Assembly: GCF_003148625.1 (NCBI RefSeq)
Contig: NZ_QGGO01000001.1
Location: 248,001 to 312,000, forward strand
Source: Arcicella aurantiaca
Lineage (GTDB): Bacteria > Bacteroidota > Bacteroidia > Cytophagales > Spirosomataceae
Direction of reading: 5' to 3'
DNA length: 64,000 bases
Program-made: the position numbers and the translations under genes
In this document: positions 1-64,000 of the stretch, one piece after another
Numbering within the stretch: the stretch's first letter is position 1
Layout: every line of letters begins with the position of its first letter
Notes under the pieces: model-generated
What the model was told of the DNA's origin: nothing
Seen by the model: the letters and a program-made list of their open reading frames with translations, nothing else
The model's database searches: none

Positions 1-1
1 A

Positions 2-721
2 GCTCAACAGGCAGTCAGAGAAGGCATCGCTACGGTTGTGGCTATTGGCGGTGATGGAACAGTCAATGAAGTTGGAAAGGGCTTAATTGGCTCTAATACG
101 TCTTTGGGGATTATTCCGATTGGGTCAGGAAATGGCTTAGCTCGACATCTAAAAATCCCTCTAAAAATAGAAAAGGCTATTCAATTTGTAATGAGTCAGC
201 CTGCGGTGTTGATGGACGTTTGTTTTTTGAATGATATTCCGTTTTTCTGTACTGCTGGCGTTGGTTTTGATGCGGAGGTTGCTCATGAATTTGCCAAACA
301 AAATTCAAGAGGATTGAAGACCTACGCACGTATGGCGTTGAAATCTTTCAGAACTTATAAGTCTGAGACTTTCCAGATTGATAATGAAGATAAAACGGTT
401 TTTGCGATAACCTTTGCCAATGCTACCCAATATGGTAATAATGCGATGATTTCTCCAAAATCTAAAATTGATGATGGATTGATTGAAATGGTTTTATTAA
501 AGCCGTTTCCGTTTGGTGCTGCCCCAATAATCGGTGTTAGGTTATTTAGAGGAACGCTTCCTAATTCTCGCTATATTGAAACGCAAACAAGTGAAAATTT
601 TTCACTGAAAGCAAAAAAAGATTTTTTAATTCATTACGATGGAGAGCCACATCAGCTTTCTACTAACGAATTAAGTATCAGTATTAAAAAACAGTCATTA
701 AAAGTTGTTGGCAATGTCTAA
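2..721 (+). CDS. Diacylglycerol/lipid kinase family protein (YegS/BmrU type), 5' end outside window
   Basis: This is the C-terminal part of a lipid kinase of the DAGK catalytic-domain family, which phosphorylates diacylglycerol or a related lipid at the inner membrane. The reading frame is open from base 2, so the start lies upstream of the window and only about 239 residues are visible. The nucleotide-binding glycine motif GGDGTVNEV and the following [10 protein letters not shown] are both present, and the all-beta C-terminal half continues to the stop. A GTG at 38 is in frame but lies inside the conserved motif and cannot be the start. The last 8 bases overlap the start of the next gene, which suggests translational coupling. 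The family is clear; the exact lipid substrate is unknown. Confidence 0.88.
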
Positions 722-1046
722 AAATAAAAAAATACCTGTTGGGGTTGTATATTCTACAAATCCAGATTTTGATTTTTCATTTGAGAATGATGAAGTTGCA
801 GAAACTTTACCTCCTGAAAAACAGAAGTTGAAAATTCAGTTGGATAAAAAAGCTCGTGCAGGAAAACAAGTAACTTTAATCACAGGCTTTGTTGGAAATG
901 ACGACGATTTAGAGTCTTTAGGCAAAAAACTAAAAAATCTTTGTGGGTGCGGAGGTTCTGCTAAAGACGGAGAAATATTAATTCAAGGAGATGTAAGAGA
1001 TAAAGTTTTAACTTGGTTAGTTGCACAAGGGTATAAAGCGAAATGA
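714..1046 (+). CDS. SUI1/eIF1-family translation factor (YciH-like)
   Basis: This 110-residue protein belongs to the SUI1 family, whose eukaryotic members govern start-codon selection; the bacterial YciH proteins are thought to act at initiation, with a less certain role. The C-terminal half carries the family core: a basic strand ([17 protein letters not shown]), a helix ([17 protein letters not shown]) and the closing [21 protein letters not shown] three codons earlier is possible, but the ATG at 714 gives the usual compact N-terminus. The gene overlaps the end of the lipid kinase by 8 bases, so the two are probably co-transcribed. A stop-to-stop inverted repeat begins at the base right after its TGA. 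Confidence 0.9.
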
Positions 1047-1220
1047 GTTTAAGAGTTCATGAGTCTATGAGTCTATGAGTTAAGGGTTTATGAGATTATG
1101 AGTTAAATGTCTATTAGCAAATGGTCTATGGAATTATGAATGAAAAGGCTGAGAATTGGAGGTTAATTTGTTTTATTTTACTCATAAACTCTTAACTCAT
1201 GGACTCATAAACTCTTAAAC
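1047..1220. repeat. Stop-to-stop inverted repeat built from 8-mer units
   Basis: The arms at 1047-1072 and 1195-1220 are 26 bases long and pair with two mismatches. The left arm starts at the base after the SUI1-family stop codon and the right arm ends at the base before the lysE-type stop codon, so the structure fills the whole convergent gap. Inside, units such as ATGAGTCT and ATGAGTTA repeat with a period of about eight. It could act as a bidirectional terminator (inference). Confidence 0.75.
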
Positions 1221-1856
1221 TTACTTAGCCTTATCCAAAGCCATTCTTACTGCCAAGCCAGTTAAAACACTTGCCATAAACCATTTTTGAATTTTCACCC
1301 AAAATGGATTTGCACCGAACCAAACGGATATTTTTGCTGCTGAAATCACAATCATAAAATTTACGGTAAAACTTACCATCATTTGCGTAATTCCTAATTG
1401 TAAGCTTTGAATAAAAACCGACCCAAATTCTGGTTTGATAAATTGTGGGAAAAACGAAAGATAGAAAACCGCAATTTTAGGATTTAGAACACTCGTTAGA
1501 AATCCCATACTAAATAGCTTTTTGGGATTATCCTCTTTCAAATCTTTACGTGCTTCAAAAAAACCTTGATTTTTGGGATTCACCGCTTGAAATGCCAAGT
1601 AAAGTAAATAAACCACTCCAAGCATTTTTAGTGTAGTATAAGCAAAAGGAATCGTTAAAAGAACTGCCGTAAGTCCTACTGAAACCATTGTTACGTGGAA
1701 AAGAAATCCTGTAATGATACCTGCCAATGATATTAAACCCGCTTTTCGTCCTTGCGTAATGGAACGTGAAATCAAATAAATCATGTTTGGTCCCGGTGTA
1801 ATGACAAGTATCAAAGCTGCCAAAATGAAGAGGAGGAGTTCTTGAATTGGAATCAT
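1221..1856 (-). CDS. LysE/RhtB-family amino acid exporter
   Basis: This is a 211-residue inner-membrane protein of the LysE family, which exports amino acids or related small metabolites. The N-terminus carries the family hallmark TPGPN in the first membrane segment (residues 20-24), followed by the glycine-rich loop SRSITQGRKAG. About six hydrophobic segments are visible, which is the family norm, and the length is typical. The ATG at 1856 gives the standard N-terminus. It converges with the SUI1-family gene and lies downstream of yceI on the same strand, separated by 239 bases of repeat. The substrate cannot be told from sequence. Confidence 0.9.
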   Translation of the reverse strand: MIPIQELLLFILAALILVITPGPNMIYLISRSITQGRKAGLISLAGIITGFLFHVTMVSVGLTAVLLTIPFAYTTLKMLGVVYLLYLAFQAVNPKNQGFFEARKDLKEDNPKKLFSMGFLTSVLNPKIAVFYLSFFPQFIKPEFGSVFIQSLQLGITQMMVSFTVNFMIVISAAKISVWFGANPFWVKIQKWFMASVLTGLAVRMALDKAK

Positions 1857-1965
1857 AGCGAAGTTTTTTCAATAAATATAGCAAAAAAGAGAACCACTTG
1901 ATAATGCTAAGCACTACTTTATGGCTCTCTTCTATTAATTTATAGACGAAGTGGAATTCTGTCTT

Positions 1966-2097
1966 AAATAGGGAACAGGATTTAGGTGTTAGGGTTTATT
2001 GCTTTTAGAAGATTGACTATCAGGTATTTATAGATAGGTGAAATAATCAAGTTTATGCAAATACTAACCCCTATCTCCTAAATCCCAACCCCTATTT
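1966..2097. repeat. Heptamer-type inverted repeat overlapping the yceI stop codon
   Basis: Two arms, about 1966-1998 and 2064-2097, are inverted degenerate copies of each other. They are built from 7-base units such as TAGGTGT and TAGGGTT. The right arm overlaps the TAA stop of the YceI gene (2096-2098). The same vocabulary (TAGGGGTTGGGATTTAGG) returns at 57593-57623 and, inverted, near 35161-35198. Confidence 0.65.
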
Positions 2098-2626
2098 ACG
2101 CTTGTTTTACCAATTGGATATTTGCAATCAATTTTACTTCTTCACTTACCAAAGCACTACCTGCTTCCGTGATTGCATTCCATGATAAACCGAAATCTTT
2201 GCGGTTGATTTTTCCAGTTAATTCAAAACCTGCTTTTACATTTCCCCAAGGGTCAGTAGCTGTTCCGCCATATTCTACGGCTAAAGTAACTGGTAAAGTT
2301 GTTCCTTTAATAGTTAAATTTCCAGTTAAAGAAAATTCATCATCTGATTTTTTCTTGAATTCTGTTGAGGTAAATGAAAGTGTTGGGAATTGTTCTGCAT
2401 CGAAGAAATCAGCACTTTTCAAGTGTCCGTCACGTTGTTCGCTGTTTGTATCGATAGAATTTACATTAGCTTCAAATGAAATTGCAGCGTTTTCAAAACT
2501 GTCGCCAGCTTCTACTGAACCACTAAATTCCTTGAAAACTCCTGTTACCGTAGTAATTACTAAGTGTTTTACTTTGAATTGAATTTCTGAGTGTGAGGCA
2601 TCAATTGCCCATGTTGAAGTTGCCAT
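2096..2626 (-). CDS. YceI family lipid-binding protein
   Basis: This 176-residue protein is a YceI-family lipocalin-like beta barrel, a fold that binds polyisoprenoids or other amphiphiles. Family features are seen along its length: the start TWAIDASHSEIQFKVKHLV, the middle GNLTIKGTTLPVTL and the closing GKINRKDFGLSWN. No signal peptide is visible, so unlike E. coli YceI it is probably cytoplasmic, as are many Bacteroidota members. The ATG at 2626 gives a normal start. It is transcribed alone, with a strong terminator for the upstream GH97 gene just before it. The function beyond lipid binding is not known from sequence. Confidence 0.92.
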   Translation of the reverse strand: MATSTWAIDASHSEIQFKVKHLVITTVTGVFKEFSGSVEAGDSFENAAISFEANVNSIDTNSEQRDGHLKSADFFDAEQFPTLSFTSTEFKKKSDDEFSLTGNLTIKGTTLPVTLAVEYGGTATDPWGNVKAGFELTGKINRKDFGLSWNAITEAGSALVSEEVKLIANIQLVKQA

Positions 2627-2716
2627 TTTAGTATCTTTTAAAATAATTAATGTATATACATTTAATGTTATAACATTGTAAATTTAAAATGGTTCAAAAT
2701 TTGAAAAAAATAAAAA

Positions 2717-2746
2717 AAATCCCAAAAGTCGATGCTTTTGGGATTT
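2717..2746 (-). terminator. Rho-independent terminator after the GH97 gene
   Basis: A perfect 12-bp stem (AAATCCCAAAAG at 2717-2728, CTTTTGGGATTT at 2735-2746) with a six-base loop is followed, reading the minus strand, by a run of eight T, an A and seven more T. This is a strong intrinsic terminator for transcripts of the gene at 2850-4925. Confidence 0.88.
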
Positions 2747-2806
2747 GATAAATTTTTGTGAATATGACGATATTAAACTGTTTAATAAGTTTAATTCTTT
2801 GAAAGA

Positions 2807-2839
2807 ACTTCTCGAAAGTAGAAGGAACTTTCGAGAAGT
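2807..2839. repeat. 13-bp palindrome, ACTTCTCGAAAGT type
   Basis: ACTTCTCGAAAGT at 2807-2819 pairs perfectly with 2827-2839 around a seven-base loop, eleven bases after the GH97 stop codon. A close relative (AACTTCCCGAAAGTT) lies at 30595-30628 and a decayed one at 36491-36538, so this is a dispersed palindrome family rather than a private hairpin. Confidence 0.7.
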
Positions 2840-2849
2840 ATAAATTATC

Positions 2850-4925
2850 TTACAATTTCATTAAGCTAATAGCACAACCGCCACCTTTGGCTAATTTCAA
2901 GTCTAATTTTGACTGTTTAGTGACAATTACTTTTTCAATTTTATAGCTTTCTGGATTGTTTTGCCAATCTGCGGTGTCGCTATCTTTATAAATTGTTGCT
3001 TGATATTTAGCTCCATTATCCAAGAAATCAAGTGAAATAGTAGTGTTTCTGATATTTTCATCGGTAATCGCTCCGATAAACCAATTGTCTTTTCCTTTTT
3101 GTTTTCTGGCAATCGTTATATAATCTGCTGGTTCTGCTTCTAAAATTTTGGTATCGTCCCAATCAACAGGAACGTCTTTAATAAACTGAAAAGCATCTAA
3201 ATGCTGATTGAAATTATCTGGAAAGTCGCCTGCCATTTGCAAAGGACTGTAAATAGTCACATACAAAGCCAACTGTTTAGCAAGCGTAGTACGTACACGA
3301 GTTTTACGACTTGGGTCAAATTGATTTAACTGAAAATGGAAAAATCCCGGAGTATAATCCATTGGTCCACCCATCAGGCGAGTAAATGGAAGTATGGTTT
3401 CGTGTTCGGGAACGAGTGCCAAGTTGGGAGCATTATTAAATTCATTACCACGTGCTGCTTCGTTGGCTAACCAATTTGGGAAGGTTCTATGCAAACCCGT
3501 TGGATGAACAGGCTCGTGAGCTTCTAACATGATGTGATTTTCAGCCGTTTTTTCAGCCACTCTTTGGTAATGATTTACCATCCACTGACTATCATGGTGT
3601 TCACCTCTCGGAATAATTCGACCTACATAACCAGTTTTTACAGTATTCATGTTATGGTCTTTCATAAATTGAAAAGCTTTGTCGAAATGACGTTCATAAT
3701 TAGTAGCCGAACCAGAAGTTTCATGGTGCATAATGAGTCGCACGCCTTTTTGTTTGGCGTAATCCGACAAATAATTCACATCATAATCACTGTAAGGCGT
3801 TACAAAATCGAAAACATCTTCTTTCCAATTGCCAAACCAATCTTCCCAACCTTCGTTCCAACCTTCAACCAAAACACCTTCAAAACCGTGCAAAGCGGCA
3901 AAATCAATATACGTTTTTACATTGGCGGTATTTGCTCCGTGCTTGCCCGAAGCTTTGTCCCAATTTGCTTTTCCTGTGTGCATTTCCCACCACATACCGA
4001 TAAATTTTTGTGGTTTTATCCAAGACACATCCGTGATTTTTGAAGGCTCATTGAGATTCAAAATCATTTTTGAAGCTAAAATATCCGTTGCTTTATCACT
4101 CACATTGATGGTTCTCCACGGCGTTTGAAAAGGTGTTTGCAAATAGGCTTTATTGCCAACGGCATCAGGAACTAAATGCGAAGTGAAAGTGAAGGTGTTT
4201 TTATCCAAAGTCAAATTCATGGCTGGATAATTTATTAAAGCGGCTTCGTGGATATTGATATAAATGCCGTCGTCGGTTTTCATCATCAAAGGACATTGAA
4301 CCGTATTTACGCCAATTACCGATTTCAAGGCAATATCTGTCTCTTTATCCGATGCTTTAAGAGCATCGATTTCGCTTAATTTCGTGGTATTGTATAAATA
4401 TTCGTTGGTATCATAATCTCCCGGAATCCAGAAAGTTTTGTGATTTCCTGCTAAATTAAATTGAGTAAGTTCATCGCCAACGATAAAATGCTTGAAATTA
4501 TCTTGTGTCGGAAATTCATAACGAAAGCCCAATCCTTCATTAAAAACTTTGAAAATGACTTTTAAAATTACTGCCGATTGATTTTCTTTCAAGGTCAAAA
4601 CCAACTGTTTGTAGTTGTTTCTAATACTGCTAACTTCTCCCCAAACAGGCTTCCAAGTTTCATCAACTTTGCTTGAATCCACAGAAATAATACTAAAGTT
4701 TTTCAAATCAATTTTAGGTTTGTTCAATTGAAAACCTAAAGTTGAAGGCTCAGTAATTGCCTTTTTTTTATAATTTAAGCTATAAGAAATAGCGTTGTTA
4801 GCTTGATTTTGAACTTTTAGAGTGATATTTCCATCAGGAGACGACAAATTGACGACTTGTTGAGCCAAAAGATTAATACTCCAAAATGAAAGTATTAAGG
4901 TTGAGAATACTTTAAACTTTTGCAT
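2850..4925 (-). CDS. Glycoside hydrolase family 97, SusB-like alpha-glucosidase
   Basis: This 691-residue secreted enzyme belongs to GH97, which removes terminal alpha-linked sugars; SusB acts on starch oligosaccharides in the periplasm. A signal peptide covers residues 1-22 and is followed by the N-terminal beta-sandwich (about 25-290) and a TIM barrel (about 300-600). Three glutamates, E402 in HHETS, E471 in AHEPVHPTG and E495 in GNEF, keep the 69- and 24-residue spacings of the SusB calcium/catalytic residues E439, E508 and E532, so it should be an inverting alpha-glucosidase rather than a retaining alpha-galactosidase. It stands alone, with no susC/susD nearby, and has its own terminator. 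The exact substrate is an inference. Confidence 0.93.
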   Translation of the reverse strand: MQKFKVFSTLILSFWSINLLAQQVVNLSSPDGNITLKVQNQANNAISYSLNYKKKAITEPSTLGFQLNKPKIDLKNFSIISVDSSKVDETWKPVWGEVSSIRNNYKQLVLTLKENQSAVILKVIFKVFNEGLGFRYEFPTQDNFKHFIVGDELTQFNLAGNHKTFWIPGDYDTNEYLYNTTKLSEIDALKASDKETDIALKSVIGVNTVQCPLMMKTDDGIYINIHEAALINYPAMNLTLDKNTFTFTSHLVPDAVGNKAYLQTPFQTPWRTINVSDKATDILASKMILNLNEPSKITDVSWIKPQKFIGMWWEMHTGKANWDKASGKHGANTANVKTYIDFAALHGFEGVLVEGWNEGWEDWFGNWKEDVFDFVTPYSDYDVNYLSDYAKQKGVRLIMHHETSGSATNYERHFDKAFQFMKDHNMNTVKTGYVGRIIPRGEHHDSQWMVNHYQRVAEKTAENHIMLEAHEPVHPTGLHRTFPNWLANEAARGNEFNNAPNLALVPEHETILPFTRLMGGPMDYTPGFFHFQLNQFDPSRKTRVRTTLAKQLALYVTIYSPLQMAGDFPDNFNQHLDAFQFIKDVPVDWDDTKILEAEPADYITIARKQKGKDNWFIGAITDENIRNTTISLDFLDNGAKYQATIYKDSDTADWQNNPESYKIEKVIVTKQSKLDLKLAKGGGCAISLMKL

Positions 4926-5202
4926 GAAATTGTTTTGCTTATTAAAAATGGTTGTTACATAAATTATTCCTCTAAATAACGAAATAAATCAAAAAAATCA
5001 ATCTATTATTGTTGTTAATAGTCAGTGAAATGAGATAAGATTGTTGATAAACATTTACTTTTTTTCTGATTACGATTTTGATTTTTAAGTATATTTTTAA
5101 CCGATTAAGGTTTGCAAAAGAGAAGCGTGTAAACTGCTGATTTTTCAAATTCAGTCATTCGCTTTCTCGCAAATTGCTTTTCGTTTAGCATAAATAAACC
5201 AC

Positions 5203-6120
5203 ATGAAAAATTATCTTTATACGTTTTCCATTATTGTAGCGGCTACTGTAGCTTACTTTTTTCCGCAATATTTCATTTCGATTGGGAATTTTCAACTCAA
5301 AGAACTAATCATTCCTCTGCTCCAAATTATTATGTTTGGCATGGGAACAACCATGAGTTACGACGATTTTTTAGGCGTTGTGAAGATGCCCAAAGCGGTT
5401 ATTGTAGGATTAATTTGTCAATTTACGATTATGCCTTTTTTAGGATTTAGTATTGCAAAAGCCTTTGATTTTCCTCCTGAAATTGCGGCAGGCGTTATTT
5501 TGGTTGGTTGTTCTCCGAGCGGTTTGGCATCTAACGTAATGTCTTATATTGCTAAGGCAAATGTGGCTTTATCTATTACAATTACGTCTTTTGCCACACT
5601 TTTAGCTCCAATTCTTACGCCGTTATTGATGAAACTTTTGGGTGGACAATTTATTGAAATTGATTTTTGGAACATGACTTACGATATTTCCAAAATGATA
5701 ATTATTCCTGTGGGAGTTGGTTTTCTATTGAATAAAATTTTAGCAGGAAGAGCCGAATGGCTACAAAAAGTATTACCAATCATCTCAATGGCGGGAATTG
5801 CAATCATTATTGTAATCATTACCGCAGTTGGGCAAAAATCATTGCAGAGTGTTGGCGTTACGTTAGTGCTTGCGACCTTATTGCACAATATTGGAGGATT
5901 TATTTTGGGTTATTGGGGAGCAAGGTTGTTTAAATTGCCAGAGCAAGATTGCAGAACGGTTGCCATTGAAGTTGGCTTACAAAACTCAGGATTAGCGTCG
6001 GGTTTGGCAAAAGCGATGGGAAAATTAGCAACTGTTGGTATTGCCCCTGCCTTATTTGGACCAATTATGAACGTAAATGGCTCTTTATTAGCGAGTTTTT
6101 GGAGTAAGAAGAAGGTGTAA
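5203..6120 (+). CDS. BASS-family (bile acid:sodium symporter-like) transporter
   Basis: This 305-residue inner-membrane protein has about nine to ten hydrophobic segments and the family features GFILGYWGARLF and EVGLQNSGLASGLA, which match the sodium-coupled BASS transporters. Bacterial members carry organic anions such as pantoate, pyruvate or keto acids; bile acids are unlikely here. The first 30 residues look like a membrane segment, not a cleaved signal. The ATG at 5203 is the only reasonable start. It is monocistronic and converges with the RND permease gene across a repeat-filled gap. Confidence 0.9.
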   Translation: MKNYLYTFSIIVAATVAYFFPQYFISIGNFQLKELIIPLLQIIMFGMGTTMSYDDFLGVVKMPKAVIVGLICQFTIMPFLGFSIAKAFDFPPEIAAGVILVGCSPSGLASNVMSYIAKANVALSITITSFATLLAPILTPLLMKLLGGQFIEIDFWNMTYDISKMIIIPVGVGFLLNKILAGRAEWLQKVLPIISMAGIAIIIVIITAVGQKSLQSVGVTLVLATLLHNIGGFILGYWGARLFKLPEQDCRTVAIEVGLQNSGLASGLAKAMGKLATVGIAPALFGPIMNVNGSLLASFWSKKKV

Positions 6121-6126
6121 AAAAAG

Positions 6127-6252
6127 TCTGAACTACGATTTTTAGGATTGAGAGATTTTATGATTTATTCCTAAAATTCTTCAATCTAAAAAATCATAGT
6201 TCAGAATATTGTTTTTCCTAAAATCCTAAAATCCTAAAAATCATAGTTTGAA
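6127..6252. repeat. Three-copy inverted repeat between convergent genes
   Basis: An arm at 6127-6156 (starting TCTGAACTACGATT) is inverted at about 6176-6205, and a further diverged inverted copy lies at 6223-6252. The right part contains repeated CCTAAAAT octamers. It fills the gap between the BASS gene and the RND gene, and either strand could fold into a terminator-like hairpin. Confidence 0.65.
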
Positions 6253-6255
6253 AGG

Positions 6256-8619
6256 CTACTTCATCAATTTTTCACTTTCACGCTTATTTAAAGTCATTAA
6301 GAAAGCAGGTAATAAAACCAAATTACAAATCATCGCCATTAAAAGCGTGATGGAAACTAAAATTCCTAATGATTGTGTGCCTTTGAAAGTTGATGCCGTA
6401 AAGATGAAAAAGCCTGTAAATAAGATAATTGCGGTATAAAACATTGAAACGCCTGTATTCAAAATGGTTTCTCTGATGGCGTCTTTTACGTTTCGTTTCT
6501 TGTTAATTAATTCGTCTTTGTAACGAGTTAAGAAGTAAATCGTACCGTCGGAAGAAATACCGAAAGCAATTGAGAAAATCAAAATCGTTGAATATTTCAG
6601 ATGAATATCGAAGAAGCCCATCAATCCTGCCGTAATTAAAAGTGGAATTAAACTCGGTAAAGTTGAGATGATAACCATTTTCCAAGAACGGAAAAGCAAA
6701 GCCATAATTAAGCAAATCAAGACGATGGCTTGGAATGTACTTTCAATCAAATTTCCTTGTAAATAATCATTTTGCCATGCATAAATTACGCTATTCCCTG
6801 TAATTTCTGCATCATATCCACGTTTGTCTCCACGTTTATAAAACTCATTTGTTTCAGCATTATAATTGAAAATTGAATCAATTTTTGGTTGCAATTCGTT
6901 GATAATCTGATTGGTACGAACTGTTCCGCAGTCTGCAATTTGATAACTTACACGTGTATAACGCTTGGTTGAGTCAATGAAACCTTTGGCAAAACCTTGC
7001 TTTCCTTGCACACTCGAATTATATTCTTTCAATTTAGCTAATTCATCAATTCCGGGTAACACAAAATATTTTGGGTCGCCTCCACGATAGGCTTGATAAA
7101 TAAATTTGGCTGCCGTGACTAAAGAAACAGGTTTGGTAAATTCTGGATATTTAGCAAACTCTTTTTCCATTCTTTTAATTTTGGTCAATAATTCTGGGGA
7201 ACCCAAAACTCGACCTGCTTCATAAGTATCAATGGCTACTTCAAAAGGCATAATTCCTTTGAAATTCTTTTCCACAAATTTTAAATCAGTCAAAATTGGA
7301 TTGTCGTCTGCAAGGTCGTCAACGATATAACCAATTGATTTTATTTGTGTCATTCCGAAGATGGAAAGAGCAATTATCCCTAAAATAATACTGTAAATTA
7401 CCGAACGTTTATGGTTTACGTAGCCATCAATTTTTAACAAAATTTTAGCAACTCGTCCAGACTCTAAACGTGAAGTTTGTTTGTTGGAAGGAGGAGCTAA
7501 GTAGCTAAATACCAAAGGAATAAATATCAATGAAACCATGTAAGTAAGCATCACATTGATAGCAGCTACAATACCGAATTCAGATAAAAATGTACTTCCT
7601 GTGAAGGCAAAAACACCGAAACCAATGGAAGTTGTGAGATTTGCTAAGAAAAGCGTTTGCCCGATTTTTTCAATAGTCGTTTGCAAAGCAAGCATTTTAT
7701 CGCCGTGCAAAGCGTATTCTTCGTAGTATTTATTGAAGACGAAAATGGTATTTGGTACGCCAATCACCACGACCAACGATGGAATCATTCCTGAAATAAT
7801 CGTGATTTTATAACCAAATAAAACGATAAAACCGAGCGACGAAACAATACCAATCAAAACCACAATCAAAGCAAAAAACATGACTTTGAAACTGCGGAAG
7901 AATAGCAATAAAATTAGCATCGTCACCACAAGGGCAAGGCTAACAAAAATGCCTAATTCGGTTGTGATTTGTGCGGTCATTTCGGTACGTACAAATGGCA
8001 TTCCCGAAAGGTGAAGTTCTGTTTTTTGCTTCTCTTCAAATTGAGCCGCAATTTCTTTAATTTTCTTTACCGCTCTAACCCTTGCTTTATCATTAATTGC
8101 TTTTTGGTCGAAAGTTATCATCATCAAATGCACATTTCCTGCTTCATTGATGATAAAACCTTTGTAAAATGGCAGTTTTTCCAAACCCGTTTTTACGCTA
8201 TCCACTTCTGCTTGCGTAACGGCTCTTTGCGTGATAAGTGACTTAGTATCAAAGCGTTTTGCAGTATCATTTTTGACAACTCTCGGTATATTTCCTGCGT
8301 AAACAACATTTTTGATACCTTCTACGGCTTTGATGTCTTTTGCTAAATCTTGCCATTGTTGGAAAAATGCAAGTTGAAACATTTTATCGGTTTCGACGCC
8401 CAAAACCATAACTGAGCCATCTTCGCCAAAACGCTTTTTGAAGGCTTCGTATAATTGAAAACGACTGTCAGATTTAGGAAGAATTTTGGGTAATTCGCTC
8501 GAAACTTGGGTTTTTGTAGCCATGTAGCCCATGAAAATTGCCAAGAAAGCAACCAGAGCTAAAAAGAAAATTCGATTTTTAAGAATAGAGACTGATAACT
8601 TATGCCAGATATTGTTCAT
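6256..8619 (-). CDS. RND superfamily (MMPL-type) transporter
   Basis: This 787-residue inner-membrane protein has the duplicated RND/MMPL plan: one membrane segment near the N-terminus, a large periplasmic loop, a five-segment bundle at about residues 215-385, then a second repeat with a single segment near 410, another loop and a bundle at about 635-780. Such proteins export lipids or hydrophobic compounds and need no outer-membrane channel in the same operon. It starts two bases after the meaB stop codon, so it is translated from the meaB message. No membrane-fusion protein or TolC gene is nearby, which fits the lipid-exporter branch. The cargo is unknown. Confidence 0.9.
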   Translation of the reverse strand: MNNIWHKLSVSILKNRIFFLALVAFLAIFMGYMATKTQVSSELPKILPKSDSRFQLYEAFKKRFGEDGSVMVLGVETDKMFQLAFFQQWQDLAKDIKAVEGIKNVVYAGNIPRVVKNDTAKRFDTKSLITQRAVTQAEVDSVKTGLEKLPFYKGFIINEAGNVHLMMITFDQKAINDKARVRAVKKIKEIAAQFEEKQKTELHLSGMPFVRTEMTAQITTELGIFVSLALVVTMLILLLFFRSFKVMFFALIVVLIGIVSSLGFIVLFGYKITIISGMIPSLVVVIGVPNTIFVFNKYYEEYALHGDKMLALQTTIEKIGQTLFLANLTTSIGFGVFAFTGSTFLSEFGIVAAINVMLTYMVSLIFIPLVFSYLAPPSNKQTSRLESGRVAKILLKIDGYVNHKRSVIYSIILGIIALSIFGMTQIKSIGYIVDDLADDNPILTDLKFVEKNFKGIMPFEVAIDTYEAGRVLGSPELLTKIKRMEKEFAKYPEFTKPVSLVTAAKFIYQAYRGGDPKYFVLPGIDELAKLKEYNSSVQGKQGFAKGFIDSTKRYTRVSYQIADCGTVRTNQIINELQPKIDSIFNYNAETNEFYKRGDKRGYDAEITGNSVIYAWQNDYLQGNLIESTFQAIVLICLIMALLFRSWKMVIISTLPSLIPLLITAGLMGFFDIHLKYSTILIFSIAFGISSDGTIYFLTRYKDELINKKRNVKDAIRETILNTGVSMFYTAIILFTGFFIFTASTFKGTQSLGILVSITLLMAMICNLVLLPAFLMTLNKRESEKLMK

Positions 8620-8621
8620 TA

Positions 8622-9608
8622 TTATTGTTTGTAAAAGACCTCCAAAAGTTCGTAAGCGGCATGAATTGGGTGTTTTGTGCCTTCGCTAACGGCTTTTTGA
8701 ATGTCTCTGGTTTTTAAGGAAACGTTTTTATTGCTGTAAAAATTTTCCTCTAAGGTTTGTTTAATGAAATCGTTCATCCAATCTAAATTTTGGTTTTGCC
8801 GATTTTCTGCAAATTTACCACTCTTACTTAACAAATCCCGATGCTTTTCGACTAATTCCCATATTTCAGCGATTCCTTGCAAAGTTGTTGCCGAACAAGT
8901 TACCACTTCTGGAAACCAACCTGTGCCGTCGGGTGGAAATAAATGTAGAGCGTTTTGGTACTCAATTTTTGCCAATTTTGCCTGATTTTCATTGCCCGAA
9001 TCGGCTTTGGTGATGGCAATTAAATCCGCCATTTCCATAATGCCTTTTTTAATGCCTTGCAATTCGTCGCCCGCACCTGCCAACATCAACAAAAGGAAAA
9101 AATCGACCATGCCATGCACGTAGGTTTCGGACTGACCAACACCAACGGTTTCAATAATAATGACCTCAAAACCTGCGGCTTCGCAGAGTAGCATTGTTTC
9201 ACGAGTTTTGTGCGAAACGCCGCCCAAAGAATTACCCGTAGGAGAGGGGCGAATGTACGCCAAAGGCTCACGTGAAAGCTCTTCCATGCGGGTTTTGTCG
9301 CCCAAAATACTGCCTTTGGTAAGTTGAGAACTTGGGTCGATGGCAAGTACCGCAATTTTTTTCTGTTGATTGGTCAAATACTTACCAAAAGCCTCAATAA
9401 AGGTACTTTTGCCCACACCGGGAACGCCCGTAATGCCTAATCTGACGGACTTACCCGTATGAGGTAAAACGGCTTCTATAACTTCCTGAGCCAGTTTTTT
9501 ATCAGAAGGTAAATTGCTCTCAATCAGCGTAATAGCACGGCTAAGTATCATTCGATTACCCGAAATAATACCGTCTGTGTATTCTGAAAGAGAAAGTCTT
9601 TTTTTCAT
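8622..9608 (-). CDS. meaB: MeaB, GTPase chaperone of methylmalonyl-CoA mutase
   Basis: MeaB is a G3E-class P-loop GTPase that gates cobalamin loading of methylmalonyl-CoA mutase and protects it from inactivation. The Walker A motif GVPGVGKSTF (residues 61-70), the switch region ETVGVGQSE and the NKxD-like ITKAD are all present. I place the start at the ATG 9608 (MKKRLSLSEY), giving 328 residues, the usual length; an upstream in-frame ATG at 9653 adds a tail with no family similarity. The mutase subunits it serves are encoded 15 kb away at 24764-28303. It forms a tight operon with the RND gene. Confidence 0.95.
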   Translation of the reverse strand: MKKRLSLSEYTDGIISGNRMILSRAITLIESNLPSDKKLAQEVIEAVLPHTGKSVRLGITGVPGVGKSTFIEAFGKYLTNQQKKIAVLAIDPSSQLTKGSILGDKTRMEELSREPLAYIRPSPTGNSLGGVSHKTRETMLLCEAAGFEVIIIETVGVGQSETYVHGMVDFFLLLMLAGAGDELQGIKKGIMEMADLIAITKADSGNENQAKLAKIEYQNALHLFPPDGTGWFPEVVTCSATTLQGIAEIWELVEKHRDLLSKSGKFAENRQNQNLDWMNDFIKQTLEENFYSNKNVSLKTRDIQKAVSEGTKHPIHAAYELLEVFYKQ

Positions 9609-9709
9609 GGATTGTGTTTTGGTGCTGAGGGTTTGTAAACGGAAAAGATACAACTTAAAGTAGTAGGAACGCTTCGCTTAACTTGTAGTCAGTGTGGAGT
9701 TTTCATTAT

Positions 9710-10402
9710 TTAAAACCCTACCAATTCGTATAGTATTTCACCTTTTTTTAGAGGTAATTTTCCTTCATACCATTCTTTTAAATCTTTTCTTAAATCATCA
9801 TATTCTTTTTCAATAGTCAGAAGGAATAGAAATTGAAAAGTATCATAAGAATATCGAGGAGTATTTTCAGTTTGGTAGTTTTTACCATTTTCAAATTTTT
9901 TTTCAAAAGTTTCAAAGTAATAAACATCATTTTGGTAAATAGAAAGAATATCATACAAATCATTCTTATTCTTAATCTTCATTTCCTTTAAAAATAATTT
10001 TGCAAAGAGGTGTCTTCTTTTTAGGCTAAATTGTTTGCATAATTTTTCATTAAGATTGACTTTCTCTAATATCGCAGATTCTATTTGAGCTGACCATTCA
10101 TTAAATTTATCATTAAAAATATTATTTTCTAATGTGGCGTTTGCGATTTCCAATTGAGAAATATAGATTTGAGCTGTAATGCACACTAAAATAATTCCAA
10201 GGATTTCTGGAAAATTTTTGGAATTATATAAATTGAGATAAGTATGTATTGTGTCAATTGATGAAATACAGAAACTCATTTTTATTGCCAAACTGTGAAC
10301 ATATATAACCTTTGTAAGTAGAACGATTAGCATTATATATAATATGATGTCAAGTAATTTAGAGCTGAAATAGCTGAGTGTAGTTTTGGTTGTTTTTCTC
10401 AT
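9710..10402 (-). CDS. Hypothetical two-helix membrane protein
   Basis: I do not recognise this 230-residue protein. Hydrophobic segments are visible at about residues 17-40 and 65-85, followed by a hydrophilic Lys/Asn/Glu-rich region of about 145 residues with helical character, probably cytoplasmic. Codon use is noticeably more AT-rich than in the flanking meaB and ispD genes, and the gene is followed upstream by the repeat block at 10435-10542, which makes it a candidate acquired gene. It has an ATG start and no obvious partner. It could be an orphan sensor or a toxin-immunity type protein, but nothing in the sequence settles this. Confidence 0.6.
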   Translation of the reverse strand: MRKTTKTTLSYFSSKLLDIILYIMLIVLLTKVIYVHSLAIKMSFCISSIDTIHTYLNLYNSKNFPEILGIILVCITAQIYISQLEIANATLENNIFNDKFNEWSAQIESAILEKVNLNEKLCKQFSLKRRHLFAKLFLKEMKIKNKNDLYDILSIYQNDVYYFETFEKKFENGKNYQTENTPRYSYDTFQFLFLLTIEKEYDDLRKDLKEWYEGKLPLKKGEILYELVGF

Positions 10403-10434
10403 TGTATTTGTGTTTTAACTTTGTTAGAATTCCT

Positions 10435-10542
10435 CCCTCTGGTTCAAGCGTCCTCGCTTGAACCACTTTCGTGCGTAAGCAATTGAACTGTAAAAGGTTA
10501 GTTAAATTTCATGGTTCAAGCGAGGACGCTTGAACCAGAGGG
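10435..10542. repeat. 108-bp element with 31-bp perfect terminal inverted repeats, copy 1
   Basis: The ends at 10435-10465 and 10512-10542 are exact inverse complements, and each end is itself a palindrome around GGTTCAAGCG...CGCTTGAACC. The 46-base centre (CACTTTCGTGCGTAAGC...) is shared with the copies at 11097-11294. It sits seven bases past the stop codon of the outer-membrane gene at 10550. Confidence 0.85.
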
Positions 10543-10549
10543 TGAGGGT

Positions 10550-11059
10550 TTATTTCCCAAAAGTACCTAATAGTGATATTCCTAATGATTTTTTGTTAAA
10601 GTATTCCTTATTCAAGTCAAAAGAATAATTTATTTGTAGGCTTGTTCTTTCTGACAAACTATATCCTGCTAATGCGTTTAAGCCAAACCTTGTTTCTCCA
10701 TTAGAAGTTGCGAAACTCCATTTTGGTCCACCTCCAAGTTGAAAACCATAAAATTTAAAAACCATATTGAAAGGAGTATCAATATAATAATCGGTTGCAC
10801 TAATACTTGATGTTTTTGTTTCAGCAATGGCGGTATGTTTTACAAATTGTACCGTAGGCTGTAAAAAGAAATCATCACCTGCCATAATATCAAGAAAAAA
10901 ACCTGCATGAAAACCAAACCCATTTTTGTAGGTAAGGAGATTATTTGGGGCTGTATAATTGATACCTGTACTTGCAAAACCAAATTTATAACCAATTTTA
11001 GTTTGTGTAAAAGCTGTAAATGGTAGAATACATAGTGTGAGAAAAAGTAATTTTTTCAT
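10550..11059 (-). CDS. Small outer-membrane beta-barrel protein
   Basis: This 169-residue protein has a signal peptide (residues 1-19, cut after AFTQ) and then alternating short amphipathic strands with aromatic girdle residues, ending in a C-terminal strand with FGK, as in eight-stranded PorT/OmpX-like barrels of Bacteroidota. The start is the ATG at 11059; the frame stays open further upstream, but that extension only reads through the 11097-11294 repeat. The gene is bracketed on both sides by copies of the same 108-bp element, which may have allowed local duplication or movement. The precise role is unknown. Confidence 0.75.
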   Translation of the reverse strand: MKKLLFLTLCILPFTAFTQTKIGYKFGFASTGINYTAPNNLLTYKNGFGFHAGFFLDIMAGDDFFLQPTVQFVKHTAIAETKTSSISATDYYIDTPFNMVFKFYGFQLGGGPKWSFATSNGETRFGLNALAGYSLSERTSLQINYSFDLNKEYFNKKSLGISLLGTFGK

Positions 11060-11096
11060 AATGTGTGAGTTGTATTTAGTTAAAGTGTATTTCCCG

Positions 11097-11294
11097 TTCT
11101 GGTTCAAGCGTCCTCGCTTGAACCACTCTCGTACGTAAGCAATTGAACTGCACAAGGTTAATTAGATTTCATGGTTCAAGCGTCGCCGTTCTGGTTCAAG
11201 CGTCCTCGCTTGAACCACTTTCGTGCGTAAGTAATTGAACTGCAAAAGGTTATTTGAATTTCATGGTTCAAGCGAGGACGCTTGAACCAGAGGG
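11097..11294. repeat. 108-bp element copies 2 and 3, fused in tandem
   Basis: Copy 2 (11097-11182) lacks the last part of its right arm and runs straight into copy 3 (11189-11294) through GTCGCCGTT. Both share the palindromic GGTTCAAGCG ends and the centre with the copy at 10435-10542. Centre sequences differ at a few positions, so the copies are not brand new. Confidence 0.85.
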
Positions 11295-11336
11295 TTAATT
11301 TGTAGTCGTCTGTGGAGACACAGACAACGGCAAGTT

Positions 11337-11993
11337 TTACCCTTTCCCCAAAATAATCTCCGCCCATTGCAAATCTTCGGGTGTCGTGATTTTTATATTT
11401 TCGTAGCTTCCTTCAATGAGATTTATCGTAAAACCTGCGTGTTCAGCCACACTGGCATCGTCGGTGAAGGTGCTTAATTCTTCGGTTTCAAAGGCTTTTT
11501 TAATTAATGAAATCTGAAAAGTTTGCGGTGTCTGAATCAATCTAACCGTTGAACGGTCAATGGCTTGTCCGTTTACTCGCACCGAATCTTTGGAAGGAAC
11601 GCTCACCACGGCAGTACCTTTTTCGTTGGCAATTTTAAAACTCTCTTGAATTATTTCAGCAGAAACAAATGGACGCACGCCATCATGAATGGCAACAAGT
11701 CCTTCGTTTTCAATGGTTTTTAAGCCATTTAATCCCGACTGAAAGCGTGTATTTCCGCCTTTTACCAATTTGTGTGGAACGGTCGGGTATTTCTCACAAA
11801 GTTGATTCCAATACTCAAATTGTGATTCGGGTAAAACTAAAATTAGCTCAATTTCGGGTTCGGCTTCTTTAAATCTTTTGAGGCTGTGCATCAAAATTGG
11901 CAAGCCTCCTACTTCAATAAACTGTTTAGGAATATCACTTTTCATGCGACTTCCCGAACCTCCTGCAACAATAATTGCGTATTTTTTATTCAT
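11337..11993 (-). CDS. ispD: 2-C-methyl-D-erythritol 4-phosphate cytidylyltransferase
   Basis: IspD transfers CMP from CTP to methylerythritol phosphate, the third step of the MEP route to isoprenoids, in the cytoplasm. The 218-residue length is typical. The nucleotide-binding signature VAGGSGSRMKSDIPKQF is at the N-terminus, followed by HDGVRPFVS, DSVRV, TPQTFQ and TDDASVAEHAG, all family landmarks. The ATG at 11993 gives the standard start. It lies 111 bases downstream of the large FAD/Fe-S gene on the same strand, with a heptamer repeat in between, so it may be read from its own promoter. No other MEP gene is in the window. Confidence 0.96.
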   Translation of the reverse strand: MNKKYAIIVAGGSGSRMKSDIPKQFIEVGGLPILMHSLKRFKEAEPEIELILVLPESQFEYWNQLCEKYPTVPHKLVKGGNTRFQSGLNGLKTIENEGLVAIHDGVRPFVSAEIIQESFKIANEKGTAVVSVPSKDSVRVNGQAIDRSTVRLIQTPQTFQISLIKKAFETEELSTFTDDASVAEHAGFTINLIEGSYENIKITTPEDLQWAEIILGKG

Positions 11994-11999
11994 TTTTTC

Positions 12000-12099
12000 T
12001 ATGCGTTATGCGGTAGGCTTTAGGCAATATGTTTTGAAATGTCTTTACAGTTAGTTTATTGCTTTTAGCCTACTGCTTACAGCCCATCGCCTAAAGCCA
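12000..12099. repeat. Heptamer-type inverted repeat between the FAD/Fe-S gene and ispD
   Basis: The left part (12000-12031) uses 7-base units such as TATGCGG and TAGGCTT. The right part (12061-12099) uses the inverse set, such as GCCTACT and GCCTAAA. Together they form an imperfect inverted repeat in a codirectional gap. Confidence 0.65.
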
Positions 12100-12104
12100 A
12101 CCAA

Positions 12105-15100
12105 CTAATTCCCCAACAAGGCTTCCCACAAAATTTCTACGGGGTGTTGGGCGGTTCTACCCGTTCCATCTTTTATTTGATGACGGCAACTTGTACCTGG
12201 GGCAGCAATAATTACATCATCGGCCTGTTTTCTGATAGTTGGAAAAAGCACTAATTCACCAACTTTCATGGAGACTTCGTAATGTTCTGCTTCGTAACCA
12301 AAAGAACCTGCCATACCACAACAACCCGACGGAATTAATTGGACTTCATAATTAGCAGGCAATGACAGAATTTTCTTAGTTGCTACCAACGACGACAACG
12401 CCTTTTGATGACAATGTCCATGCAGTTTTATGAGCTTTTTATCCGCTTTGAACAAATCTTTGGTAATTTTCTTTTTATCAACTTCTTGAGCCAAGAACTC
12501 ATCAATCAAATACGCATTTTCGGCTACACGTTCTGCATCAGCTTTCAAATGTTGAGGCACTAAATCAAGATATTCGTCACGAAGCGTTAAGATTGCCGAA
12601 GGTTCAATTCCCAAAATTGGAGAATTGTCTTGAATGGCTTCCGTGAGCATTTGCACATTTTGAGCTGCAATTTTTTGAGCATCTTTTACCAATCCTTTTG
12701 AAAGATAAGTACGTCCACTTTCAATATGTTTTGGAATGTGAACTTCGTAGCCCAAAGCTGTCAATAATAAAATGGCTTTTTGCCCAATTTCAACGTCATT
12801 ATAATTTGTAAACTCATCACAGAAAAGATATACTTTACCTTGTTTTCTACGTTTTCCAAGATTTACAGAAGTGAAATGGACGCTATTTTTTTCTCTTTTT
12901 TTCTGAATATCAATTCTCTCTTCTTGCCATTTTCTTAGGGTGATTTTTCCAACGGTTGGAATAGACCTTTCAAGGGCAAAGCCTAAGAAATTTTTAGTAA
13001 TTTTTGACGTGAAATTATTGGTAATCAAGAAATTATATATTCTTGGGAATTTAGAAGCTAATTCTTGCGATTTTGTGAAATTACCAATCATTTTGGTTCT
13101 GAAAGGCACGCCGTGTTCATCGTAATAATGTTGTAAAAACTCTGCTTTCATTTTACCAACGTCAACTTTCGAGGGGCATTCAGATTTACAGCCTTTGCAC
13201 GACAAACATAAATCCATTACCTCCTTAATTTCTTCGTGGTTGAAACGGTTTTCTTTTTCAGAATTGGTTAAAAATCCACGTAAAATATTGGCTCTGGCAC
13301 GGGTTGTATCTTTTTCCATGCGAGTAGCCATATAACTCGGACACATCGTTCCGCCCGTCACTTCGGTTTTACGACAATCGCCTGAGCCTGAGCATTTTTC
13401 CGCTAAACGAAGGATTCCTTCTTGGTTTGAAAAATCAAAATAGGTTGTTATTTCTGGATTTTTCTTACCTGCTTCGTAGCGTAAAAACTCGTTCATGGGT
13501 GGCGTATTGACAATTTTACGAGCATTGAAAATGTTTTTCTGGTCGAATATTATTTTTACTTCTTTCAATAATTCATAAATATCTTTACCCAAAACACTTT
13601 CAATAAATTCACCTCTCAAACGTCCGTCGCCGTGTTCGCCACTTAATGAACCATTATATTTCTTGACTAATTCTGTTGTCTCTTTCAGTATCGTTCTGAA
13701 TAATTCTTTGCCCTCAACCGTTTTCAGATTTATCATTGGCTCAACGTGCAATTCTCCCGCACCCGCATGAGCATAATACGAAGCGTTGATATTATGACTT
13801 GCCAAAAGTTCTTGCAAATCAGCGATATATGCAGGTAAATCTTCGGGAGCAACGGCACAATCTTCAATTAAATTAACGGGCTGAATGTCTCCTTTCAAAT
13901 TCCGAATTAGTCCTAAACCTGCTTTTCTGACGTCCCAAGCAGGTTTGGTTTCTTCGCCTTTTACCACTGGGTAGGCATAACCAATTCCCGCTTTTTGAAA
14001 GTCGGAAATTAAAGCATTCGTTTTCGTATTGAGTTCGGTGTCGGTTTCTGCCATGAACTCAACCATCAAAATAGCCGCAGGGTCTCCTTCAATAAAAAAG
14101 CGATTTTGATGATAAACAGGGTGTCCTTTTGTGAAATCTAAAATGTATTTATCAACCAATTCAGAAGCGATTGGGCTGTGTTTCAGAGCGATTAAATTGG
14201 CTTGCAGAGAATCTTGAATGGTATGGCTATGAATACAAACTAAGGCAACCTCTTGCGGAGGAAGTGGAATGAGATTCAATTTTGCTTCCGTTACAAATGC
14301 CAAAGTGCCTTCTGAACCTGCCAAAAGTTTACAGAAATTGAAAGGTTTTTCTGACGTTGGGTGAAACAATTGATTATCGCTCAACATATCAAGAGCATAC
14401 CCTGTATTTCTACGTTGAAGCGTTTTTTTAGGATAACGTTTCTCAATGGTTTCTTGAATAGTTGGATTATTCAAAATTTTGAAAACTTGTCCGTAAATAT
14501 GGCTTTCTAAGTTCTTCTGCGTAGCTTTTTTGAAAAAATCTTCTTTGGAAACTTCTGAAAAAACAGCTTCAGAACCATCACTCAAAAGTACATTTGCCGA
14601 CAATAAATTACTGCGAGTATCGCCCCAAACAATTGAGTGTAAACCGCATGAATTATTGCCAATCATACCACCAATCATGGCTCGGTTTGAGGTAGATGTT
14701 TCTGGACCAAACATCAAACCATAAGGTTTCAAAATGACATTCAAATCGTCCCGAATTACCCCAGGTTGTACTCTTACCCAACGTTCTTCTTGGTTTATTT
14801 CAATGACTTCCGTAAAATGTTTTGAAATATCAACCACAATTCCTTTGCCCACTACTTGCCCTGCCAACGACGTGCCTGCCGAGCGTGGAATAAGCGTAAC
14901 TCGGTACTGATTCGCAAATTTTATCAATGCTTTTAAATCGGCAATGTCTTTGGGAATGGCAACTGCCAAAGGTTTTTCTTGATAAACAGAGGCATCAGTT
15001 GAATAAAGAATTTTCTGAGCGTTGTGCGTGGTTGAATTGTCAAAAAAAAGCTCTCCTGCAAAAGACTCTTGCAAGATATTGAAGTCTGTGATAGTAATTT

Positions 15101-15119
15101 TAGCAGCCATATTTACCAT
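12105..15119 (-). CDS. FAD-linked, Fe-S and CCG-domain oxidoreductase fusion (D-lactate/2-hydroxyacid dehydrogenase type)
   Basis: This 1004-residue protein fuses a GlcD-like flavin dehydrogenase with its Fe-S electron-transfer partner. Residues about 50-200 form the FAD-binding domain (PRSAGTSLAGQVVGKG), about 230-550 the FAD oxidase C-terminal domain with GELHVEPMI and SGEHGDGR, about 590-680 two ferredoxin-like clusters (CSGSGDCR, CLSCKGCKSECPSKV), and the C-terminus a GlpC/HdrB-type CCG region (HCHQKAL, GCCGMAGSFGYE). It probably oxidises D-lactate or another D-2-hydroxyacid at the inner membrane and passes electrons to the quinone pool. The start could also be the ATG at 15110 (MAAK). 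The substrate is an inference. Confidence 0.9.
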   Translation of the reverse strand: MVNMAAKITITDFNILQESFAGELFFDNSTTHNAQKILYSTDASVYQEKPLAVAIPKDIADLKALIKFANQYRVTLIPRSAGTSLAGQVVGKGIVVDISKHFTEVIEINQEERWVRVQPGVIRDDLNVILKPYGLMFGPETSTSNRAMIGGMIGNNSCGLHSIVWGDTRSNLLSANVLLSDGSEAVFSEVSKEDFFKKATQKNLESHIYGQVFKILNNPTIQETIEKRYPKKTLQRRNTGYALDMLSDNQLFHPTSEKPFNFCKLLAGSEGTLAFVTEAKLNLIPLPPQEVALVCIHSHTIQDSLQANLIALKHSPIASELVDKYILDFTKGHPVYHQNRFFIEGDPAAILMVEFMAETDTELNTKTNALISDFQKAGIGYAYPVVKGEETKPAWDVRKAGLGLIRNLKGDIQPVNLIEDCAVAPEDLPAYIADLQELLASHNINASYYAHAGAGELHVEPMINLKTVEGKELFRTILKETTELVKKYNGSLSGEHGDGRLRGEFIESVLGKDIYELLKEVKIIFDQKNIFNARKIVNTPPMNEFLRYEAGKKNPEITTYFDFSNQEGILRLAEKCSGSGDCRKTEVTGGTMCPSYMATRMEKDTTRARANILRGFLTNSEKENRFNHEEIKEVMDLCLSCKGCKSECPSKVDVGKMKAEFLQHYYDEHGVPFRTKMIGNFTKSQELASKFPRIYNFLITNNFTSKITKNFLGFALERSIPTVGKITLRKWQEERIDIQKKREKNSVHFTSVNLGKRRKQGKVYLFCDEFTNYNDVEIGQKAILLLTALGYEVHIPKHIESGRTYLSKGLVKDAQKIAAQNVQMLTEAIQDNSPILGIEPSAILTLRDEYLDLVPQHLKADAERVAENAYLIDEFLAQEVDKKKITKDLFKADKKLIKLHGHCHQKALSSLVATKKILSLPANYEVQLIPSGCCGMAGSFGYEAEHYEVSMKVGELVLFPTIRKQADDVIIAAPGTSCRHQIKDGTGRTAQHPVEILWEALLGN

Positions 15120-15379
15120 TTAGTGATGAGAGATAAGTAATGAGTTTTAAGTTTTGGTTTTAGATGGCAACCAAATTTTACCGACTACTTAATAGCTCAT
15201 TACTTGTTTCTACGTGTAAAATTATCACATTGAATACTAAAACAGCAAATAGCGAAAAACTTTATTTCCAATCTTACCGATATTCTACCTTTCAGCCCTT
15301 TGATAGCGTCCATTGGTCATTTCCTTGTTGTATTTGGAATATGATATTTCTAAATTTAAACTTCAAAAATCGTATAATT

Positions 15380-16621
15380 ATGAAATTTCTTCGACAACTT
15401 TTAGAAAGTATCAGATTTGCTTGGCAAGCCCTTCGTAGTAATCTTCTACGGACTACACTTTCACTTTTGGGTGTTACTATCGGTATTTTTTCAATTGTGG
15501 CAGTTTATACTTTTGTCGATTCTATGAATTCGGGTATTCGTGAACAAATTGATTCTTTCGGGAAAGGCGTGGTTTATGTAGGAAAATGGCCTTGGGTGAT
15601 GGGAAATAATTATCCTTGGTGGAAATATATCAATCGCCCAACGATGAAATATAATGAATATCGTTATTTGAGTGATAATCTCGAAAATGCACAAGCAATT
15701 TCTATTTTAGATGGTCGCCAAACGACTTTGAAAAATGGAAATAATAGTATTGAATCTCGATTGTTGGGAGTGAGTTATGATTACAATAAAATTTCAGATG
15801 TACCCGTAGAAAATGGTCGTTATTTCTTGACAAATGAAACGGACAATTCTGCTTTTGCTGTAATTCTTGGGGCTGATATTAAAGAAGCTCTTTTCCCAAA
15901 TATTGCGGATGCCGTTGGTGAAACGATAAAAATCAATGGAATTAAGTTTAAGGTAATTGCCACGATGCGAAAGAAAGGGGAAGATTTAATTAGCCTTGGA
16001 GGTTCGCCCGATGACCGTGCGTATATTCCGTACACGACTTACGCAAGTCTTTTCCAAAAAGATGAACCTGAGCCAGATATTGCCATAAAAGCATACGATT
16101 GGGATAATGGACAAGAAACTTTGGAGGGTGAAATTACGGGTTTGATGAGAAGTAGAAGAGGTTTGAAGCCAACGCAAGACGATAATTTTTCGATTAATAG
16201 ATTGGATGGAGCCGTGAAGTTTTTTGATTCAATTTTCTCAAGTTTAAACGTTGGAGGAGGTATTATTGCTCTTTTCTCATTATTAGTTGGCGGTTTCGGA
16301 ATTGCCAATATTATGTTTGTTTCGGTAAAGGAAAGAACCAATATTATCGGTATTCAGAAGTCGTTGGGAGCGAAGAATTATTTTATTCTTTTTCAATTTT
16401 TATTTGAAGCCGTTTTCTTGAGTTTGATTGGTGGTTTGGTTGGTATTTTATTAGTCTGGCTACTGTCTTTCATAGATTTTGGTTCACTAAAATTAGTATT
16501 GAGTTATTCAAATATGATAAAAGGAATTATAACGGCAACCGTTATTGGGGTAATTTCTGGAATTGTTCCCGCATGGATTGCGGCACGTTTAGACCCAGTA
16601 ATTGCGATTCGTTCAAAGTAG
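15380..16621 (+). CDS. ABC transporter permease, MacB/FtsX family
   Basis: This 413-residue inner-membrane protein has the MacB permease plan: one membrane segment near residues 20-45 (LLRTTLSLLGVTIGIF), a periplasmic domain of about 230 residues, and three C-terminal segments with the FtsX-core sequence KERTNIIGIQKSLGAK. I chose the ATG at 15380 because it starts exactly before the conserved MKFLRQLLESIRFAWQAL; an open frame reaching 15164 has no family similarity. No ATPase gene is adjacent, so the partner is elsewhere. The TAG stop (16619-16621) lies inside the palindrome that follows. Likely cargo: a lipid, lipoprotein or peptide. Confidence 0.9.
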   Translation: MKFLRQLLESIRFAWQALRSNLLRTTLSLLGVTIGIFSIVAVYTFVDSMNSGIREQIDSFGKGVVYVGKWPWVMGNNYPWWKYINRPTMKYNEYRYLSDNLENAQAISILDGRQTTLKNGNNSIESRLLGVSYDYNKISDVPVENGRYFLTNETDNSAFAVILGADIKEALFPNIADAVGETIKINGIKFKVIATMRKKGEDLISLGGSPDDRAYIPYTTYASLFQKDEPEPDIAIKAYDWDNGQETLEGEITGLMRSRRGLKPTQDDNFSINRLDGAVKFFDSIFSSLNVGGGIIALFSLLVGGFGIANIMFVSVKERTNIIGIQKSLGAKNYFILFQFLFEAVFLSLIGGLVGILLVWLLSFIDFGSLKLVLSYSNMIKGIITATVIGVISGIVPAWIAARLDPVIAIRSK

Positions 16622-16675
16622 CACAGGTTTTAACCTGTCAAAATTTAATCGGACAGGTTAAAACCTGTGCTACTT
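16616..16675. repeat. 24-bp inverted repeat overlapping two convergent stop codons (AAGTAGCACAGG type)
   Basis: The arms at 16616-16639 and 16652-16675 pair perfectly, and each contains the smaller palindrome ACAGGTTTTAACCTGT. The permease TAG stop (16619-16621) lies in the left arm and the DUF3667 TAA stop (16674-16676) overlaps the end of the right arm, so the element is exactly as long as the gap. Confidence 0.88.
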
Positions 16676-18278
16676 ATGACGTTGCAAACTTAAAGGCACT
16701 TGTAATACTCAAAATCATAATGAAAGATATGAGATACAAATAGAACAAAATGACCGATTTGAATAAGGTTTTCACAATTCCTTGACGATAAACCGTTTTG
16801 AGAGAAATGATAAAATAAAGAAAGAAACCTAACATGGTCATTATTAAGGCAATTTTCCAGTAGCCTAATAAAACTCCTCCACCTACAAATATGATAAGCA
16901 TCAAGAAAAACACACTGTGAATATGAATTGAGAAAATCAAATGTTCGTAGTAATAACGGGTGTGTCCCGCCATTAAATGTGGAACGTGTCGGTACTTTCT
17001 AATTTTTCTAAAACGGATTAAATACATAGTCCAATCCCATAAATATTTCCATAATCTGAAAGGATACGAAATAATACTATGCGTTCTTTTGCTATAAATT
17101 ATTTTCAGTAAAAATGCCACAATAGGCATTAAAATAAACATCATCAATGAAAATGCTCCAATGCCCAAATGAGCAATTTCTGAAAAAGCCTTTTCGGCAT
17201 CTTCGCTAAAAGCTAATTGATAATAGGTTAAATTTCGTAAAATTCCTCTTTGAAAAGGGCGTAAAAAAGCCATCGTTTCGTTGCCTTTTTTTCTGTTTAA
17301 ACTGTCTAATTGTTCGTCAGACATTTTCAAAACTTTTTTCAAATAGGTAGTGTTTTCCAGACTTCCATCACTTCCTTTTATGGTAAGTATTGTGTCGGTA
17401 TCATAATGAATTTTTAAAGAAGCATTATTTTTTAAAGCATGAAGATTTAACGAATATTCCAATAGCTTTTTCTTGCCAATTGTCTCCGTAAAATAATCTC
17501 TTAAATCTTTACTTACTTCGGCAATTTCTTCGGTATTGGTAGTATCTGCAATAATTTGTTTTTGAATCTCTATCAATCTTTCTCTTTGTTTGTCTTCGGG
17601 TAAATTTGAGATAAGTTTTCGTAAAGTATCTTCCGAATCAAGATTCATTTCATCCAAGATTTCACCTAATGAAACAGAGGTAAAATCTACCCATTTATTG
17701 AATTTGCTTTGTGCTTTTTTGGTTTTTTTGTCAAGTTTTCCATACATTTTTAGTGCTAATTCGGCTGCTTTGACGTTATCTTGAGCATTTGCTAAGCCGT
17801 TTGTATCTTTTGAAGTTTTGATTTCTTCTAATTTATCTTTGGCATCTTCCACCTCTTCTTCAAGGTTCTGTTTAGCTTTATTTTTAACATTTCCTGCTTG
17901 GTCTTTTACAGTGATATTGTCCGTTAAAAAGTCGCTACTGCCTTTTAATACTAAATCTACCATGTAGCCTAAACCCAAGAAAAATATAAATGAAACTAAA
18001 AAATACAGACGAATAGGAGGTACATAACGCCCACGACGACCTTCGAGAAAATCTTTTGTGATTTTTCCGGGATATAGAAAAATCGAAACCATGGTATTGT
18101 AAAACTTAGTATCGAAGTGTGTAAAACCTTCAAATACTTCAAACGCTAAATGTCCGAGGGGAACTTTTAAATCGTGATTTTCTTGCCCACAGTTTGGACA
18201 AAAATTGTCTTCTATTTTAAGAATGGTGTGGCAATTGTGGCAAATTTCTACTTTACGACGCTTTTTGTGGACAGACAT
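16674..18278 (-). CDS. DUF3667 zinc-ribbon membrane protein with a long inserted helical domain
   Basis: DUF3667 proteins are Bacteroidota membrane proteins of unknown function. The N-terminal zinc ribbon CHNCHTILKIEDNFCPNCGQ (residues 13-32) and the following GRRGRYVPPIRLYFLVSF match the family. Membrane segments are seen at about residues 90-115 and then 375-395, 450-480 and 495-530. Between the first and second lies an insertion of about 240 residues, rich in Lys, Asp and Glu, with heptad-like stretches that suggest coiled coils. Most members are about half this length, so the insertion is notable. Its stop codon overlaps the palindrome at 16616-16675. It may sense or organise something across the membrane, but this is not shown. 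Confidence 0.82.
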   Translation of the reverse strand: MSVHKKRRKVEICHNCHTILKIEDNFCPNCGQENHDLKVPLGHLAFEVFEGFTHFDTKFYNTMVSIFLYPGKITKDFLEGRRGRYVPPIRLYFLVSFIFFLGLGYMVDLVLKGSSDFLTDNITVKDQAGNVKNKAKQNLEEEVEDAKDKLEEIKTSKDTNGLANAQDNVKAAELALKMYGKLDKKTKKAQSKFNKWVDFTSVSLGEILDEMNLDSEDTLRKLISNLPEDKQRERLIEIQKQIIADTTNTEEIAEVSKDLRDYFTETIGKKKLLEYSLNLHALKNNASLKIHYDTDTILTIKGSDGSLENTTYLKKVLKMSDEQLDSLNRKKGNETMAFLRPFQRGILRNLTYYQLAFSEDAEKAFSEIAHLGIGAFSLMMFILMPIVAFLLKIIYSKRTHSIISYPFRLWKYLWDWTMYLIRFRKIRKYRHVPHLMAGHTRYYYEHLIFSIHIHSVFFLMLIIFVGGGVLLGYWKIALIMTMLGFFLYFIISLKTVYRQGIVKTLFKSVILFYLYLISFIMILSITSAFKFATS

Positions 18279-18290
18279 ATTGTGATTGAA

Positions 18291-18320
18291 TAGTTAATAG
18301 AGAATAATTAAGAGTTAAGT
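18291..18320. repeat. Short heptamer array upstream of the DUF3667 gene
   Basis: Units TAGTTAA and TAGAGAA, followed by more degenerate ones, repeat with a 7-base period. No clear inverted partner is seen, so this looks like a one-sided or decayed member of the heptamer class. Confidence 0.45.
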
Positions 18321-18416
18321 CGGAGTTCTGTCATTAGGTGTTTGTACTGTCGTAAAACTGCCTAATTCTAACGAATACTTACACGTTTGATAATTATGAA
18401 TCTAAAAATACAAAAA

Positions 18417-18446
18417 AAAGGAGAAAACCTTTCGATTTTCTCCTTT
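18417..18446 (-). terminator. Rho-independent terminator of recA
   Basis: An 11-bp stem (AAAGGAGAAAA at 18417-18427, TTTTCTCCTTT at 18436-18446) with an eight-base loop is followed on the minus strand by eight T. It lies 19 bases after the recA stop codon. Confidence 0.88.
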
Positions 18447-18465
18447 GGGGGAATAATAAATAAAT

Positions 18466-19542
18466 CTATTCTGGAGTTCCATCATCTTCGATGTTTGGCT
18501 CAGTGGTATCTAAAAGAGCGTTTTCATCGTTTTTGATTTTGTCTTTGATTCTTCCTTCTAAAATCTCAAGTAATTCGTGATTGTCTTTCAACATATCTTT
18601 TACGGCATCACGACCTTGACCCAGACGATTGGTTTCAAAGCTAAACCATGAACCTGATTTTTTCACGATTTCCATGTCAACGGCTAAATCTAAAACTTCA
18701 CCTGCTTTAGAAATACCTTCGCCATACATAATGTCAAATTCAACTACTTTGAAAGGAGGGGCTACTTTGTTCTTAACCACCTTCACACGTGTACGGTTAC
18801 CGATTACGTTATCCGCATCTTTAATTTGACCAATACGACGAATATCCAAACGAACTGACGAATAGAATTTCAAGGCATTACCACCCGTAGTTGTTTCTGG
18901 CGAACCAAACATTACTCCAATTTTATCACGTAATTGGTTAATGAAAATACAACAACAACCCGTTTTGTTGATAACCCCTGTTAATTTACGTAAAGCTTGA
19001 GACATCAAACGAGCCTGTAAACCCATTTTAGAATCTCCCATATCCCCTTCCAATTCAGCTTTTGGAACAAGAGCCGCCACTGAGTCAATCACACAAATAT
19101 CAATTGCACCAGAAGAAATCAACTGTTCTGCAATCTCCAAAGCTTGTTCTCCATTATCAGGCTGAGCAATTAATAATTGACTTGTATCAATACCTAATTT
19201 TTCGGCATAGCCTTTATCAAAAGCGTGTTCAGCATCAATAAATGCCGCCAAGCCACCTGATTTTTGAGCTTCGGCAATACAGTGCATGGTAAGTGTAGTT
19301 TTACCAGAAGATTCTGGCCCATAAATTTCAACAACACGACCACGAGGTACACCTCCAACGCCTAAAGCTAAGTCAAGCCCCAATGAACCTGTTGAAATAA
19401 CAGGAACATCCATAACCTTAGCGTCCGACAAACGCATCACTGTTCCTTTACCATAAGCCTTGTCTAATTTTTCAAGCGTAGTTTGTAATGCTTTTAATTT
19501 TTCATTAGCAGGATTAGCTGCTTCTGCTTGTTGTTTTGCCAT
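18466..19542 (-). CDS. recA: Recombinase RecA
   Basis: RecA forms filaments on single-stranded DNA and drives homologous recombination, repair and the SOS response. The 358-residue product has the Walker A motif GPESSGKTT, Walker B region [10 protein letters not shown], the L1/L2 DNA-binding loops ([39 protein letters not shown]) and an acidic C-terminal tail. The start is the ATG at 19542 ([16 protein letters not shown]); an open frame up to 19734 runs through the divergent promoter and is not conserved. It is monocistronic with a strong terminator. No LexA-type operator was recognised in the 77-base gap to the divergent gene. Confidence 0.98.
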
Positions 19543-19619
19543 GTTTTTTTTACAGTTTTCTAAATTTTCTAAGGGTGAATTTACTATAATTTCAGCAAAT
19601 AAAAGTATTTTGCCGTGAA

Positions 19620-20735
19620 ATGTTAAATCGAAATATACAAATACCTTTTGTGTTGTTTGTCTTGATGTCTTTCGGAGTAAAGGCACAATTGAACAACACC
19701 AAGTTGGAGACTTTCCAACATCTTGATTCCACAAAATCGGGGCAATTTACTTTCCAATTTGAAAGTTTTAGCTTCTTAAAGAACAACGAATACTTCCTAA
19801 AAGTTGCAGATGGATACACGCTTTTTGGCAATCAATTTTCGCCCAAATTCACGTATCAACCTGCCCCTCATGTGCGTATTGAGGCGGGCGTTTACGCTTG
19901 GAAAGATTTTGGAAATTCAGCTTTCACGGCTGTTCAACCCATTTTTACGGTGAAAATTCAAAAAGATTCTTCACAATTTTTATTTGGAAATTTAGAAGGA
20001 CAATTAAATCACCGTTTGATTGAACCTATGTTGAATTTTGAGCGAGTAATTCTCAACCGACAAGAGAACGGTTTGCAATATACTCGACGTAAGCAAAAAG
20101 TCTTTTTTGATGCTTGGATTGACTGGCAAAAAATGATTTATAAAGGTTCTAATTTTCAAGAAGAAATCTTTGCGGGTTTTTCGTGGAATAAAAAACTGAT
20201 AAATCGACCAAATTTTAGTTTTTCGATTCCTTGGCAAATGACGTTTCAGCACCGAGGAGGACAAAATACAAAAGACACCGCTCAGGTAATTACCAATATC
20301 AATACCGCCATCGGAATTGATGCGGAATGGCGTTTTAGAGGTTTTCTACAAAAACTCAAAACGCAAAACTATTGGGTTGGTTATCGCCAAACGGCAAATT
20401 ATCATCCTTATTTTCCTGATGGTTCGGGTATTTACTTAAATCTTACTGCCGAAACCAAACTGATAAATTTAATGGTCAGTTATTGGAATTCTTCGGGTTA
20501 TTTGTCTGATGCAGGAGGCGATTTGTACCAATCGGTTGGACGAACTTATAATTATGGAAATGTGATAGAAAAGAATCGTAATTTGTTGATTTTTAGAGTA
20601 ATGAAAGATTGGGAAATGATGGAAAATCTTTGGCTAACCTTCAGATTTGAACCCTATTTTGATTTGAACAATCATGCCTTTGAACATTCAGAAGGATTGT
20701 TTTTGACCTACCGACAGGCGTTTCACCTTCGGTAG
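19620..20735 (+). CDS. Predicted outer-membrane protein of unknown function
   Basis: This 371-residue protein has a signal peptide (residues 1-22, cut after GVKA) and then many alternating aromatic and polar strands, ending in a strand that closes with QAFHLR. This is the pattern of a Bacteroidota outer-membrane beta barrel, perhaps of 14-16 strands. I do not recognise a named family. It is divergent from recA across 77 bases. Its TAG stop codon (20733-20735) is inside the GTAGAGACG palindrome that follows, so the present C-terminus may have been set by insertion of that element. Confidence 0.75.
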
Positions 20736-20821
20736 AGACGTTGCCTGCAACGTCTGAAATGGAGTATTGTCTCCACAAACAACTACAACAAAAAAAGAGA
20801 CGTTGCAGGCAACGTCTCTAC
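20732..20821. repeat. GTAGAGACG-type palindrome pair (REP-like)
   Basis: The outer arms at 20732-20755 and 20798-20821 are perfect 24-bp inverse complements, each holding the palindrome AGACGTTGC...GCAACGTCT. The left arm supplies the TAG stop of the upstream gene. A second member lies at 51899-52102. Such palindromes resemble the REP sequences mobilised by RAYT transposases in other bacteria, but no RAYT gene is in this window. Confidence 0.85.
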
Positions 20822-20840
20822 TGATGTAAATCTGAAAATA

Positions 20841-22463
20841 TTAGAAAATAAACTTCGTTGAAAGGAAGTTTGATTCGTGGTTTTCAACAATTTGATTAAT
20901 AATCGCTTTGTTTTCAGCCGTGTCTTTCGTAGCTACTACCGTTCTGATTGAGAATGAACGTAATGCCGCCGTAACCGAAAGTGTTCCTTCTGCCGAATCT
21001 TTACGACCCGTGAATGGGAATGAATCTGGTCCACGTTGACATTGTGAATTAATATTTACTCTTGACACTTGGTTCACGGCAACGTCCATCAATTTAGTGA
21101 TTTGAGAAATATCTTTACCAAAAATAGACACTTGTTGTCCGTGCGACGATTCAAGTAAATAATCAATTGGCTGCTGAATATTTGAGAACGGAACAACTGG
21201 AACAACTGGTCCAAATTGCTCTTCGTGCCAAATTTTCATTTCTTTCGTCACTGGATAAAGCAAGGCTGGATAAACAAAAGATTTTACCGTTTCGCCACCA
21301 TTTTCATTGATAACACTTGCTCCGTGTGTTTTTGCGTCGTCAATCAATTCTTTCAAATAAGCAGGTTTGTTTGGTTCTGGAAGTGGAGTAATATTTACGC
21401 CTTTATCCCACATTAAACCTAACTTTAATTTGCCAATTTCTTCCGCCATTCTTGCATTGAATTGGTCAACTAAAGATTTATGCACCCACATGATTTTCAA
21501 AGCAGTACATCTTTGTCCGTTGAAAGATAACGAACCTAACATACATTCTTTAACGGCTAATTCTAAATCTGCACTTTGAGTAACGATTGCCGCATTTTTA
21601 GCGTCAAGACCCAAAATAGCACGTAAACGGTTTACTTTCGGGTGAAGTTTTTTCAATTGGTCAGCTACTTTTGACGAACCAATTAATGTTAAAACGTCAA
21701 TTTTACCCGATTCCATCATTTGTGGAATTACTGAATTTCCACGACCATAAACGGTGTTGATTACACCCGCAGGAAATGAAGTACGGAAGGCTTCCAACAA
21801 TGGATAATGCAATAATGTACCGTGTTTCGGTGGTTTGAAACACACCACGTTACCCATAATCAAAGCAGGAATCAAAGTAGTAAATGTTTCATTCAATGGA
21901 TAATTGAAAGGTCCCATACACAACACAACCCCAAGTGGCGAACGACGAACTTGTCCGATAATTCCTTCCTCAATCATAAATCTTGATGAAGTACGGTCGA
22001 TGTCTTTCAACGCTCCGATAGTGTCATAAATATATTGAACAGTACGGTCAAATTCTTTCTGAGAATCGCCCAATGATTTACCAATTTCCCACATCAAAAG
22101 TTTTACCACTTCGTCACGTTTGGTAATCATTTTCTGTGTGAATTTCTCTACTGCTTCAATTCTTTTTGAAACAGACATTGAAGGCCATTCTCCACGACCA
22201 AAATCGTAGGCTTTCACCGCTGATTCTAATACTTCCATCGCATCTGAAGGCTCAGTAATTGGATACGAACCAATGCGTTTTTGTTCTAAACCATTTTCGG
22301 TTTGCACATAAATCGGCGACCAAACATCTTGGGTTTTTCTTGCCCACGGTCTCATTTCACCATTGACTAAATATTCACGTTGTTCAATGGGTTCTGTTAG
22401 GTTATATTCCGCTGGAATTTGCTCTTCGGTTGGGAATAATTTTTCTATCTCGTTTACAGTCAT
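20841..22463 (-). CDS. gapN: NADP-dependent non-phosphorylating glyceraldehyde-3-phosphate dehydrogenase (ALDH superfamily)
   Basis: GapN oxidises glyceraldehyde-3-phosphate straight to 3-phosphoglycerate with NADP, giving NADPH and bypassing the ATP-yielding step of glycolysis. The 540-residue length matches the longer Bacteroidota/plastid-like GapN group. The catalytic cysteine is in SFNGQRCTALK, the general-base Glu region is GLDAKNAAIV, and the cofactor region reads GPFNYPLNETFTTLIPAL. The ATG at 22463 gives a standard start. It is divergent from apaG over a 301-base AT-rich gap. A general aldehyde dehydrogenase is the alternative, but length and motif fit favour GapN. Confidence 0.88.
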   Translation of the reverse strand: MTVNEIEKLFPTEEQIPAEYNLTEPIEQREYLVNGEMRPWARKTQDVWSPIYVQTENGLEQKRIGSYPITEPSDAMEVLESAVKAYDFGRGEWPSMSVSKRIEAVEKFTQKMITKRDEVVKLLMWEIGKSLGDSQKEFDRTVQYIYDTIGALKDIDRTSSRFMIEEGIIGQVRRSPLGVVLCMGPFNYPLNETFTTLIPALIMGNVVCFKPPKHGTLLHYPLLEAFRTSFPAGVINTVYGRGNSVIPQMMESGKIDVLTLIGSSKVADQLKKLHPKVNRLRAILGLDAKNAAIVTQSADLELAVKECMLGSLSFNGQRCTALKIMWVHKSLVDQFNARMAEEIGKLKLGLMWDKGVNITPLPEPNKPAYLKELIDDAKTHGASVINENGGETVKSFVYPALLYPVTKEMKIWHEEQFGPVVPVVPFSNIQQPIDYLLESSHGQQVSIFGKDISQITKLMDVAVNQVSRVNINSQCQRGPDSFPFTGRKDSAEGTLSVTAALRSFSIRTVVATKDTAENKAIINQIVENHESNFLSTKFIF

Positions 22464-22764
22464 TGTATTAATTTTTGTTGGAATGATTGAGGTTTTGATT
22501 TCGTGACAAAGTTCAACGGAAAGAGATTTTAGTTGGATATTTTAAAGAATTTTATTTTTATAGTTCAAATAATTATTTATATATTTATATTTTATATTTA
22601 TTTGTTAGCAGATTTTAAAATTAAATTCTTTCTAAGTAAAAGCAGATTTTAAGTATTCCTTACCGATTAAAAACCAATTTTTTTTGTGATAAATTGATTT
22701 TGTATTAGTAATCATGTAAATTTCGTTAAATAAATTATTAAGGTTAAAATACCAATTTTTATAT
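22464..22764. other. Divergent promoter region between gapN and apaG
   Basis: This 301-base gap is very AT-rich, with an A/T-only stretch around 22550-22600. No repeat element or small gene is seen. It should hold both promoters; the closest match to a Bacteroidota -7 box for apaG is TGATTTTG at 22695-22702, without a correctly placed -33 box. Confidence 0.5.
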
Positions 22765-23151
22765 ATGGTTTCATCCATCACTAATGGCGTAAAAATAAGT
22801 GTTCAGACGGAGTTTCAACCTGAATATTCAAACCCTTTTCAAGCTCATTTTGTGTTTTCTTATCATGTAAGAATTCAGAATGAAAGTGATTTTACCGTGA
22901 AATTATTACGTCGTCATTGGTATATTTATGATGCCAACGGACAAATTCGTGAGGTAGAAGGAGAGGGCGTTGTTGGGCAACAACCAACATTAGAACCGGG
23001 ACAAAGCTATGAATACACTTCTGGTTGTAACCTAAATACTTCTATTGGAAAAATGGCAGGAACATATCAGATGGAAAGAGTTTTTGATGGAAAATATTTC
23101 AACGTAATTATCCCAGATTTTAATCTAATTGCTCCCTTTAGAATGAATTAG
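22765..23151 (+). CDS. apaG: ApaG domain protein
   Basis: ApaG is a 128-residue single-domain protein of fibronectin-III-like fold; the name comes from E. coli, where mutants affect cobalt and magnesium handling, and its molecular role is unsettled. The family landmarks are clear: VSVQTEFQPEYS-type opening, YHVRIQNESDFTVKLLRRHW, and GEGVVGQQPTLEPGQSYEYTSG. The ATG at 22765 is the standard start. The TAG stop (23149-23151) is the first triplet of a heptamer array. It is followed on the same strand by a methyltransferase gene after 175 bases. Confidence 0.95.
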   Translation: MVSSITNGVKISVQTEFQPEYSNPFQAHFVFSYHVRIQNESDFTVKLLRRHWYIYDANGQIREVEGEGVVGQQPTLEPGQSYEYTSGCNLNTSIGKMAGTYQMERVFDGKYFNVIIPDFNLIAPFRMN

Positions 23152-23301
23152 ATTGGGGTTATGGGAATTGGTTACTGGAAATTAGTTATTGGTTGACTCA
23201 ATTATATAATTCTTGAAAATATTAGACAATTCCAGTAAAATATTAAATTGGTAATTAGCCCTTTTCCCGTTTTCCAATCACCAATAACTAATCACCAAAC
23301 A
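23149..23301. repeat. Heptamer-type inverted repeat after apaG
   Basis: Starting with the apaG stop triplet, units such as TAGATTG and GGGTTAT repeat with a 7-base period to about 23197. From about 23262 to 23301 come inverse units such as CCAATCA and CCAATAA. The two parts form an imperfect inverted repeat. Confidence 0.65.
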
Positions 23302-23326
23302 AATACTAAACGCATAACAACACTTA

Positions 23327-24097
23327 ATGCTAAAATACTTCGTCAAATTTCTTCTTTCTTCAAAAAACGAACACTCACTTCATTCTCCATTTGTTTTTGA
23401 ACTTTACACAAAGGTTATTATTGCCAAAACCAAGAATCCGATTTTTACCGAAATTGAAAATTTAAGGAAAAAGCTTTTTAGAAATAAAACGGTTATTGAA
23501 ATTACAGATTTTGGAGCTGGTTCAAGGGTTTATAAAACCAATCAACGAGAAATTAGACAAATTGCTAAAAGTGCAGAGAAAAAACCAAAATTTGGACGTC
23601 TGCTTTTTAGACTAATTCAATGGTTTAAACCCACAACTGTTTTTGATTTAGGAACATCACTCGGAATTACAACTATTTATGAATCAAAGGCTTATTCGGA
23701 AGCTAAAGTTTTGACATTTGAAGGTTGTCCAGCCACAGCGTCTATAGCTCAAAAGAATTTTGAAGCATCAAATTGTCAAAATATAGAAATTGTTATTGGC
23801 AATATTGATGAAACTTTACCGAAAACATTAAGCCAAATTCAGCAATTAGATTTTGCTTTTTTTGATGCAAATCATCGCTACCAACCAACGGTAAATTACT
23901 TTGAAATGTGTTTGCAAAAAGCGACAGAAGAAAGTGTTTTTGTATTTGACGACATTCATTGGTCAGATGAAATGCACGAGGCTTGGCAGTATATCAGAAA
24001 TCATCCAGAAGTAATGATTTCGATAGATTTGTTTTTTGTAGGATTAGTCTTTTTTAGAAAAAATCAGCCAAAGCAAGATTTTGTACTTCGATTTTGA
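23327..24097 (+). CDS. Class I SAM-dependent methyltransferase
   Basis: This 256-residue cytoplasmic protein has the Rossmann fold of class I methyltransferases. The glycine motif is VFDLGTSLGITTIY (about residues 104-117), the acidic post-strand residue is in TFEGCPATASIAQKNF, and the motif IV region is FAFFDANHRYQPTVNYF. The opening HSLHSPFVFELYTKVI is characteristic of a Bacteroidota group that resembles O-methyltransferases. Its substrate is unknown. The ATG at 23327 is the only good start. It converges with the DUF4920 gene, separated by an inverted repeat that nearly fills the gap. Confidence 0.85.
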   Translation: MLKYFVKFLLSSKNEHSLHSPFVFELYTKVIIAKTKNPIFTEIENLRKKLFRNKTVIEITDFGAGSRVYKTNQREIRQIAKSAEKKPKFGRLLFRLIQWFKPTTVFDLGTSLGITTIYESKAYSEAKVLTFEGCPATASIAQKNFEASNCQNIEIVIGNIDETLPKTLSQIQQLDFAFFDANHRYQPTVNYFEMCLQKATEESVFVFDDIHWSDEMHEAWQYIRNHPEVMISIDLFFVGLVFFRKNQPKQDFVLRF

Positions 24098-24099
24098 AT

Positions 24100-24240
24100 T
24101 GTCGGCACTAAGATTTATAAGATTCTAAAGTTTTAAGATTTAAAATGTTTGGAGCTAAGGTTTGATAAACTTAACTCTGAGCATTTTCAAATTTTAAATC
24201 CTAAAATTATTTATTGGTCTTATAAATCTTAGCTCTGACA
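24100..24240. repeat. Inverted repeat between convergent genes (octamer-like)
   Basis: The arms at 24100-24124 and 24216-24240 share CTAAGATTTATAAGA in inverse orientation with a few mismatches. Between them are AAGATTT-like units. It lies between the stop codons at 24095-24097 and 24244-24246. Confidence 0.65.
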
Positions 24241-24243
24241 TAA

Positions 24244-24687
24244 TTACTTCACAATTACACCCGTAGCTACAAAACCAATAGCTTTTTCTGGTTCAGTGAT
24301 TTTGGCAATTTCTTCTTTACTTTTTCCTCCATCTTCGGCGTAGTGTTTCAACATTGCCACCGAAGTAGTTTTAACTTTGGCAATACCTTCAAAAACAACG
24401 GTTTTTCCTGCAATATCTTTTGGAACAAAGAAACCATAGTCTTTGAAAGTTACACGCATGGTTTTACCGTCTGTGGTTTTTACTTTCATCCAACAACCTG
24501 CGGCTTTACATACCGATTCAACCACGCCTGTAACTTTAGCAGGCATTTCTTCTTTACTCGCCAATTTAGATTCTAATTCAGTAGCAGAAATTGCCCCTTT
24601 TTCAGTGATTTGTTCACCGTGAAAACTTTGTGATTTTGCGATGAATGACGCTCCAATTAGCATCGCACTTAATAATAATTTTCTCAT
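24244..24687 (-). CDS. DUF4920 domain-containing exported protein
   Basis: This 147-residue protein begins with a signal peptide (residues 1-19, ending FIAKSQ), so it is exported, probably to the periplasm. The rest matches the DUF4920 family of Bacteroidota, seen in VTGVVESVCKAAGCWMKVK, VTFKDYGFFVPKDIAGKTV and AKVKTTSVAMLKHYAEDAG-like segments. The fold looks OB-like and the conserved cysteines in VCKAAGCW suggest metal or thiol chemistry, which is inference. The ATG at 24687 is the start. It lies 76 bases downstream of the mutase large-subunit gene's far end on the other side and is probably transcribed on its own. Confidence 0.85.
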   Translation of the reverse strand: MRKLLLSAMLIGASFIAKSQSFHGEQITEKGAISATELESKLASKEEMPAKVTGVVESVCKAAGCWMKVKTTDGKTMRVTFKDYGFFVPKDIAGKTVVFEGIAKVKTTSVAMLKHYAEDGGKSKEEIAKITEPEKAIGFVATGVIVK

Positions 24688-24763
24688 AATCAGTCTGTTG
24701 TAATTTTTGCAAATTTAATTAATAAAACGAAATTATATGCTTAAAATCATAATATCTCTCGAT

Positions 24764-26890
24764 TTATCCTTCCATCAAATCCTTTAAAATCTTCTGAGCG
24801 GCAATCGAAATTACCGTTCCCGGACCAAAAACGCCAGAAACACCTGCGTCGTACAAATACTGATAATCTTGGGCAGGAATAACACCTCCTGCAATGACCA
24901 TAATATCTTCACGTCCTTGTTTTTTGAGTTCTTCAATTAATTGAGGAACAAGGGTTTTATGTCCCGCCGCCAAACTTGATGCACCCACTACGTGAACGTC
25001 GTTTTCAACGGCTTGTTTTGCCACCTCTTCAGGCGTTTGGAATAGTGGCGTAATGTCCACGTCAAAACCCAAATCTGCAAAGCTGGTAGCGATAACTTTC
25101 GCTCCACGGTCGTGTCCGTCTTGTCCCATTTTTGCCACCATAATTCTTGGTCTGCGACCTTCCTGTTTCGCAAACTCGTCTGCCATTTCTCTGGCAATTC
25201 TAAAATTTTCGTCGTCTGTCACTTCTGCTGAATAAACGCCTGATATTGAACGGATTATTGCTTTATGTCTGCCATACACTTTTTCTAAGGCGAATGAAAT
25301 CTCGCCTAAACTTGCTCTTAAACGAGCCGCTTCAACTGCTAAAGCTAATAAATTTCCTTCACCAGTTTCGGCAGATTTTGTAATTTTTGCTAATATTTCA
25401 GTAACTGCTTCCGAATTTCTTTCTGCTTTAATTTTATCTAATCTTTCAATTTGAGAAATTCTAACGGCTTGATTATCAACGTCTCTAACTTCAATTTCAG
25501 TTTCAACGGCTAATTTGAATTTATTTACGCCAACAATTACGTCTTTTCCTGAGTCAATTCTGGCTTGTTTTCGGGCTGCGGCTTCTTCAATTCTCATTTT
25601 GGGAAGCCCCGTTTCGATTGCCTTTGCCATTCCGCCCAATTGTTCTACTTCTTCAATCAATGCCCAAGCTTTTTTGGCGAGTTCCATCGTCAAATATTCG
25701 ACATAGTACGAACCACCCCACGGGTCAATTGCCTTGGTAATTCCTGTTTCGTGTTGCAAATATAATTGTGTATTTCGAGCGATTCGAGCGGAGAAATCAG
25801 TTGGTAAGGCAATGGCTTCATCCAATGAGTTTGTGTGTAAACTTTGTGTGTGTCCCAACGCCGCTGCCATGGCTTCAATGGTTGTTCTGGCAACGTTATT
25901 AAATGGGTCTTGCTCTGTCAATGACCAACCAGAAGTTTGGCAGTGTGTTCTGAGCATCAGAGACTTATCGTTCTTCGGATTAAATTCTTTTACAATTTTT
26001 GCCCATAACATTCTACCTGCTCTCATTTTGGCAATTTCCATAAAATGATTCATGCCAATTGCCCAGAAAAATGAAAGTCTTGGAGCAAAATTATCAATAT
26101 CCAAACCTGCATTTACGCCTGTGCGGAGGTATTCCAGTCCATCTGCTAAAGTATAAGCCAACTCAATATCTGCCGTTGCTCCTGCTTCCTGCATGTGGTA
26201 GCCCGAAATAGAAATGGAATTGAATTTAGGCATATTTTGAGCGGTGTACGCAAAAATATCCGCAATGATTCGCATTGAAGGCAAAGGTGGATAAATGTAG
26301 GTATTTCGTACCATAAATTCCTTCAAAATATCATTCTGTATTGTCCCTGATAGTTTTTCGGGAGAAACGCCTTGTTCTTCTGCTGCTACAATATAAAATG
26401 CCATGATGGGTAAAACGGCTCCGTTCATGGTCATAGATACCGACATTTCGTCCAATGGAATTTGGTCGAACAAAATCTTCATATCTTCTACCGAATCTAT
26501 GGCAACCCCTGCTTTTCCAACATCACCTGTCACTCTTGGGTGGTCTGAATCATATCCTCGGTGCGTTGCCAAATCAAAAGCAACAGAAAGACCCTTTTGT
26601 CCTCCCGCTAAGTTTTTACGATAAAAAGCGTTTGACTCTTCGGCAGTAGAAAAACCTGCATATTGACGCACTGTCCAAGGACTTTGCACATACATGGTTG
26701 AATATGGCCCACGAAGATAGGGAGGAAGTCCTGCCGCAAATTTTAAATGTTCAGCATCGGCTAAGTCTTCTTCTGTAAAATAATTTTTCACAGGAATTCC
26801 TTCTGCCGAACGCCAAGGTTTGATGGCTGGAAACTCTTTTGAAGTTTCATTTTGTTTCTTAAAATCTATATTTGATAAATTCGGTTTCAT
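24764..26890 (-). CDS. scpA: Methylmalonyl-CoA mutase large (catalytic) subunit
   Basis: This 708-residue enzyme interconverts succinyl-CoA and (R)-methylmalonyl-CoA using adenosylcobalamin, linking propionate to the TCA cycle. The substrate barrel comes first, with [17 protein letters not shown] and [13 protein letters not shown] near the N-terminus, and the cobalamin domain last, with the DxHxxG motif [13 protein letters not shown] supplying the lower axial histidine. The length is standard. It lies 18 bases downstream of the small-subunit gene, with which it forms an operon and a heterodimer. The chaperone MeaB is encoded at 8622-9608. The gene is also called mutB. Confidence 0.97.
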
Positions 26891-26908
26891 AATTTTGAGA
26901 GGAAATGA

Positions 26909-28303
26909 TTATTTTTCAAAGATTTCAGAAAGTCTGTGAGTTGGCAAAAGTTCAAAACTCAAATTGGTATTTTTTACTGTTTTAGATTCGTTTTGTTCAA
27001 AAGGTTTTTCGTCGAATCTAAATTTATTTACGCCCACCATCACCGACTGATTTTCGGTCAACGAGTTTTGTAAATATTCAAAATTTTCCTTGATACTGTT
27101 TTGAATAATGTTTTTCTGGAACGCTTCAATTATACCACCTTCATTTTCAATTTCTGTTAAAATATTGAAGGCTTCTTCGGCTAATTGAAATGTCAAACTT
27201 TCAATAAAATAACTTCCTGCCGAGGGGTCAATGACTTTATCGAGATAGCTTTCTTCTTTCAAAATTGTAGAAATATTGCGAGCAATTCTACGGCTAAAAT
27301 CGTCAGATTCTTGATAAGTGTCATCATACGCACGCACGCTCAAAGCATCACAACCACCAATAATTGCCGACATCGCTTCGGTGGTTGCTCGTAACATATT
27401 GGTATTGGGTGTGATAGAAGAATTATAAAAAGATGAAGTGATACAGTGAATAGAAATGCCCAAATATTTTTCATCGGTTAGTCCGTAGCCTTCGGTTAAA
27501 ATTTTCTTCCAAAGGAATTTCAAGGCTCTGATTTTAGCAATTTCTCCAAAATAGTTTGTTCCAACTGAAATAGAGAATTCTATTTTTTGTACAATTTCTT
27601 GTAAGTCAATATTTTGCTCCGAAAGTTTGTCAATAACCTCAATAGCAGAGCCAAGTGTATAGGCTATTTCCTGTGCAATATTTGCCCCTGCATTATGGAA
27701 GGAATGACTACTAATTGTAATACCTTTGAAGTACGGATGATTTTGTATTTTTCCAAGAATATTTGCTTGGTTTTTCCAATCTTCGCTTGTCAGAATACCC
27801 TGTGTGAAATATCTTTCAAGTATATCGTTTATGATTCCACCTTTCCATAAATAAGGAGCGATGATTTGTAACTCATTTACTAATTTTAAGTAGTTATTTT
27901 CAACTTTAAAAAAAAATGGTGTATCAGATAGTTTGATATTACTTAACAATTTCTTAATTTCAATCTCCGAAATCGACACGCCACTAAAATCAATCAGAAA
28001 AGAATTTGCTCCCGCATATAAAGAGTTGATAATCAGTTGATTAGTTTCTTTTCCAGACTTGAACTTAATTATTTCCCGATTATTCCAAATTTTTGTAAAA
28101 CCTTGAAATTGAGATTGTTGTACAATTTTTAAAGGCAATTTATTGATATTTTGACTATCTGCATAGCTCGAAACTTTGTTTTTTATATCAATTTGCCATG
28201 TTATTGTTTTATCAAAATCTTTACCTTTCAAGTCTTTAATAACTTGTTGTTTCCATTGCTCTTGAGCATGGTTTACAAAATTTTGGAAGAGTTGATTTTT
28301 CAT
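26909..28303 (-). CDS. mutA: Methylmalonyl-CoA mutase small (non-catalytic) subunit, without cobalamin-like domain
   Basis: This 464-residue protein matches the barrel domain of methylmalonyl-CoA mutase small subunits (GANIAQEIAYTLGSAIE, IDPSAGSYFIESLTFQLAE, MVGVNKFRF) and pairs with the large subunit encoded next. It ends where the barrel ends: the degenerate C-terminal cobalamin-like domain found in the roughly 620-residue actinobacterial and propionibacterial subunits is absent, a shorter form known in Bacteroidota. It is the first gene of the operon. A possible -7 box TAACTTTG lies at 28334-28341 on the minus strand, 31 bases before the start, without a good -33 partner. Confidence 0.92.
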   Translation of the reverse strand: MKNQLFQNFVNHAQEQWKQQVIKDLKGKDFDKTITWQIDIKNKVSSYADSQNINKLPLKIVQQSQFQGFTKIWNNREIIKFKSGKETNQLIINSLYAGANSFLIDFSGVSISEIEIKKLLSNIKLSDTPFFFKVENNYLKLVNELQIIAPYLWKGGIINDILERYFTQGILTSEDWKNQANILGKIQNHPYFKGITISSHSFHNAGANIAQEIAYTLGSAIEVIDKLSEQNIDLQEIVQKIEFSISVGTNYFGEIAKIRALKFLWKKILTEGYGLTDEKYLGISIHCITSSFYNSSITPNTNMLRATTEAMSAIIGGCDALSVRAYDDTYQESDDFSRRIARNISTILKEESYLDKVIDPSAGSYFIESLTFQLAEEAFNILTEIENEGGIIEAFQKNIIQNSIKENFEYLQNSLTENQSVMVGVNKFRFDEKPFEQNESKTVKNTNLSFELLPTHRLSEIFEK

Positions 28304-28625
28304 AAAATTTTATAAAATTGTTTTTTAATTTTTCAAAGTTAATTAAAATTACCATTTTAGATTATTTTAAACAAAGAATCCCCTAAAGTTACTATTTACG
28401 TCCTTACTGTTGTATTATTCTAAGAAGTATTGTAAAAGTTGTATTTCAACTTTCCAGTTTTAGAAAAAAATGAAAAAAATAGGTTCATCACGACCAAAAA
28501 AAGTGCTATTTTTGTCCTCTGCTGGAAAGTAAATATTTGTATTTTTTCTCTTTAGTCGCCAATTAATTGAAAATCAGATATTTGAATCTCTCGCTTGTCC
28601 AGTGCCGCTATTTTTAGAAAATACC
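28304..28625. other. Divergent promoter region between mutA and dnaA; no DnaA boxes seen
   Basis: This gap holds a TATTTTTG match to the Bacteroidota -7 box at 28507-28514, in place for dnaA with a 5' leader of about 105 bases, though the expected -33 TTTG is only TTCA. On the other strand TAACTTTG (28334-28341) could serve mutA. I found no TTATCCACA-like DnaA boxes here or just after dnaA, so there is no sequence support for an origin at this place. Confidence 0.45.
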
Positions 28626-30068
28626 ATGTACCCTACTTACCAACCAGATGCAAGACAAATCTGGATTAAATGTCTTGAAGTTATACATAAAGAGATAAAC
28701 GAACAAAGTTTTAAAACTTGGTTCGAACCCATCGTTCCTTTAAAAGTAACGAATCAAACTTTATCTATTCAAGTGCCAAGCCAATTCTTCTATGAGTGGC
28801 TTGAGGAAAACTATATTCATGTATTACGTAAGGCGATTGACTATGCAATGGGTAGAAATGGAATGTTGGAATATTCGATAATTGTGGATAAAGGCGATAA
28901 AAAAAATCCACCCATTGCTTATAATGTTCCGAATCAAAAACCTACTGTTCCTGTTCAAGCCCAAAAAAGACCTGAACCAACGGTTTATGAAAGTCCATTT
29001 CAATTAAAAGATTTAGATTCATTAGATTTAGATTCATACCTAAATCCGCATTATACTTTTGACAATTTCGTAGAAGGAGATTGTAACCGTTTGGGACGTT
29101 CGGCGGGTTTAGCCGTTGCTCAACGTCCGGGAGTTACTTCATTTAACCCTTTGATGATTTATGGTAGCGTTGGATTGGGTAAAACTCACTTGATTCAGGC
29201 GATTGGAAATTATATTAAAAACACACACGCTAACAAGTTTGTGTTGTATGTAACTTCCGAAAAATTCTGTAATCAATTTATTAATGCCATTAAAAACAAT
29301 ACACTTCAAGCATTTACCAATTTTTATATGCAAGTTGATGTGTTGATTATTGACGATGTTCAGTTTTTGGCAGGTAAAGAAAAAACACAGGAATCTTTTT
29401 TCCATATTTTTAATCATTTGCATCAATCTGGAAAGCAAATCATTATGTCGTCTGACAGACCTCCAAGAGAATTGGCAGGAATGCAAGATAGATTACTTTC
29501 AAGATTTAAGTGGGGATTAACAGCCGATGTACAACAACCTGATTTTGAGACTCGTATCGCTATTATTCAAAAGAAATTGCAAGCCGATGGAATTTATATT
29601 GAAGATAAAGTAATAGAATATTTAGCTCATAGCATTGATACCAACGTCCGTGAAATGGAAGGAGTAATTGTTTCTTTAATGGCTCATGCTTCTTTGAATA
29701 GAAAGGAAATTGATATGGATTTGGCTCGTGCTACGCTGAAAAATATCGTTGTTGATAATGAAAAAGAAGTAACAGTTGATACAATTTTGGATGCCGTTAC
29801 TCAACATTTTGAAGTAAATATGAGCGACTTGAAAAGTAAAAGTCGTAAAAAAGAAACCGTTTTCCCAAGACAAGTTGCCATGTATTTAATGAAAGAATTT
29901 ACAAATTTGCCATTAAAATCAATTGGTTATCATTTTGGCGGACGTGACCACAGTACCGTAATCCATGCAGTTCAAACCATCAGTGATATGCTTGAAACGG
30001 ATAAAGACGTTGAAAAAACAATGCAGAAATTATACAAATACTTTAACAGAGTACGAGTTAAAGCCTAA
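28626..30068 (+). CDS. dnaA: Chromosomal replication initiator DnaA
   Basis: DnaA is the AAA+ ATPase that melts the replication origin. The 480-residue product has the N-terminal helicase-loading domain (residues 1-90, with INEQSFKTWFEPI), a short linker, the AAA+ domain with Walker A GSVGLGKTHL and Walker B LIIDDVQFLAG, and the C-terminal DNA-binding domain with GGRDHSTVIHA. I take the ATG at 28626; a GTG at 28602 is in frame but adds an unconserved tail. dnaN is not next to it, which is common in Bacteroidota. A hairpin terminator follows at 30185-30222. Confidence 0.97.
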   Translation: MYPTYQPDARQIWIKCLEVIHKEINEQSFKTWFEPIVPLKVTNQTLSIQVPSQFFYEWLEENYIHVLRKAIDYAMGRNGMLEYSIIVDKGDKKNPPIAYNVPNQKPTVPVQAQKRPEPTVYESPFQLKDLDSLDLDSYLNPHYTFDNFVEGDCNRLGRSAGLAVAQRPGVTSFNPLMIYGSVGLGKTHLIQAIGNYIKNTHANKFVLYVTSEKFCNQFINAIKNNTLQAFTNFYMQVDVLIIDDVQFLAGKEKTQESFFHIFNHLHQSGKQIIMSSDRPPRELAGMQDRLLSRFKWGLTADVQQPDFETRIAIIQKKLQADGIYIEDKVIEYLAHSIDTNVREMEGVIVSLMAHASLNRKEIDMDLARATLKNIVVDNEKEVTVDTILDAVTQHFEVNMSDLKSKSRKKETVFPRQVAMYLMKEFTNLPLKSIGYHFGGRDHSTVIHAVQTISDMLETDKDVEKTMQKLYKYFNRVRVKA

Positions 30069-30184
30069 TAATTGGGTAATCCGTCAAAGCCTCTGATTTT
30101 TTACTGACCTGATTTTATAGATTTGTTCAGTTTTGGTTTTCATAAATTACTTTTTAATAATTCTGAACTATAATCTTTGCTTTC

Positions 30185-30222
30185 CCGTAAGGTTGTTTCA
30201 TTTTTTTGATTCAATCTTACGG
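30185..30222 (+). terminator. Terminator after dnaA
   Basis: CCGTAAGGTTG (30185-30195) pairs with CAATCTTACGG (30212-30222) with one G-T wobble around a 16-base loop, followed by ATTTTTTTT. This is a good intrinsic terminator for dnaA. Confidence 0.75.
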
Positions 30223-30273
30223 ATTTTTTTTATCTTAGTAACGCTAAATAAATCTTTAAATCAACAAAGTTCT

Positions 30274-30582
30274 ATGAGAAAAAAAACACTATTGCTTTTG
30301 ATAATGCTGTTGTTTGTCATAACTCAGTCTAAAGCTATTGGAATGAAAAGCATTGACCCAATGCGGCAAATACAAATGGATAATTACGAATGGATGGTTG
30401 ATAATCCGAAAGGCAAATTGAAAATACGTTTTGTACGTAATGAAGATAAATCGTCTGATACTACTAATAAACCGAAGGGATTTTTTGGGAAACTGAAAAG
30501 TGTAGTGAATATGATTTTTGATGCTTCTGATAATCCTCCTTTTAAAGTAGAAATTGTCAGAGAAAAAGAGAAGAAAAATTAA
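30274..30582 (+). CDS. Small exported hypothetical protein
   Basis: I do not recognise this 102-residue protein. It has a clean signal peptide (residues 1-21, MRKKTLLLLIMLLF then TQSKA) and a short hydrophilic mature part rich in Lys and Asp with an amphipathic PKGFFGKLKSVVNMIFDAS stretch. The start is the ATG at 30274; the frame is open back to 30133 but that part lies over the dnaA terminator. A weak promoter-like pair, TTTG at 30205-30208 and TATCTTAG at 30231-30238, sits before it. It converges with the OmpA-family gene, with two hairpins in the gap. Confidence 0.6.
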   Translation: MRKKTLLLLIMLLFVITQSKAIGMKSIDPMRQIQMDNYEWMVDNPKGKLKIRFVRNEDKSSDTTNKPKGFFGKLKSVVNMIFDASDNPPFKVEIVREKEKKN

Positions 30583-30594
30583 CAGATTTGGTGG

Positions 30595-30628
30595 AACTTC
30601 CCGAAAGTTCTAAAACTTTCGGGAAGTT
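30595..30628. repeat. AACTTCCCGAAAGTT palindrome
   Basis: Fifteen-base arms at 30595-30609 and 30614-30628 pair perfectly around a four-base loop. It is a relative of the palindrome at 2807-2839, which also stands beside a stop codon. Confidence 0.75.
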
Positions 30629-30682
30629 GAAATGAAAGTTGTTAAGAAATAACAGCCTATTTCTTAACAACTTTCATTTCAA
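30627..30682. repeat. 25-bp inverted repeat that copies the 3' end of the OmpA-family gene
   Basis: Positions 30627-30651 are the exact inverse complement of 30658-30682, separated by six bases. The right arm is the last eight codons and stop of the OmpA-family gene (EMKVVKK then TAG). The gene's own coding end is therefore duplicated in inverse orientation just outside it, making a strong hairpin. Confidence 0.85.
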
Positions 30683-32033
30683 TTCTACGGTTTTTAGCTT
30701 TTCCTTCTTCAGTTGCATTTGATGCAATTGGATTTAAAGCACCTTTTCCCGCAAAATCAATTCTTAAATCTTGAACTCCGTTTGCTACCAATAAATTTTT
30801 AACGGCAAATGCACGTTTGAACGATAATTTACGGTTTTGCAAAGAATCTCCAGTATTGTCCGTGTAGCCAATCAGTTTAACTTGTACACGTGGATAGGCA
30901 GACATAATTTTGGCTAAATCTTGAACCGTTTTTTCTGAACCTGCAACCAAAGTATTGGTGTTAGATTCAAAATTAAGGTTGTCAAAAGTAAACGATTGAT
31001 TTGCTTTTGCACTGCTATCTGTTAAATATTTAGCAAACTTAAAGTTGAAAGAACCTTCCGTTAAATCCACTTTTTGTCCATTTGGTAAGCTAATACCAAC
31101 GGCAGTTGTAGTAGGAACAGTAACTGCGGCAGCACTTGAATCAACTTTAACTGCTGCGGAGTCTTTCGTTAAATTGGTGGTATCAATTTTGGCATTTGTA
31201 ACTTGCTCTAATTGTGCAGAATCTGGTTCTACCTTTGACGAACTTAAACTACTCCAATCGTAATTTGCTGCAAAATAACCAATACCTCCTAATACTGCTG
31301 CAATTAAAATAGTTGGCAGTAACCATTTAGGTATTGACATTCCACTTCCTTCTTCACTGTCATAATCTTTGTTAGAATATGTTACTTCTCTGTGTTCTGT
31401 TGGTTTGTTTACAGGTGGTGTTGGAATACCATTAGATTTAATTCCTCCTGGAGCAAATTGTACAGGTTTAATTTCTTCACTCAAGAAAGTACTTAAGCCT
31501 AATACGTCAATCATTTTAGTTTGTAGATTCTCTGGTGTTTCATCCAAAAGAATACTTCTTTGGTCTAACAAAGTATTGGCAAGCCCTGCTTTATCTAAAT
31601 TTTGAGTGGCAACCATTTTACCCAATTTGCCCACAACGATAGGAGCAACAATTGATAAAAGTGAGGTAGCTGATGAATTTCTTACGCCCGCAAATTGTGA
31701 AATCATGGTAGCGATAGAACTCTTTTTATCAGGCAAAAGCATACTCACTAAGCCATTTCCTTTTTCTACAACTTGAGCAAAATTATCTTTATTATTTACT
31801 AAATTTCCGATTTGCTCAATGATACTTCCGTCATGATTTCCTTTCTTTACTACATTCATGAGCGTAGTTGCACCTGCTTCATTTGAGGCTCTTTTCATTA
31901 ATCCCCCAACAAAAGTTGGAATCAAACCTTCAATTGCAGTTTTTACTTTATCTTCTTTCTCTCCAAGTAGATTTGAGGCTTTGTTGGCAACATCCCCTAA
32001 TAATAGTTCTTTTAACTCTCCAAATAAGTTCAT
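30657..32033 (-). CDS. DUF937 plus OmpA-domain cell-envelope protein
   Basis: This 458-residue protein joins two known domains. Residues 1-190 form a DUF937 region of helices (LFGELKELLLGDVANKAS, GLIPTFVGGLMKRA). One membrane segment follows at about residues 235-255 (WLLPTILIAAVLGGIGYFA), then a low-complexity linker, then an OmpA C-terminal peptidoglycan-binding domain (about 330-455) with IGYTDNTGD and NRKLSFKRA. The topology implies that the DUF937 part faces the cytoplasm and the OmpA part binds the cell wall. I use the ATG at 32033; a TTG two codons before is in frame. A -7 box TAATTTTG lies at 32064-32071. Confidence 0.85.
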   Translation of the reverse strand: MNLFGELKELLLGDVANKASNLLGEKEDKVKTAIEGLIPTFVGGLMKRASNEAGATTLMNVVKKGNHDGSIIEQIGNLVNNKDNFAQVVEKGNGLVSMLLPDKKSSIATMISQFAGVRNSSATSLLSIVAPIVVGKLGKMVATQNLDKAGLANTLLDQRSILLDETPENLQTKMIDVLGLSTFLSEEIKPVQFAPGGIKSNGIPTPPVNKPTEHREVTYSNKDYDSEEGSGMSIPKWLLPTILIAAVLGGIGYFAANYDWSSLSSSKVEPDSAQLEQVTNAKIDTTNLTKDSAAVKVDSSAAAVTVPTTTAVGISLPNGQKVDLTEGSFNFKFAKYLTDSSAKANQSFTFDNLNFESNTNTLVAGSEKTVQDLAKIMSAYPRVQVKLIGYTDNTGDSLQNRKLSFKRAFAVKNLLVANGVQDLRIDFAGKGALNPIASNATEEGKAKNRRIEMKVVKK

Positions 32034-32167
32034 ACTCAATTTTTTAAATTCTTAATCATTATTCAAAATTACAATCAATTCTATAAAATCCATTCAATTT
32101 TATACCTCTATATTAAAGCAATCCTTTAAAATTTTAATAAAAACGTAATTATCTACGTTGCAAGCAC

Positions 32168-32175
32168 TAATTTTG
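32168..32175 (+). promoter_or_regulatory. Possible -7 box for hisB
   Basis: TAATTTTG fits the Bacteroidota -7 consensus TAnnTTTG and lies 37 bases before the hisB start. No TTTG is found at the -33 place. Just upstream, AACGTA and TACGTT (32142-32159) form an 18-base palindrome that could be an operator. Confidence 0.4.
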
Positions 32176-32212
32176 TAGTCCATTTCTGCCAAAAAGCAGC
32201 TAAGATTATTTT

Positions 32213-33334
32213 ATGAAAAAAATATTATTTATTGACCGTGATGGTACTATTATCGTTGAACCTCCTATCGACTTTCAAGTTGACTCGCTTGAGAAATTAG
32301 CTTTTCTTCCTAAAGCTATTTCAAATCTTAGAAAAATTGCGGAAGAATCTGACTACGAATTAGTTATGGTAACGAATCAGGATGGATTGGGAACAGACTC
32401 TTTTCCAGAAGATACGTTTTGGTTGCCACAAAATAAAATGATGGAAATTCTCGAAGGAGAAAATATCCATTTTTCGGCAATACACATTGACCGTACTTTT
32501 GAACATGAAAATGCTCCGACACGTAAACCAAGAACGGGAATGTTGGATAAATATTTTGATGAATCAGAATATGATTTGAAAAATTCTTTTGTTTTAGGAG
32601 ACAGACTTACTGATGTGCAATTGGCGATTAATCTTGGAGCAAAAGCTATTTATTTAGGAGATAAATCTTTTGATAATGCTGAGCAAGAAACGGCAACTGC
32701 TTTATCGTCAAAAGATTGGGACGAAATCTATCAATTCTTGCGTTTACCTGAGCGTAAGGCTTCTGTTGAAAGAATTACGAAGGAAACAAAAATTTGGATT
32801 GACTTAAATCTTGACGGAAAAGGAAAATCTAATATCGAAACAGGTTTAGGTTTCTTTGACCACATGCTCGACCAATTAGCGAAACATTCAGGGGCTGATT
32901 TGACAGTAAAAGTTGACGGAGATTTACACATCGACGAACATCACACCATTGAAGATACTGCTTTAGCTTTGGGTGAAGCGTATTTGAAGGCATTAGGAGA
33001 TAAAAAAGGAATTACTCGTTACGGATTTTATTTATTGCCAATGGACGAAGCTCTGGTTCATGCAGCGATTGATTTTTCTGGAAGAAATTGGATGGTTTGG
33101 GATGCTAAATTCTCTCGTGAAAAAATTGGAGAAATGCCAACCGAAATGTTCTTTCACTTCTTTAAATCATTTACAGATACGGCAAAATGTAATTTGAACA
33201 TCAAAGCCGATGCTGATAATGAACACCATAAAATAGAGGCAATTTTCAAGGCATTTGCCAAAGCTATTAAAATGGCAACGAAGAGAGAAATTAAAGATTT
33301 AGATATTTTACCTTCAACAAAGGGTGTTTTGTAG
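32213..33334 (+). CDS. hisB: Bifunctional histidinol-phosphatase / imidazoleglycerol-phosphate dehydratase
   Basis: HisB carries out two steps of histidine synthesis. Residues 1-170 are the HAD phosphatase domain, with the nucleophile motif DRDGTI; residues 175-373 are the dehydratase domain, with the metal ligands in [27 protein letters not shown] and [15 protein letters not shown]. The length is right for the fused form. The zinc-loop cysteines of E. coli HisB are replaced in the matching stretch ([19 protein letters not shown] contains no cysteine), so the phosphatase half probably binds no zinc. The gene stands alone, with no other his gene beside it. Confidence 0.95.
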
Positions 33335-33406
33335 ATTTTATTGAAAGAATTTGAAGGATAATGAATTTTTAACCTTCATTTTTTTAAACTTTATTTTTCT
33401 ATGATT

Positions 33407-33414
33407 TATCTTTG
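33407..33414 (+). promoter_or_regulatory. Possible -7 box before the 38-residue protein gene
   Basis: TATCTTTG is a full match to TAnnTTTG and lies 45 bases before the ATG at 33459. The -33 region is T-rich without a clear TTTG. Confidence 0.4.
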
Positions 33415-33458
33415 TCATATTATTATTTAGAAAATTTCACAATCAAAAACATAAAATC

Positions 33459-33575
33459 ATGACTGATACAGTTTTCGGAACATACCTTGCTTGGGCTTTT
33501 TATATTGCATTGTTTACAGCATCTGGATTTGTAGGTGTAAAATTGCAAAAAATCTATAACGAAAGAGGTAAGTAG
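33459..33575 (+). CDS. 38-residue single-span membrane protein
   Basis: A 38-codon frame encodes one predicted membrane helix (TYLAWAFYIALFTASGFVGV, about residues 8-27) with a short basic tail KLQKIYNERGK. I know of no named family. Three things support a real gene: a TATCTTTG box 45 bases upstream, an AAAATCATG start context like that of its neighbours, and an inverted repeat that begins exactly at the base after its TAG, as these repeats do at other gene ends here. It could be an accessory subunit of a membrane complex, but no partner is evident. Confidence 0.6.
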   Translation: MTDTVFGTYLAWAFYIALFTASGFVGVKLQKIYNERGK

Positions 33576-33650
33576 TTTTATCAGTGAACAGTTATCAGTA
33601 AACAGTTTATGTAAGAGTAGCTGTTTACTGATAACTGTTTACTGTTTAAA
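33576..33650. repeat. Stop-to-stop heptamer inverted repeat (CAGTAAA type)
   Basis: Arms at 33576-33605 and 33621-33650 pair with three mismatches in 30. Units such as CAGTTAT and CAGTAAA repeat every seven bases. The left arm begins right after the stop of the small gene and the right arm contains the hslU stop codon (33646-33648). Confidence 0.82.
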
Positions 33651-35043
33651 GAATATATTGGCTTAAATCTCTATTCTTCACCATTCCTCCGAGTCTCTCT
33701 GTTACCAATTCTTTCGAAATTATCACCTTTTCATTTGGCATAATTACATCTGGAATATCAAACATAATGTCGTTCAATAAATGAGACATTACGGTTTGTA
33801 AACGTCTTGCTCCAATATTTTCAACTTCGGCATTCACGGCAAAAGCTATACGTGCAATTTCTGCTAAAGCTTCATCAGTAAAAGAAAGTTCAACACCTTC
33901 GGCACTCAATAAAGCTTCGTATTGTCTTGTTAAAGCACTTTTTGGCTCTTTCAAAATTCTATAAAAATCTTCTTCTTTTAAACTTTGAAGTTCCACACGA
34001 ATTGGAAAACGTCCTTGTAATTCTGGAATTAAATCACTTGGTTTTGATACGTGAAAAGCACCCGCAGCGATAAACAAAACGTGGTCTGTATTGATAACGC
34101 CATATTTTGTATTAACACTTGAACCTTCTACAATTGGCAATAAATCACGCTGAACACCTTCACGACTTACGTCTGCACCTCCGCCATTTCCACTACGTGA
34201 ATTAGCAATTTTGTCAATTTCGTCGATAAAGATAATTCCTAAGTTTTCGGCTTTTCTGATAGCTTCCTCCTTTACTTCGTCCATATCAATCAATTTGGCA
34301 GATTCTTCTTCCAAAAGAATTTTGCGAGCATCGGCGATGGTAATTTTTCGTTTTTTCTCACGCTTTGGCAACATTCCGCCAATCATTTCTTGAATATTCA
34401 TCATTGACATTTCATCAATTGGACCGCCCATAACCCCAATGTTTGGAGAATTTGACGAACGAACCTCAATATCAATTTTACGATTTTCAAGCTCTCCTCT
34501 GCGTAATTTTTCTCTGAACAATTCACGAGTTTTATGATTCAACTCTTCGTCAGATTCTATTACTTCGGATTGATTTTCATTTTTATCACCTTTCTTTTTC
34601 TTGCCAGTTTTACCCATTGCAGGCACAAGAGCTTCAACAATAATTTCTTCGACTATTTCTAATGCTCTTTCTTTCACGGCTTCTTTCTTGGTAGATTGAA
34701 CCAAATGGACAGACGATTCTACCAAATCACGCACCATTGATTCTACGTCACGCCCAACGTAACCAACTTCTGTAAATTTAGAAGCTTCCACCTTGGTGAA
34801 TGGAGCGTCAGCTAATTTGGCTAAACGACGAGCAATTTCAGTTTTACCGACTCCCGTTGAACCTATCATGAGAATATTGTTGGGCGTAATTTCCTTTTGC
34901 ATTACTATTGGAGCATTCATACGTCTCCAACGGTTACGAAGGGCAATAGCTACATTTTTCTTAGCATCATTTTGTCCGATGATGTATTTGTCGAGTTCAG
35001 CAACAATCTGCTTAGGGGTTAAAGAATCTAAGTTTATGGTCAT
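33646..35043 (-). CDS. hslU: ATP-dependent protease ATPase subunit HslU
   Basis: HslU is the AAA+ unfoldase that feeds substrates to the HslV peptidase. The 465-residue product has Walker A GSTGVGKTEIARRLAKLA, the pore motif GYVGRDVES, a charged intermediate domain (about residues 110-235), Walker B GIIFIDEIDKIA, and the C-terminal tail RDLSQYIL that docks into HslV. The ATG at 35043 is standard. hslV is not in the window, so the pair is split here. The stop codon lies within the inverted repeat shared with the small upstream-converging gene. Confidence 0.96.
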   Translation of the reverse strand: MTINLDSLTPKQIVAELDKYIIGQNDAKKNVAIALRNRWRRMNAPIVMQKEITPNNILMIGSTGVGKTEIARRLAKLADAPFTKVEASKFTEVGYVGRDVESMVRDLVESSVHLVQSTKKEAVKERALEIVEEIIVEALVPAMGKTGKKKKGDKNENQSEVIESDEELNHKTRELFREKLRRGELENRKIDIEVRSSNSPNIGVMGGPIDEMSMMNIQEMIGGMLPKREKKRKITIADARKILLEEESAKLIDMDEVKEEAIRKAENLGIIFIDEIDKIANSRSGNGGGADVSREGVQRDLLPIVEGSSVNTKYGVINTDHVLFIAAGAFHVSKPSDLIPELQGRFPIRVELQSLKEEDFYRILKEPKSALTRQYEALLSAEGVELSFTDEALAEIARIAFAVNAEVENIGARRLQTVMSHLLNDIMFDIPDVIMPNEKVIISKELVTERLGGMVKNRDLSQYIL

Positions 35044-35221
35044 GTTTTTTACAGCTTTTGCGAATAGCTGTTAGCATTTTAAATTGTATAAATGTTGTCA
35101 GATGTATAAAATCGGGTGGTGTTTGATTGTGTTGTAACAGCTTGATTAATAGCAAGTTCCAACACTAAACGCTAACACCTAAATCCCAACCGCTACTTAT
35201 TGACAAATAATGAAAGCAAAA

Positions 35222-36259
35222 TTACTGTATAAATTTTCCTAAATCACAAACTAAACCAAAACTATTGAGATTTCCTGCTGAGTTATAGCCTGCGTATGAG
35301 TATGAAAAATTAATCTTCTTAGTTTTGAATAAAAAACCTATCGAAAAACCAGAAAATCCACTAATATTTTGTTGGCTAAGTTCTTTGCTACGTAGATGAT
35401 TATAGCCTACGAGAACGTTAAAGTTCTTGCTAAATAAAAGTTCAGCACCGAAGATGAAATGCCTTGCAAGGTTATCAATTGGATTTACTTTTGTTTCAAT
35501 AACATTGCCACTTAAATCTTTTTTCACAATTGATTTATCTAAATAGGTAATATCATATTTATACAAATGATGAGCCGTAATTGAAAAACGAACTGGCATA
35601 TATTGTGGCTTGAAAGAAACACCCATTTGCACATCCAAAGGTAAGTCGGGGTTATCGAAAGGGGTGAAGTTTTTAAGACGAATTCCGAAATTTTTTACAG
35701 TGATAGCATACGTTAAATCTTGTTTCGGGTGTTTGAAAACTCCTCCAAAATCTAATAAAAGTGCGGAGGCTGAATAACTTTCAATGACAGAACCAACGTA
35801 TTTTAAATTTCCTCCAAAAGTGATGTTGCCTTGCCTATGAGCGTGTGAAAGCGTGATGGCGAAATCATTTGCAGAAAATTTCCCTAAAATATTTCCTGCG
35901 GCGTCTGTCTGCTGAAAGTCTCCATAGCCTACATATTGAATACCTAAACCAAAAGTTTGCTTCTTTATTTTTGAAACATAAGTAACGGAAGAGTATTTTA
36001 TGCCTGAGAAATATGGTAAGTAATTAATAGACAAAAGATTATTTTGAGAAGAATCTAAAAGAGCTGGATTCTGTAAAAATCCATTTGGGTCATTATTAGC
36101 TTTTGAAATATTGATGCCTCCTAAACCTGAGGTAATTGGGTTTGAGGGAATATTTAAGAAGGTAAAACTGTTTGTTCCACCGATTTGTGCCTTTGTCTGA
36201 AAGGTAAGAAACAATAAATATGTAATAAAAACGCTAAAACTGATTTTTAGGGGCGACAT
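35222..36259 (-). CDS. porQ: Type IX secretion system protein PorQ
   Basis: PorQ is an outer-membrane beta-barrel of the PorV/PorQ kind, needed for type IX secretion in Bacteroidota. The 345-residue product has a signal peptide (residues 1-24, ending QTKA), the characteristic opening FTFLNIPSNPITSGLGGINI, a QNPALLD motif and many amphipathic strands to the end. I place the start at the ATG 36259 because it gives a normal signal peptide; an in-frame ATG at 36301 adds a poor N-terminus. It is alone here, the usual situation for T9SS genes, which are scattered. Confidence 0.9.
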   Translation of the reverse strand: MSPLKISFSVFITYLLFLTFQTKAQIGGTNSFTFLNIPSNPITSGLGGINISKANNDPNGFLQNPALLDSSQNNLLSINYLPYFSGIKYSSVTYVSKIKKQTFGLGIQYVGYGDFQQTDAAGNILGKFSANDFAITLSHAHRQGNITFGGNLKYVGSVIESYSASALLLDFGGVFKHPKQDLTYAITVKNFGIRLKNFTPFDNPDLPLDVQMGVSFKPQYMPVRFSITAHHLYKYDITYLDKSIVKKDLSGNVIETKVNPIDNLARHFIFGAELLFSKNFNVLVGYNHLRSKELSQQNISGFSGFSIGFLFKTKKINFSYSYAGYNSAGNLNSFGLVCDLGKFIQ

Positions 36260-36400
36260 ACTGATAATTTTTACGAATATAATTAATCCTTTGCATTTCA
36301 TAAGTAGGAAATTTGAAAGGATTAAATTCTTTAGTTTTAACGTTTTTCAAAAAAAAATAGTGTTGGTGTTTTATTGGGGCTAAGTATTTGGAATAAATAA

Positions 36401-36612
36401 ACGGAAGTATGTACTTAATGTCGCACGGGTGAGGTTTTTCGACTCAAATTTAACTTTCGACATTAAGTACACTGTTTAATAAGTTATTTCAACTTCCCGA
36501 AACAATATCCATTGCGGGTAAAAAACTTTTGGGAAGTTCCCACAATCAAAGATTTTAGGATAAAAATTATTTAGAAAACTTATTAAACAGTGTAATAAGT
36601 ATATATTTCCGT
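36401..36612. repeat. 212-bp nested inverted-repeat element
   Basis: Three pairs of arms are found: ACGGAAGTATGTACTT (36401-36416) with 36597-36612 (two mismatches); GTACTTAATGTCG (36411-36423) with 36458-36470 (perfect); and CACTGTTTAATAAGTT (36470-36485) with 36577-36592 (perfect). The innermost part holds an AACTTCCC...GGGAAGTT palindrome (36491-36538) of the 2807/30595 type. It looks like a MITE or a composite of several palindromes inside the 536-base gap between porQ and ggt. Confidence 0.75.
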
Positions 36613-36620
36613 AAATATAG

Positions 36621-36677
36621 AGGCGTATCACATACGCCCACATCTCGACCTTTTGGGCTTAGGCGATACGCCCCTAC
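36621..36677. repeat. GGCGTATC palindrome pair
   Basis: AGGCGTATCACATACGCCC and, inverted, GGGCTTAGGCGATACGCCCC stand 20 bases apart. Each is palindromic and the two are inverse copies of one another. This is a third palindrome type in the same gap. Confidence 0.7.
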
Positions 36678-36741
36678 GTCATGATGACAATATTTATATT
36701 ATCAATGAATTTGTTCTTCTTAACTTAATGAGTCTGGATGC

Positions 36742-36749
36742 TAATTTTG
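36742..36749 (+). promoter_or_regulatory. Possible -7 box for ggt
   Basis: TAATTTTG matches TAnnTTTG 46 bases before the start of ggt. A TTTG at 36710-36713 is too far (28 bases) to be an ideal -33 box. Confidence 0.4.
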
Positions 36750-36795
36750 TACAGAACTAATAATTTTCGTATCTTCAAAAGAAAAACTTCATCAA

Positions 36796-38604
36796 ATGAA
36801 AATACAAATATCAAAAAATGCTTTACTTTCCGTCGTTGGAACTTGTTTTATTATCGTTTCTTGCAAAACAGTACAACCTACAAGTCAAACAAATTCTTCT
36901 CAAAAACCTTCTGAGAATCTTGGTTTTTATCAGTTTTCCAATGAAGACGCTAATGCGTCGCCTTTTGTGGCAAAAAAAGCCTCTGTTTATGGTAAAAACG
37001 GCATGATTGCCGCAACACATCCTGCTGCTTCGCAAGTTGGAGTGGATATTTTGAAAATGGGTGGAAATGCCATTGATGCAGCCGTAGCAACACAATTTGC
37101 TTTGGCAGTTGTACATCCAGCCGCAGGAAATATCGGAGGCGGAGGCTTTTTGGTTTATCGTGATAAAAAAGGAAAATCATATACATTAGACTATCGTGAA
37201 AAAGCACCAGAAAAGGCAAGTCGTGATATGTATTTAGATGAAAATAAGAATGTAAAAGCTGGACAGCCAAGTTGGTACGGACACACAGCAAGCGGTACAC
37301 CGGGGTCAGTTGATGGCTTAGAACAAGCTCATAAACGTTTTGGAAAATTAACTTGGCAACAAATTTTACAACCCGCTATTGATTTGGCTGAAAATGGGGT
37401 AAAATTAACCATGCGTGAAGCCAGAGGATTGAACAGAACAAAAGTTGAGTTTCTCAAATATAATCCAACCAAAAAATATTTCATGAAACCCGACACAACC
37501 GACTGGAAGGAAGGTGAGTTGTTGATTCAGAAGGATTTAGCAAAAGCACTCAGACGAATTCAAGAACAAGGAAGAAAGGGCTTTTATGAGGGTGAAACAG
37601 CTCAATTACTATTAGCTGAAATGAAACGTGGCGGAGGAATTATCACTCAAAAAGATTTAGATAATTATAAAGCTACTTGGCGTGAACCGATTGTTGAGAA
37701 TTATAAGAATATGAAAATAATCTCAATGCCACCACCATCAAGCGGAGGTATTGCCTTAGCTCAACTTTTGAAATATGTTGAACCTTATCCTTTACAACGT
37801 TGGGGCTGGCATACAGATTCTACCACGCAAGTAATGATTGAAGCTGAACGCCGTGTTTTTGCTGACCGTGCCACATGGTTGGGCGACCCCGATTTTGTGA
37901 AAGTGCCTCAAAAAGAATTACTTGAAACAAATTACTTGAAAAAACGTTGGGAAGATTTTCAATTTGACCAAGCAACTGATAGCAAGAAAGTGAAAGCAGG
38001 TACAATTGCAGGTTATGAAAGCGTAGAAACTACGCACTCATCTTTTGTGGATAAAGAAGGCAATGCCGTTTCTATTACCACAACTCTAAATAATTCTTAT
38101 GGAAGTAAAGTTGTGGTTGATGGTGCAGGTTTTTTAATGAACGACGAAATGGATGATTTTTCAATAAAACCCGGTGTGCCAAACTCCTACGGATTGATTG
38201 GAAATGAAGCAAATGCTATTGTTCCTAATAAAAGAATGTTGTCGTCGATGACGCCAACAATTGTTGAAGAAAATGGTAAATTGAAAATGGTTTTAGGTAC
38301 TCCGGGTGGTTCAACCATTATTACATCAGTTTTTCAGGTTTTTCTAAATGTTGCCGAACACGGAATGACAATGCAACAAGCCGTTGATGCTTTGCGTTTT
38401 CACCACCAATGGTTGCCCGACCGCACGACTTTTGAAGAAGGAGGATTTACTGAACAAACCTTAAAAAGAATGCGTGAAAAAGGGTATAAGATTGATTCTC
38501 AGAAAAATACAATTGGTAGAATGGACTGTATTTTAGTTTTGCCAGACGGTACGTATGAAGGCGGAGCAGATGTCCGTGCAGATGATACTGCGGTGGGGTA
38601 TTAG
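36796..38604 (+). CDS. ggt: Gamma-glutamyltransferase, lipoprotein
   Basis: GGT cleaves gamma-glutamyl bonds of glutathione and related compounds outside the cytoplasm. The 602-residue proenzyme carries a lipobox (FIIVSC, Cys at about residue 23), so it is anchored to a membrane rather than freely secreted. The large-subunit part holds HPAAGNIGGGGFLVYR. The autoprocessing site is the second Thr of VETTHSSFVD, which becomes the N-terminal nucleophile of the small subunit, and the oxyanion loop is LGTPGGSTI. The gene is monocistronic. Its TAG stop is the start of a heptamer repeat array. Confidence 0.96.
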   Translation: MKIQISKNALLSVVGTCFIIVSCKTVQPTSQTNSSQKPSENLGFYQFSNEDANASPFVAKKASVYGKNGMIAATHPAASQVGVDILKMGGNAIDAAVATQFALAVVHPAAGNIGGGGFLVYRDKKGKSYTLDYREKAPEKASRDMYLDENKNVKAGQPSWYGHTASGTPGSVDGLEQAHKRFGKLTWQQILQPAIDLAENGVKLTMREARGLNRTKVEFLKYNPTKKYFMKPDTTDWKEGELLIQKDLAKALRRIQEQGRKGFYEGETAQLLLAEMKRGGGIITQKDLDNYKATWREPIVENYKNMKIISMPPPSSGGIALAQLLKYVEPYPLQRWGWHTDSTTQVMIEAERRVFADRATWLGDPDFVKVPQKELLETNYLKKRWEDFQFDQATDSKKVKAGTIAGYESVETTHSSFVDKEGNAVSITTTLNNSYGSKVVVDGAGFLMNDEMDDFSIKPGVPNSYGLIGNEANAIVPNKRMLSSMTPTIVEENGKLKMVLGTPGGSTIITSVFQVFLNVAEHGMTMQQAVDALRFHHQWLPDRTTFEEGGFTEQTLKRMREKGYKIDSQKNTIGRMDCILVLPDGTYEGGADVRADDTAVGY

Positions 38605-38686
38605 GAGTTAAAAGTTAAAAATTAAGAGTTAAAAGTTATGGCGTGAGTTGAGTCACCTTTAAACTTTAACCTTTAACTCTTCCCTT
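38602..38686. repeat. Stop-to-stop heptamer inverted repeat (AGTTAAA type)
   Basis: From the ggt stop, units such as AGTTAAA and AATTAAG repeat with period seven to about 38637. Inverse units such as CTTTAAC fill 38656-38684, up to the stop codon of the GNAT gene (38685-38687). Confidence 0.75.
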
Positions 38687-39191
38687 AAACTATTTTATCC
38701 AAAACAATAAACTCTAAAGGTTGTTTAGGAATTCCAAAATTAGGGTCATTCATTGGAAAAGGTTTAGTTTCTCCAGTTTTTACATAGCCATGTCTTTCAT
38801 ACCAAGCAATCAATTCTGCACGAATTGAAATGACAGTCATAACAATTTTCTCTATTTGATTTTCAGTAGCAAACACCTCTGCCGCAGCCAAAAATTCCTT
38901 TCCGATACCTTTGCCTTGTAAATCAGGAGATACCGTCAACATTCCTAAATAAAGAGAATTCCCTTGCTTTTCAAGCATCATACAGCCCAAAACCTCATTA
39001 TTTTCAGTGTATTTTAAAATGGTGGTATCGGGCTTATTTATTAGCTCATTGATACCCTCTTCATTTGTTCTTATTCCTCCTAATAAATCAGCTTCAGATG
39101 TCCATCCTTTTTTTGAGGATTCTCCTCTGTATGCCGAATTTACTAATTTGTTTAATGCAGTAACATCTTCTAATTGGGCTTTAGTAATCAT
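38685..39191 (-). CDS. GNAT family N-acetyltransferase
   Basis: This 168-residue cytoplasmic protein has the GNAT fold. The acetyl-CoA binding motif A is seen in LTVSPDLQGKGIGKEFLAAA, with the Q/RxxGxG signature as QGKGIG, and the closing motif B in RAELIAWYERHGYVKTGE. The N-terminus (ITKAQLEDVTALNKLVNSAY) is a typical acceptor-site helix. The substrate cannot be told from sequence. The ATG at 39191 is the start. It converges with ggt across a repeat-filled gap and does not form an operon with the following gene. Confidence 0.9.
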   Translation of the reverse strand: MITKAQLEDVTALNKLVNSAYRGESSKKGWTSEADLLGGIRTNEEGINELINKPDTTILKYTENNEVLGCMMLEKQGNSLYLGMLTVSPDLQGKGIGKEFLAAAEVFATENQIEKIVMTVISIRAELIAWYERHGYVKTGETKPFPMNDPNFGIPKQPLEFIVLDKIV

Positions 39192-39271
39192 TTGTTATTG
39201 ACGATTGGTTTAATTTGTGACTGATTTTTTCATCTTAAAATTAGATGAATGTATTGAATTTTATGTTTCTA

Positions 39272-40474
39272 CTAACGAATTATCTTCTTGAATTCTTCAG
39301 TTGGTTTTACGTAATTGAAGTTTCCCCAAAAGCTTTCTTCATACTTTTTTCCACCGCTCGGAAAATTAGTATCTTCCAAAATCTCAGTATCTTTTATCGT
39401 TATACCCATCCTTGTATTGGCTTCAGTAGCAGTGAAAGACAAGTGCAAAGAAGCAGGAAATTTAACTTTGTTTTGAGTAATTTCAGCCTCTATTTTAAAG
39501 GTAGAATGATGTAAATAATAGTTGTTTAAAGCTGCATGATAAGATTGAGCAATTTTAAACGATTTAACTTTAGCATCTCTATTACCTCCGAAAGAAGAAC
39601 CACCCATAATATCTTTCAAACCTTCAGCCGTAAATTCGTATTGATAACCTAAAATCCCCATTGTGAGCGTATCAATCTGGATTTTGCCAATTTTTCCACC
39701 TTTTACTTTTTTGTCGATAGGAGAGAAGGCAATATTAAAAACGGGCATCCCGTCGTATTCTTCAAGTTCTGATTCTACCTGAAACTTATAATTTTTCAAG
39801 TTTTGTTTTTCTAAAAAATCGGGAATTTTAGTTTCAATAGTTCGAGTGACCAAATCTGCCCCGTTACTAAATTCTAAATTTCCCCATTCGTCTTTGCGTT
39901 CATTTTTTTCATAGCTTCTGCCTTTCAGTAGTTTTGAAACTTCCCCTAAATTGCCTTTTTCTGGAAATGGATATTTTTCAGTTTTTAAAACTCCCTCAGC
40001 TATTTTGACATGAGTAGAATCCCAAAAGAGATTTTCTTGATAAAAACCATACATAAAATAAGGATTGTTATTATAGTTTTTTTCTAATCGAGCAATGGCA
40101 TAATCAATCGTTTTTCTACCATCAGCAGTCTCAAATGATTTTTTACTAACAGCTTGTAATTCAATAATTAACGAGTCTTTTTTGTCTTTATATTCTGCTA
40201 AATTTTTTCTAATGTCTTTGAAATTAATTTTGGTAATCATTAAGCTTCCAGTTGCTTGTAATAAAATAGGATATTTTAAGATAAATTCACCAGCATCATT
40301 GGTTACAACGCCAATGCTTGAGGTACTTGCTCCTTTTGCGGGGATGCCTACATATACACCTGCAATGGGTTCTTTGGTATTATTATCAATGATTTTGCCA
40401 GAAATAAATGTGAAGTTTTGGGAAAATAATGGTTTTCCCAAGAGCAAAAAAAGAAAAAGAAATAGCTTTCTCAC
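39272..40474 (-). CDS. Carboxypeptidase-regulatory-like domain envelope protein
   Basis: This 400-residue protein has a signal peptide (residues 1-18, ending LFSQ) and a carboxypeptidase-like regulatory domain (about residues 20-110) seen in FISGKIIDNNTKEPIAGVYVGI and NDAGEFILKYP. The rest, about 290 residues, is beta-rich and matches a group of Bacteroidota surface or periplasmic proteins without known function. It lacks the plug and barrel of a TonB receptor, so it is not a SusC protein. It is transcribed alone; TAATTTTG (40571-40578, minus strand) could be its -7 box. The role is unknown. Confidence 0.8.
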   Translation of the reverse strand: MRKLFLFLFLLLGKPLFSQNFTFISGKIIDNNTKEPIAGVYVGIPAKGASTSSIGVVTNDAGEFILKYPILLQATGSLMITKINFKDIRKNLAEYKDKKDSLIIELQAVSKKSFETADGRKTIDYAIARLEKNYNNNPYFMYGFYQENLFWDSTHVKIAEGVLKTEKYPFPEKGNLGEVSKLLKGRSYEKNERKDEWGNLEFSNGADLVTRTIETKIPDFLEKQNLKNYKFQVESELEEYDGMPVFNIAFSPIDKKVKGGKIGKIQIDTLTMGILGYQYEFTAEGLKDIMGGSSFGGNRDAKVKSFKIAQSYHAALNNYYLHHSTFKIEAEITQNKVKFPASLHLSFTATEANTRMGITIKDTEILEDTNFPSGGKKYEESFWGNFNYVKPTEEFKKIIR

Positions 40475-40829
40475 GATGTGTTTAATTTTATGGTGGAATG
40501 GTTAGGAAAGAGAATTTTATGAAGCAAGAATGAAGGCTTACACCAACATAAATTATTCTACTTTATCTAACAAAATTAAATATAAAACCTCATCTAACCC
40601 GTTTTTTAAGACTAAAACAATATTTTTTGAATAATAACCAAGAATTTTCTTTGCAATTTCAGTTACTATTCAAATATTTACGGTCACAAGTTGAGAAAAT
40701 TGTATTTATTGCAATTAAAATGAAAATTTTGGAAGGAAAACTACTTTCAATATAATCATGGAGCAATTATATAAAGTACAGTTTGACGGCTTTTTCAAAT
40801 TTACATAATTATTAAATTTACCAGAAATC
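40475..40829. other. Divergent intergenic region, promoters only
   Basis: This 355-base AT-rich gap between divergent genes has no repeat element and no small frame that I can support. A minus-strand -7 box candidate is at 40571-40578. For the plus-strand gene a TTTG at about 40788 lies in the right area but no -7 box is clear. Confidence 0.45.
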
Positions 40830-41432
40830 ATGAAAAAAATCTTTGCATTAGCCATTTTACTTTGTGGCTTATTTGTTGTAAGTCCTTCAGTAAAGGCACA
40901 AGATGACACTAAAGCAAAAAAAGAAAAGAAAGAGAAAAAAGAAAAGAAAGCAGATAAAAAAGACGATGCCGACAAAGCTGCTAAGGAAGCTGAGAAAGCC
41001 GCTAAAAAAGCAGAAAAAGATGCTAAGAAAAAAGCAAAAGATGATGCCAAAGATGCTAAAGTAGAAAAAGAAGCTAAAGCTGATAAAAAAGAGAAAAAAG
41101 AAAAGAAAGCTGACGAACCAAAAGCGGACAAAAAAGAGAAAAAGTCTAAAGAAGAAAAAGACGCTGATAAAGCTGAGAAAAAAGAAAAGAAAGAGAAAGT
41201 TGAGAAGGTAGAAAAAGTAGATTCAAAGAAAGTAGCTGATAAAAACCCAACGGTAAAACCTGAGCCTAAAACAGTTAAGAAAGCTGATAAAGCAACTGAA
41301 AAAGCTGCTGCTGGTGATGACAAAATTGTTGGAAAAGACGATAAAGGTCGTACAATTTTTGAAGGTCCACGTGGAGGTCGTTACTATATCAACTCAAATG
41401 GTAACAAATCTTATATCAAGAAAGATAATTAG
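40830..41432 (+). CDS. Lys/Ala/Glu-rich exported protein with PBCV-type basic adaptor tail
   Basis: This 200-residue protein starts with a signal peptide (residues 1-24, ending SVKAQ). Residues 28-160 are almost entirely Lys, Ala, Glu and Asp in KKEKKEKK-like runs, which should be a highly charged helix or disordered stretch. The last 30 residues are different: GRTIFEGPRGGRYYINSNG followed by NKSYI fits the PBCV-specific basic adaptor domain, known as a C-terminal tag on chlorella-virus proteins and on some bacterial proteins. It may bind nucleic acid or an envelope polymer. The long frame on the opposite strand (40715-41323) is an artefact of the codon bias. Confidence 0.8.
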   Translation: MKKIFALAILLCGLFVVSPSVKAQDDTKAKKEKKEKKEKKADKKDDADKAAKEAEKAAKKAEKDAKKKAKDDAKDAKVEKEAKADKKEKKEKKADEPKADKKEKKSKEEKDADKAEKKEKKEKVEKVEKVDSKKVADKNPTVKPEPKTVKKADKATEKAAAGDDKIVGKDDKGRTIFEGPRGGRYYINSNGNKSYIKKDN

Positions 41433-41447
41433 TCATTTATCAGAGAT

Positions 41448-41483
41448 AAAAAAGGTAGTCAAATCAATTTGACTACCTTTTTT
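41448..41483. terminator. Bidirectional terminator between the Lys-rich gene and the peptide transporter
   Basis: Seventeen-base arms, starting AAAAAAGGTAGTCAAAT at 41448-41464 and ending at 41467-41483, pair perfectly around a tight loop. A/T runs on both sides make it a terminator for both convergent genes. Confidence 0.88.
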
Positions 41484-41516
41484 AATGGGTTAGAATTAAC
41501 AACCAATCTCAGTTCA

Positions 41517-42866
41517 CTAATCTTCACCAACGTATCTTTTTTCCTTAATGAATTTTGAAACTAAGATGAAGATAATTAATTCAATAGCCATTAATTTTAC
41601 GAAAAACCAATAATAACTTGCCCCCGTATATTGTGCAAAATAACCACCCTTAGATATACTTTCATTCATTAAAGCTACTAAGAAATTACCCAAAGCAACG
41701 GTCAATAAACCAATTGCTCCCATAATACTTTTCATGAATTTTGGTGAATTAGTATAAGCATATTCCAGACAAGTTACCCAAACTAAAATCTCTCCCCATG
41801 CTAATATTAAATATCCTAAAATTTGATTCCAAACCGAAGGATGTCCTCCCGCATCTATTTTATCTTGAATTTGAGCAATAATCACAAATGATAATCCTGT
41901 TAGGGCTAAACCTACGCCTATTTTACGTAGTGGAGTTACTTTTACGCCTAATTTTTCAAGATTAGGATAAATAACATAAGTAAAAACTGGAAGAAACGAA
42001 ACTAAAAAAACAGGATTTGCTAATTGAACTTGCCCTGATAAAATAGTATGCCCTTTCCATAACTCTAAATCTAATTTACCAGCTTGGAGAATCCACTCTG
42101 AAAGATTTTGGTCCCACATTGCCCAAAATAATGGAATAAAAGCAAATACGAGTAAAACTCTACCTGTTGCTGAAAACCCTTCTTTTAATTTTGCAAAATC
42201 AGGTTTAAAACCTGTTGGTGGAACAATAACGTATTTTTTTCTTCCTAACCAAAAAATAAGAGTTGCCAATGCCATTAAAATTCCGGGAACACCAAAGGCA
42301 ACTGATGCACCATAATTTTTGTATAATTCTGGAATAAAATAATTAGATAAAACAGAACCAGAGTTGATTGCGAAATAAAACCAACCATAAACTTTTGACA
42401 TTAAATGCTCATTAGATTTGTCAAATTGGTCGCCCACATTGGCAGATACGCATGACTTTATTCCTCCCGCACCAACTGCAATAAGTGTTAAGCCATATCC
42501 AAACCATTGTAAATCAGTATCATAAAGAGCTAAAAATAAATGCCCAATGCAATAAATAATAGAAACGTATAAAATCACTTTGTATTTACCGAAAAACCAA
42601 TCCGCTAATGCAGCACCAATCATTGGAGTAGCGTATGCCAAAGCTACAAAAATATGTACTTGTGCGTTTGATTTTGCTTCGGCAACTGTTTGAAGTGCAG
42701 GATTGCCTGTGGGATTAAAGAATTGAGCAACTAAGAATATTGGTAAAATAGCCCTCATGCCATAAAAGCTAAATCGTTCGGCGGCTTCGTTACCAATAAT
42801 GTACGGAATGGCCGCAGGGTACTTATCGGATTTAATTACTTCTGTTTCAGTGGATGTTGATGACAT
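41517..42866 (-). CDS. POT/PTR family peptide MFS transporter
   Basis: This 449-residue inner-membrane protein is a proton-coupled oligopeptide transporter with about 12 hydrophobic segments. The PTR2 signature is present as ERFSFYGMRAILPIFL in the first helix, the second signature as WFYFAINSGSVLSNYF. The family ExxER-type motif appears as NEAAERFSFYG. It is somewhat shorter than E. coli DtpA (500 residues), mainly in loops. It imports di- or tripeptides, probably as a nutrient route. The start is the ATG at 42866. It converges with the Lys-rich gene and shares its terminator. Confidence 0.93.
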   Translation of the reverse strand: MSSTSTETEVIKSDKYPAAIPYIIGNEAAERFSFYGMRAILPIFLVAQFFNPTGNPALQTVAEAKSNAQVHIFVALAYATPMIGAALADWFFGKYKVILYVSIIYCIGHLFLALYDTDLQWFGYGLTLIAVGAGGIKSCVSANVGDQFDKSNEHLMSKVYGWFYFAINSGSVLSNYFIPELYKNYGASVAFGVPGILMALATLIFWLGRKKYVIVPPTGFKPDFAKLKEGFSATGRVLLVFAFIPLFWAMWDQNLSEWILQAGKLDLELWKGHTILSGQVQLANPVFLVSFLPVFTYVIYPNLEKLGVKVTPLRKIGVGLALTGLSFVIIAQIQDKIDAGGHPSVWNQILGYLILAWGEILVWVTCLEYAYTNSPKFMKSIMGAIGLLTVALGNFLVALMNESISKGGYFAQYTGASYYWFFVKLMAIELIIFILVSKFIKEKRYVGED

Positions 42867-43233
42867 ATAGTTTTATGTTAAGAAATGTAATGATTTAAGA
42901 AAAGATTAATTGTAATACATTTTAAAATCATGCTAATTTACATTGAATGAGGCGTTCAAGCAATTCTTGTCATTAGAGAAAGTTCATATTTATGGAGAGA
43001 ATTTTGTATTATTTAAGGAATTTCTCCCTTTTTATTTATTTAACATTGTCTTAATCTCATTTTATAAAATTATGTTCTTAGCCAATTAAACCTCAATTTT
43101 TCAGTAAATTAGCATTAAATACAAACGAAAAAATGATAAAAAAGCCTTTTCGTGAAACATTTTGTGGAACACATCTTTGTAAATATGGATGGAAAGACGG
43201 ATATTTGAAGTCGAGAATCAGAAAAAACTTAAA
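42867..43233. other. Promoter region of parA with a parS-like half site
   Basis: This 367-base divergent gap is AT-rich and has no repeat element. At 43144-43159 the 16-mer GCCTTTTCGTGAAACA matches the parS consensus at 11 positions, with its right half CGTGAAACA perfect. CATCTTTG at 43172-43179 is a near match to the -7 box. The site could let ParB regulate its own operon (inference). Confidence 0.45.
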
Positions 43234-44013
43234 ATGGGTAAAATAATTGCCATAGCCAACCAAAAAGGCGGTGTAGGAAAAACCACAACTACCATTAATT
43301 TAGCGGCAAGTTTGGCTGCATTAGAGTTCAGAACACTCATTGTAGATGCTGACCCGCAAGCCAACTCTACTTCGGGGTTGGGGTATAATCCCAAAGAAAT
43401 TGAGAATTCGATTTACGAATGTATGGTTGATGGTGTTTTGGCTCAGGATATTATCATTGCCACTGACCTGCCTTATTTACACATCATTCCTTCGCACATT
43501 GACTTAGTTGGAGCTGAAATCGAAATGATTAATCTTCGTGACCGTGAGCAAAAAATGAAAGAATCGTTAGAGCCAATTTCTGCGAATTACGATTTTATCA
43601 TCATCGACTGTTCTCCATCATTAGGTTTAATTACCATTAATGCCCTTACTGCGGCAGACTCAGTGATTATTCCAGTACAATGTGAATATTTTGCTCTTGA
43701 AGGTCTCGGAAAATTATTGAACACCGTAAAAATTATCCAGTCTCGTTTGAATACCAATCTTGCGATTGAAGGTATTCTTTTGACTATGTATGATTTACGT
43801 GTTCGCCTCTCTAATCAAGTTGTGGCAGAAGTAACAGCTCACTTTCATAACATGGTTTTCAATACTATTATTCCTCGAAATATTCGCCTTTCTGAATCTC
43901 CAAGTTTTGGTGTACCTGCCATTGCTCATGATTCTGAAAGTAAAGGAGCAATTAGTTATCTTAATCTCGCTCGTGAGGTTTTGGCAAAAAATGGATACGT
44001 TACACAAGAATAG
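43234..44013 (+). CDS. parA: Chromosome partitioning ATPase ParA (Soj)
   Basis: ParA is the ATPase that moves ParB-parS complexes during chromosome segregation. The 259-residue product has the deviant Walker A motif KGGVGKTTTTINLA, Walker A' LIVDADPQANSTSGLG and Walker B IIIDCSPSLGLITINAL. The start is the ATG at 43234 (MGKIIAIANQ); an ATG at 43189 is in frame but adds 15 unconserved residues. It is followed by parB after a repeat-filled gap. Its TAG stop is the first triplet of a heptamer array. The absence of a long N-terminal domain marks it as chromosomal, not plasmid type Ia. Confidence 0.96.
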   Translation: MGKIIAIANQKGGVGKTTTTINLAASLAALEFRTLIVDADPQANSTSGLGYNPKEIENSIYECMVDGVLAQDIIIATDLPYLHIIPSHIDLVGAEIEMINLRDREQKMKESLEPISANYDFIIIDCSPSLGLITINALTAADSVIIPVQCEYFALEGLGKLLNTVKIIQSRLNTNLAIEGILLTMYDLRVRLSNQVVAEVTAHFHNMVFNTIIPRNIRLSESPSFGVPAIAHDSESKGAISYLNLAREVLAKNGYVTQE

Positions 44014-44138
44014 AGGTTAGGTGTTAGGGATTAGGTAGTAGTTATGAGGTATGAGGTATGAGGTATTTTTGTACCTTTTATGTTACACCTTTTATCCAAT
44101 GCTTAAACCTTATACCTCATACCTTCGACCTCATAACT
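44011..44138. repeat. Heptamer arrays and inverted repeat between parA and parB
   Basis: Beginning with the parA TAG, units such as TAGAGGT and TAGGTGT repeat every seven bases to about 44037. Then comes ATGAGGT in three exact copies (44045-44065), whose inverse lies at 44111-44138. It separates two codirectional genes of one operon. Confidence 0.78.
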
Positions 44139-44147
44139 AAAAAAATA

Positions 44148-45089
44148 ATGAGTAAAGTAGAACTACCAACAATAAAAAAACGTGTGGGCTTGGGTAGAGG
44201 CTTGGGTGCTTTACTGCAAGACTCTGACGAGGTGAATAATACTCAACCACGTCAGCCTGTAACACCTTTGGAGCGTCCTTCACGGTTGGAGCAAATCAGT
44301 TCAATGAATGAAATTTCGGTTGATTTGATTGAAACAAACCCTTATCAACCACGTACACATTTTGACGAAGAAGCACTTAATGAATTAGCAGACTCAATCA
44401 AAGTGCAAGGAATTATTCAGCCAATTACTGTTCGTCAGCTTGGACCAAATAAATTCCAATTGATTTCTGGGGAACGCCGTTTACAAGCATCAAAACGTGC
44501 AGGATTGACAAGAGTGCCTGCGTATGTAAGAACTGCCGACGACCAGCAAATGCTTGAAATGGCATTAATCGAAAACATTCAGCGTGAAAATCTGAATGCG
44601 ATTGAAATTGCATTAAGTTATCAAAGATTGATTACAGAATGTTCATTGAAGCAAGAGGAGTTGGGCGATAGAGTTGGCAAAAACAGAACAACGGTTAATA
44701 ATTATATTCGCCTTCTGAAATTACCCGATGTTATTCAAGTTGCGTTAAGAGATATGAAAATCTCGATGGGACACGCCAGAGCCATTATCAATATTACCGA
44801 TAGAGAACAACAATTAGATATTTTCAAGAAGATAATTTCAGATGATTGGTCGGTAAGAAAAGTGGAAGAAGCCGTTAGAGATTTAGCCGATTCCAATTTG
44901 GTAAATACCGCTAAAAAGGCAATTGGAGGAGGAATTAAGCAAGAAATAAGAAGTTTACAATTTAGATTACAGGCTTATTTCGGTTCAAAAGTAGTGGTAA
45001 AGGCTGATGAAAAAGGAAAAGGGGAAATTAAAATTCCATTTACTTCACAAGAAGAATTAGACAAAATTTTATTAGCGATTAAAGCATAG
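44148..45089 (+). CDS. parB: Chromosome partitioning protein ParB (Spo0J)
   Basis: ParB binds parS, spreads along DNA as a CTP-dependent clamp and recruits ParA. The 313-residue product has the N-terminal ParA-interacting GLGRGLGALL, the CTP-binding region ETNPYQPRTHF and SGERRLQASKRAG, the helix-turn-helix (RVGKNRTTVNNYIRLLKLP) and a C-terminal dimerisation part. The start is the ATG at 44148 (MSKVELPTIKKR); an open frame from 44058 reads through the repeat and is not conserved. It lies downstream of parA, and the DUF5683-dapB-lepB genes follow in a conserved Bacteroidota order. Confidence 0.96.
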   Translation: MSKVELPTIKKRVGLGRGLGALLQDSDEVNNTQPRQPVTPLERPSRLEQISSMNEISVDLIETNPYQPRTHFDEEALNELADSIKVQGIIQPITVRQLGPNKFQLISGERRLQASKRAGLTRVPAYVRTADDQQMLEMALIENIQRENLNAIEIALSYQRLITECSLKQEELGDRVGKNRTTVNNYIRLLKLPDVIQVALRDMKISMGHARAIINITDREQQLDIFKKIISDDWSVRKVEEAVRDLADSNLVNTAKKAIGGGIKQEIRSLQFRLQAYFGSKVVVKADEKGKGEIKIPFTSQEELDKILLAIKA

Positions 45090-45096
45090 AAGAATT

Positions 45097-45155
45097 AAAA
45101 GGGTTAGGTTTTAGGGATTAGCTTTCAAAACTAACAACTAAAATCTGACCCTTTT
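45097..45155 (+). terminator. Terminator-like inverted repeat after parB
   Basis: AAAAGGGTTAGG-type sequence at 45097-45121 pairs imperfectly with 45131-45155 (ending TGACCCTTTT), and CTTTTTCTTG follows. The units have seven-base spacing, so this is both a member of the heptamer class and a plausible terminator for parAB. Confidence 0.6.
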
Positions 45156-45211
45156 TCTTGATACCGATATTAAAAAATCTTAAATCGTTTTAGTACCAAG
45201 AATATAAACGG

Positions 45212-45219
45212 TAATTTTG
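45212..45219 (+). promoter_or_regulatory. Possible -7 box for the DUF5683 gene
   Basis: TAATTTTG matches TAnnTTTG 23 bases before the ATG, with TTTT rather than TTTG at the -33 place (45188-45191). The spacing is right, so this is a fair promoter candidate. Confidence 0.45.
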
Positions 45220-45242
45220 CGTTTGATTTTTAAAAATTTTAG

Positions 45243-45866
45243 ATGAAAAAATTATTGTTTTTACTTCTTTTAATGACTTTTTCTGCAAAAGTTTTCTCCC
45301 AAAAAATTGTGGTTGATTCTTCAAAAATCACCGTGAAAGATACTTTGGTAAAGAAAATGTCAAAGAAAGATTCTTTAAAGAAATTCTATAAAATTATTCC
45401 GAGAGTGTCAACGATTCGCTCGGCAATGGTACCAGGTTGGGGGCAAATTAATAATCGTCAGTATTGGAAATTGCCGTTTATTGCAGGTGCTTTTGGTGTG
45501 AATATCTTTTTTATTATCTATAATGACACTCGTTACCATTACTACAAAGGATATTTACAACAAGCAACAAATCAACAAGCGACTGCTTCGACGATTAATG
45601 TTCCTTTGTATAATCAGGATTTATCAAGAGATTATAACGTTAACCAATTAAATACAATTGTCTCTGGATATAGACGAAATAGAGATGGTTCATATTTATT
45701 GTTAGCAGTAGTTTGGGCAGCAAATATTGTTGATGCCAACGTAACAGCTCACTTGAAAACTTTTGATATGACTGATGATATTTCCTTGAAAATACAACCA
45801 ACCATTACAAGTCCAGATATGATGTCTCCAGTTTTTGGAGCTAAATTAACATTCGCATTCAAATAA
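45243..45866 (+). CDS. DUF5683 domain-containing envelope protein
   Basis: This 207-residue protein has a signal peptide (residues 1-19, ending VFSQ) and the DUF5683 domain, recognised by MVPGWGQINNRQYWKLPFI and followed by hydrophobic segments at about residues 78-95 and 150-168. The family is found across Bacteroidota, typically in this place between parB and dapB, which argues for a housekeeping role near the envelope. The function is unknown. The ATG at 45243 is the start, and a TAATTTTG box precedes it, so it may be expressed apart from parAB. Confidence 0.88.
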   Translation: MKKLLFLLLLMTFSAKVFSQKIVVDSSKITVKDTLVKKMSKKDSLKKFYKIIPRVSTIRSAMVPGWGQINNRQYWKLPFIAGAFGVNIFFIIYNDTRYHYYKGYLQQATNQQATASTINVPLYNQDLSRDYNVNQLNTIVSGYRRNRDGSYLLLAVVWAANIVDANVTAHLKTFDMTDDISLKIQPTITSPDMMSPVFGAKLTFAFK

Positions 45867-45875
45867 ATTTAGTTA

Positions 45876-46025
45876 AGAGTAAAGAGTAAAGAGTAAAGAG
45901 TAAAGAGTAGAGAGTAACGGGGTATGAGTTATGAATTTGCGGAGTGATTTTCCAATAAATTTTACTACTTACCACTTATAACTCATAACTCATAATTCAT
46001 AATTCATAACTTCTAATTCATAACT
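45876..46025. repeat. Heptamer arrays (AGAGTAA x6 and ATAACTC/ATAATTC) before dapB
   Basis: Six 7-base units, five of AGAGTAA and one of AGAGTAG, run without a gap at 45876-45917. After a short GAGTTAT pair, a second array of ATAACTC and ATAATTC units fills about 45976-46025. The second array is inverse to the GAGTTAT part. This is the clearest heptamer locus in the window. Confidence 0.85.
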
Positions 46026-46040
46026 ACTACCTAAAAAAAT

Positions 46041-46760
46041 ATGAACATAGTATTACTTGGCTACGGCAAAATGGGTAAAGTTATTGAAAGAATCGCTCAG
46101 AGCCGAGGACATAACATTGTAGCCCGCATAGACGTTGATAATCGTCAAGAATTTGAAAATCTTACCGCTTCAGATGTAGATGCAGTGATTGAATTTAGTC
46201 ATCCTGCTTCTGCTTATCAAAATGTCAAAACTTGTATTGAGAAAGGTATTCCAGTGGTTTGTGGAACAACAGGCTGGCTTGAGAAAAAACCTGAATTAGA
46301 AGCTCTTACTCTTGAAAAAAACAGTGCTTTTTTCTGGTCTTCTAATTACTCAATTGGGGTTAATTTATTCTTTGAATTGAATAAAACCTTAGCACGTTTG
46401 ATGTCGCCACAGAAACAATATACTGTTTCAACTACCGAAATTCACCATACCGAAAAGAAAGATGCTCCATCTGGAACTGCAATTACCATTGCGGAGGGAA
46501 TTATCGAAAATTTAGACGGTAAAAATAAATGGATTAGCAACGAACTTTCTAAAGATAATGAAGTTGCAATTTGGTCGGCAAGAGAAGGTAAAGTTCCGGG
46601 AACGCACATTGTAAAATACATTTCAGATATTGACCAAATTGAAATTGCTCATATCGCACACGGACGTGAAGGCTTTGCTTTAGGTGCCGTAATAGCCGCA
46701 GAATGGATTGTGGGTAAAAAAGGCGTATTTGGCATGAAAGAATTATTGAGTATTGTGTAA
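46041..46760 (+). CDS. dapB: 4-hydroxy-tetrahydrodipicolinate reductase
   Basis: DapB catalyses the second dedicated step of the lysine and diaminopimelate pathway with NAD(P)H. The 239-residue product has the Rossmann glycine motif LLGYGKMGKVIER at the N-terminus, the catalytic-domain sequence EIHHTEKKDAPSGTA with the catalytic His and Lys, and the closing FALGAVIAAEWIVGKKG. The length is typical for Bacteroidota (E. coli has 273). It sits between the DUF5683 gene and lepB, 150 bases before lepB, and may be co-transcribed with it. Confidence 0.96.
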   Translation: MNIVLLGYGKMGKVIERIAQSRGHNIVARIDVDNRQEFENLTASDVDAVIEFSHPASAYQNVKTCIEKGIPVVCGTTGWLEKKPELEALTLEKNSAFFWSSNYSIGVNLFFELNKTLARLMSPQKQYTVSTTEIHHTEKKDAPSGTAITIAEGIIENLDGKNKWISNELSKDNEVAIWSAREGKVPGTHIVKYISDIDQIEIAHIAHGREGFALGAVIAAEWIVGKKGVFGMKELLSIV

Positions 46761-46910
46761 ACTTTGAATTTGTAGGATTAAAAGATTTGAAGATAATTTC
46801 AATAATTGCTTTAATTTTATCAATCATAGTTCAAATGATTTGTAATTATTTCTATCAAATTGCGACTAAACAAATAAGTTAAGAATCATTAGAATTTATT
46901 TTAATACAAA

Positions 46911-48083
46911 ATGTCAGAAAAAAAACAACCCGTTCAGAAATCGGCTTTTCGTGAGTGGCTCGATTCAATCGTTTTTGCGGTAGTGGCAGCTACACTTATT
47001 CGTTTCTTCTTTTTTGAAGCCTATACAATTCCAACCCCTTCAATGGAAAGCTCTTTGATGGTAGGTGATTTTCTATTTGTGAGTAAGTTACACTACGGAG
47101 TGCGTACACCAAAAACGCCTTTGCAAGTACCATTAACTCACCAGAAAATTTGGGGTACAGATTTACCTTCATATTTAACTTGGTTGGATTTGCCAATTAA
47201 AAGATTACCGGGTTTTTCAGAAGTGAAACAAGGCGATGCAGTTGTATTTAACGTGCCAAATTACGCACCAGATGGCGATGCTCCCGTTGATTTACGTACT
47301 TATTATATCAAACGTTGTATTGGAACACCGGGAAAAACTTTAGAAATTCGTGATACGCAAGTGTACATTGACGGAAAACCAATGGAGAATCCTAAGCGTA
47401 TGCAACACGAATATTTGATTAAAGTGAAGGAAGCTTTAACAGATGAATTCTTTGATAAATACGATATTTCAAACGGTATTGATGCCACAGGACAGCCTAA
47501 TTTTAACTGGCAAGAAGTTCAATTGACGGCTCAAGATTCTACCATTGCGGGATTACATGATTACGTTGTGAATACTTACGAAGAAAATATTTCGGAATTT
47601 AAGAAATTAAAGACTTTTGTTAGTGCAGAGATTTTGAAATCACCTAAAGGTACTCCAGACGGTGAAGATGGTATGACAAATGAGGCTTCTGCAACACCAA
47701 TGGCTGGAAAATCGTATGTTTGGAATAAAGATAATTATGGACCACTTTGGATTCCGAAAGAAGGAGTAACTATCAAATTGGACTCACAAAGTGTTGATAA
47801 GTATAAGTACATCATTAAATATTATGAAGGAAATAAAAATGTAGTTGTTGAAGGATACAAAATTAGTATTGATGGAAAAACAATTACTTCTTATACTTTC
47901 AAACAAGATTATTATTTCATGATGGGAGATAACCGCCATCATTCGGCAGATTCACGTTATTGGGGCTTTGTACCTGCTGACCATGTAGTTGGAAAAGCCG
48001 TTTTTGTTTGGATGTCTCTTGACCCTAACAAATCTTTCTTGAGCAAAATCAGATGGAGTCGAATCTTTAGATTTGTGGACTAA
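46911..48083 (+). CDS. lepB: Signal peptidase I
   Basis: LepB cleaves signal peptides at the outer face of the inner membrane. The 390-residue product has one membrane segment (about residues 18-38), the catalytic Ser44 in PTPSMESSLMVGDFLFV and the general-base Lys134 in YYIKRCIGTPGKTLEI. Box E is near the C-terminus as MMGDNRHHSADSRYWGFVP. Between Lys134 and box E lies an insertion of more than 150 residues, larger than in E. coli, as is common in Bacteroidota. It ends the parA-to-lepB block and is followed by a strong bidirectional terminator. Confidence 0.95.
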   Translation: MSEKKQPVQKSAFREWLDSIVFAVVAATLIRFFFFEAYTIPTPSMESSLMVGDFLFVSKLHYGVRTPKTPLQVPLTHQKIWGTDLPSYLTWLDLPIKRLPGFSEVKQGDAVVFNVPNYAPDGDAPVDLRTYYIKRCIGTPGKTLEIRDTQVYIDGKPMENPKRMQHEYLIKVKEALTDEFFDKYDISNGIDATGQPNFNWQEVQLTAQDSTIAGLHDYVVNTYEENISEFKKLKTFVSAEILKSPKGTPDGEDGMTNEASATPMAGKSYVWNKDNYGPLWIPKEGVTIKLDSQSVDKYKYIIKYYEGNKNVVVEGYKISIDGKTITSYTFKQDYYFMMGDNRHHSADSRYWGFVPADHVVGKAVFVWMSLDPNKSFLSKIRWSRIFRFVD

Positions 48084-48104
48084 GATAGGAGAAATGAAGA
48101 AAAG

Positions 48105-48159
48105 AGAAAAATGTAAAAGGGGTATGGTTTCTGAAACCGTACCCCTTTTACATTTTTCT
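48105..48159. terminator. Bidirectional terminator between lepB and the rRNA methyltransferase gene
   Basis: Twenty-six-base arms (48105-48130 and 48134-48159), centred on GGGGTATGGTTT, pair with a single wobble around a three-base loop. A-rich and T-rich flanks suit termination in both directions for the convergent genes. Confidence 0.85.
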
Positions 48160-48192
48160 GTCTCCCGTTTTCTTGTTTCTTTAACTCATGTC

Positions 48193-49368
48193 TTACTCAA
48201 CATAAAGTACCAATCCTTTCAAATAACTCCCTTCTGGATGGAAGAAATTAACAGGATGGTCGGCAGGTTGTGTAAGGTGATGCAAAACCCTTGCCTGTCT
48301 GCCCGCTTCTAAAGCCGCTGAAACAACTGTATTATAAAACAATTCTCTATCAACTACTTGTGAACAAGAGAACGTAAATAAAATTCCCCCTTTTGCCAAA
48401 CGTTTAAATCCTTCGGCATTTAATCTTTTATAACCTTGAATAGCGTTATGGCGTGTTGCTACATTTTTGGCATACGCTGGCGGGTCAAGCACAATTAAAT
48501 CATAAAATTGGTCATTGGCTTTCAAATATTTCATCACGTCTTCTGCATAGGATTCATGATTCAAATCTTGGAAATTATTAGCTTCTACGTTTTGCGTAAC
48601 CAAATCAATAGCTTTTTGAGAAACATCTACTGAATGAACCAACTCAGCTTCCGCACCCAAAGCATACATTGAAAATCCACCCGAATAGCAGAATGAATTT
48701 AAAACTTTTTTGCCCTTTGAGAATTTTGCTAACAAAGCACGGTTATCTCTTTGGTCAAGGAAAAAACCTGTTTTTTGTCCTGTTTCCCAATTTATTAAAA
48801 ATTTATAACCATTTTCTGAAACCTCATGCGGAACTGTACATTGACCAAATAAATAGCCATTTTTAACACTCTCAGCAAATTGTTTTGGTAAAGTTTCGTG
48901 AGATTTATCATAGACTGCCAATAATTTATCGCCAAAAACTTGTTGTAAAGCCTGAGAAATCTTCTCTTTTTCAAGATACATACCAATGCTATGAGCTTGA
49001 AAAACGGCAACGCCATTATAAAAATCAATGATAAGTCCAGGACAACCATCGCCTTCACCATGAATTAATCTGAAACAGTTAGTGTCTTGAAAATCAATCA
49101 ATTGGCGGACATTGTAAGCATTCTGAATTTTCTCAGTCCAGAAATTTACTTCATCTTCAATGGCTTTAAATGAAAATATTTTTACGGCAATACTACCTTC
49201 GTGATAATGTCCTGTGGCAAGGTAATTTTTGAACGAATCCAAAACGTCCACCACTTCACCGTCTTTGGGTGAGCCAATAATTTTTGCAATTGCTCCCGAA
49301 AATACCCACGGGTGAAAGCGTTTCACAGGATTTTCTTTTCCTGTTTTTAAAATGATTTGTGATTTCAT
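48193..49368 (-). CDS. rlmI: Class I SAM-dependent rRNA methyltransferase, RlmI family
   Basis: This 391-residue cytoplasmic enzyme matches RlmI/RlmCD-like methyltransferases that make 5-methylcytosine in 23S rRNA. An N-terminal PUA domain (about residues 1-75, with RFHPWVFSGAIAKI) is followed by a Rossmann methyltransferase domain with the SAM motif NSFCYSGGFSMYALG, the LIVLDPPAYAKN motif IV and the FSCSQVV catalytic-cysteine region. The length equals E. coli RlmI. The exact rRNA position is inferred from the family only. It converges with lepB and is monocistronic. Confidence 0.88.
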   Translation of the reverse strand: MKSQIILKTGKENPVKRFHPWVFSGAIAKIIGSPKDGEVVDVLDSFKNYLATGHYHEGSIAVKIFSFKAIEDEVNFWTEKIQNAYNVRQLIDFQDTNCFRLIHGEGDGCPGLIIDFYNGVAVFQAHSIGMYLEKEKISQALQQVFGDKLLAVYDKSHETLPKQFAESVKNGYLFGQCTVPHEVSENGYKFLINWETGQKTGFFLDQRDNRALLAKFSKGKKVLNSFCYSGGFSMYALGAEAELVHSVDVSQKAIDLVTQNVEANNFQDLNHESYAEDVMKYLKANDQFYDLIVLDPPAYAKNVATRHNAIQGYKRLNAEGFKRLAKGGILFTFSCSQVVDRELFYNTVVSAALEAGRQARVLHHLTQPADHPVNFFHPEGSYLKGLVLYVE

Positions 49369-49386
49369 AGTGCAAAGATAATGATT

Positions 49387-49541
49387 ATGGCACGCAGATG
49401 ACGCAGAGGCCTTGTGGCAACGCTGATTTTAACAGATTTTAAAAGAGAAAATTTGACAATTTACCTTTATAAAATACATGACACAAAATAAAAATCTGCG
49501 AAAATCTGCGTTGCGAAGCATCTGCGTTATCTGCGTGCCAT
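49387..49541. repeat. CTGCG-type inverted repeat abutting the phospholipase-like gene
   Basis: Arms at 49387-49407 and 49521-49541, starting ATGGCACGCAGAT, pair with one mismatch in 21. The inner part repeats CTGCG units (AAAATCTGCG) with partial inverse partners. The right arm ends two bases before the TGA stop (49544-49546) of the neighbouring gene. Similar AATCTGCG strings are known to be dispersed in other Bacteroidota. Confidence 0.78.
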
Positions 49542-49543
49542 AG

Positions 49544-50578
49544 TCAATTCTCTTCACGAACTTTAAATAATTTCTGTATCCAAGATTTTTGTTCTTTATC
49601 TTCGACTTGTTTTTGTTGTTCAGATAATTTAAAATCCAAAAGTGGAGTTAAATCAGGCTGACCAGCGTCCACCCAAGCCGAAAACCAAAAATCTCCAATC
49701 ATTTTAATGGCACTTTTCATTTGTCTTTCTACTTGATTATTAAGCGATTGATGATATTTTTTTGAATAATCCTTAGCATACACTTTTATGTTTTGTCCGT
49801 TGCGTTCTTCAATACTGTATTTCTTGGATTCTTTAAAATGGGCATTTAATTGTTGTTCAAATACCAAAACAGAATCCAAAGCTAAATTGGCATTTCTGAC
49901 CGCTTGCCAAGACCTTTTTCCAATAAAACGTTCATATTCGGCTGTTCCTACAAAGAAATCATAATCATCGGAATATAATTCAGGTAAACGTGATTCCCAG
50001 AAACCATGAATCCCTATCTGGTTGGTTTTCTGACCATTATAATTAGAAGTTGTGTGTAAAGGAACGTTTGCATCAGCAATATAATGACCTATTTCCGCCG
50101 AAAGTCTTAAAATTCGTTGAGCATCTTTTTCTTGAAAAGCCTTCGTTAACTGAAATTTCATCAGTTGGATATGCCAAGGAACAATACCATGTTTTAAAAG
50201 AGAATCTTCGGTAAATTTTTCAACCGCATATTGCCAATAAATGGGAAGTTTATAAGTTGCACTATCTCCGTAAGCATCTAAATCTATAAAATGGCGTGGA
50301 GCTTCATCTTTGACTGCATAACGCCTTTGGTCGGGAGCAACGGAATGTTCCATCAAATACCGAATATGTGCTTTGTAGAAAGGCATCATGTCGTATGGAA
50401 GCGTAAAAATGGCTAAGCGATTGATACGTTGATGGGCGAAAAATCCCCATGTTATATTCTGAACAGGAGGTTTTTTACAAGAAAATCGAATACTTTTGCT
50501 TGAATTGCTAAGTGCAAAAATGGGAAGAGTAGCAACAAAAAGTAATATTAGGCACGAATAGTAGCATGTTTTTTGCAT
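49544..50578 (-). CDS. Zinc-dependent phospholipase C / S1-P1 nuclease-like secreted protein
   Basis: This 344-residue protein has a signal peptide, then the mature-end motif WGFFAHQRINRLA whose Trp and His bind zinc in this superfamily. The remaining zinc-ligand sites can be seen in order: DEAPRHFIDLDAYG, EIGHYIADANVPLHTT and GIHGFWESRLPELY. It thus keeps a full trinuclear zinc set and should be active on phospholipid or nucleic acid phosphodiesters outside the cytoplasm. Which of the two is not decided by sequence. The extra 20 residues between the signal and the Trp are unusual, since the Trp is N-terminal in known mature enzymes. It is monocistronic. Confidence 0.85.
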   Translation of the reverse strand: MQKTCYYSCLILLFVATLPIFALSNSSKSIRFSCKKPPVQNITWGFFAHQRINRLAIFTLPYDMMPFYKAHIRYLMEHSVAPDQRRYAVKDEAPRHFIDLDAYGDSATYKLPIYWQYAVEKFTEDSLLKHGIVPWHIQLMKFQLTKAFQEKDAQRILRLSAEIGHYIADANVPLHTTSNYNGQKTNQIGIHGFWESRLPELYSDDYDFFVGTAEYERFIGKRSWQAVRNANLALDSVLVFEQQLNAHFKESKKYSIEERNGQNIKVYAKDYSKKYHQSLNNQVERQMKSAIKMIGDFWFSAWVDAGQPDLTPLLDFKLSEQQKQVEDKEQKSWIQKLFKVREEN

Positions 50579-50757
50579 AAAATTTGAATTTGTAGTTTTG
50601 GTAACTGTACTTTGAAATGTGAGAACAAATGCTTGTTTGTTTGTGTCAAGTGGTTGATAGTGAGGTTTTTATGTAAAAATAGCTCTTTTTTTTTCTAAAT
50701 GTAAAAGTTAATATTTAAGTTAATACTATCAATGTACTAATTTATTACTTTTTGCAA

Positions 50758-50788
50758 TTTGTGATTTAATAAAAAAGCCGTACCTTTG
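50758..50788 (+). promoter_or_regulatory. Bacteroidota-type promoter of rpsT
   Basis: TTTG at 50758-50761 and TACCTTTG at 50781-50788 are separated by exactly 19 bases, a perfect fit to the -33/-7 consensus TTTG-N19-TAnnTTTG. The start codon of rpsT is 50 bases further on. Confidence 0.85.
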
Positions 50789-50837
50789 CACTTCAAAATT
50801 AGAAAACAGAAAACCAATATTTATTCGGGAAATAAAC

Positions 50838-51092
50838 ATGGCAAATCACAAATCAGCATTAAAGAGAGTCAGAGCTAACGAAGCAAAAAGATTACGTAAC
50901 CGTTATCAGCATAAAACTACCCGTTCGATGGTAAGAAAATTGCGTGATACAGATGATAAAGTAACTGCAACTGACCTTTACAAAAAAGTTTCTTCTGCTT
51001 TAGATAAATTAGCTAAAAGAAACATTATTCACAAAAATAAAGCTTCTAACTTGAAATCAAAGTTAGCTAAGTTAGTGAATAAAATAGCTTAA
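50838..51092 (+). CDS. rpsT: 30S ribosomal protein S20
   Basis: S20 is a primary 16S rRNA binding protein of the small subunit. The 84-residue product is made of basic helices, with the family start [21 protein letters not shown] and a conserved [17 protein letters not shown] end. The gene is monocistronic: it has a perfect promoter 50 bases upstream and an intrinsic terminator 23 bases downstream. Confidence 0.98.
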
Positions 51093-51114
51093 TATGGCTT
51101 AAAGATATTGTTTG

Positions 51115-51149
51115 AAAAGACCTTGCTGAAAAGTAAGGTCTTTTTGTTT
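51115..51149 (+). terminator. Rho-independent terminator of rpsT
   Basis: AAAAGACCTT (51115-51124) pairs with AAGGTCTTTT (51135-51144) around a ten-base loop, followed by TGTTTT. This is a typical intrinsic terminator. Confidence 0.85.
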
Positions 51150-51200
51150 TACACTAAATTGACCTATATTTATCAAGAAAATACACTTTAAAAAATAAAA

Positions 51201-51902
51201 ATGAATCTCTACGAAAACAATCACCTAAATATTAAGTCTTGGGCAGAAGAAGACCGCCCAAGAGAAAAACTTCTATTAAAAGGAAAATCAGCGTTGTCTG
51301 ATGCGGAACTTTTGGGAATTCTCATTGGGACAGGTATCCAGAATATGACCGCAGTAGATTTGGCAAAATTGATACTACAAAGTGTTAATTATGATTTGAA
51401 TCAATTAGCTCGTTTAACGGTCAAAGACCTCTCTAAGTTCAAGGGAATTGGCGAAGCTAAAGCAATTACGATTGTCAGTGCTTTGGAGGTTGGACGAAGG
51501 CGTAAAGACTCAGAAGCTCCCAAACGCCCACAAATTACCTGCTCCCGTGATGCTTATGAGGTTTTAAAGCCACATTTAATGGATTTGCCCCATGAAGAAT
51601 TTTGGATTATTCTCCTCAATAGAGCAAATCATGTTTTGAAATGTGAAAGAATAAGTAGTGGAGGTGTTTCTGGAACGGTTGCTGACCCAAAAATGATTTT
51701 TAAGGTTGCTTTGGAAAACCTGTGTAGTGCTATAATTTTGGCACATAATCATCCGTCTGGAAATCTTACGCCAAGTCAGGCAGATAAAGATTTGACAAAA
51801 AAACTCAAACAAGCAGGTTCCTATTTAGAAGTGCCTGTTTTAGACCATATAATTTTTACGGATAAAGCATATCTCAGCTTTGCTGATGATGGTCTGTTGT
51901 AG
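51201..51902 (+). CDS. radC: RadC family JAB-domain protein
   Basis: RadC proteins carry a JAMM metalloprotease-like domain; despite the name, a DNA-repair role is doubtful. The 233-residue product has an N-terminal helix-hairpin-helix region (FKGIGEAKAITIVSALEVGRR) and the C-terminal metal site HNHPSGNLTPSQADKDLT, with the catalytic Glu in HEEFWIILLN. Length and order are typical. The TAG stop (51900-51902) is provided by the GTAGAGACG palindrome that follows, as in the gene at 19620-20735. It is followed by a pseudouridine synthase gene on the same strand. Confidence 0.93.
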   Translation: MNLYENNHLNIKSWAEEDRPREKLLLKGKSALSDAELLGILIGTGIQNMTAVDLAKLILQSVNYDLNQLARLTVKDLSKFKGIGEAKAITIVSALEVGRRRKDSEAPKRPQITCSRDAYEVLKPHLMDLPHEEFWIILLNRANHVLKCERISSGGVSGTVADPKMIFKVALENLCSAIILAHNHPSGNLTPSQADKDLTKKLKQAGSYLEVPVLDHIIFTDKAYLSFADDGLL

Positions 51903-52102
51903 AGACGTTGCCTGCAACGTCTAATTTTTACAAAATCTGCAACGTCAGTTTATTTATCAATGGAAAGAAACAAACAGACGTTGCAATACCGTCAATTTAT
52001 TAATGAAAACCAACAGACGTTGCAATACTGTCAATTTATTAATGGAAACAAACAATAGGTTGCGATAATGAAACCAACAGACGTTGCAGGCAACGTCTCT
52101 AC
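51899..52102. repeat. GTAGAGACG palindrome pair enclosing a decayed tandem array
   Basis: The outer arms at 51899-51922 and 52079-52102 are the same 24-bp inverted ends as in the element at 20732-20821. The inside holds about three diverged units with CAGACGTTGCAATAC and TCAATTTATTAATG. The left arm supplies the radC TAG stop; the right arm ends seven bases before the next start codon. Confidence 0.85.
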
Positions 52103-52109
52103 CTGAAAA

Positions 52110-52775
52110 ATGACTTTTAGAAAACGACTTCAATATCTTTTGGTAAAACGCTTACGAATTTCGAATAAAAATGCCTTGACTTTAATTAATGAAGGAAAAG
52201 TATTGGTAAATAATGCGGAAGTCTTTGAAAATGTTGTGATTAATCCAGAAGATTCTGTTGTGTTTGAAGAACAAATTTTACAGGAAGGAAAGACGTTTCT
52301 TTATGTCGCTTTTTATAAACCAAGAGGAATTGAAACGACTTTAAATCTTGAAATTGAGGATAATTTAAAAGCCATTTTACCTTTCAAAGAAGAACTTTTT
52401 CCAGTTGGAAGATTAGATAAAGAATCGGAGGGATTATTGGTTTTGACTAATGATGGACGACTTTTTGACAAAACGCTCAGAAGTGAACATCAAACAGAAA
52501 AAGAATATTTAGTGATAGTTGATAAAATCATTGATGAAGATTTTGTTCAAAAAATGTCAGCAGGAATTACTATTTTAGGGAAAAAAACTTTGCCTTGTCG
52601 AGTTGAAAAAATAGATGATTTTACGTTTAAAATTATTCTCATTCAAGGAATTAATCGGCAAATAAGAAGAATGTGCTATAAGTTAGACTATGGAGTTTTG
52701 AAATTAGTCAGAGTAAGAATAGGAGAGGTAGAATTGAAAGATTTAGCTCCGAATGGTTTTAGATATTTTAAGTAA
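52110..52775 (+). CDS. rRNA pseudouridine synthase, RsuA/RluB/RluF family
   Basis: This 221-residue enzyme isomerises a uridine in rRNA. An N-terminal S4 RNA-binding domain (residues 1-55, RISNKNALTLINEGKVLVNN) is followed by the catalytic domain with FPVGRLDKESEGLLVLTNDG, in which the Asp of GRLD is the nucleophile, and the closing INRQIRRMCYKLDYGV. The pattern YKPRGIETT and the length resemble RluF, which acts on 23S rRNA, but RluB or RluE are possible. Its TAA stop (52773-52775) lies in the palindrome that follows. It converges with queA. Confidence 0.9.
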   Translation: MTFRKRLQYLLVKRLRISNKNALTLINEGKVLVNNAEVFENVVINPEDSVVFEEQILQEGKTFLYVAFYKPRGIETTLNLEIEDNLKAILPFKEELFPVGRLDKESEGLLVLTNDGRLFDKTLRSEHQTEKEYLVIVDKIIDEDFVQKMSAGITILGKKTLPCRVEKIDDFTFKIILIQGINRQIRRMCYKLDYGVLKLVRVRIGEVELKDLAPNGFRYFK

Positions 52776-52825
52776 CACAGACTTTAGTCTGTTGTATTGT
52801 TTACAGACTAAAGTCTGTGTTACTT
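52770..52825. repeat. GTAACACAG-type palindrome pair, copy 1
   Basis: Arms at 52770-52792 and 52803-52825 pair perfectly over 23 bases, each with the inner palindrome CAGACTTTAGTCTG. The left arm holds the TAA stop of the pseudouridine synthase. A second member of the family is at 60913-60972. Confidence 0.88.
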
Positions 52826-52830
52826 TAAAA

Positions 52831-53883
52831 TTAGATAATCAACATGGCATCTCCATACGTGAAGAATTTATATTTTTCTTTGATTGCTACTTCATAAGCT
52901 TCACGAACCAACTCAAAGCCACCAAAAGCTGAAGTCATCATAATTAATACAGACTCAGGTAAGTGGAAGTTTGTTAATAAAGCATTAGGAATTCTAAAAT
53001 CGTAAGGAGGGAAGATAAATTTATCAGTCCAACCTTCAATTGGTTTTAAGTGACCGTCAGCAGAAACAGACGATTCTAATGCTCTCATTGACGTTGTTCC
53101 GATGGCACAAATTCTTTTCTTAGCATCAATTCCTGCATTTACAACATCACAAGTTTCTTGCGTGATATTGAAATTCTCAGAATCAGTTTTATGTTTTGTC
53201 AAATCTTCAACATCAACTTGACGGAACGTGCCTAAACCAACGTGAAGTGTTAATGGAGTGAAATTAATTCCTTTCAACTCTAAACGTTTCATGATGATTT
53301 TAGAGAAGTGCATACCCGCTGTTGGAGCAGCAACTGCACCTACTTTATCAGCATAAATCGTTTGAAAACGCTCTTCATCAGAAGGTTCAACGTTACGTTT
53401 GAAACGGATTTCGTCTGGAAGTGGTGTTTCGCCTAACAAATGGATTTGCTTCATTAAAGCATCGTGGTCGCCATCGTATAAGAAACGAATTGTACGTCCA
53501 CGAGAAGTAGTATTATCAATTACTTCGGCTACTAAATCACTATCACCAAAGTACAATTTGTTACCAACACGGATTTTACGAGCAGGGTCAACTAAAACAT
53601 CCCAAAGACGGTGTTCACGATTTAATTCACGTAGTAAAAAAACTTCAATTTTTGCTCCTGTTTTTTCTTTTTGACCAAATAAACGAGCAGGGAAAACTTT
53701 AGTATCATTCGTTACCATTACATCGCCATCATCAAAATAATCCAAAATATCCGTAAACATTCGGTGTTCGATGGTTTGTGTTTTACGATTTACAACCATC
53801 ATACGTGATTCACCTCTATTTTCTGTTGGGTAAAGTGATATAAGATTGTTGGGTAGATCGAATCTAAATTCAGAGAGTTTCAT
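52831..53883 (-). CDS. queA: S-adenosylmethionine:tRNA ribosyltransferase-isomerase
   Basis: QueA transfers the ribose part of SAM to preQ1 in tRNA, making epoxyqueuosine. The 350-residue product has the family start [19 protein letters not shown], the conserved [18 protein letters not shown] and [11 protein letters not shown], and the closing [16 protein letters not shown] use the ATG at 53883; an ATG at 53919 is in frame but adds 12 unconserved residues. A TATATTTG box on the minus strand (54049-54056) could be its -7 element. Other queuosine genes are not in the window. Confidence 0.96.
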
Positions 53884-54260
53884 TCTAATAATGTTTGCGG
53901 TTTTTTCGCTTGGAATCATCTGTCTGTTGGTTTTGTAATGTTTGGGATAAATAAAAGGATATGGTTTAGTTGATTTTCACAGTTGGAAAATCTTGATTTT
54001 ATACCAAAGCCTATTGCCCTAAGACTTCCGACCTCAATACGATTCTTGCAAATATACAATTTTAAGATAGGGCTTGTCAATGAAAAGACGAAATAAAAAC
54101 GGATATTTTTTTAAGGGATATGAAACAAGACCAATTATTTGTATTACTTTTCGAGTTTATCAATTTATTTTCCATCCTCGAAAAAGTTGATAATTGAGTT
54201 TGTGAAATTTATTGATATTTTTAAAATTATTCAGAAATTAAGTTGAAAATCCTTTAAAAA
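53884..54260. other. Divergent intergenic region, mostly featureless
   Basis: This 377-base gap contains a minus-strand TATATTTG box (54049-54056) with a CAAT at 54078-54081 in rough -33 position for queA. No repeat array is present, which is unusual for this window but fits the rule that the arrays sit at gene ends, not starts. A 36-codon frame at 54080-54190 has no support. Confidence 0.45.
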
Positions 54261-55337
54261 ATGTTTTTTTATCAACAACAAATTCAAAATAGACGCAAGA
54301 AAAAGCGTTTTTTGATAGCATTTTTATTAATCTTAGGATTTATTGTTTGGCAAAGAGATTGGTGTATTTATCTTTATCAACAAGCAAAAGGTGGTTTAGA
54401 TGTAGCTTTTAATACTCGTCCTTTAGCAGAAGTTTTACAAGACAAAAATGTTCCAGATTCCTTAAAAAAACGAATTTTATATATTCAAGAAATTAGAAAA
54501 TATGCCATTGATTCGTTGAATTTGCAAGATAATCCTGATGTTTATCAAACACTTTATGACCAGCAAGGCAAGCCATTGGTTCATTTATTAACTGTGGCTG
54601 AACGCTATAAAATGGAAGCGAAATTGTTTAGTTTTCCGTTGGTAAGTTTGTTTATTGGAGATTTTACCTATAAAGGCTTTTTTGATTCTACATTGGCGGT
54701 GTCGGAAGAAAAACTTTGGAAAAATAAAGGTTATGATACCGAAATGGGACAAGCAGCTGCGTATTCAACATTGGGTTGGTTGCCCGAACCCATTTTGTCG
54801 AGTATGTTGTATTATTCAGATGGAAAGTTGGCAAGTTTAATCATTCACGAAATGACTCATGGCACTGTTTATGTAAAGAATGACCATGAAACCAGCGAGA
54901 ATTTAGCCAATTTTGTAGGAGATTATGGAGCAAAGCGTTTTCTTAAATATAAGTATGGAAGTGAATCTGATATTTATAAAAAGTACGTACAAGGAAGAAT
55001 TTTTAGAGATAAATTTATTCGGCACCTCAATCGGGGAACGTTAAAATTAGATAGCCTTTACCGAAACTTTAAGCCTAATTATTCGTCAAAGTATAAGGAT
55101 TCCTTAAAATATGCGTTAATTGAAAAAATTGAACGAAGTAAAGATTCAATTTATGCTCAATTACCTAATCTCCCAAAGTATCAATTTGATAAAAACAATT
55201 TGCCCAATAATGCTTATTTCGTAAGTTTCAAGACGTATAATTCAAAGAAAAATGAATTTGAAATAATGTTTAAGGATAAATTTAAAGGTGATTTTGAGGC
55301 ATTCTTAAAGTACATGAAATCAAAATATAACGAATAG
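54261..55337 (+). CDS. Predicted aminopeptidase (zinc HExxH protein)
   Basis: This 358-residue protein has an N-terminal membrane segment (about residues 17-33) and a large extracytoplasmic part. The zinc-protease motif HEMTH lies at about residues 195-199, followed by the DHETSENLANFVGDYGA helix that supplies the third ligand (Glu). It fits the putative-aminopeptidase family (PF10023-like), although no member has a well-known substrate. The ATG at 54261 is the start. It lies 11 bases before the DUF3108 gene, so the two are co-transcribed and may act on the same envelope structure. Confidence 0.82.
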   Translation: MFFYQQQIQNRRKKKRFLIAFLLILGFIVWQRDWCIYLYQQAKGGLDVAFNTRPLAEVLQDKNVPDSLKKRILYIQEIRKYAIDSLNLQDNPDVYQTLYDQQGKPLVHLLTVAERYKMEAKLFSFPLVSLFIGDFTYKGFFDSTLAVSEEKLWKNKGYDTEMGQAAAYSTLGWLPEPILSSMLYYSDGKLASLIIHEMTHGTVYVKNDHETSENLANFVGDYGAKRFLKYKYGSESDIYKKYVQGRIFRDKFIRHLNRGTLKLDSLYRNFKPNYSSKYKDSLKYALIEKIERSKDSIYAQLPNLPKYQFDKNNLPNNAYFVSFKTYNSKKNEFEIMFKDKFKGDFEAFLKYMKSKYNE

Positions 55338-55348
55338 TATAGACCAAA

Positions 55349-56143
55349 ATGAAAAGATTATTTTTTGCAGCTTCTTTTTTGATTGCAGCTTTGAGTTTCA
55401 AATCGGCTGAACGTGAGCGTGTTATAGAACAAAGTAGTTTTACAACGGGTGAGCATATTGAATATCGTGTTCACTATGGCTTTGTAAATGCCGCCGAAGC
55501 TATCGTTGATGTTGATGATAAATTTCAAAACTCAAATGGTCGTCAATGTTATAAAGTTGACATTGTGGCTCGTACACTTGGTATGACGGATTGGTTTACA
55601 AAAGTGCGTGACGTTTGGACTTCATACATTGATTCAGCCTTGATTTTACCTCAGCAGTTTTATCAGAAAAAACAAGAAGGAACGTATAAAAATGAGCAAA
55701 AAATCGTTTTTAATCATAACTTAAATACGGCTAAACAGTACGATTTGGACGATGATAATGAGAAAAAAACGTACAAAGTTCCCGATAATATTCAAGATGT
55801 AGTGAGTGGCTATTACTTTTTGAGAACGATTGATTTTTCAAAAATGAATGTCGGCGAAAGTGTGCCTGTAACTTTCTTTTTTGAGGGAGAAGTTTATAAT
55901 ATGCGACTAAAATATAGAGGGAAGGAAGTGGTTAAAACCAAATTTGGAAAGATTAATACTTTCAAAATAACGCCTCAATTACCTAAAAATAACTTTTTCC
56001 AAGATGAAGAATCTGTAAAATTATGGGTGACTGACGATGCCAATAAAATCCCTGTGCGTGCTGAGGTTGAATTGAAAATTGGCTCTTTAGCTTTGGATAT
56101 TAAGAAGTTTGGAGGTTTGAGAAATACCATGAAGTTTTATTGA
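55349..56143 (+). CDS. DUF3108 domain-containing exported protein
   Basis: This 264-residue protein has a signal peptide (about residues 1-19) and a DUF3108 domain, with FTTGEHIEYRVHYGFVNAA near the start, VSGYYFLRTIDFSKMNVGES in the middle and ELKIGSLALDIKKFGGL near the end. The domain is a lipid- or ligand-binding-like beta fold found in envelope proteins of many Gram-negatives; its role is unknown. It follows the predicted aminopeptidase at 11 bases and is the last gene of that operon. An inverted repeat and a heptamer array follow before the photolyase gene. Confidence 0.85.
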   Translation: MKRLFFAASFLIAALSFKSAERERVIEQSSFTTGEHIEYRVHYGFVNAAEAIVDVDDKFQNSNGRQCYKVDIVARTLGMTDWFTKVRDVWTSYIDSALILPQQFYQKKQEGTYKNEQKIVFNHNLNTAKQYDLDDDNEKKTYKVPDNIQDVVSGYYFLRTIDFSKMNVGESVPVTFFFEGEVYNMRLKYRGKEVVKTKFGKINTFKITPQLPKNNFFQDEESVKLWVTDDANKIPVRAEVELKIGSLALDIKKFGGLRNTMKFY

Positions 56144-56150
56144 GATTAGG

Positions 56151-56198
56151 TTTTAGTTGTTGGGTTTTAGAAAGTAAGCTAAAACTCAACAACTAAAA
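56151..56198. repeat. 20-bp inverted repeat after the DUF3108 gene
   Basis: TTTTAGTTGTTGGGTTTTAG at 56151-56170 pairs with 56179-56198 with one mismatch around an eight-base loop. It starts eight bases after the stop codon and ends in a run of A on the plus strand (T on the minus strand). Confidence 0.75.
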
Positions 56199-56239
56199 AA
56201 CATATACTAAAAGGAATCATGCGTAAAAGTAATTTGTCT

Positions 56240-56278
56240 TCTAACACCTAACACCTAACACCTAACACCTAACACCTA
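56240..56278. repeat. Perfect heptamer array (TAGGTGT) starting at the photolyase stop codon
   Basis: Five consecutive copies of the 7-base unit TAGGTGT (read on the minus strand) begin with the photolyase stop codon itself (TAG, 56276-56278). All copies are exact, so this array is young compared with the degenerate ones. Confidence 0.88.
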
Positions 56279-57586
56279 TTCAGCTCCTTTTAACGCTTTT
56301 TGATAAACTTCCAATACTCGTTTTCTGGCAAAATCATGGTCAACCATTGGTAATGGATAATCAAAACTATTTAATTCGGGAACCCATTTTTTGATGTATT
56401 CCAAGTTTTTATCAAATTTCTCAGTTTGTAATCTTGGATTAAAAACTCTAAAATATGGAGCTGCATCACAACCACTGCCAGATGCCCACTGCCAACCTCC
56501 GTTATTAGCAGAAAGGTCAAAATCTAAGAGTTTTTGGGCAAAATAAGCCTCTCCCCAACGCCAATCAATTAATAAATGTTTCGTTAGAAAACTCGCAACA
56601 ATCATACGCACACGATTGTGCATAAAACCCGTTGTATTTAATTCTCGCATTCCTGCATCAACAATTGGATAACCCGTTTTGCCCTCACACCATTTCTTAA
56701 ATTCGTCTTCGTTATTTCTCCATTGAATTTTATCATATTCTCGTCTGAAAGAAACGCCTTGTCCGACGTGCGGAAAATGGTGTAAAATATTGAAATAAAA
56801 ATCTCTCCAAATCAATTCATTCAGCCAAGTTTCGGATAATTTTTGAGCTGTTCTTGCTAATTCTCGGATACTGACCGTACCAAAACGCAAATGAACAGAT
56901 AATTTTGAAGTGCCTTCAATGGCAGGAAAATCTCTTTTTTCTGCATAGTTTTTTACAATATTATCTCTAACCTCTTTTTTGGGAAAAACCGTTGCGGTTG
57001 ATTGAAAACCCATTTCTGCAAGACTTGGAATATCCATTTTTTCGGTTTTCAAGAAGTTATTAAAATACTTTTCATTCGGATATGATTTTAGATAAAAAGT
57101 ATTCACTTTCTCTTTCCATTTTCTACTGTAAGGTGTAAAAACCGTGTAAGGCGTTCCTGCACCAGATAAAACCTCATTTTTTTCAAAAATCGCTTGGTCT
57201 TTAAAAGTGTAGAAATCGGCTGCTTCGGTCATAGCATATTCTTTGACGGCTTCGTCTCTTATTTGAGCGTAAGGTTCGTAGTCATGGTTTGTATAAATTG
57301 CTGAAACATTGTATTCATTCAATAATGCAGGAAAAACTTCTTCTGGAGTTCCGTATTTCACCAATATTGTTGAGCCTAATGCTTGTAATTGCTCTTGAAT
57401 TTCGGTTATGGCATTGTGAATAAACTGTATTCGTTTATCTTTTTTATCTTCTAATTTATCTAAAATATTTCTATCAAAAATGAAAATGGGTAATACGGGA
57501 TTCCCAGATTTGAGGGCATGATATAGACCAGCATTATCATGTAAGCGTAAATCTCGGCGAAACCAAAAAATTGATATTTGTGACAT
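56276..57586 (-). CDS. phr: Deoxyribodipyrimidine photolyase
   Basis: This 436-residue flavoenzyme uses blue light to split pyrimidine dimers in DNA. The N-terminal antenna-cofactor domain starts ISIFWFRRDLRLHDNAGL. The FAD-binding helical domain carries LNELIWRDFYFNILHHFP, HNRVRMIVASFLTKHLLIDW and NNGGWQWASGSGCDAAPYF, with the Trp chain and dimer-binding residues in place. The length is a little under that of class I CPD photolyases (about 470). The ATG at 57586 is standard. Its TAG stop is the first triplet of a heptamer array. A member of the (6-4) class is unlikely on motif grounds. Confidence 0.93.
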   Translation of the reverse strand: MSQISIFWFRRDLRLHDNAGLYHALKSGNPVLPIFIFDRNILDKLEDKKDKRIQFIHNAITEIQEQLQALGSTILVKYGTPEEVFPALLNEYNVSAIYTNHDYEPYAQIRDEAVKEYAMTEAADFYTFKDQAIFEKNEVLSGAGTPYTVFTPYSRKWKEKVNTFYLKSYPNEKYFNNFLKTEKMDIPSLAEMGFQSTATVFPKKEVRDNIVKNYAEKRDFPAIEGTSKLSVHLRFGTVSIRELARTAQKLSETWLNELIWRDFYFNILHHFPHVGQGVSFRREYDKIQWRNNEDEFKKWCEGKTGYPIVDAGMRELNTTGFMHNRVRMIVASFLTKHLLIDWRWGEAYFAQKLLDFDLSANNGGWQWASGSGCDAAPYFRVFNPRLQTEKFDKNLEYIKKWVPELNSFDYPLPMVDHDFARKRVLEVYQKALKGAE

Positions 57587-57592
57587 ATAAAG

Positions 57593-57623
57593 TAGGGGTT
57601 GGGATTTAGGGGTTAGGTATTAG
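57593..57623. repeat. One-sided heptamer array upstream of phr
   Basis: Units TAGGGGT, TGGGATT and TAGGTAT repeat with period seven. The same word order appears, inverted, at 2064-2097 and at about 35161-35198, so this array vocabulary is dispersed. Confidence 0.6.
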
Positions 57624-57848
57624 TATTGTAACTCGATATTAATCAAGCTAATGTAAGGTATTGAATAATAAAAGGAGTACTTACAAATTTCAACTGTCAA
57701 AATAGAGAATTGTTTTGGAATGAAGCTATTAATCTATGTCATTTATACAAATTTTATGTATCTATCTTTCTCCCAATATTTTACCGTTCAATAAATCCGC
57801 TTTGTTTATTCTTAGAAAATCTATTTCTTGCATTCTTTTAAAACAAAT

Positions 57849-58061
57849 CGGAATTATCTACCATTTGGCGGACTCTTTTAAGGTTACACTTCTCCGAAGT
57901 GGGTACGAGAATTTTCACTATATTCTATAAAGGTTGAACCTCTCCGAGGTATAAATCGACACAATTTCGGAGAAATTCAACCTTTGTAGCACAAGAATAG
58001 CCTCGAATTACGGGCTTCGGAGAAGCCTAACCTTAATTCCGCCAAATAGTAGATAATTCCG
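57849..58061. mobile_element. 213-bp MITE-like element with 24-bp TIRs and 8-bp direct repeats
   Basis: The ends at 57849-57872 and 58038-58061 are inverted repeats with 23 of 24 bases matching (CGGAATTATCTAC outermost). The flanks carry the same 8-mer AAACAAAT at 57841-57848 and 58062-58069, which looks like a target-site duplication. Inside are four palindromic units of AAGGTT...CTCCGAGG type, arranged A, B, B-inverse, A-inverse. There is no coding frame of note; a 64-codon frame at 57736-57930 runs through it by chance. It lies 23 bases before the DUF898 start codon. The mobilising transposase is not in the window. Confidence 0.85.
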
Positions 58062-58084
58062 AAACAAATAAACCGAAACTACGA

Positions 58085-59044
58085 ATGGAAAACGAACAAC
58101 CGCAATTCAGACAATTCTCCTATCACGGAGACGGAACAGAATTATTTAAAATCTACATCGTCAATTGGCTTCTAACAATTGTAACCTTCGGACTTTATTA
58201 TCCTTGGGCAAAAGCTTCTCTCTTAAAATACAACTATCAGCATACCAAATTTGATGGCTCAAATTTTACTTTTCATGGTACTGGTAAAGAAATGTTTAAG
58301 GGGTTTATTAAGATAATTGGGGTGATTGGGGTACTTTATGGGGCATTGATTGCCGCACAATTGTCTGGTAATACTACTTTGACCATAGTTGTTTTACTTG
58401 GCTTTTATGTTATTTTACTGCTTTTAGTGCCTATTGCCTTGCACGGTTCAATGCGTTATCGTACCTCAAGAAGTTCTTGGCGAGGTATCCACTTTGGTTA
58501 TCGTGGAGATAGAAGCGAGCTAACGAAACAATTTTTGACCGATGCTTTTTTGACAATCATAACATTCGGAATTTACGGTGCATGGTTTATCAATAATCTG
58601 CGGACTTATATTATTGGCAATATTCGTTTTGGCAATATTACCTTTCAATATACAGGCAATGGAGGTGATTTCTTTTGGCTAAATTTTAAAGGAAGACTAT
58701 TATCAGTTTTGACTTTGGGTATTTATTTTTTCTGGTATTCTATGGATTTATTCGACTACTTTATTGAAAATATTTATGCCGAGCAAAATGGAAAACCTTT
58801 ACCAATTCGTTCAACTGCTAAAGGCTCAGACTTCTTTTTGTTGAGTATTGTGAATGGACTAATGCTTTCCTTTACTTTAGGATTGGCTTTTCCGTGGGTT
58901 CAAGCACGAGTTTTTCGCTTTTTCATGTCAAATATTTGGGTTCAAGGAGATTTTGACGGAAACTCATTGGTGCAAACAGAAGCAGAATACAGAGACGCAT
59001 CGGGCGATGATATGGTGGATATGTTAGACCTTAACTTAATTTAA
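58085..59044 (+). CDS. YjgN/DUF898 family membrane protein
   Basis: This 319-residue inner-membrane protein has three related units, each starting with an F-x-Y-x-G-x-G/D motif (FSYHGDGTELFKIY, FGYRGDRSELTKQF, FQYTGNGGDFFWLN) and followed by membrane segments, about six to eight in all. That is the YjgN/DUF898 plan. The biochemical role is unknown. Its stop overlaps the start of the M48 protease gene by one base (TAATG), a tight translational coupling that suggests joint work at the membrane. The MITE-like element lies directly in its leader, so its promoter may have been changed by the insertion. Confidence 0.88.
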   Translation: MENEQPQFRQFSYHGDGTELFKIYIVNWLLTIVTFGLYYPWAKASLLKYNYQHTKFDGSNFTFHGTGKEMFKGFIKIIGVIGVLYGALIAAQLSGNTTLTIVVLLGFYVILLLLVPIALHGSMRYRTSRSSWRGIHFGYRGDRSELTKQFLTDAFLTIITFGIYGAWFINNLRTYIIGNIRFGNITFQYTGNGGDFFWLNFKGRLLSVLTLGIYFFWYSMDLFDYFIENIYAEQNGKPLPIRSTAKGSDFFLLSIVNGLMLSFTLGLAFPWVQARVFRFFMSNIWVQGDFDGNSLVQTEAEYRDASGDDMVDMLDLNLI

Positions 59045-60165
59045 TGAATACTTTTCAAATAAAATATTTTGATGGAGTAACTTCTGCTATTCAAGAAGGA
59101 ACTGTAAAATTGTCGTATGGACATTGGGATATTAGGCTTGAAAAACCTGATGGAACAATGTCTTCCATTCATTGGCAATTGAAAGATATAAAGCAAACTG
59201 AGTTTGTGGGGAATACCAATATTTTTAAATATGGCGATTTTCCACAACAAACGCTTGAATGTAACGACCCTGATTTTGTCAAAGCACTTTCTCTGCAATA
59301 TCCTGATTATGAATTTTTTAAGAAAGAATATTTTTGGGCTTTGAATAAAGGAACAGGCGTTTTTGTGGGAATTACTGTTGTGTTATTGTTGCTCTGTGTA
59401 GGCGTTTATAAATATATTTTGCCCTCAGTTGCTGAAAGTTTAGCGTTAACTGTTCCGCAAGAATATGAGATAAAGTGGGGAAATATGATGTTTGAAAATA
59501 TGATTCAAGCACCGAAAAAGGGAGAAATGGGCAGCGAGTTAAATCTGACAAAAAATGATACTCTGAGCCGACTCGCCAATCAATTTGTGAAGGAAATTGA
59601 TTTTAAAACCACTTATCCTATCAAAATAACGGTCGTAAATGAAAAAGTGGTCAATGCTTTTGCTCTTCCTGGTGGTAATGTAGTTGTATTTAACGGCTTA
59701 CTAAAAAAGATGAAGACCAAAGAAGAATTTGCTGCTTTATTGGGGCATGAAGTTGCTCACGTAACGCATAAACATTCTTTGAAAAATATCTTTAGAAGTT
59801 TGTCTGGCTATTTGTTTATGTCTTTGATTACGAATGACTTAAACGGAATAACGGCGGTCATTTTAGACAATGCCAATAAATTACAAAACTTAGGTTATTC
59901 GAGAGAATTAGAAGCTGAAGCCGACGAAAGTTCGATGAAAACGTTAAAGGAAAATAAGATTCCGACGAAAGGTTTATTGAATCTTTTTAAAATTTTAGAA
60001 GATAGCTCGCAAGTTGCTCCTCCAGAATTATTGAGTTCTCATCCACTCACAGAAGAACGCATGAAGTTTGCCAAAAAGAATCAAATTATGAATGAAAAAA
60101 TTATCGAAAATCCTCGTTTAGAGTCAATATGGAAGGAAATACTTATTGCAGAGAATAAATTATAG
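59044..60165 (+). CDS. M48 family zinc metalloprotease with N-terminal membrane anchor
   Basis: This 373-residue protein has an N-terminal region of about 100 residues without clear similarity, a membrane segment at about residues 107-128 (GVFVGITVVLLLLCVGVYKYI) and an M48 peptidase domain. The zinc motif is HEVAH in LLGHEVAHVTHKHSLKN (near residue 236), with the third ligand in SRELEAEADESSMKTL. M48 proteases act in envelope quality control. Coupling to the DUF898 gene suggests that both act on one membrane pathway; similar DUF898-M48 pairs occur elsewhere in Bacteroidota and Proteobacteria (from memory). Its TAG stop starts a heptamer array. Confidence 0.9.
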   Translation: MNTFQIKYFDGVTSAIQEGTVKLSYGHWDIRLEKPDGTMSSIHWQLKDIKQTEFVGNTNIFKYGDFPQQTLECNDPDFVKALSLQYPDYEFFKKEYFWALNKGTGVFVGITVVLLLLCVGVYKYILPSVAESLALTVPQEYEIKWGNMMFENMIQAPKKGEMGSELNLTKNDTLSRLANQFVKEIDFKTTYPIKITVVNEKVVNAFALPGGNVVVFNGLLKKMKTKEEFAALLGHEVAHVTHKHSLKNIFRSLSGYLFMSLITNDLNGITAVILDNANKLQNLGYSRELEAEADESSMKTLKENKIPTKGLLNLFKILEDSSQVAPPELLSSHPLTEERMKFAKKNQIMNEKIIENPRLESIWKEILIAENKL

Positions 60166-60278
60166 AGAATAGATTTTAGAGAATAGGGATTAAGTTTATA
60201 ATAGATTTCGAAGATGGGACAGGATAGTTTTCTCTAAACTCTATTCTCTGAAATCTATCATCTATTCTCTGAACTCTA
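60163..60278. repeat. Stop-to-stop heptamer inverted repeat (TAGAGAA type)
   Basis: On the plus strand the M48 stop TAG (60163-60165) opens units such as TAGAGAA and TAGATTT. On the minus strand the ABC ATPase stop TAG (60276-60278) opens units such as TAGAGTT and CAGAGAA. The two arrays are inverse to each other and fill the convergent gap completely. Confidence 0.85.
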
Positions 60279-60893
60279 CTTATATTCTTGGATATTGAGG
60301 ATATTATTACAGAATTCGTATTCATTTGGCTGATTGGAACAGATAATTAGCATTCTGTTTTTTGCGTATTCTTGAACGTTTTTTAAGTACCATTCTGTCG
60401 CTTTTATATCGAGATTAGAGCTTGGTTCGTCCAGCATCAAAATCTCCGAATCAGACCAAAAAGCTAAACCCAATTTTACTCTTTGTTTCATTCCTGACGA
60501 AAAGAATTTAACGGCTTTATTTTTCGCTTGTGGTAATTCTATAAAATCTGTAAAGTCCGAAACTGAAAGGTTATTCTTGAAAGGCTTAAATTTGATATGA
60601 AAATCAACAATTTCTGAAAGCGTAAAGTCTTCGATTAATTCAAGATATGGAGCAGCAATGACAAGATGTTTATAATAATTATCAATTTCAAGATTTTGAC
60701 CGTTGAATTGATAATGAATTTCACCTTCCGAATGTGGAGCAAAGCCTGATAATACTTGTAGAAGCGTTGATTTACCACTACCGTTTGCTCCTACAAAAGT
60801 ATATGATTCTCCCGATTGAAATTCGTAATTCAAATTTCTGAAAATCCATTCATTACTGAATTTCTTACCAAGATTTTTTGCTGAGATTTGCAT
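60276..60893 (-). CDS. ABC transporter ATP-binding protein
   Basis: This 205-residue cytoplasmic ATPase has Walker A GANGSGKSTLLQVL, the signature loop FFSSGMKQRVKLG (in place of LSGGQ) and Walker B ILMLDEPSSNLD. It is near the minimal size for an ABC ATPase, like the CcmA or lipid-export type. No permease gene is adjacent: lpxA is 75 bases upstream, across the palindrome at 60913-60972. It could serve a permease elsewhere. Its position after the lipid A genes hints at envelope lipid traffic, but this is inference. The stop is the first triplet of a heptamer array. Confidence 0.88.
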   Translation of the reverse strand: MQISAKNLGKKFSNEWIFRNLNYEFQSGESYTFVGANGSGKSTLLQVLSGFAPHSEGEIHYQFNGQNLEIDNYYKHLVIAAPYLELIEDFTLSEIVDFHIKFKPFKNNLSVSDFTDFIELPQAKNKAVKFFSSGMKQRVKLGLAFWSDSEILMLDEPSSNLDIKATEWYLKNVQEYAKNRMLIICSNQPNEYEFCNNILNIQEYK

Positions 60894-60912
60894 TTGAAAG
60901 TAGGTATGATTT

Positions 60913-60972
60913 GTAACACAGACTTTAGTCTGTAAGCTATTTTATTAACTTACAGACTAAAGTCTGTGTTAC
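60913..60972. repeat. GTAACACAG-type palindrome pair, copy 2, inside the lpx operon
   Basis: Arms at 60913-60936 and 60949-60972 pair perfectly over 24 bases and share the CAGACTTTAGTCTG core with the copy at 52770-52825. The right arm contains the lpxA stop codon (TAA on the minus strand, 60969-60971). The left arm ends 20 bases before the ABC ATPase start. Confidence 0.88.
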
Positions 60973-61745
60973 GAAAGTCCTTTCATGATTCCTCTTTCAG
61001 ATGTACGAATGAAGTTGACAATTTCGTCACGTTCTGCTGAGGCTGGAAGATTAATTTCTATTTCTGAAAGTGCATCGTTATTGTTTAAATTTTTAAGATA
61101 AACATAACGATAAGTATCTTGAATTTGAGCGATTTGTTTGTCAGAAAAACCACGTCTTCTTAATCCAATAGAGTTGATTCCTGCATAAGATAATGGCTCA
61201 CGACCTGATTTTGTAAATGGAGGAACGTCTTTACGAATTAAAGAACCGCCAGAAATCATAGCATGACGACCAATTTTTACAAATTGATGTACAGCACTTG
61301 AACCGCCAATAATTGACCAATCTCCTACTTCTACGTGACCTGCCATTTGTACACTATTTGCCAAAATACAACTGTCACCAATTACACAGTCATGTGCCAC
61401 GTGAACATACGCCATAATTAGGCAGTTTTTGCCAATTTGTGTTTTATGTTTATCACTTGTTCCACGATTTATCGTTGCACATTCACGAACAGTCGTATTA
61501 TCTCCAATGATTGCAAGTGTTTCTTCTCCTCCAAATTTTAAATCTTGTGGAATGGCAGAAATCACTGCTCCGGGGAAAATTCTGCAATTTTTCCCAATTC
61601 TTGCACCGGGGAAAATAGTAACGTTTGAGCCAATCCAAGAACCTTCGCCAATTTCTACATTTTGGTGAATAACGGTGAATGGCTCAACTACCACATTTTG
61701 GGCAAGTTTTGCTTCGGGATGTATGTATGCTAATGGTTGTGTCAT
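60969..61745 (-). CDS. lpxA: Acyl-ACP--UDP-N-acetylglucosamine O-acyltransferase
   Basis: LpxA starts lipid A synthesis by adding a hydroxyacyl chain to UDP-GlcNAc. The 258-residue product is a left-handed beta helix of hexapeptide repeats with the catalytic His in AYVHVAHDCVIGD and a C-terminal helical part (GLRRRGFSDKQIAQIQDTYR). The ATG at 61745 is standard. It lies 95 bases downstream of lpxC-fabZ in the same direction and forms with it and lpxD the usual Bacteroidota lipid A cluster. Its stop codon is inside the palindrome at 60913-60972. Confidence 0.96.
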   Translation of the reverse strand: MTQPLAYIHPEAKLAQNVVVEPFTVIHQNVEIGEGSWIGSNVTIFPGARIGKNCRIFPGAVISAIPQDLKFGGEETLAIIGDNTTVRECATINRGTSDKHKTQIGKNCLIMAYVHVAHDCVIGDSCILANSVQMAGHVEVGDWSIIGGSSAVHQFVKIGRHAMISGGSLIRKDVPPFTKSGREPLSYAGINSIGLRRRGFSDKQIAQIQDTYRYVYLKNLNNNDALSEIEINLPASAERDEIVNFIRTSERGIMKGLS

Positions 61746-61840
61746 TTTTTTTTAGTTAAACAGTTAAAGTTGTTTTAACAGTTTAAGAGTATTTTCTCTT
61801 AGATTTAATACAAATATTAACTTTTAAACTTCTCTAACTT

Positions 61841-63235
61841 TTAACTTTTACGTACAAGGCTTGCAGTCATATCTGCTTCACAAACTACTTGACCATTTAC
61901 ATAAGCTCTACCGTGCATTTTAGCAATTCCTCTACGGATTGGTGCTAATAAATCACATTTGAAAATTACGGTGTCTCCCGGTGTTACACTTTTACGGAAA
62001 CGGCAGTTTTCAATGCCTACTAAATATGGCCAATAATTTTCTGGGTCTGGTACTGAACTTAATACTAAAATACCTCCTGTTTGTGCCATTGCTTCAACTT
62101 GCATAACTCCCGGCATTACAGGATTGTTTGGAAAATGTCCCATGAAATAATTTTCATTCATGGTAACATTTTTGATTCCTACAACACTTTCGTCGTCCAA
62201 ATAGATGATTTTATCAACCATTTGGAATGGATAACGGTGAGGTAATAATTGATAAATACGCTCGAAATTGAAAATTGGAGGTTGTTTTGAGTCGTACTGA
62301 GGAACGTTATTTTTTTCCGTTTCCTTCATCAATTTTTTGATTTTTTTCGCTAACTCTACGTTTGCTGCATGACCGGGACGAGCTGCCAAAATTTGTGCTT
62401 TTATCGGACGACCCACTAATGCTAAGTCTCCAACCATATCCAATAACTTGTGGCGAGCCATTTCGTTTGGATAGTATAATTCTAAGTTGTTAAGAATGCC
62501 TTTTTCTTTTGAAACACTTACTTTGGGTTTTCCTAAAACAACGGCTAAATGGTCTAATTCTTCTTCTGAATAATCACGGTCTGCAATAACAATAGCATTT
62601 GATAAATCTCCACCTTTGATTAAATCAGCTTTGAAAAGAGCTTCTAATTCATGCACAAAACAGAATGTTCTACATTTGGCAAAACTTTCGTTGAACTGAC
62701 TAATATTGGTCAAGTTTGCGTGCTGACTTGAAAGGAATTTTGAATTATAATCCACCATTGCCGTCAAACGATAATCATTTAATGGTAATGCCGCTAATTC
62801 AACACCACGTTCATTATCTTTATAACGAATTTCAGAAGGAATTTCGAAGAATTTACGATGAGCATCTTGTTGTTCCAAACCAGTTTCAAGGATAGCTTCA
62901 ACAAATTTAATTGAGCTACCATCCATAATTGGTGGTTCTGGCCCATCCAATTGAATCAAAACATTATCTACCTGACAGCCTACCATTGCGGCTAAAACGT
63001 GTTCAACAGTATTGATTCTTGCACCGTTATGCTCAATCGTTGTTCCTCTTGAAGTATCAACTACATAATCAACATCTGCATCTGCAATTGGCTGATTTGG
63101 CAAGTCAATGCGTTGAAATTTATAACCGTGATTAGGCGGAGCAGGAACAAAAGTCATATTGGCTACTACGCCAGTGTGCAAGCCTACGCCCGATAATGTG
63201 ATGGCTTTTTGAATGGTATGCTGTTTATTATTCAT
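61841..63235 (-). CDS. lpxC-fabZ: Bifunctional LpxC deacetylase / FabZ hydroxyacyl-ACP dehydratase
   Basis: This 464-residue fusion, normal in Bacteroidota, joins two enzymes. Residues 1-300 are LpxC, the zinc deacetylase that commits to lipid A, with metal ligands in INTVEHVLAAM and HKLLDMVGDLAL and the catalytic His in RPGHAANVELA. Residues about 320-464 are FabZ, with LLPHRYPFQMVDKI and GHFPNNPVMPGVMQVEAMAQ. The ATG at 63235 gives the conserved start MNNKQHTIQKAITLSG; the frame is open up to 63265 without similarity. It is 108 bases downstream of lpxD and 95 upstream of lpxA, in one probable operon. Confidence 0.97.
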   Translation of the reverse strand: MNNKQHTIQKAITLSGVGLHTGVVANMTFVPAPPNHGYKFQRIDLPNQPIADADVDYVVDTSRGTTIEHNGARINTVEHVLAAMVGCQVDNVLIQLDGPEPPIMDGSSIKFVEAILETGLEQQDAHRKFFEIPSEIRYKDNERGVELAALPLNDYRLTAMVDYNSKFLSSQHANLTNISQFNESFAKCRTFCFVHELEALFKADLIKGGDLSNAIVIADRDYSEEELDHLAVVLGKPKVSVSKEKGILNNLELYYPNEMARHKLLDMVGDLALVGRPIKAQILAARPGHAANVELAKKIKKLMKETEKNNVPQYDSKQPPIFNFERIYQLLPHRYPFQMVDKIIYLDDESVVGIKNVTMNENYFMGHFPNNPVMPGVMQVEAMAQTGGILVLSSVPDPENYWPYLVGIENCRFRKSVTPGDTVIFKCDLLAPIRRGIAKMHGRAYVNGQVVCEADMTASLVRKS

Positions 63236-63343
63236 TTTTACTTTTTTATAAAACATCTCAATCAATTACAAATAGATGATTTGATGAGTTTTACATGAAT
63301 CTTATTTAATAAGTCGTTAATTATAGTCATGATTGGGCATGAC

Positions 63344-64000
63344 TTACTTTTGCTTTATTTGTTCTTCAACTTCTTTAAGTCTTTGTTCAATTTTTGGCAA
63401 ATTTTTATATAATACTTGAGATTTCAAATTATTGTGGCTGTCTTGTGCTGGTGAGCCTGCCATAATTCGTCCCGATTGTTTCACGGTTTTAGTAACCCCC
63501 GATTGTGCCGTTACAATGGTTCGGTCGGCAACGGTAATATGTCCTGCCATTCCTACTTGTCCACCAATCATACAGTTTGAGCCAACTTTAGTTGAACCCG
63601 AAATACCTGTTAATGCTGCAATAACTGTATTTTTACCAATTTCGACATTATGGGCAATTTGGACTAAATTGTCAATTTTAACGCCATCACGTAGAATGGT
63701 TGAACCCATAGTGGCTCTATCAACAGTTGTGTTTGCTCCAATACTTACGTTATTTTCTAAGACAACATTGCCTAATTGTGGAATTGTAGCAAAAGTTCCA
63801 TCGGCTTGTGGTGCAAATCCGAATCCGTCTGAGCCAATAACTGCATTGGCATGAATAACGCAGTTGTCGCCAATAATTGTGTTGTGATAAATAGTTACCC
63901 CTGAATAAATAGTACAGTTTTCACCAATGACACTTGCCTCAGCAATACTTACATTAGGATAAATTTTGGTTTTATTTCCTACTTTACAATTATCCCCGAC
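63344..64000 (-). CDS. lpxD: UDP-3-O-acylglucosamine N-acyltransferase, N-terminal part outside window
   Basis: LpxD adds the second acyl chain in lipid A synthesis. The frame is open to the last base, so the visible 218 residues are the C-terminal two-thirds of a protein of about 345. Hexapeptide repeats run through the beta helix, and the catalytic His is in [16 protein letters not shown], preceded by [18 protein letters not shown]. The end is a short coiled helix ([15 protein letters not shown]). It is the first gene of the lpxD, lpxC-fabZ, lpxA run on this strand. Confidence 0.95.

Follow-up and report, generated by a model that had tools for sequence, protein, structure and literature searches.

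Heptamer arrays near gene 3' ends in Arcicella aurantiaca: the stop codon looks more like an edge of the array than its seed

Many of the arrays of degenerate 7-base units in the intergenic DNA of Arcicella aurantiaca are read here as the arms of inverted repeats near gene 3' ends, most likely terminator-like or 3'-end hairpins, often bidirectional, at places occupied by intrinsic terminators in other species, a reading to which, the inferred function included, we give about an even chance. In it the stop codon resembles a boundary of the array more than a seed from which the units grew. The original prediction held that arrays are placed to the base at gene ends and that the stop triplet would be the seed of the unit if arrays extend from the gene end; the positional regularity at stops is true and narrower than first claimed, and the excess of arrays at zero distance is real but corresponds to 8% of array-bearing ends. 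Heptamer arrays are found in several phyla and have no agreed function, and at the orthologous gene ends of congeners the stop stays fixed while the hairpin is swapped for one built from another unit, in both arms at once.

Heptamer arrays and the named loci

The window is the whole stretch of 64,000 bases, 248001–312000 of contig C1 of genome G000 (5.93 Mb, 70 contigs), and was analysed within a sample of 1,583,275 bases of this genome (27%), comprising contigs C1, C2 and C4 whole and parts of 18 contigs. The comparison set consists of eight genomes of one genus (G000–G007, G000 included), the seven congeners being covered in part. Genes were called by our own hexamer scorer, which misses short genes, and arrays by a finder that misses degenerate arms. 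The names M48 and ABC derive from Pfam; the M48 protein of the window is 91% identical to one from a Cytophagales MAG and 43% identical to three Dyadobacter records.

In the first 796 kb, the self-match of intergenic DNA at lag 7 is 0.329 in comparison to 0.284–0.310 at lags 4–6 and 8–13, with period 14 as strong as period 7 and periods 8 and 15 slightly raised, while coding DNA (0.264 at lag 7) has no peak; period-7 arrays scoring at least 12 are enriched in intergenic DNA (64 intergenic, 7 coding). Read inward from the gene in arrays with G>C, the consensus unit is T-A-G-[GT]-T-[AT]-[TA] (TAGKTWW), with A at 83% and G at 89%; the triplet TAG is part of it, and a G-tract of three or four is lacking in the consensus and present in some units. 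The reading with G>C points inward in 39 of 46 arms of convergent gaps, 94 of 118 of co-directional gaps, and 19 of 35 of divergent gaps. An array is held by 28 of 144 convergent, 77 of 587 co-directional, and 23 of 180 divergent gaps; counted per gap, arrays are thus not rarer between divergent genes than between co-directional ones, while their density per kb is 0.44 in divergent versus 0.71 in co-directional gaps. A scan of the window against Rfam gave no match at the gathering score.

Other repeats were observed beside these arrays. Two facing arrays of the window (1043–1104 and 1180–1221) have period 8, not 7 (ATGAGTTT, ACTCATAA), and at 11094–11274 a 92-base unit occurs twice; it contains GGTTCAAGCG...CGCTTGAACC palindromes and is of a different kind from the heptamer arrays. 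On contig C47 of G000 (4988–6165) one 24-base heptamer pattern matches four times at long spacings, which suggests a larger repeat; in G002 a different repeat, TAGCCCCCTAACCCCC..., stands at two convergent gene ends of contig C8 and near otc.

The gap between the convergent M48 and ABC genes is the locus from which the analysis started. Both stops (60163–60165 and 60276–60278) are TAG, as read directly from the sequence. That each stop is the first triplet of its array holds for the ABC side, whose arm opens with the stop and reads on the minus strand TAGAGTT CAGAGAA TAGATGA TAGATTT CAGAGAA TAGAGTT TAGAGAA (units defined by eye and by column count, the arm being too degenerate for the array finder), but not for the M48 side, where the array starts 13 bases before the stop. 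When the stop was predicted from the 42 bases 3' of it, five of the seven named genes (M48, ABC, phr, parA, and hslU) had their stop in the register of the unit, while apaG and YceI, which had been named with them, did not; in the 42 bases following the M48 stop the 7-periodicity is no higher than in shuffles (p 0.19). The features of the window are as follows.

60163..60278, strand not assigned: M48–ABC convergent gap including both stops, inverted repeat with heptamer arms (RNA fold −33.3 kcal/mol, z −2.7)
60150..60186, plus: M48-side array, starting within the gene 13 bases before the stop (array detection)
60228..60278, minus: degenerate ABC-side arm, opening with the stop (column count; TRF finds part of it, 60230–60258)
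56241..56278, minus: phr array built of TAGGTGT units, with the stop in register and the array left unpaired in the fold (repeat detection, register, fold)
44011..44066, plus: parA array, TAG stop in register (array finder, register test)
44102..44124, plus: right arm of the parA gap (array finder; fold z −4.6)
33578..33607, plus: left arm of the hslU hairpin (repeat detection; fold z −10)
33621..33648, minus: right arm of the hslU hairpin, opening on this strand with the hslU stop TAA (repeat detection, register, fold)
38606..38638, plus: left arm of a convergent gap, stop T 4 bases away (repeat detection)
38657..38677, minus: right arm of the same gap, stop T 10 bases away (array finder)
45871..45917, plus: left array of AGTAAAG, stop T 7 bases away (repeat detection)
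45962..46029, plus: right array of ACTCATA in the same gap, preceding a start (repeat detection)
23149..23189, plus: apaG stop with a degenerate repeat after it, stop out of register (repeat detection, register test)
2060..2098, minus: YceI stop with a repeat after it, stop out of register (register test)

An unlisted ORF of 38 residues (MTDTVFGTYLAW...) lies on the plus strand at 33459–33575, with a look-alike seen by eye in a gap of G001; its stop is TAG (33573–33575), and with it the hslU hairpin spans from stop to stop.

Distance and register of arrays at stop codons

In the sample, 143 gene ends have an array in the adjoining gap; one, at a distance d of −24 (d being measured from the array edge to the T of the stop), was excluded, and the remaining 142 were compared with two nulls of uniform placement, each of 1000 runs. 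The array starts upstream of the stop (d<0) at 21 ends, exactly on it (d=0) at 11, at 1–13 bases from it at 50, at 14–40 bases at 11, and further away at 49. The 11 cases at zero compare with null means of 1.4 and 2.9 (highest runs 6 and 10), and the 46 at 0–7 bases with means of 9.7 and 16.9 (highest 19 and 29), so that neither count was ever reached by a null run; the 23 cases at 0–3 bases (means 5.3 and 11.5, highest 15 and 23) were equalled by the top run of the more generous null. The distribution over 1.58 Mb is therefore not flat and is sharper at gene ends than short gaps predict, as had been proposed, while placement to the base describes the 11 ends at zero and not the majority of array-bearing ends, which lie elsewhere. 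The same distances at start codons, for which a parallel check had been suggested, indicate that starts are approached as well (35 of 138 array edges at 0–7 bases; null 9.8, highest 18) with no peak at zero, a single edge of 138 being found there versus 1.6 in the null.

The register of the stop with the unit was evaluated by extrapolating the unit backwards over all 81 near-stop arrays with its six rotations as controls, because the edge of an array is itself defined by the match to the unit and a count on arrays with d≤0 alone is circular. Of the 81 arrays, 16 have the stop in register, and the rotations predict it in 4, 5, 1, 2, 1, and 2; when the count is restricted to d≥0 the excess shrinks (8 of 61 versus 2.5 expected, p 0.003). 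The match to the extrapolated unit is 0.26–0.43 upstream of the stop (0.25–0.33 for rotated units), 0.42–0.56 over the stop, and 0.72–0.91 from position 5 onward. In addition, the stop is TAG in 18 of 33 cases in which it is internal to an array, in comparison to 253 of 1173 ends without arrays. That the share of stops in register exceeds random phase counts against reading the arrays simply as hairpins at a gene boundary.

Hairpins at gene 3' ends and the alternative explanations

Among convergent gaps, 64 of 135 carry inverted repeats at the gap ends, with or without arrays, that exceed the 99% level of the null; the corresponding counts are 95 of 551 for co-directional and 4 of 138 for divergent gaps, so that these inverted repeats track gene 3' ends. 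Their stop-side edges fall at 0–7 bases in 51 of 158 array-free cases and in 21 of 65 cases with arrays, and since array-free inverted repeats are also found near stops, closeness to the stop is a general property of such hairpins. Among the four gaps of the window that were folded, those of hslU, parA, and M48/ABC pair their arms with the z-scores given above; the phr array is unpaired and stands beside another hairpin, which argues against the hairpin reading, as does the weaker folding of convergent gaps with arrays (mean z −5.2, 20 gaps) relative to those without (−7.0, 80 gaps), these class values being drawn from no more than 80 gaps in any class, each with 12 shuffles.

Where the array stands at the stop, 6 of 68 ends have a canonical terminator, versus 205 of 701 ends without arrays (p 1.6e-4); ends with the array elsewhere in the gap display no drop (13 of 52). 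By eye, the T-tract of intrinsic terminators is absent from the array arms. The hslU stop is shared by 7 genomes; after it come arrays in G000 and G007, a different repeat hairpin in G002, and, by eye, hairpin-plus-T terminators in G001, G004, G005, and G006 (in the latter within the part of the gap seen). Against the terminator-like reading stand the absence of the T-tract, the per-gap frequency of arrays in divergent gaps, equal to that of co-directional ones, and a few array gaps that also hold a canonical terminator enclosed by the arms. Such nested hairpins, with heptamer arms around a hairpin-plus-T terminator, were observed in gap C2|74 of G002 and at C1:192329–192624 of G000.

The two arms of a gap appear to be altered jointly. 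Over 43 gaps that hold two arrays, arms of the same gap agree on average at 5.23 of 7 unit positions versus 4.28 across gaps, a value reached in none of 2000 permutations. The genus was searched for six of the 16 genes with an in-register stop (M48, hslU, sdhA, plsX, otc, and dprA), and gene ends were compared for sdhA (7 relatives), plsX (7), and otc (6 of 7), those of dprA being left out. For plsX, sdhA, and otc, with one sdhA relative interrupted by a contig end excluded, the left arm pairs with its own right arm with a mean of 14.9 (22 cases) and with that of other species with a mean of 8.4 (140 cases); sdhA shows little of this advantage, and strong cross-matches occur between some species, including the otc arms of G003 and G005. 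Template switching or gene conversion could account for the likeness of the two arms. The upkeep of hairpins by template switching is described for RNA genes (PMC8794818); it offers a route by which both arms could change jointly, with the difference that here the matching of arms is known from comparison.

The computed basis of the terminator-like reading is therefore made up of position, pairing of arms, sharing of the unit within a gap, exchange of units between congeners, and the lower frequency of canonical terminators. In the mechanism proposed with it, units would multiply by slippage and selection on the coding sequence would halt the array at the stop codon; a unit offering TAG or TAA in the right phase would let the stop be absorbed into the array, which would otherwise end a few bases short.

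A possible, though doubtful, alternative is that the arrays are selfish or purely mutational, i.e., slippage-prone repeats with no function that persist in intergenic DNA wherever selection permits. Units and arrays vary between congeners at most gaps viewed, arrays are present in divergent gaps too, and similar arrays with no function assigned were found by Rehm et al. (PMC4692102), all of which would be expected in this case; the concentration of inverted repeats at gene 3' ends and the matching of the two arms would not, and neither would the scarcity of canonical terminators next to arrays, though overwriting could also cause the latter.

It is rather unlikely that stops are recruited from the arrays, i.e., that an array overruns the gene end and the gene then stops at the first in-frame stop inside it, as MacGregor argued for TAACTGA (PMC4679880). 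The 21 arrays starting upstream of the stop are in agreement with such an event, as are the G001 orthologs of the gap C1:155719–155787, which end within repeats, one protein being 5 residues longer. However, the C-terminus is unchanged in 27 of 33 pairs of an array-bearing gene and its array-less ortholog (191 of 269 for pairs in which both sides lack arrays) and proteins are not generally enlarged, so that recruitment as a general rule is already weak; in these pairs single genes are counted more than once and the genomes of the relatives are partial.

The growth of the array from the gene end, with the stop triplet as the first copy of the unit, is improbable as an explanation and, as the general seed that had been envisaged, is not supported, on three grounds. 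An array that has lost its first unit to decay would then be expected to remain in phase with the stop, and the 38 arrays that start 4–13 bases after it have no preference over the seven phases (chi-square p 0.78). In array-less orthologs with the same C-terminus (27 pairs, in which genes recur), positions +3 to +10 agree with the unit seen in the array bearer at a mean of 0.34 versus 0.32 for rotated units, so that the unit is absent there. Finally, the type of stop varies. The stop of parA is TAG with an array and TAA in orthologs with none; that of M48 is TAG with an array and TAA in the array-less G003, the ortholog of G007 having TAG two residues later; the phr ortholog of G002 ends with TGA two residues earlier; sdhA has TAG in G000, G004, and G005 and TAA in the other 5 of 8 genomes; hslU has TAA with an array, and in the array-less pairs counted TAA in 3 of 4 and TAG in 1 of 4. 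The position of the stop is the same in all relatives compared for sdhA (7 of 7), plsX (7 of 7), and otc (6 of 6). Since the identity of the stop changes at a fixed position in parA, M48, and sdhA, these changes fit an array that overwrites the stop with one offered by its unit.

A few gene ends, together with the 16 in-register stops, favor the seed nonetheless: otc reads TAGGGA in G003 and G005, both of which lack an array there; TAGAGC stands at the end of the ABC ortholog in G003, also array-less; and at plsX 7 of 8 genomes show TAG with heptamers after it (by eye), TAA being the stop of the array-less one and the seven carrying three unit types with the spacing one base off in two (by eye). 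At such ends, of which plsX is the best candidate, the TAG stop might conceivably be a founding and maintained unit that anchors the array, a new unit that rewrites both arms during species divergence keeping the same register, although we regard this as improbable too; if true, translation stop and hairpin would share one triplet.

A mobile inverted-repeat element inserting at gene ends is very improbable: arms are paired at many gaps, but the unit varies from gap to gap, and where the array is confined to G000 the gap is about as long as its ortholog (18 pairs, median difference 9 bases). A clean, MITE-like insertion was rejected, no clean empty site being present among the gaps viewed. The idea that arrays mark rearrangement breakpoints, from which their edges at gene ends would follow, is the least probable of all; C1 and contig C16 of G002 differ strongly in gene order, yet array gaps retain their neighbours in 24 of 29 cases versus 96 of 130 for other gaps, and in a larger set in 27 of 33 versus 105 of 155, so that arrays are not enriched at breaks and the idea is not supported. 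On these two contigs genes are 64–97% identical, with the order shuffled over short distances.

Comparison with known systems

Such arrays have been reported before near the stop codons of other bacteria (PMC4692102, PMC4679880). Rehm et al. (2015) described heptameric GGGAATC and GGGGA(C/T)T repeats in Xanthomonas and Nostoc (PMC4692102). These resemble the present arrays as 7-base intergenic arrays, sense near stops and antisense near starts, with overlaps with stop codons, pairs in inverted orientation (70 and 75 cases there), length and sequence that vary between relatives, and no association with mobile elements; the closeness to stops with a fixed strand, which characterizes those repeats, was found here as well. 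They differ in that there one G-rich unit, capable of forming a quadruplex, is repeated, whereas here many T/A-rich units occur; in that they are fewer between divergent genes, while arrays as such are not rarer there in the present genome; and in that distances were given in 50-bp classes, in comparison to the base-exact register and arm matching measured here. Among the papers listed by literature searches, none deals in its title or opening abstract with the base-exact register of stops or the matching of arms in such arrays, and the claim to novelty extends no wider.

MacGregor (2015) described TAACTGA direct repeats in Beggiatoaceae, Cyanobacteria, and some Bacteroidetes, whose overlaps with stops were explained by the stop triplets within the unit (PMC4679880). 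TAACTGA occurs in G000 also, near starts and with stop overlaps: a three-unit pattern matches 44 times forward and 27 times in reverse when overlapping matches are counted, and exact tandem copies are found in G000 and 8 more of 150 genomes of the family. At C1:205965–206037 of G000 about ten TAACTGA units, the last 2 bases before a start codon, stand with no paired arm, which counts against the hairpin reading like the unpaired phr array. In the system of MacGregor a single unit lies mostly upstream of starts, with one inverted repeat in the main genome; in contrast, G000 has many units and paired arms, and the unit of the M48/ABC array is a different one. REP and BIME elements consist of one conserved palindrome in many copies, whereas here units vary from gap to gap, and the arrays do not belong with them.

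Intrinsic (Rho-independent) terminators share with many of the arrays, though not with that of phr, a hairpin by the gene 3' end in the same place as the terminators of the relatives. The difference is in the arms, which are degenerate tandem heptamers, a canonical stem with T-tract occurring at 6 of 68 array-at-stop ends. Since the gene ends of congeners can be compared directly, with ordinary terminators in the same place in other species, both the ending of transcripts at the arrays and the joint rewriting of the two arms become testable.
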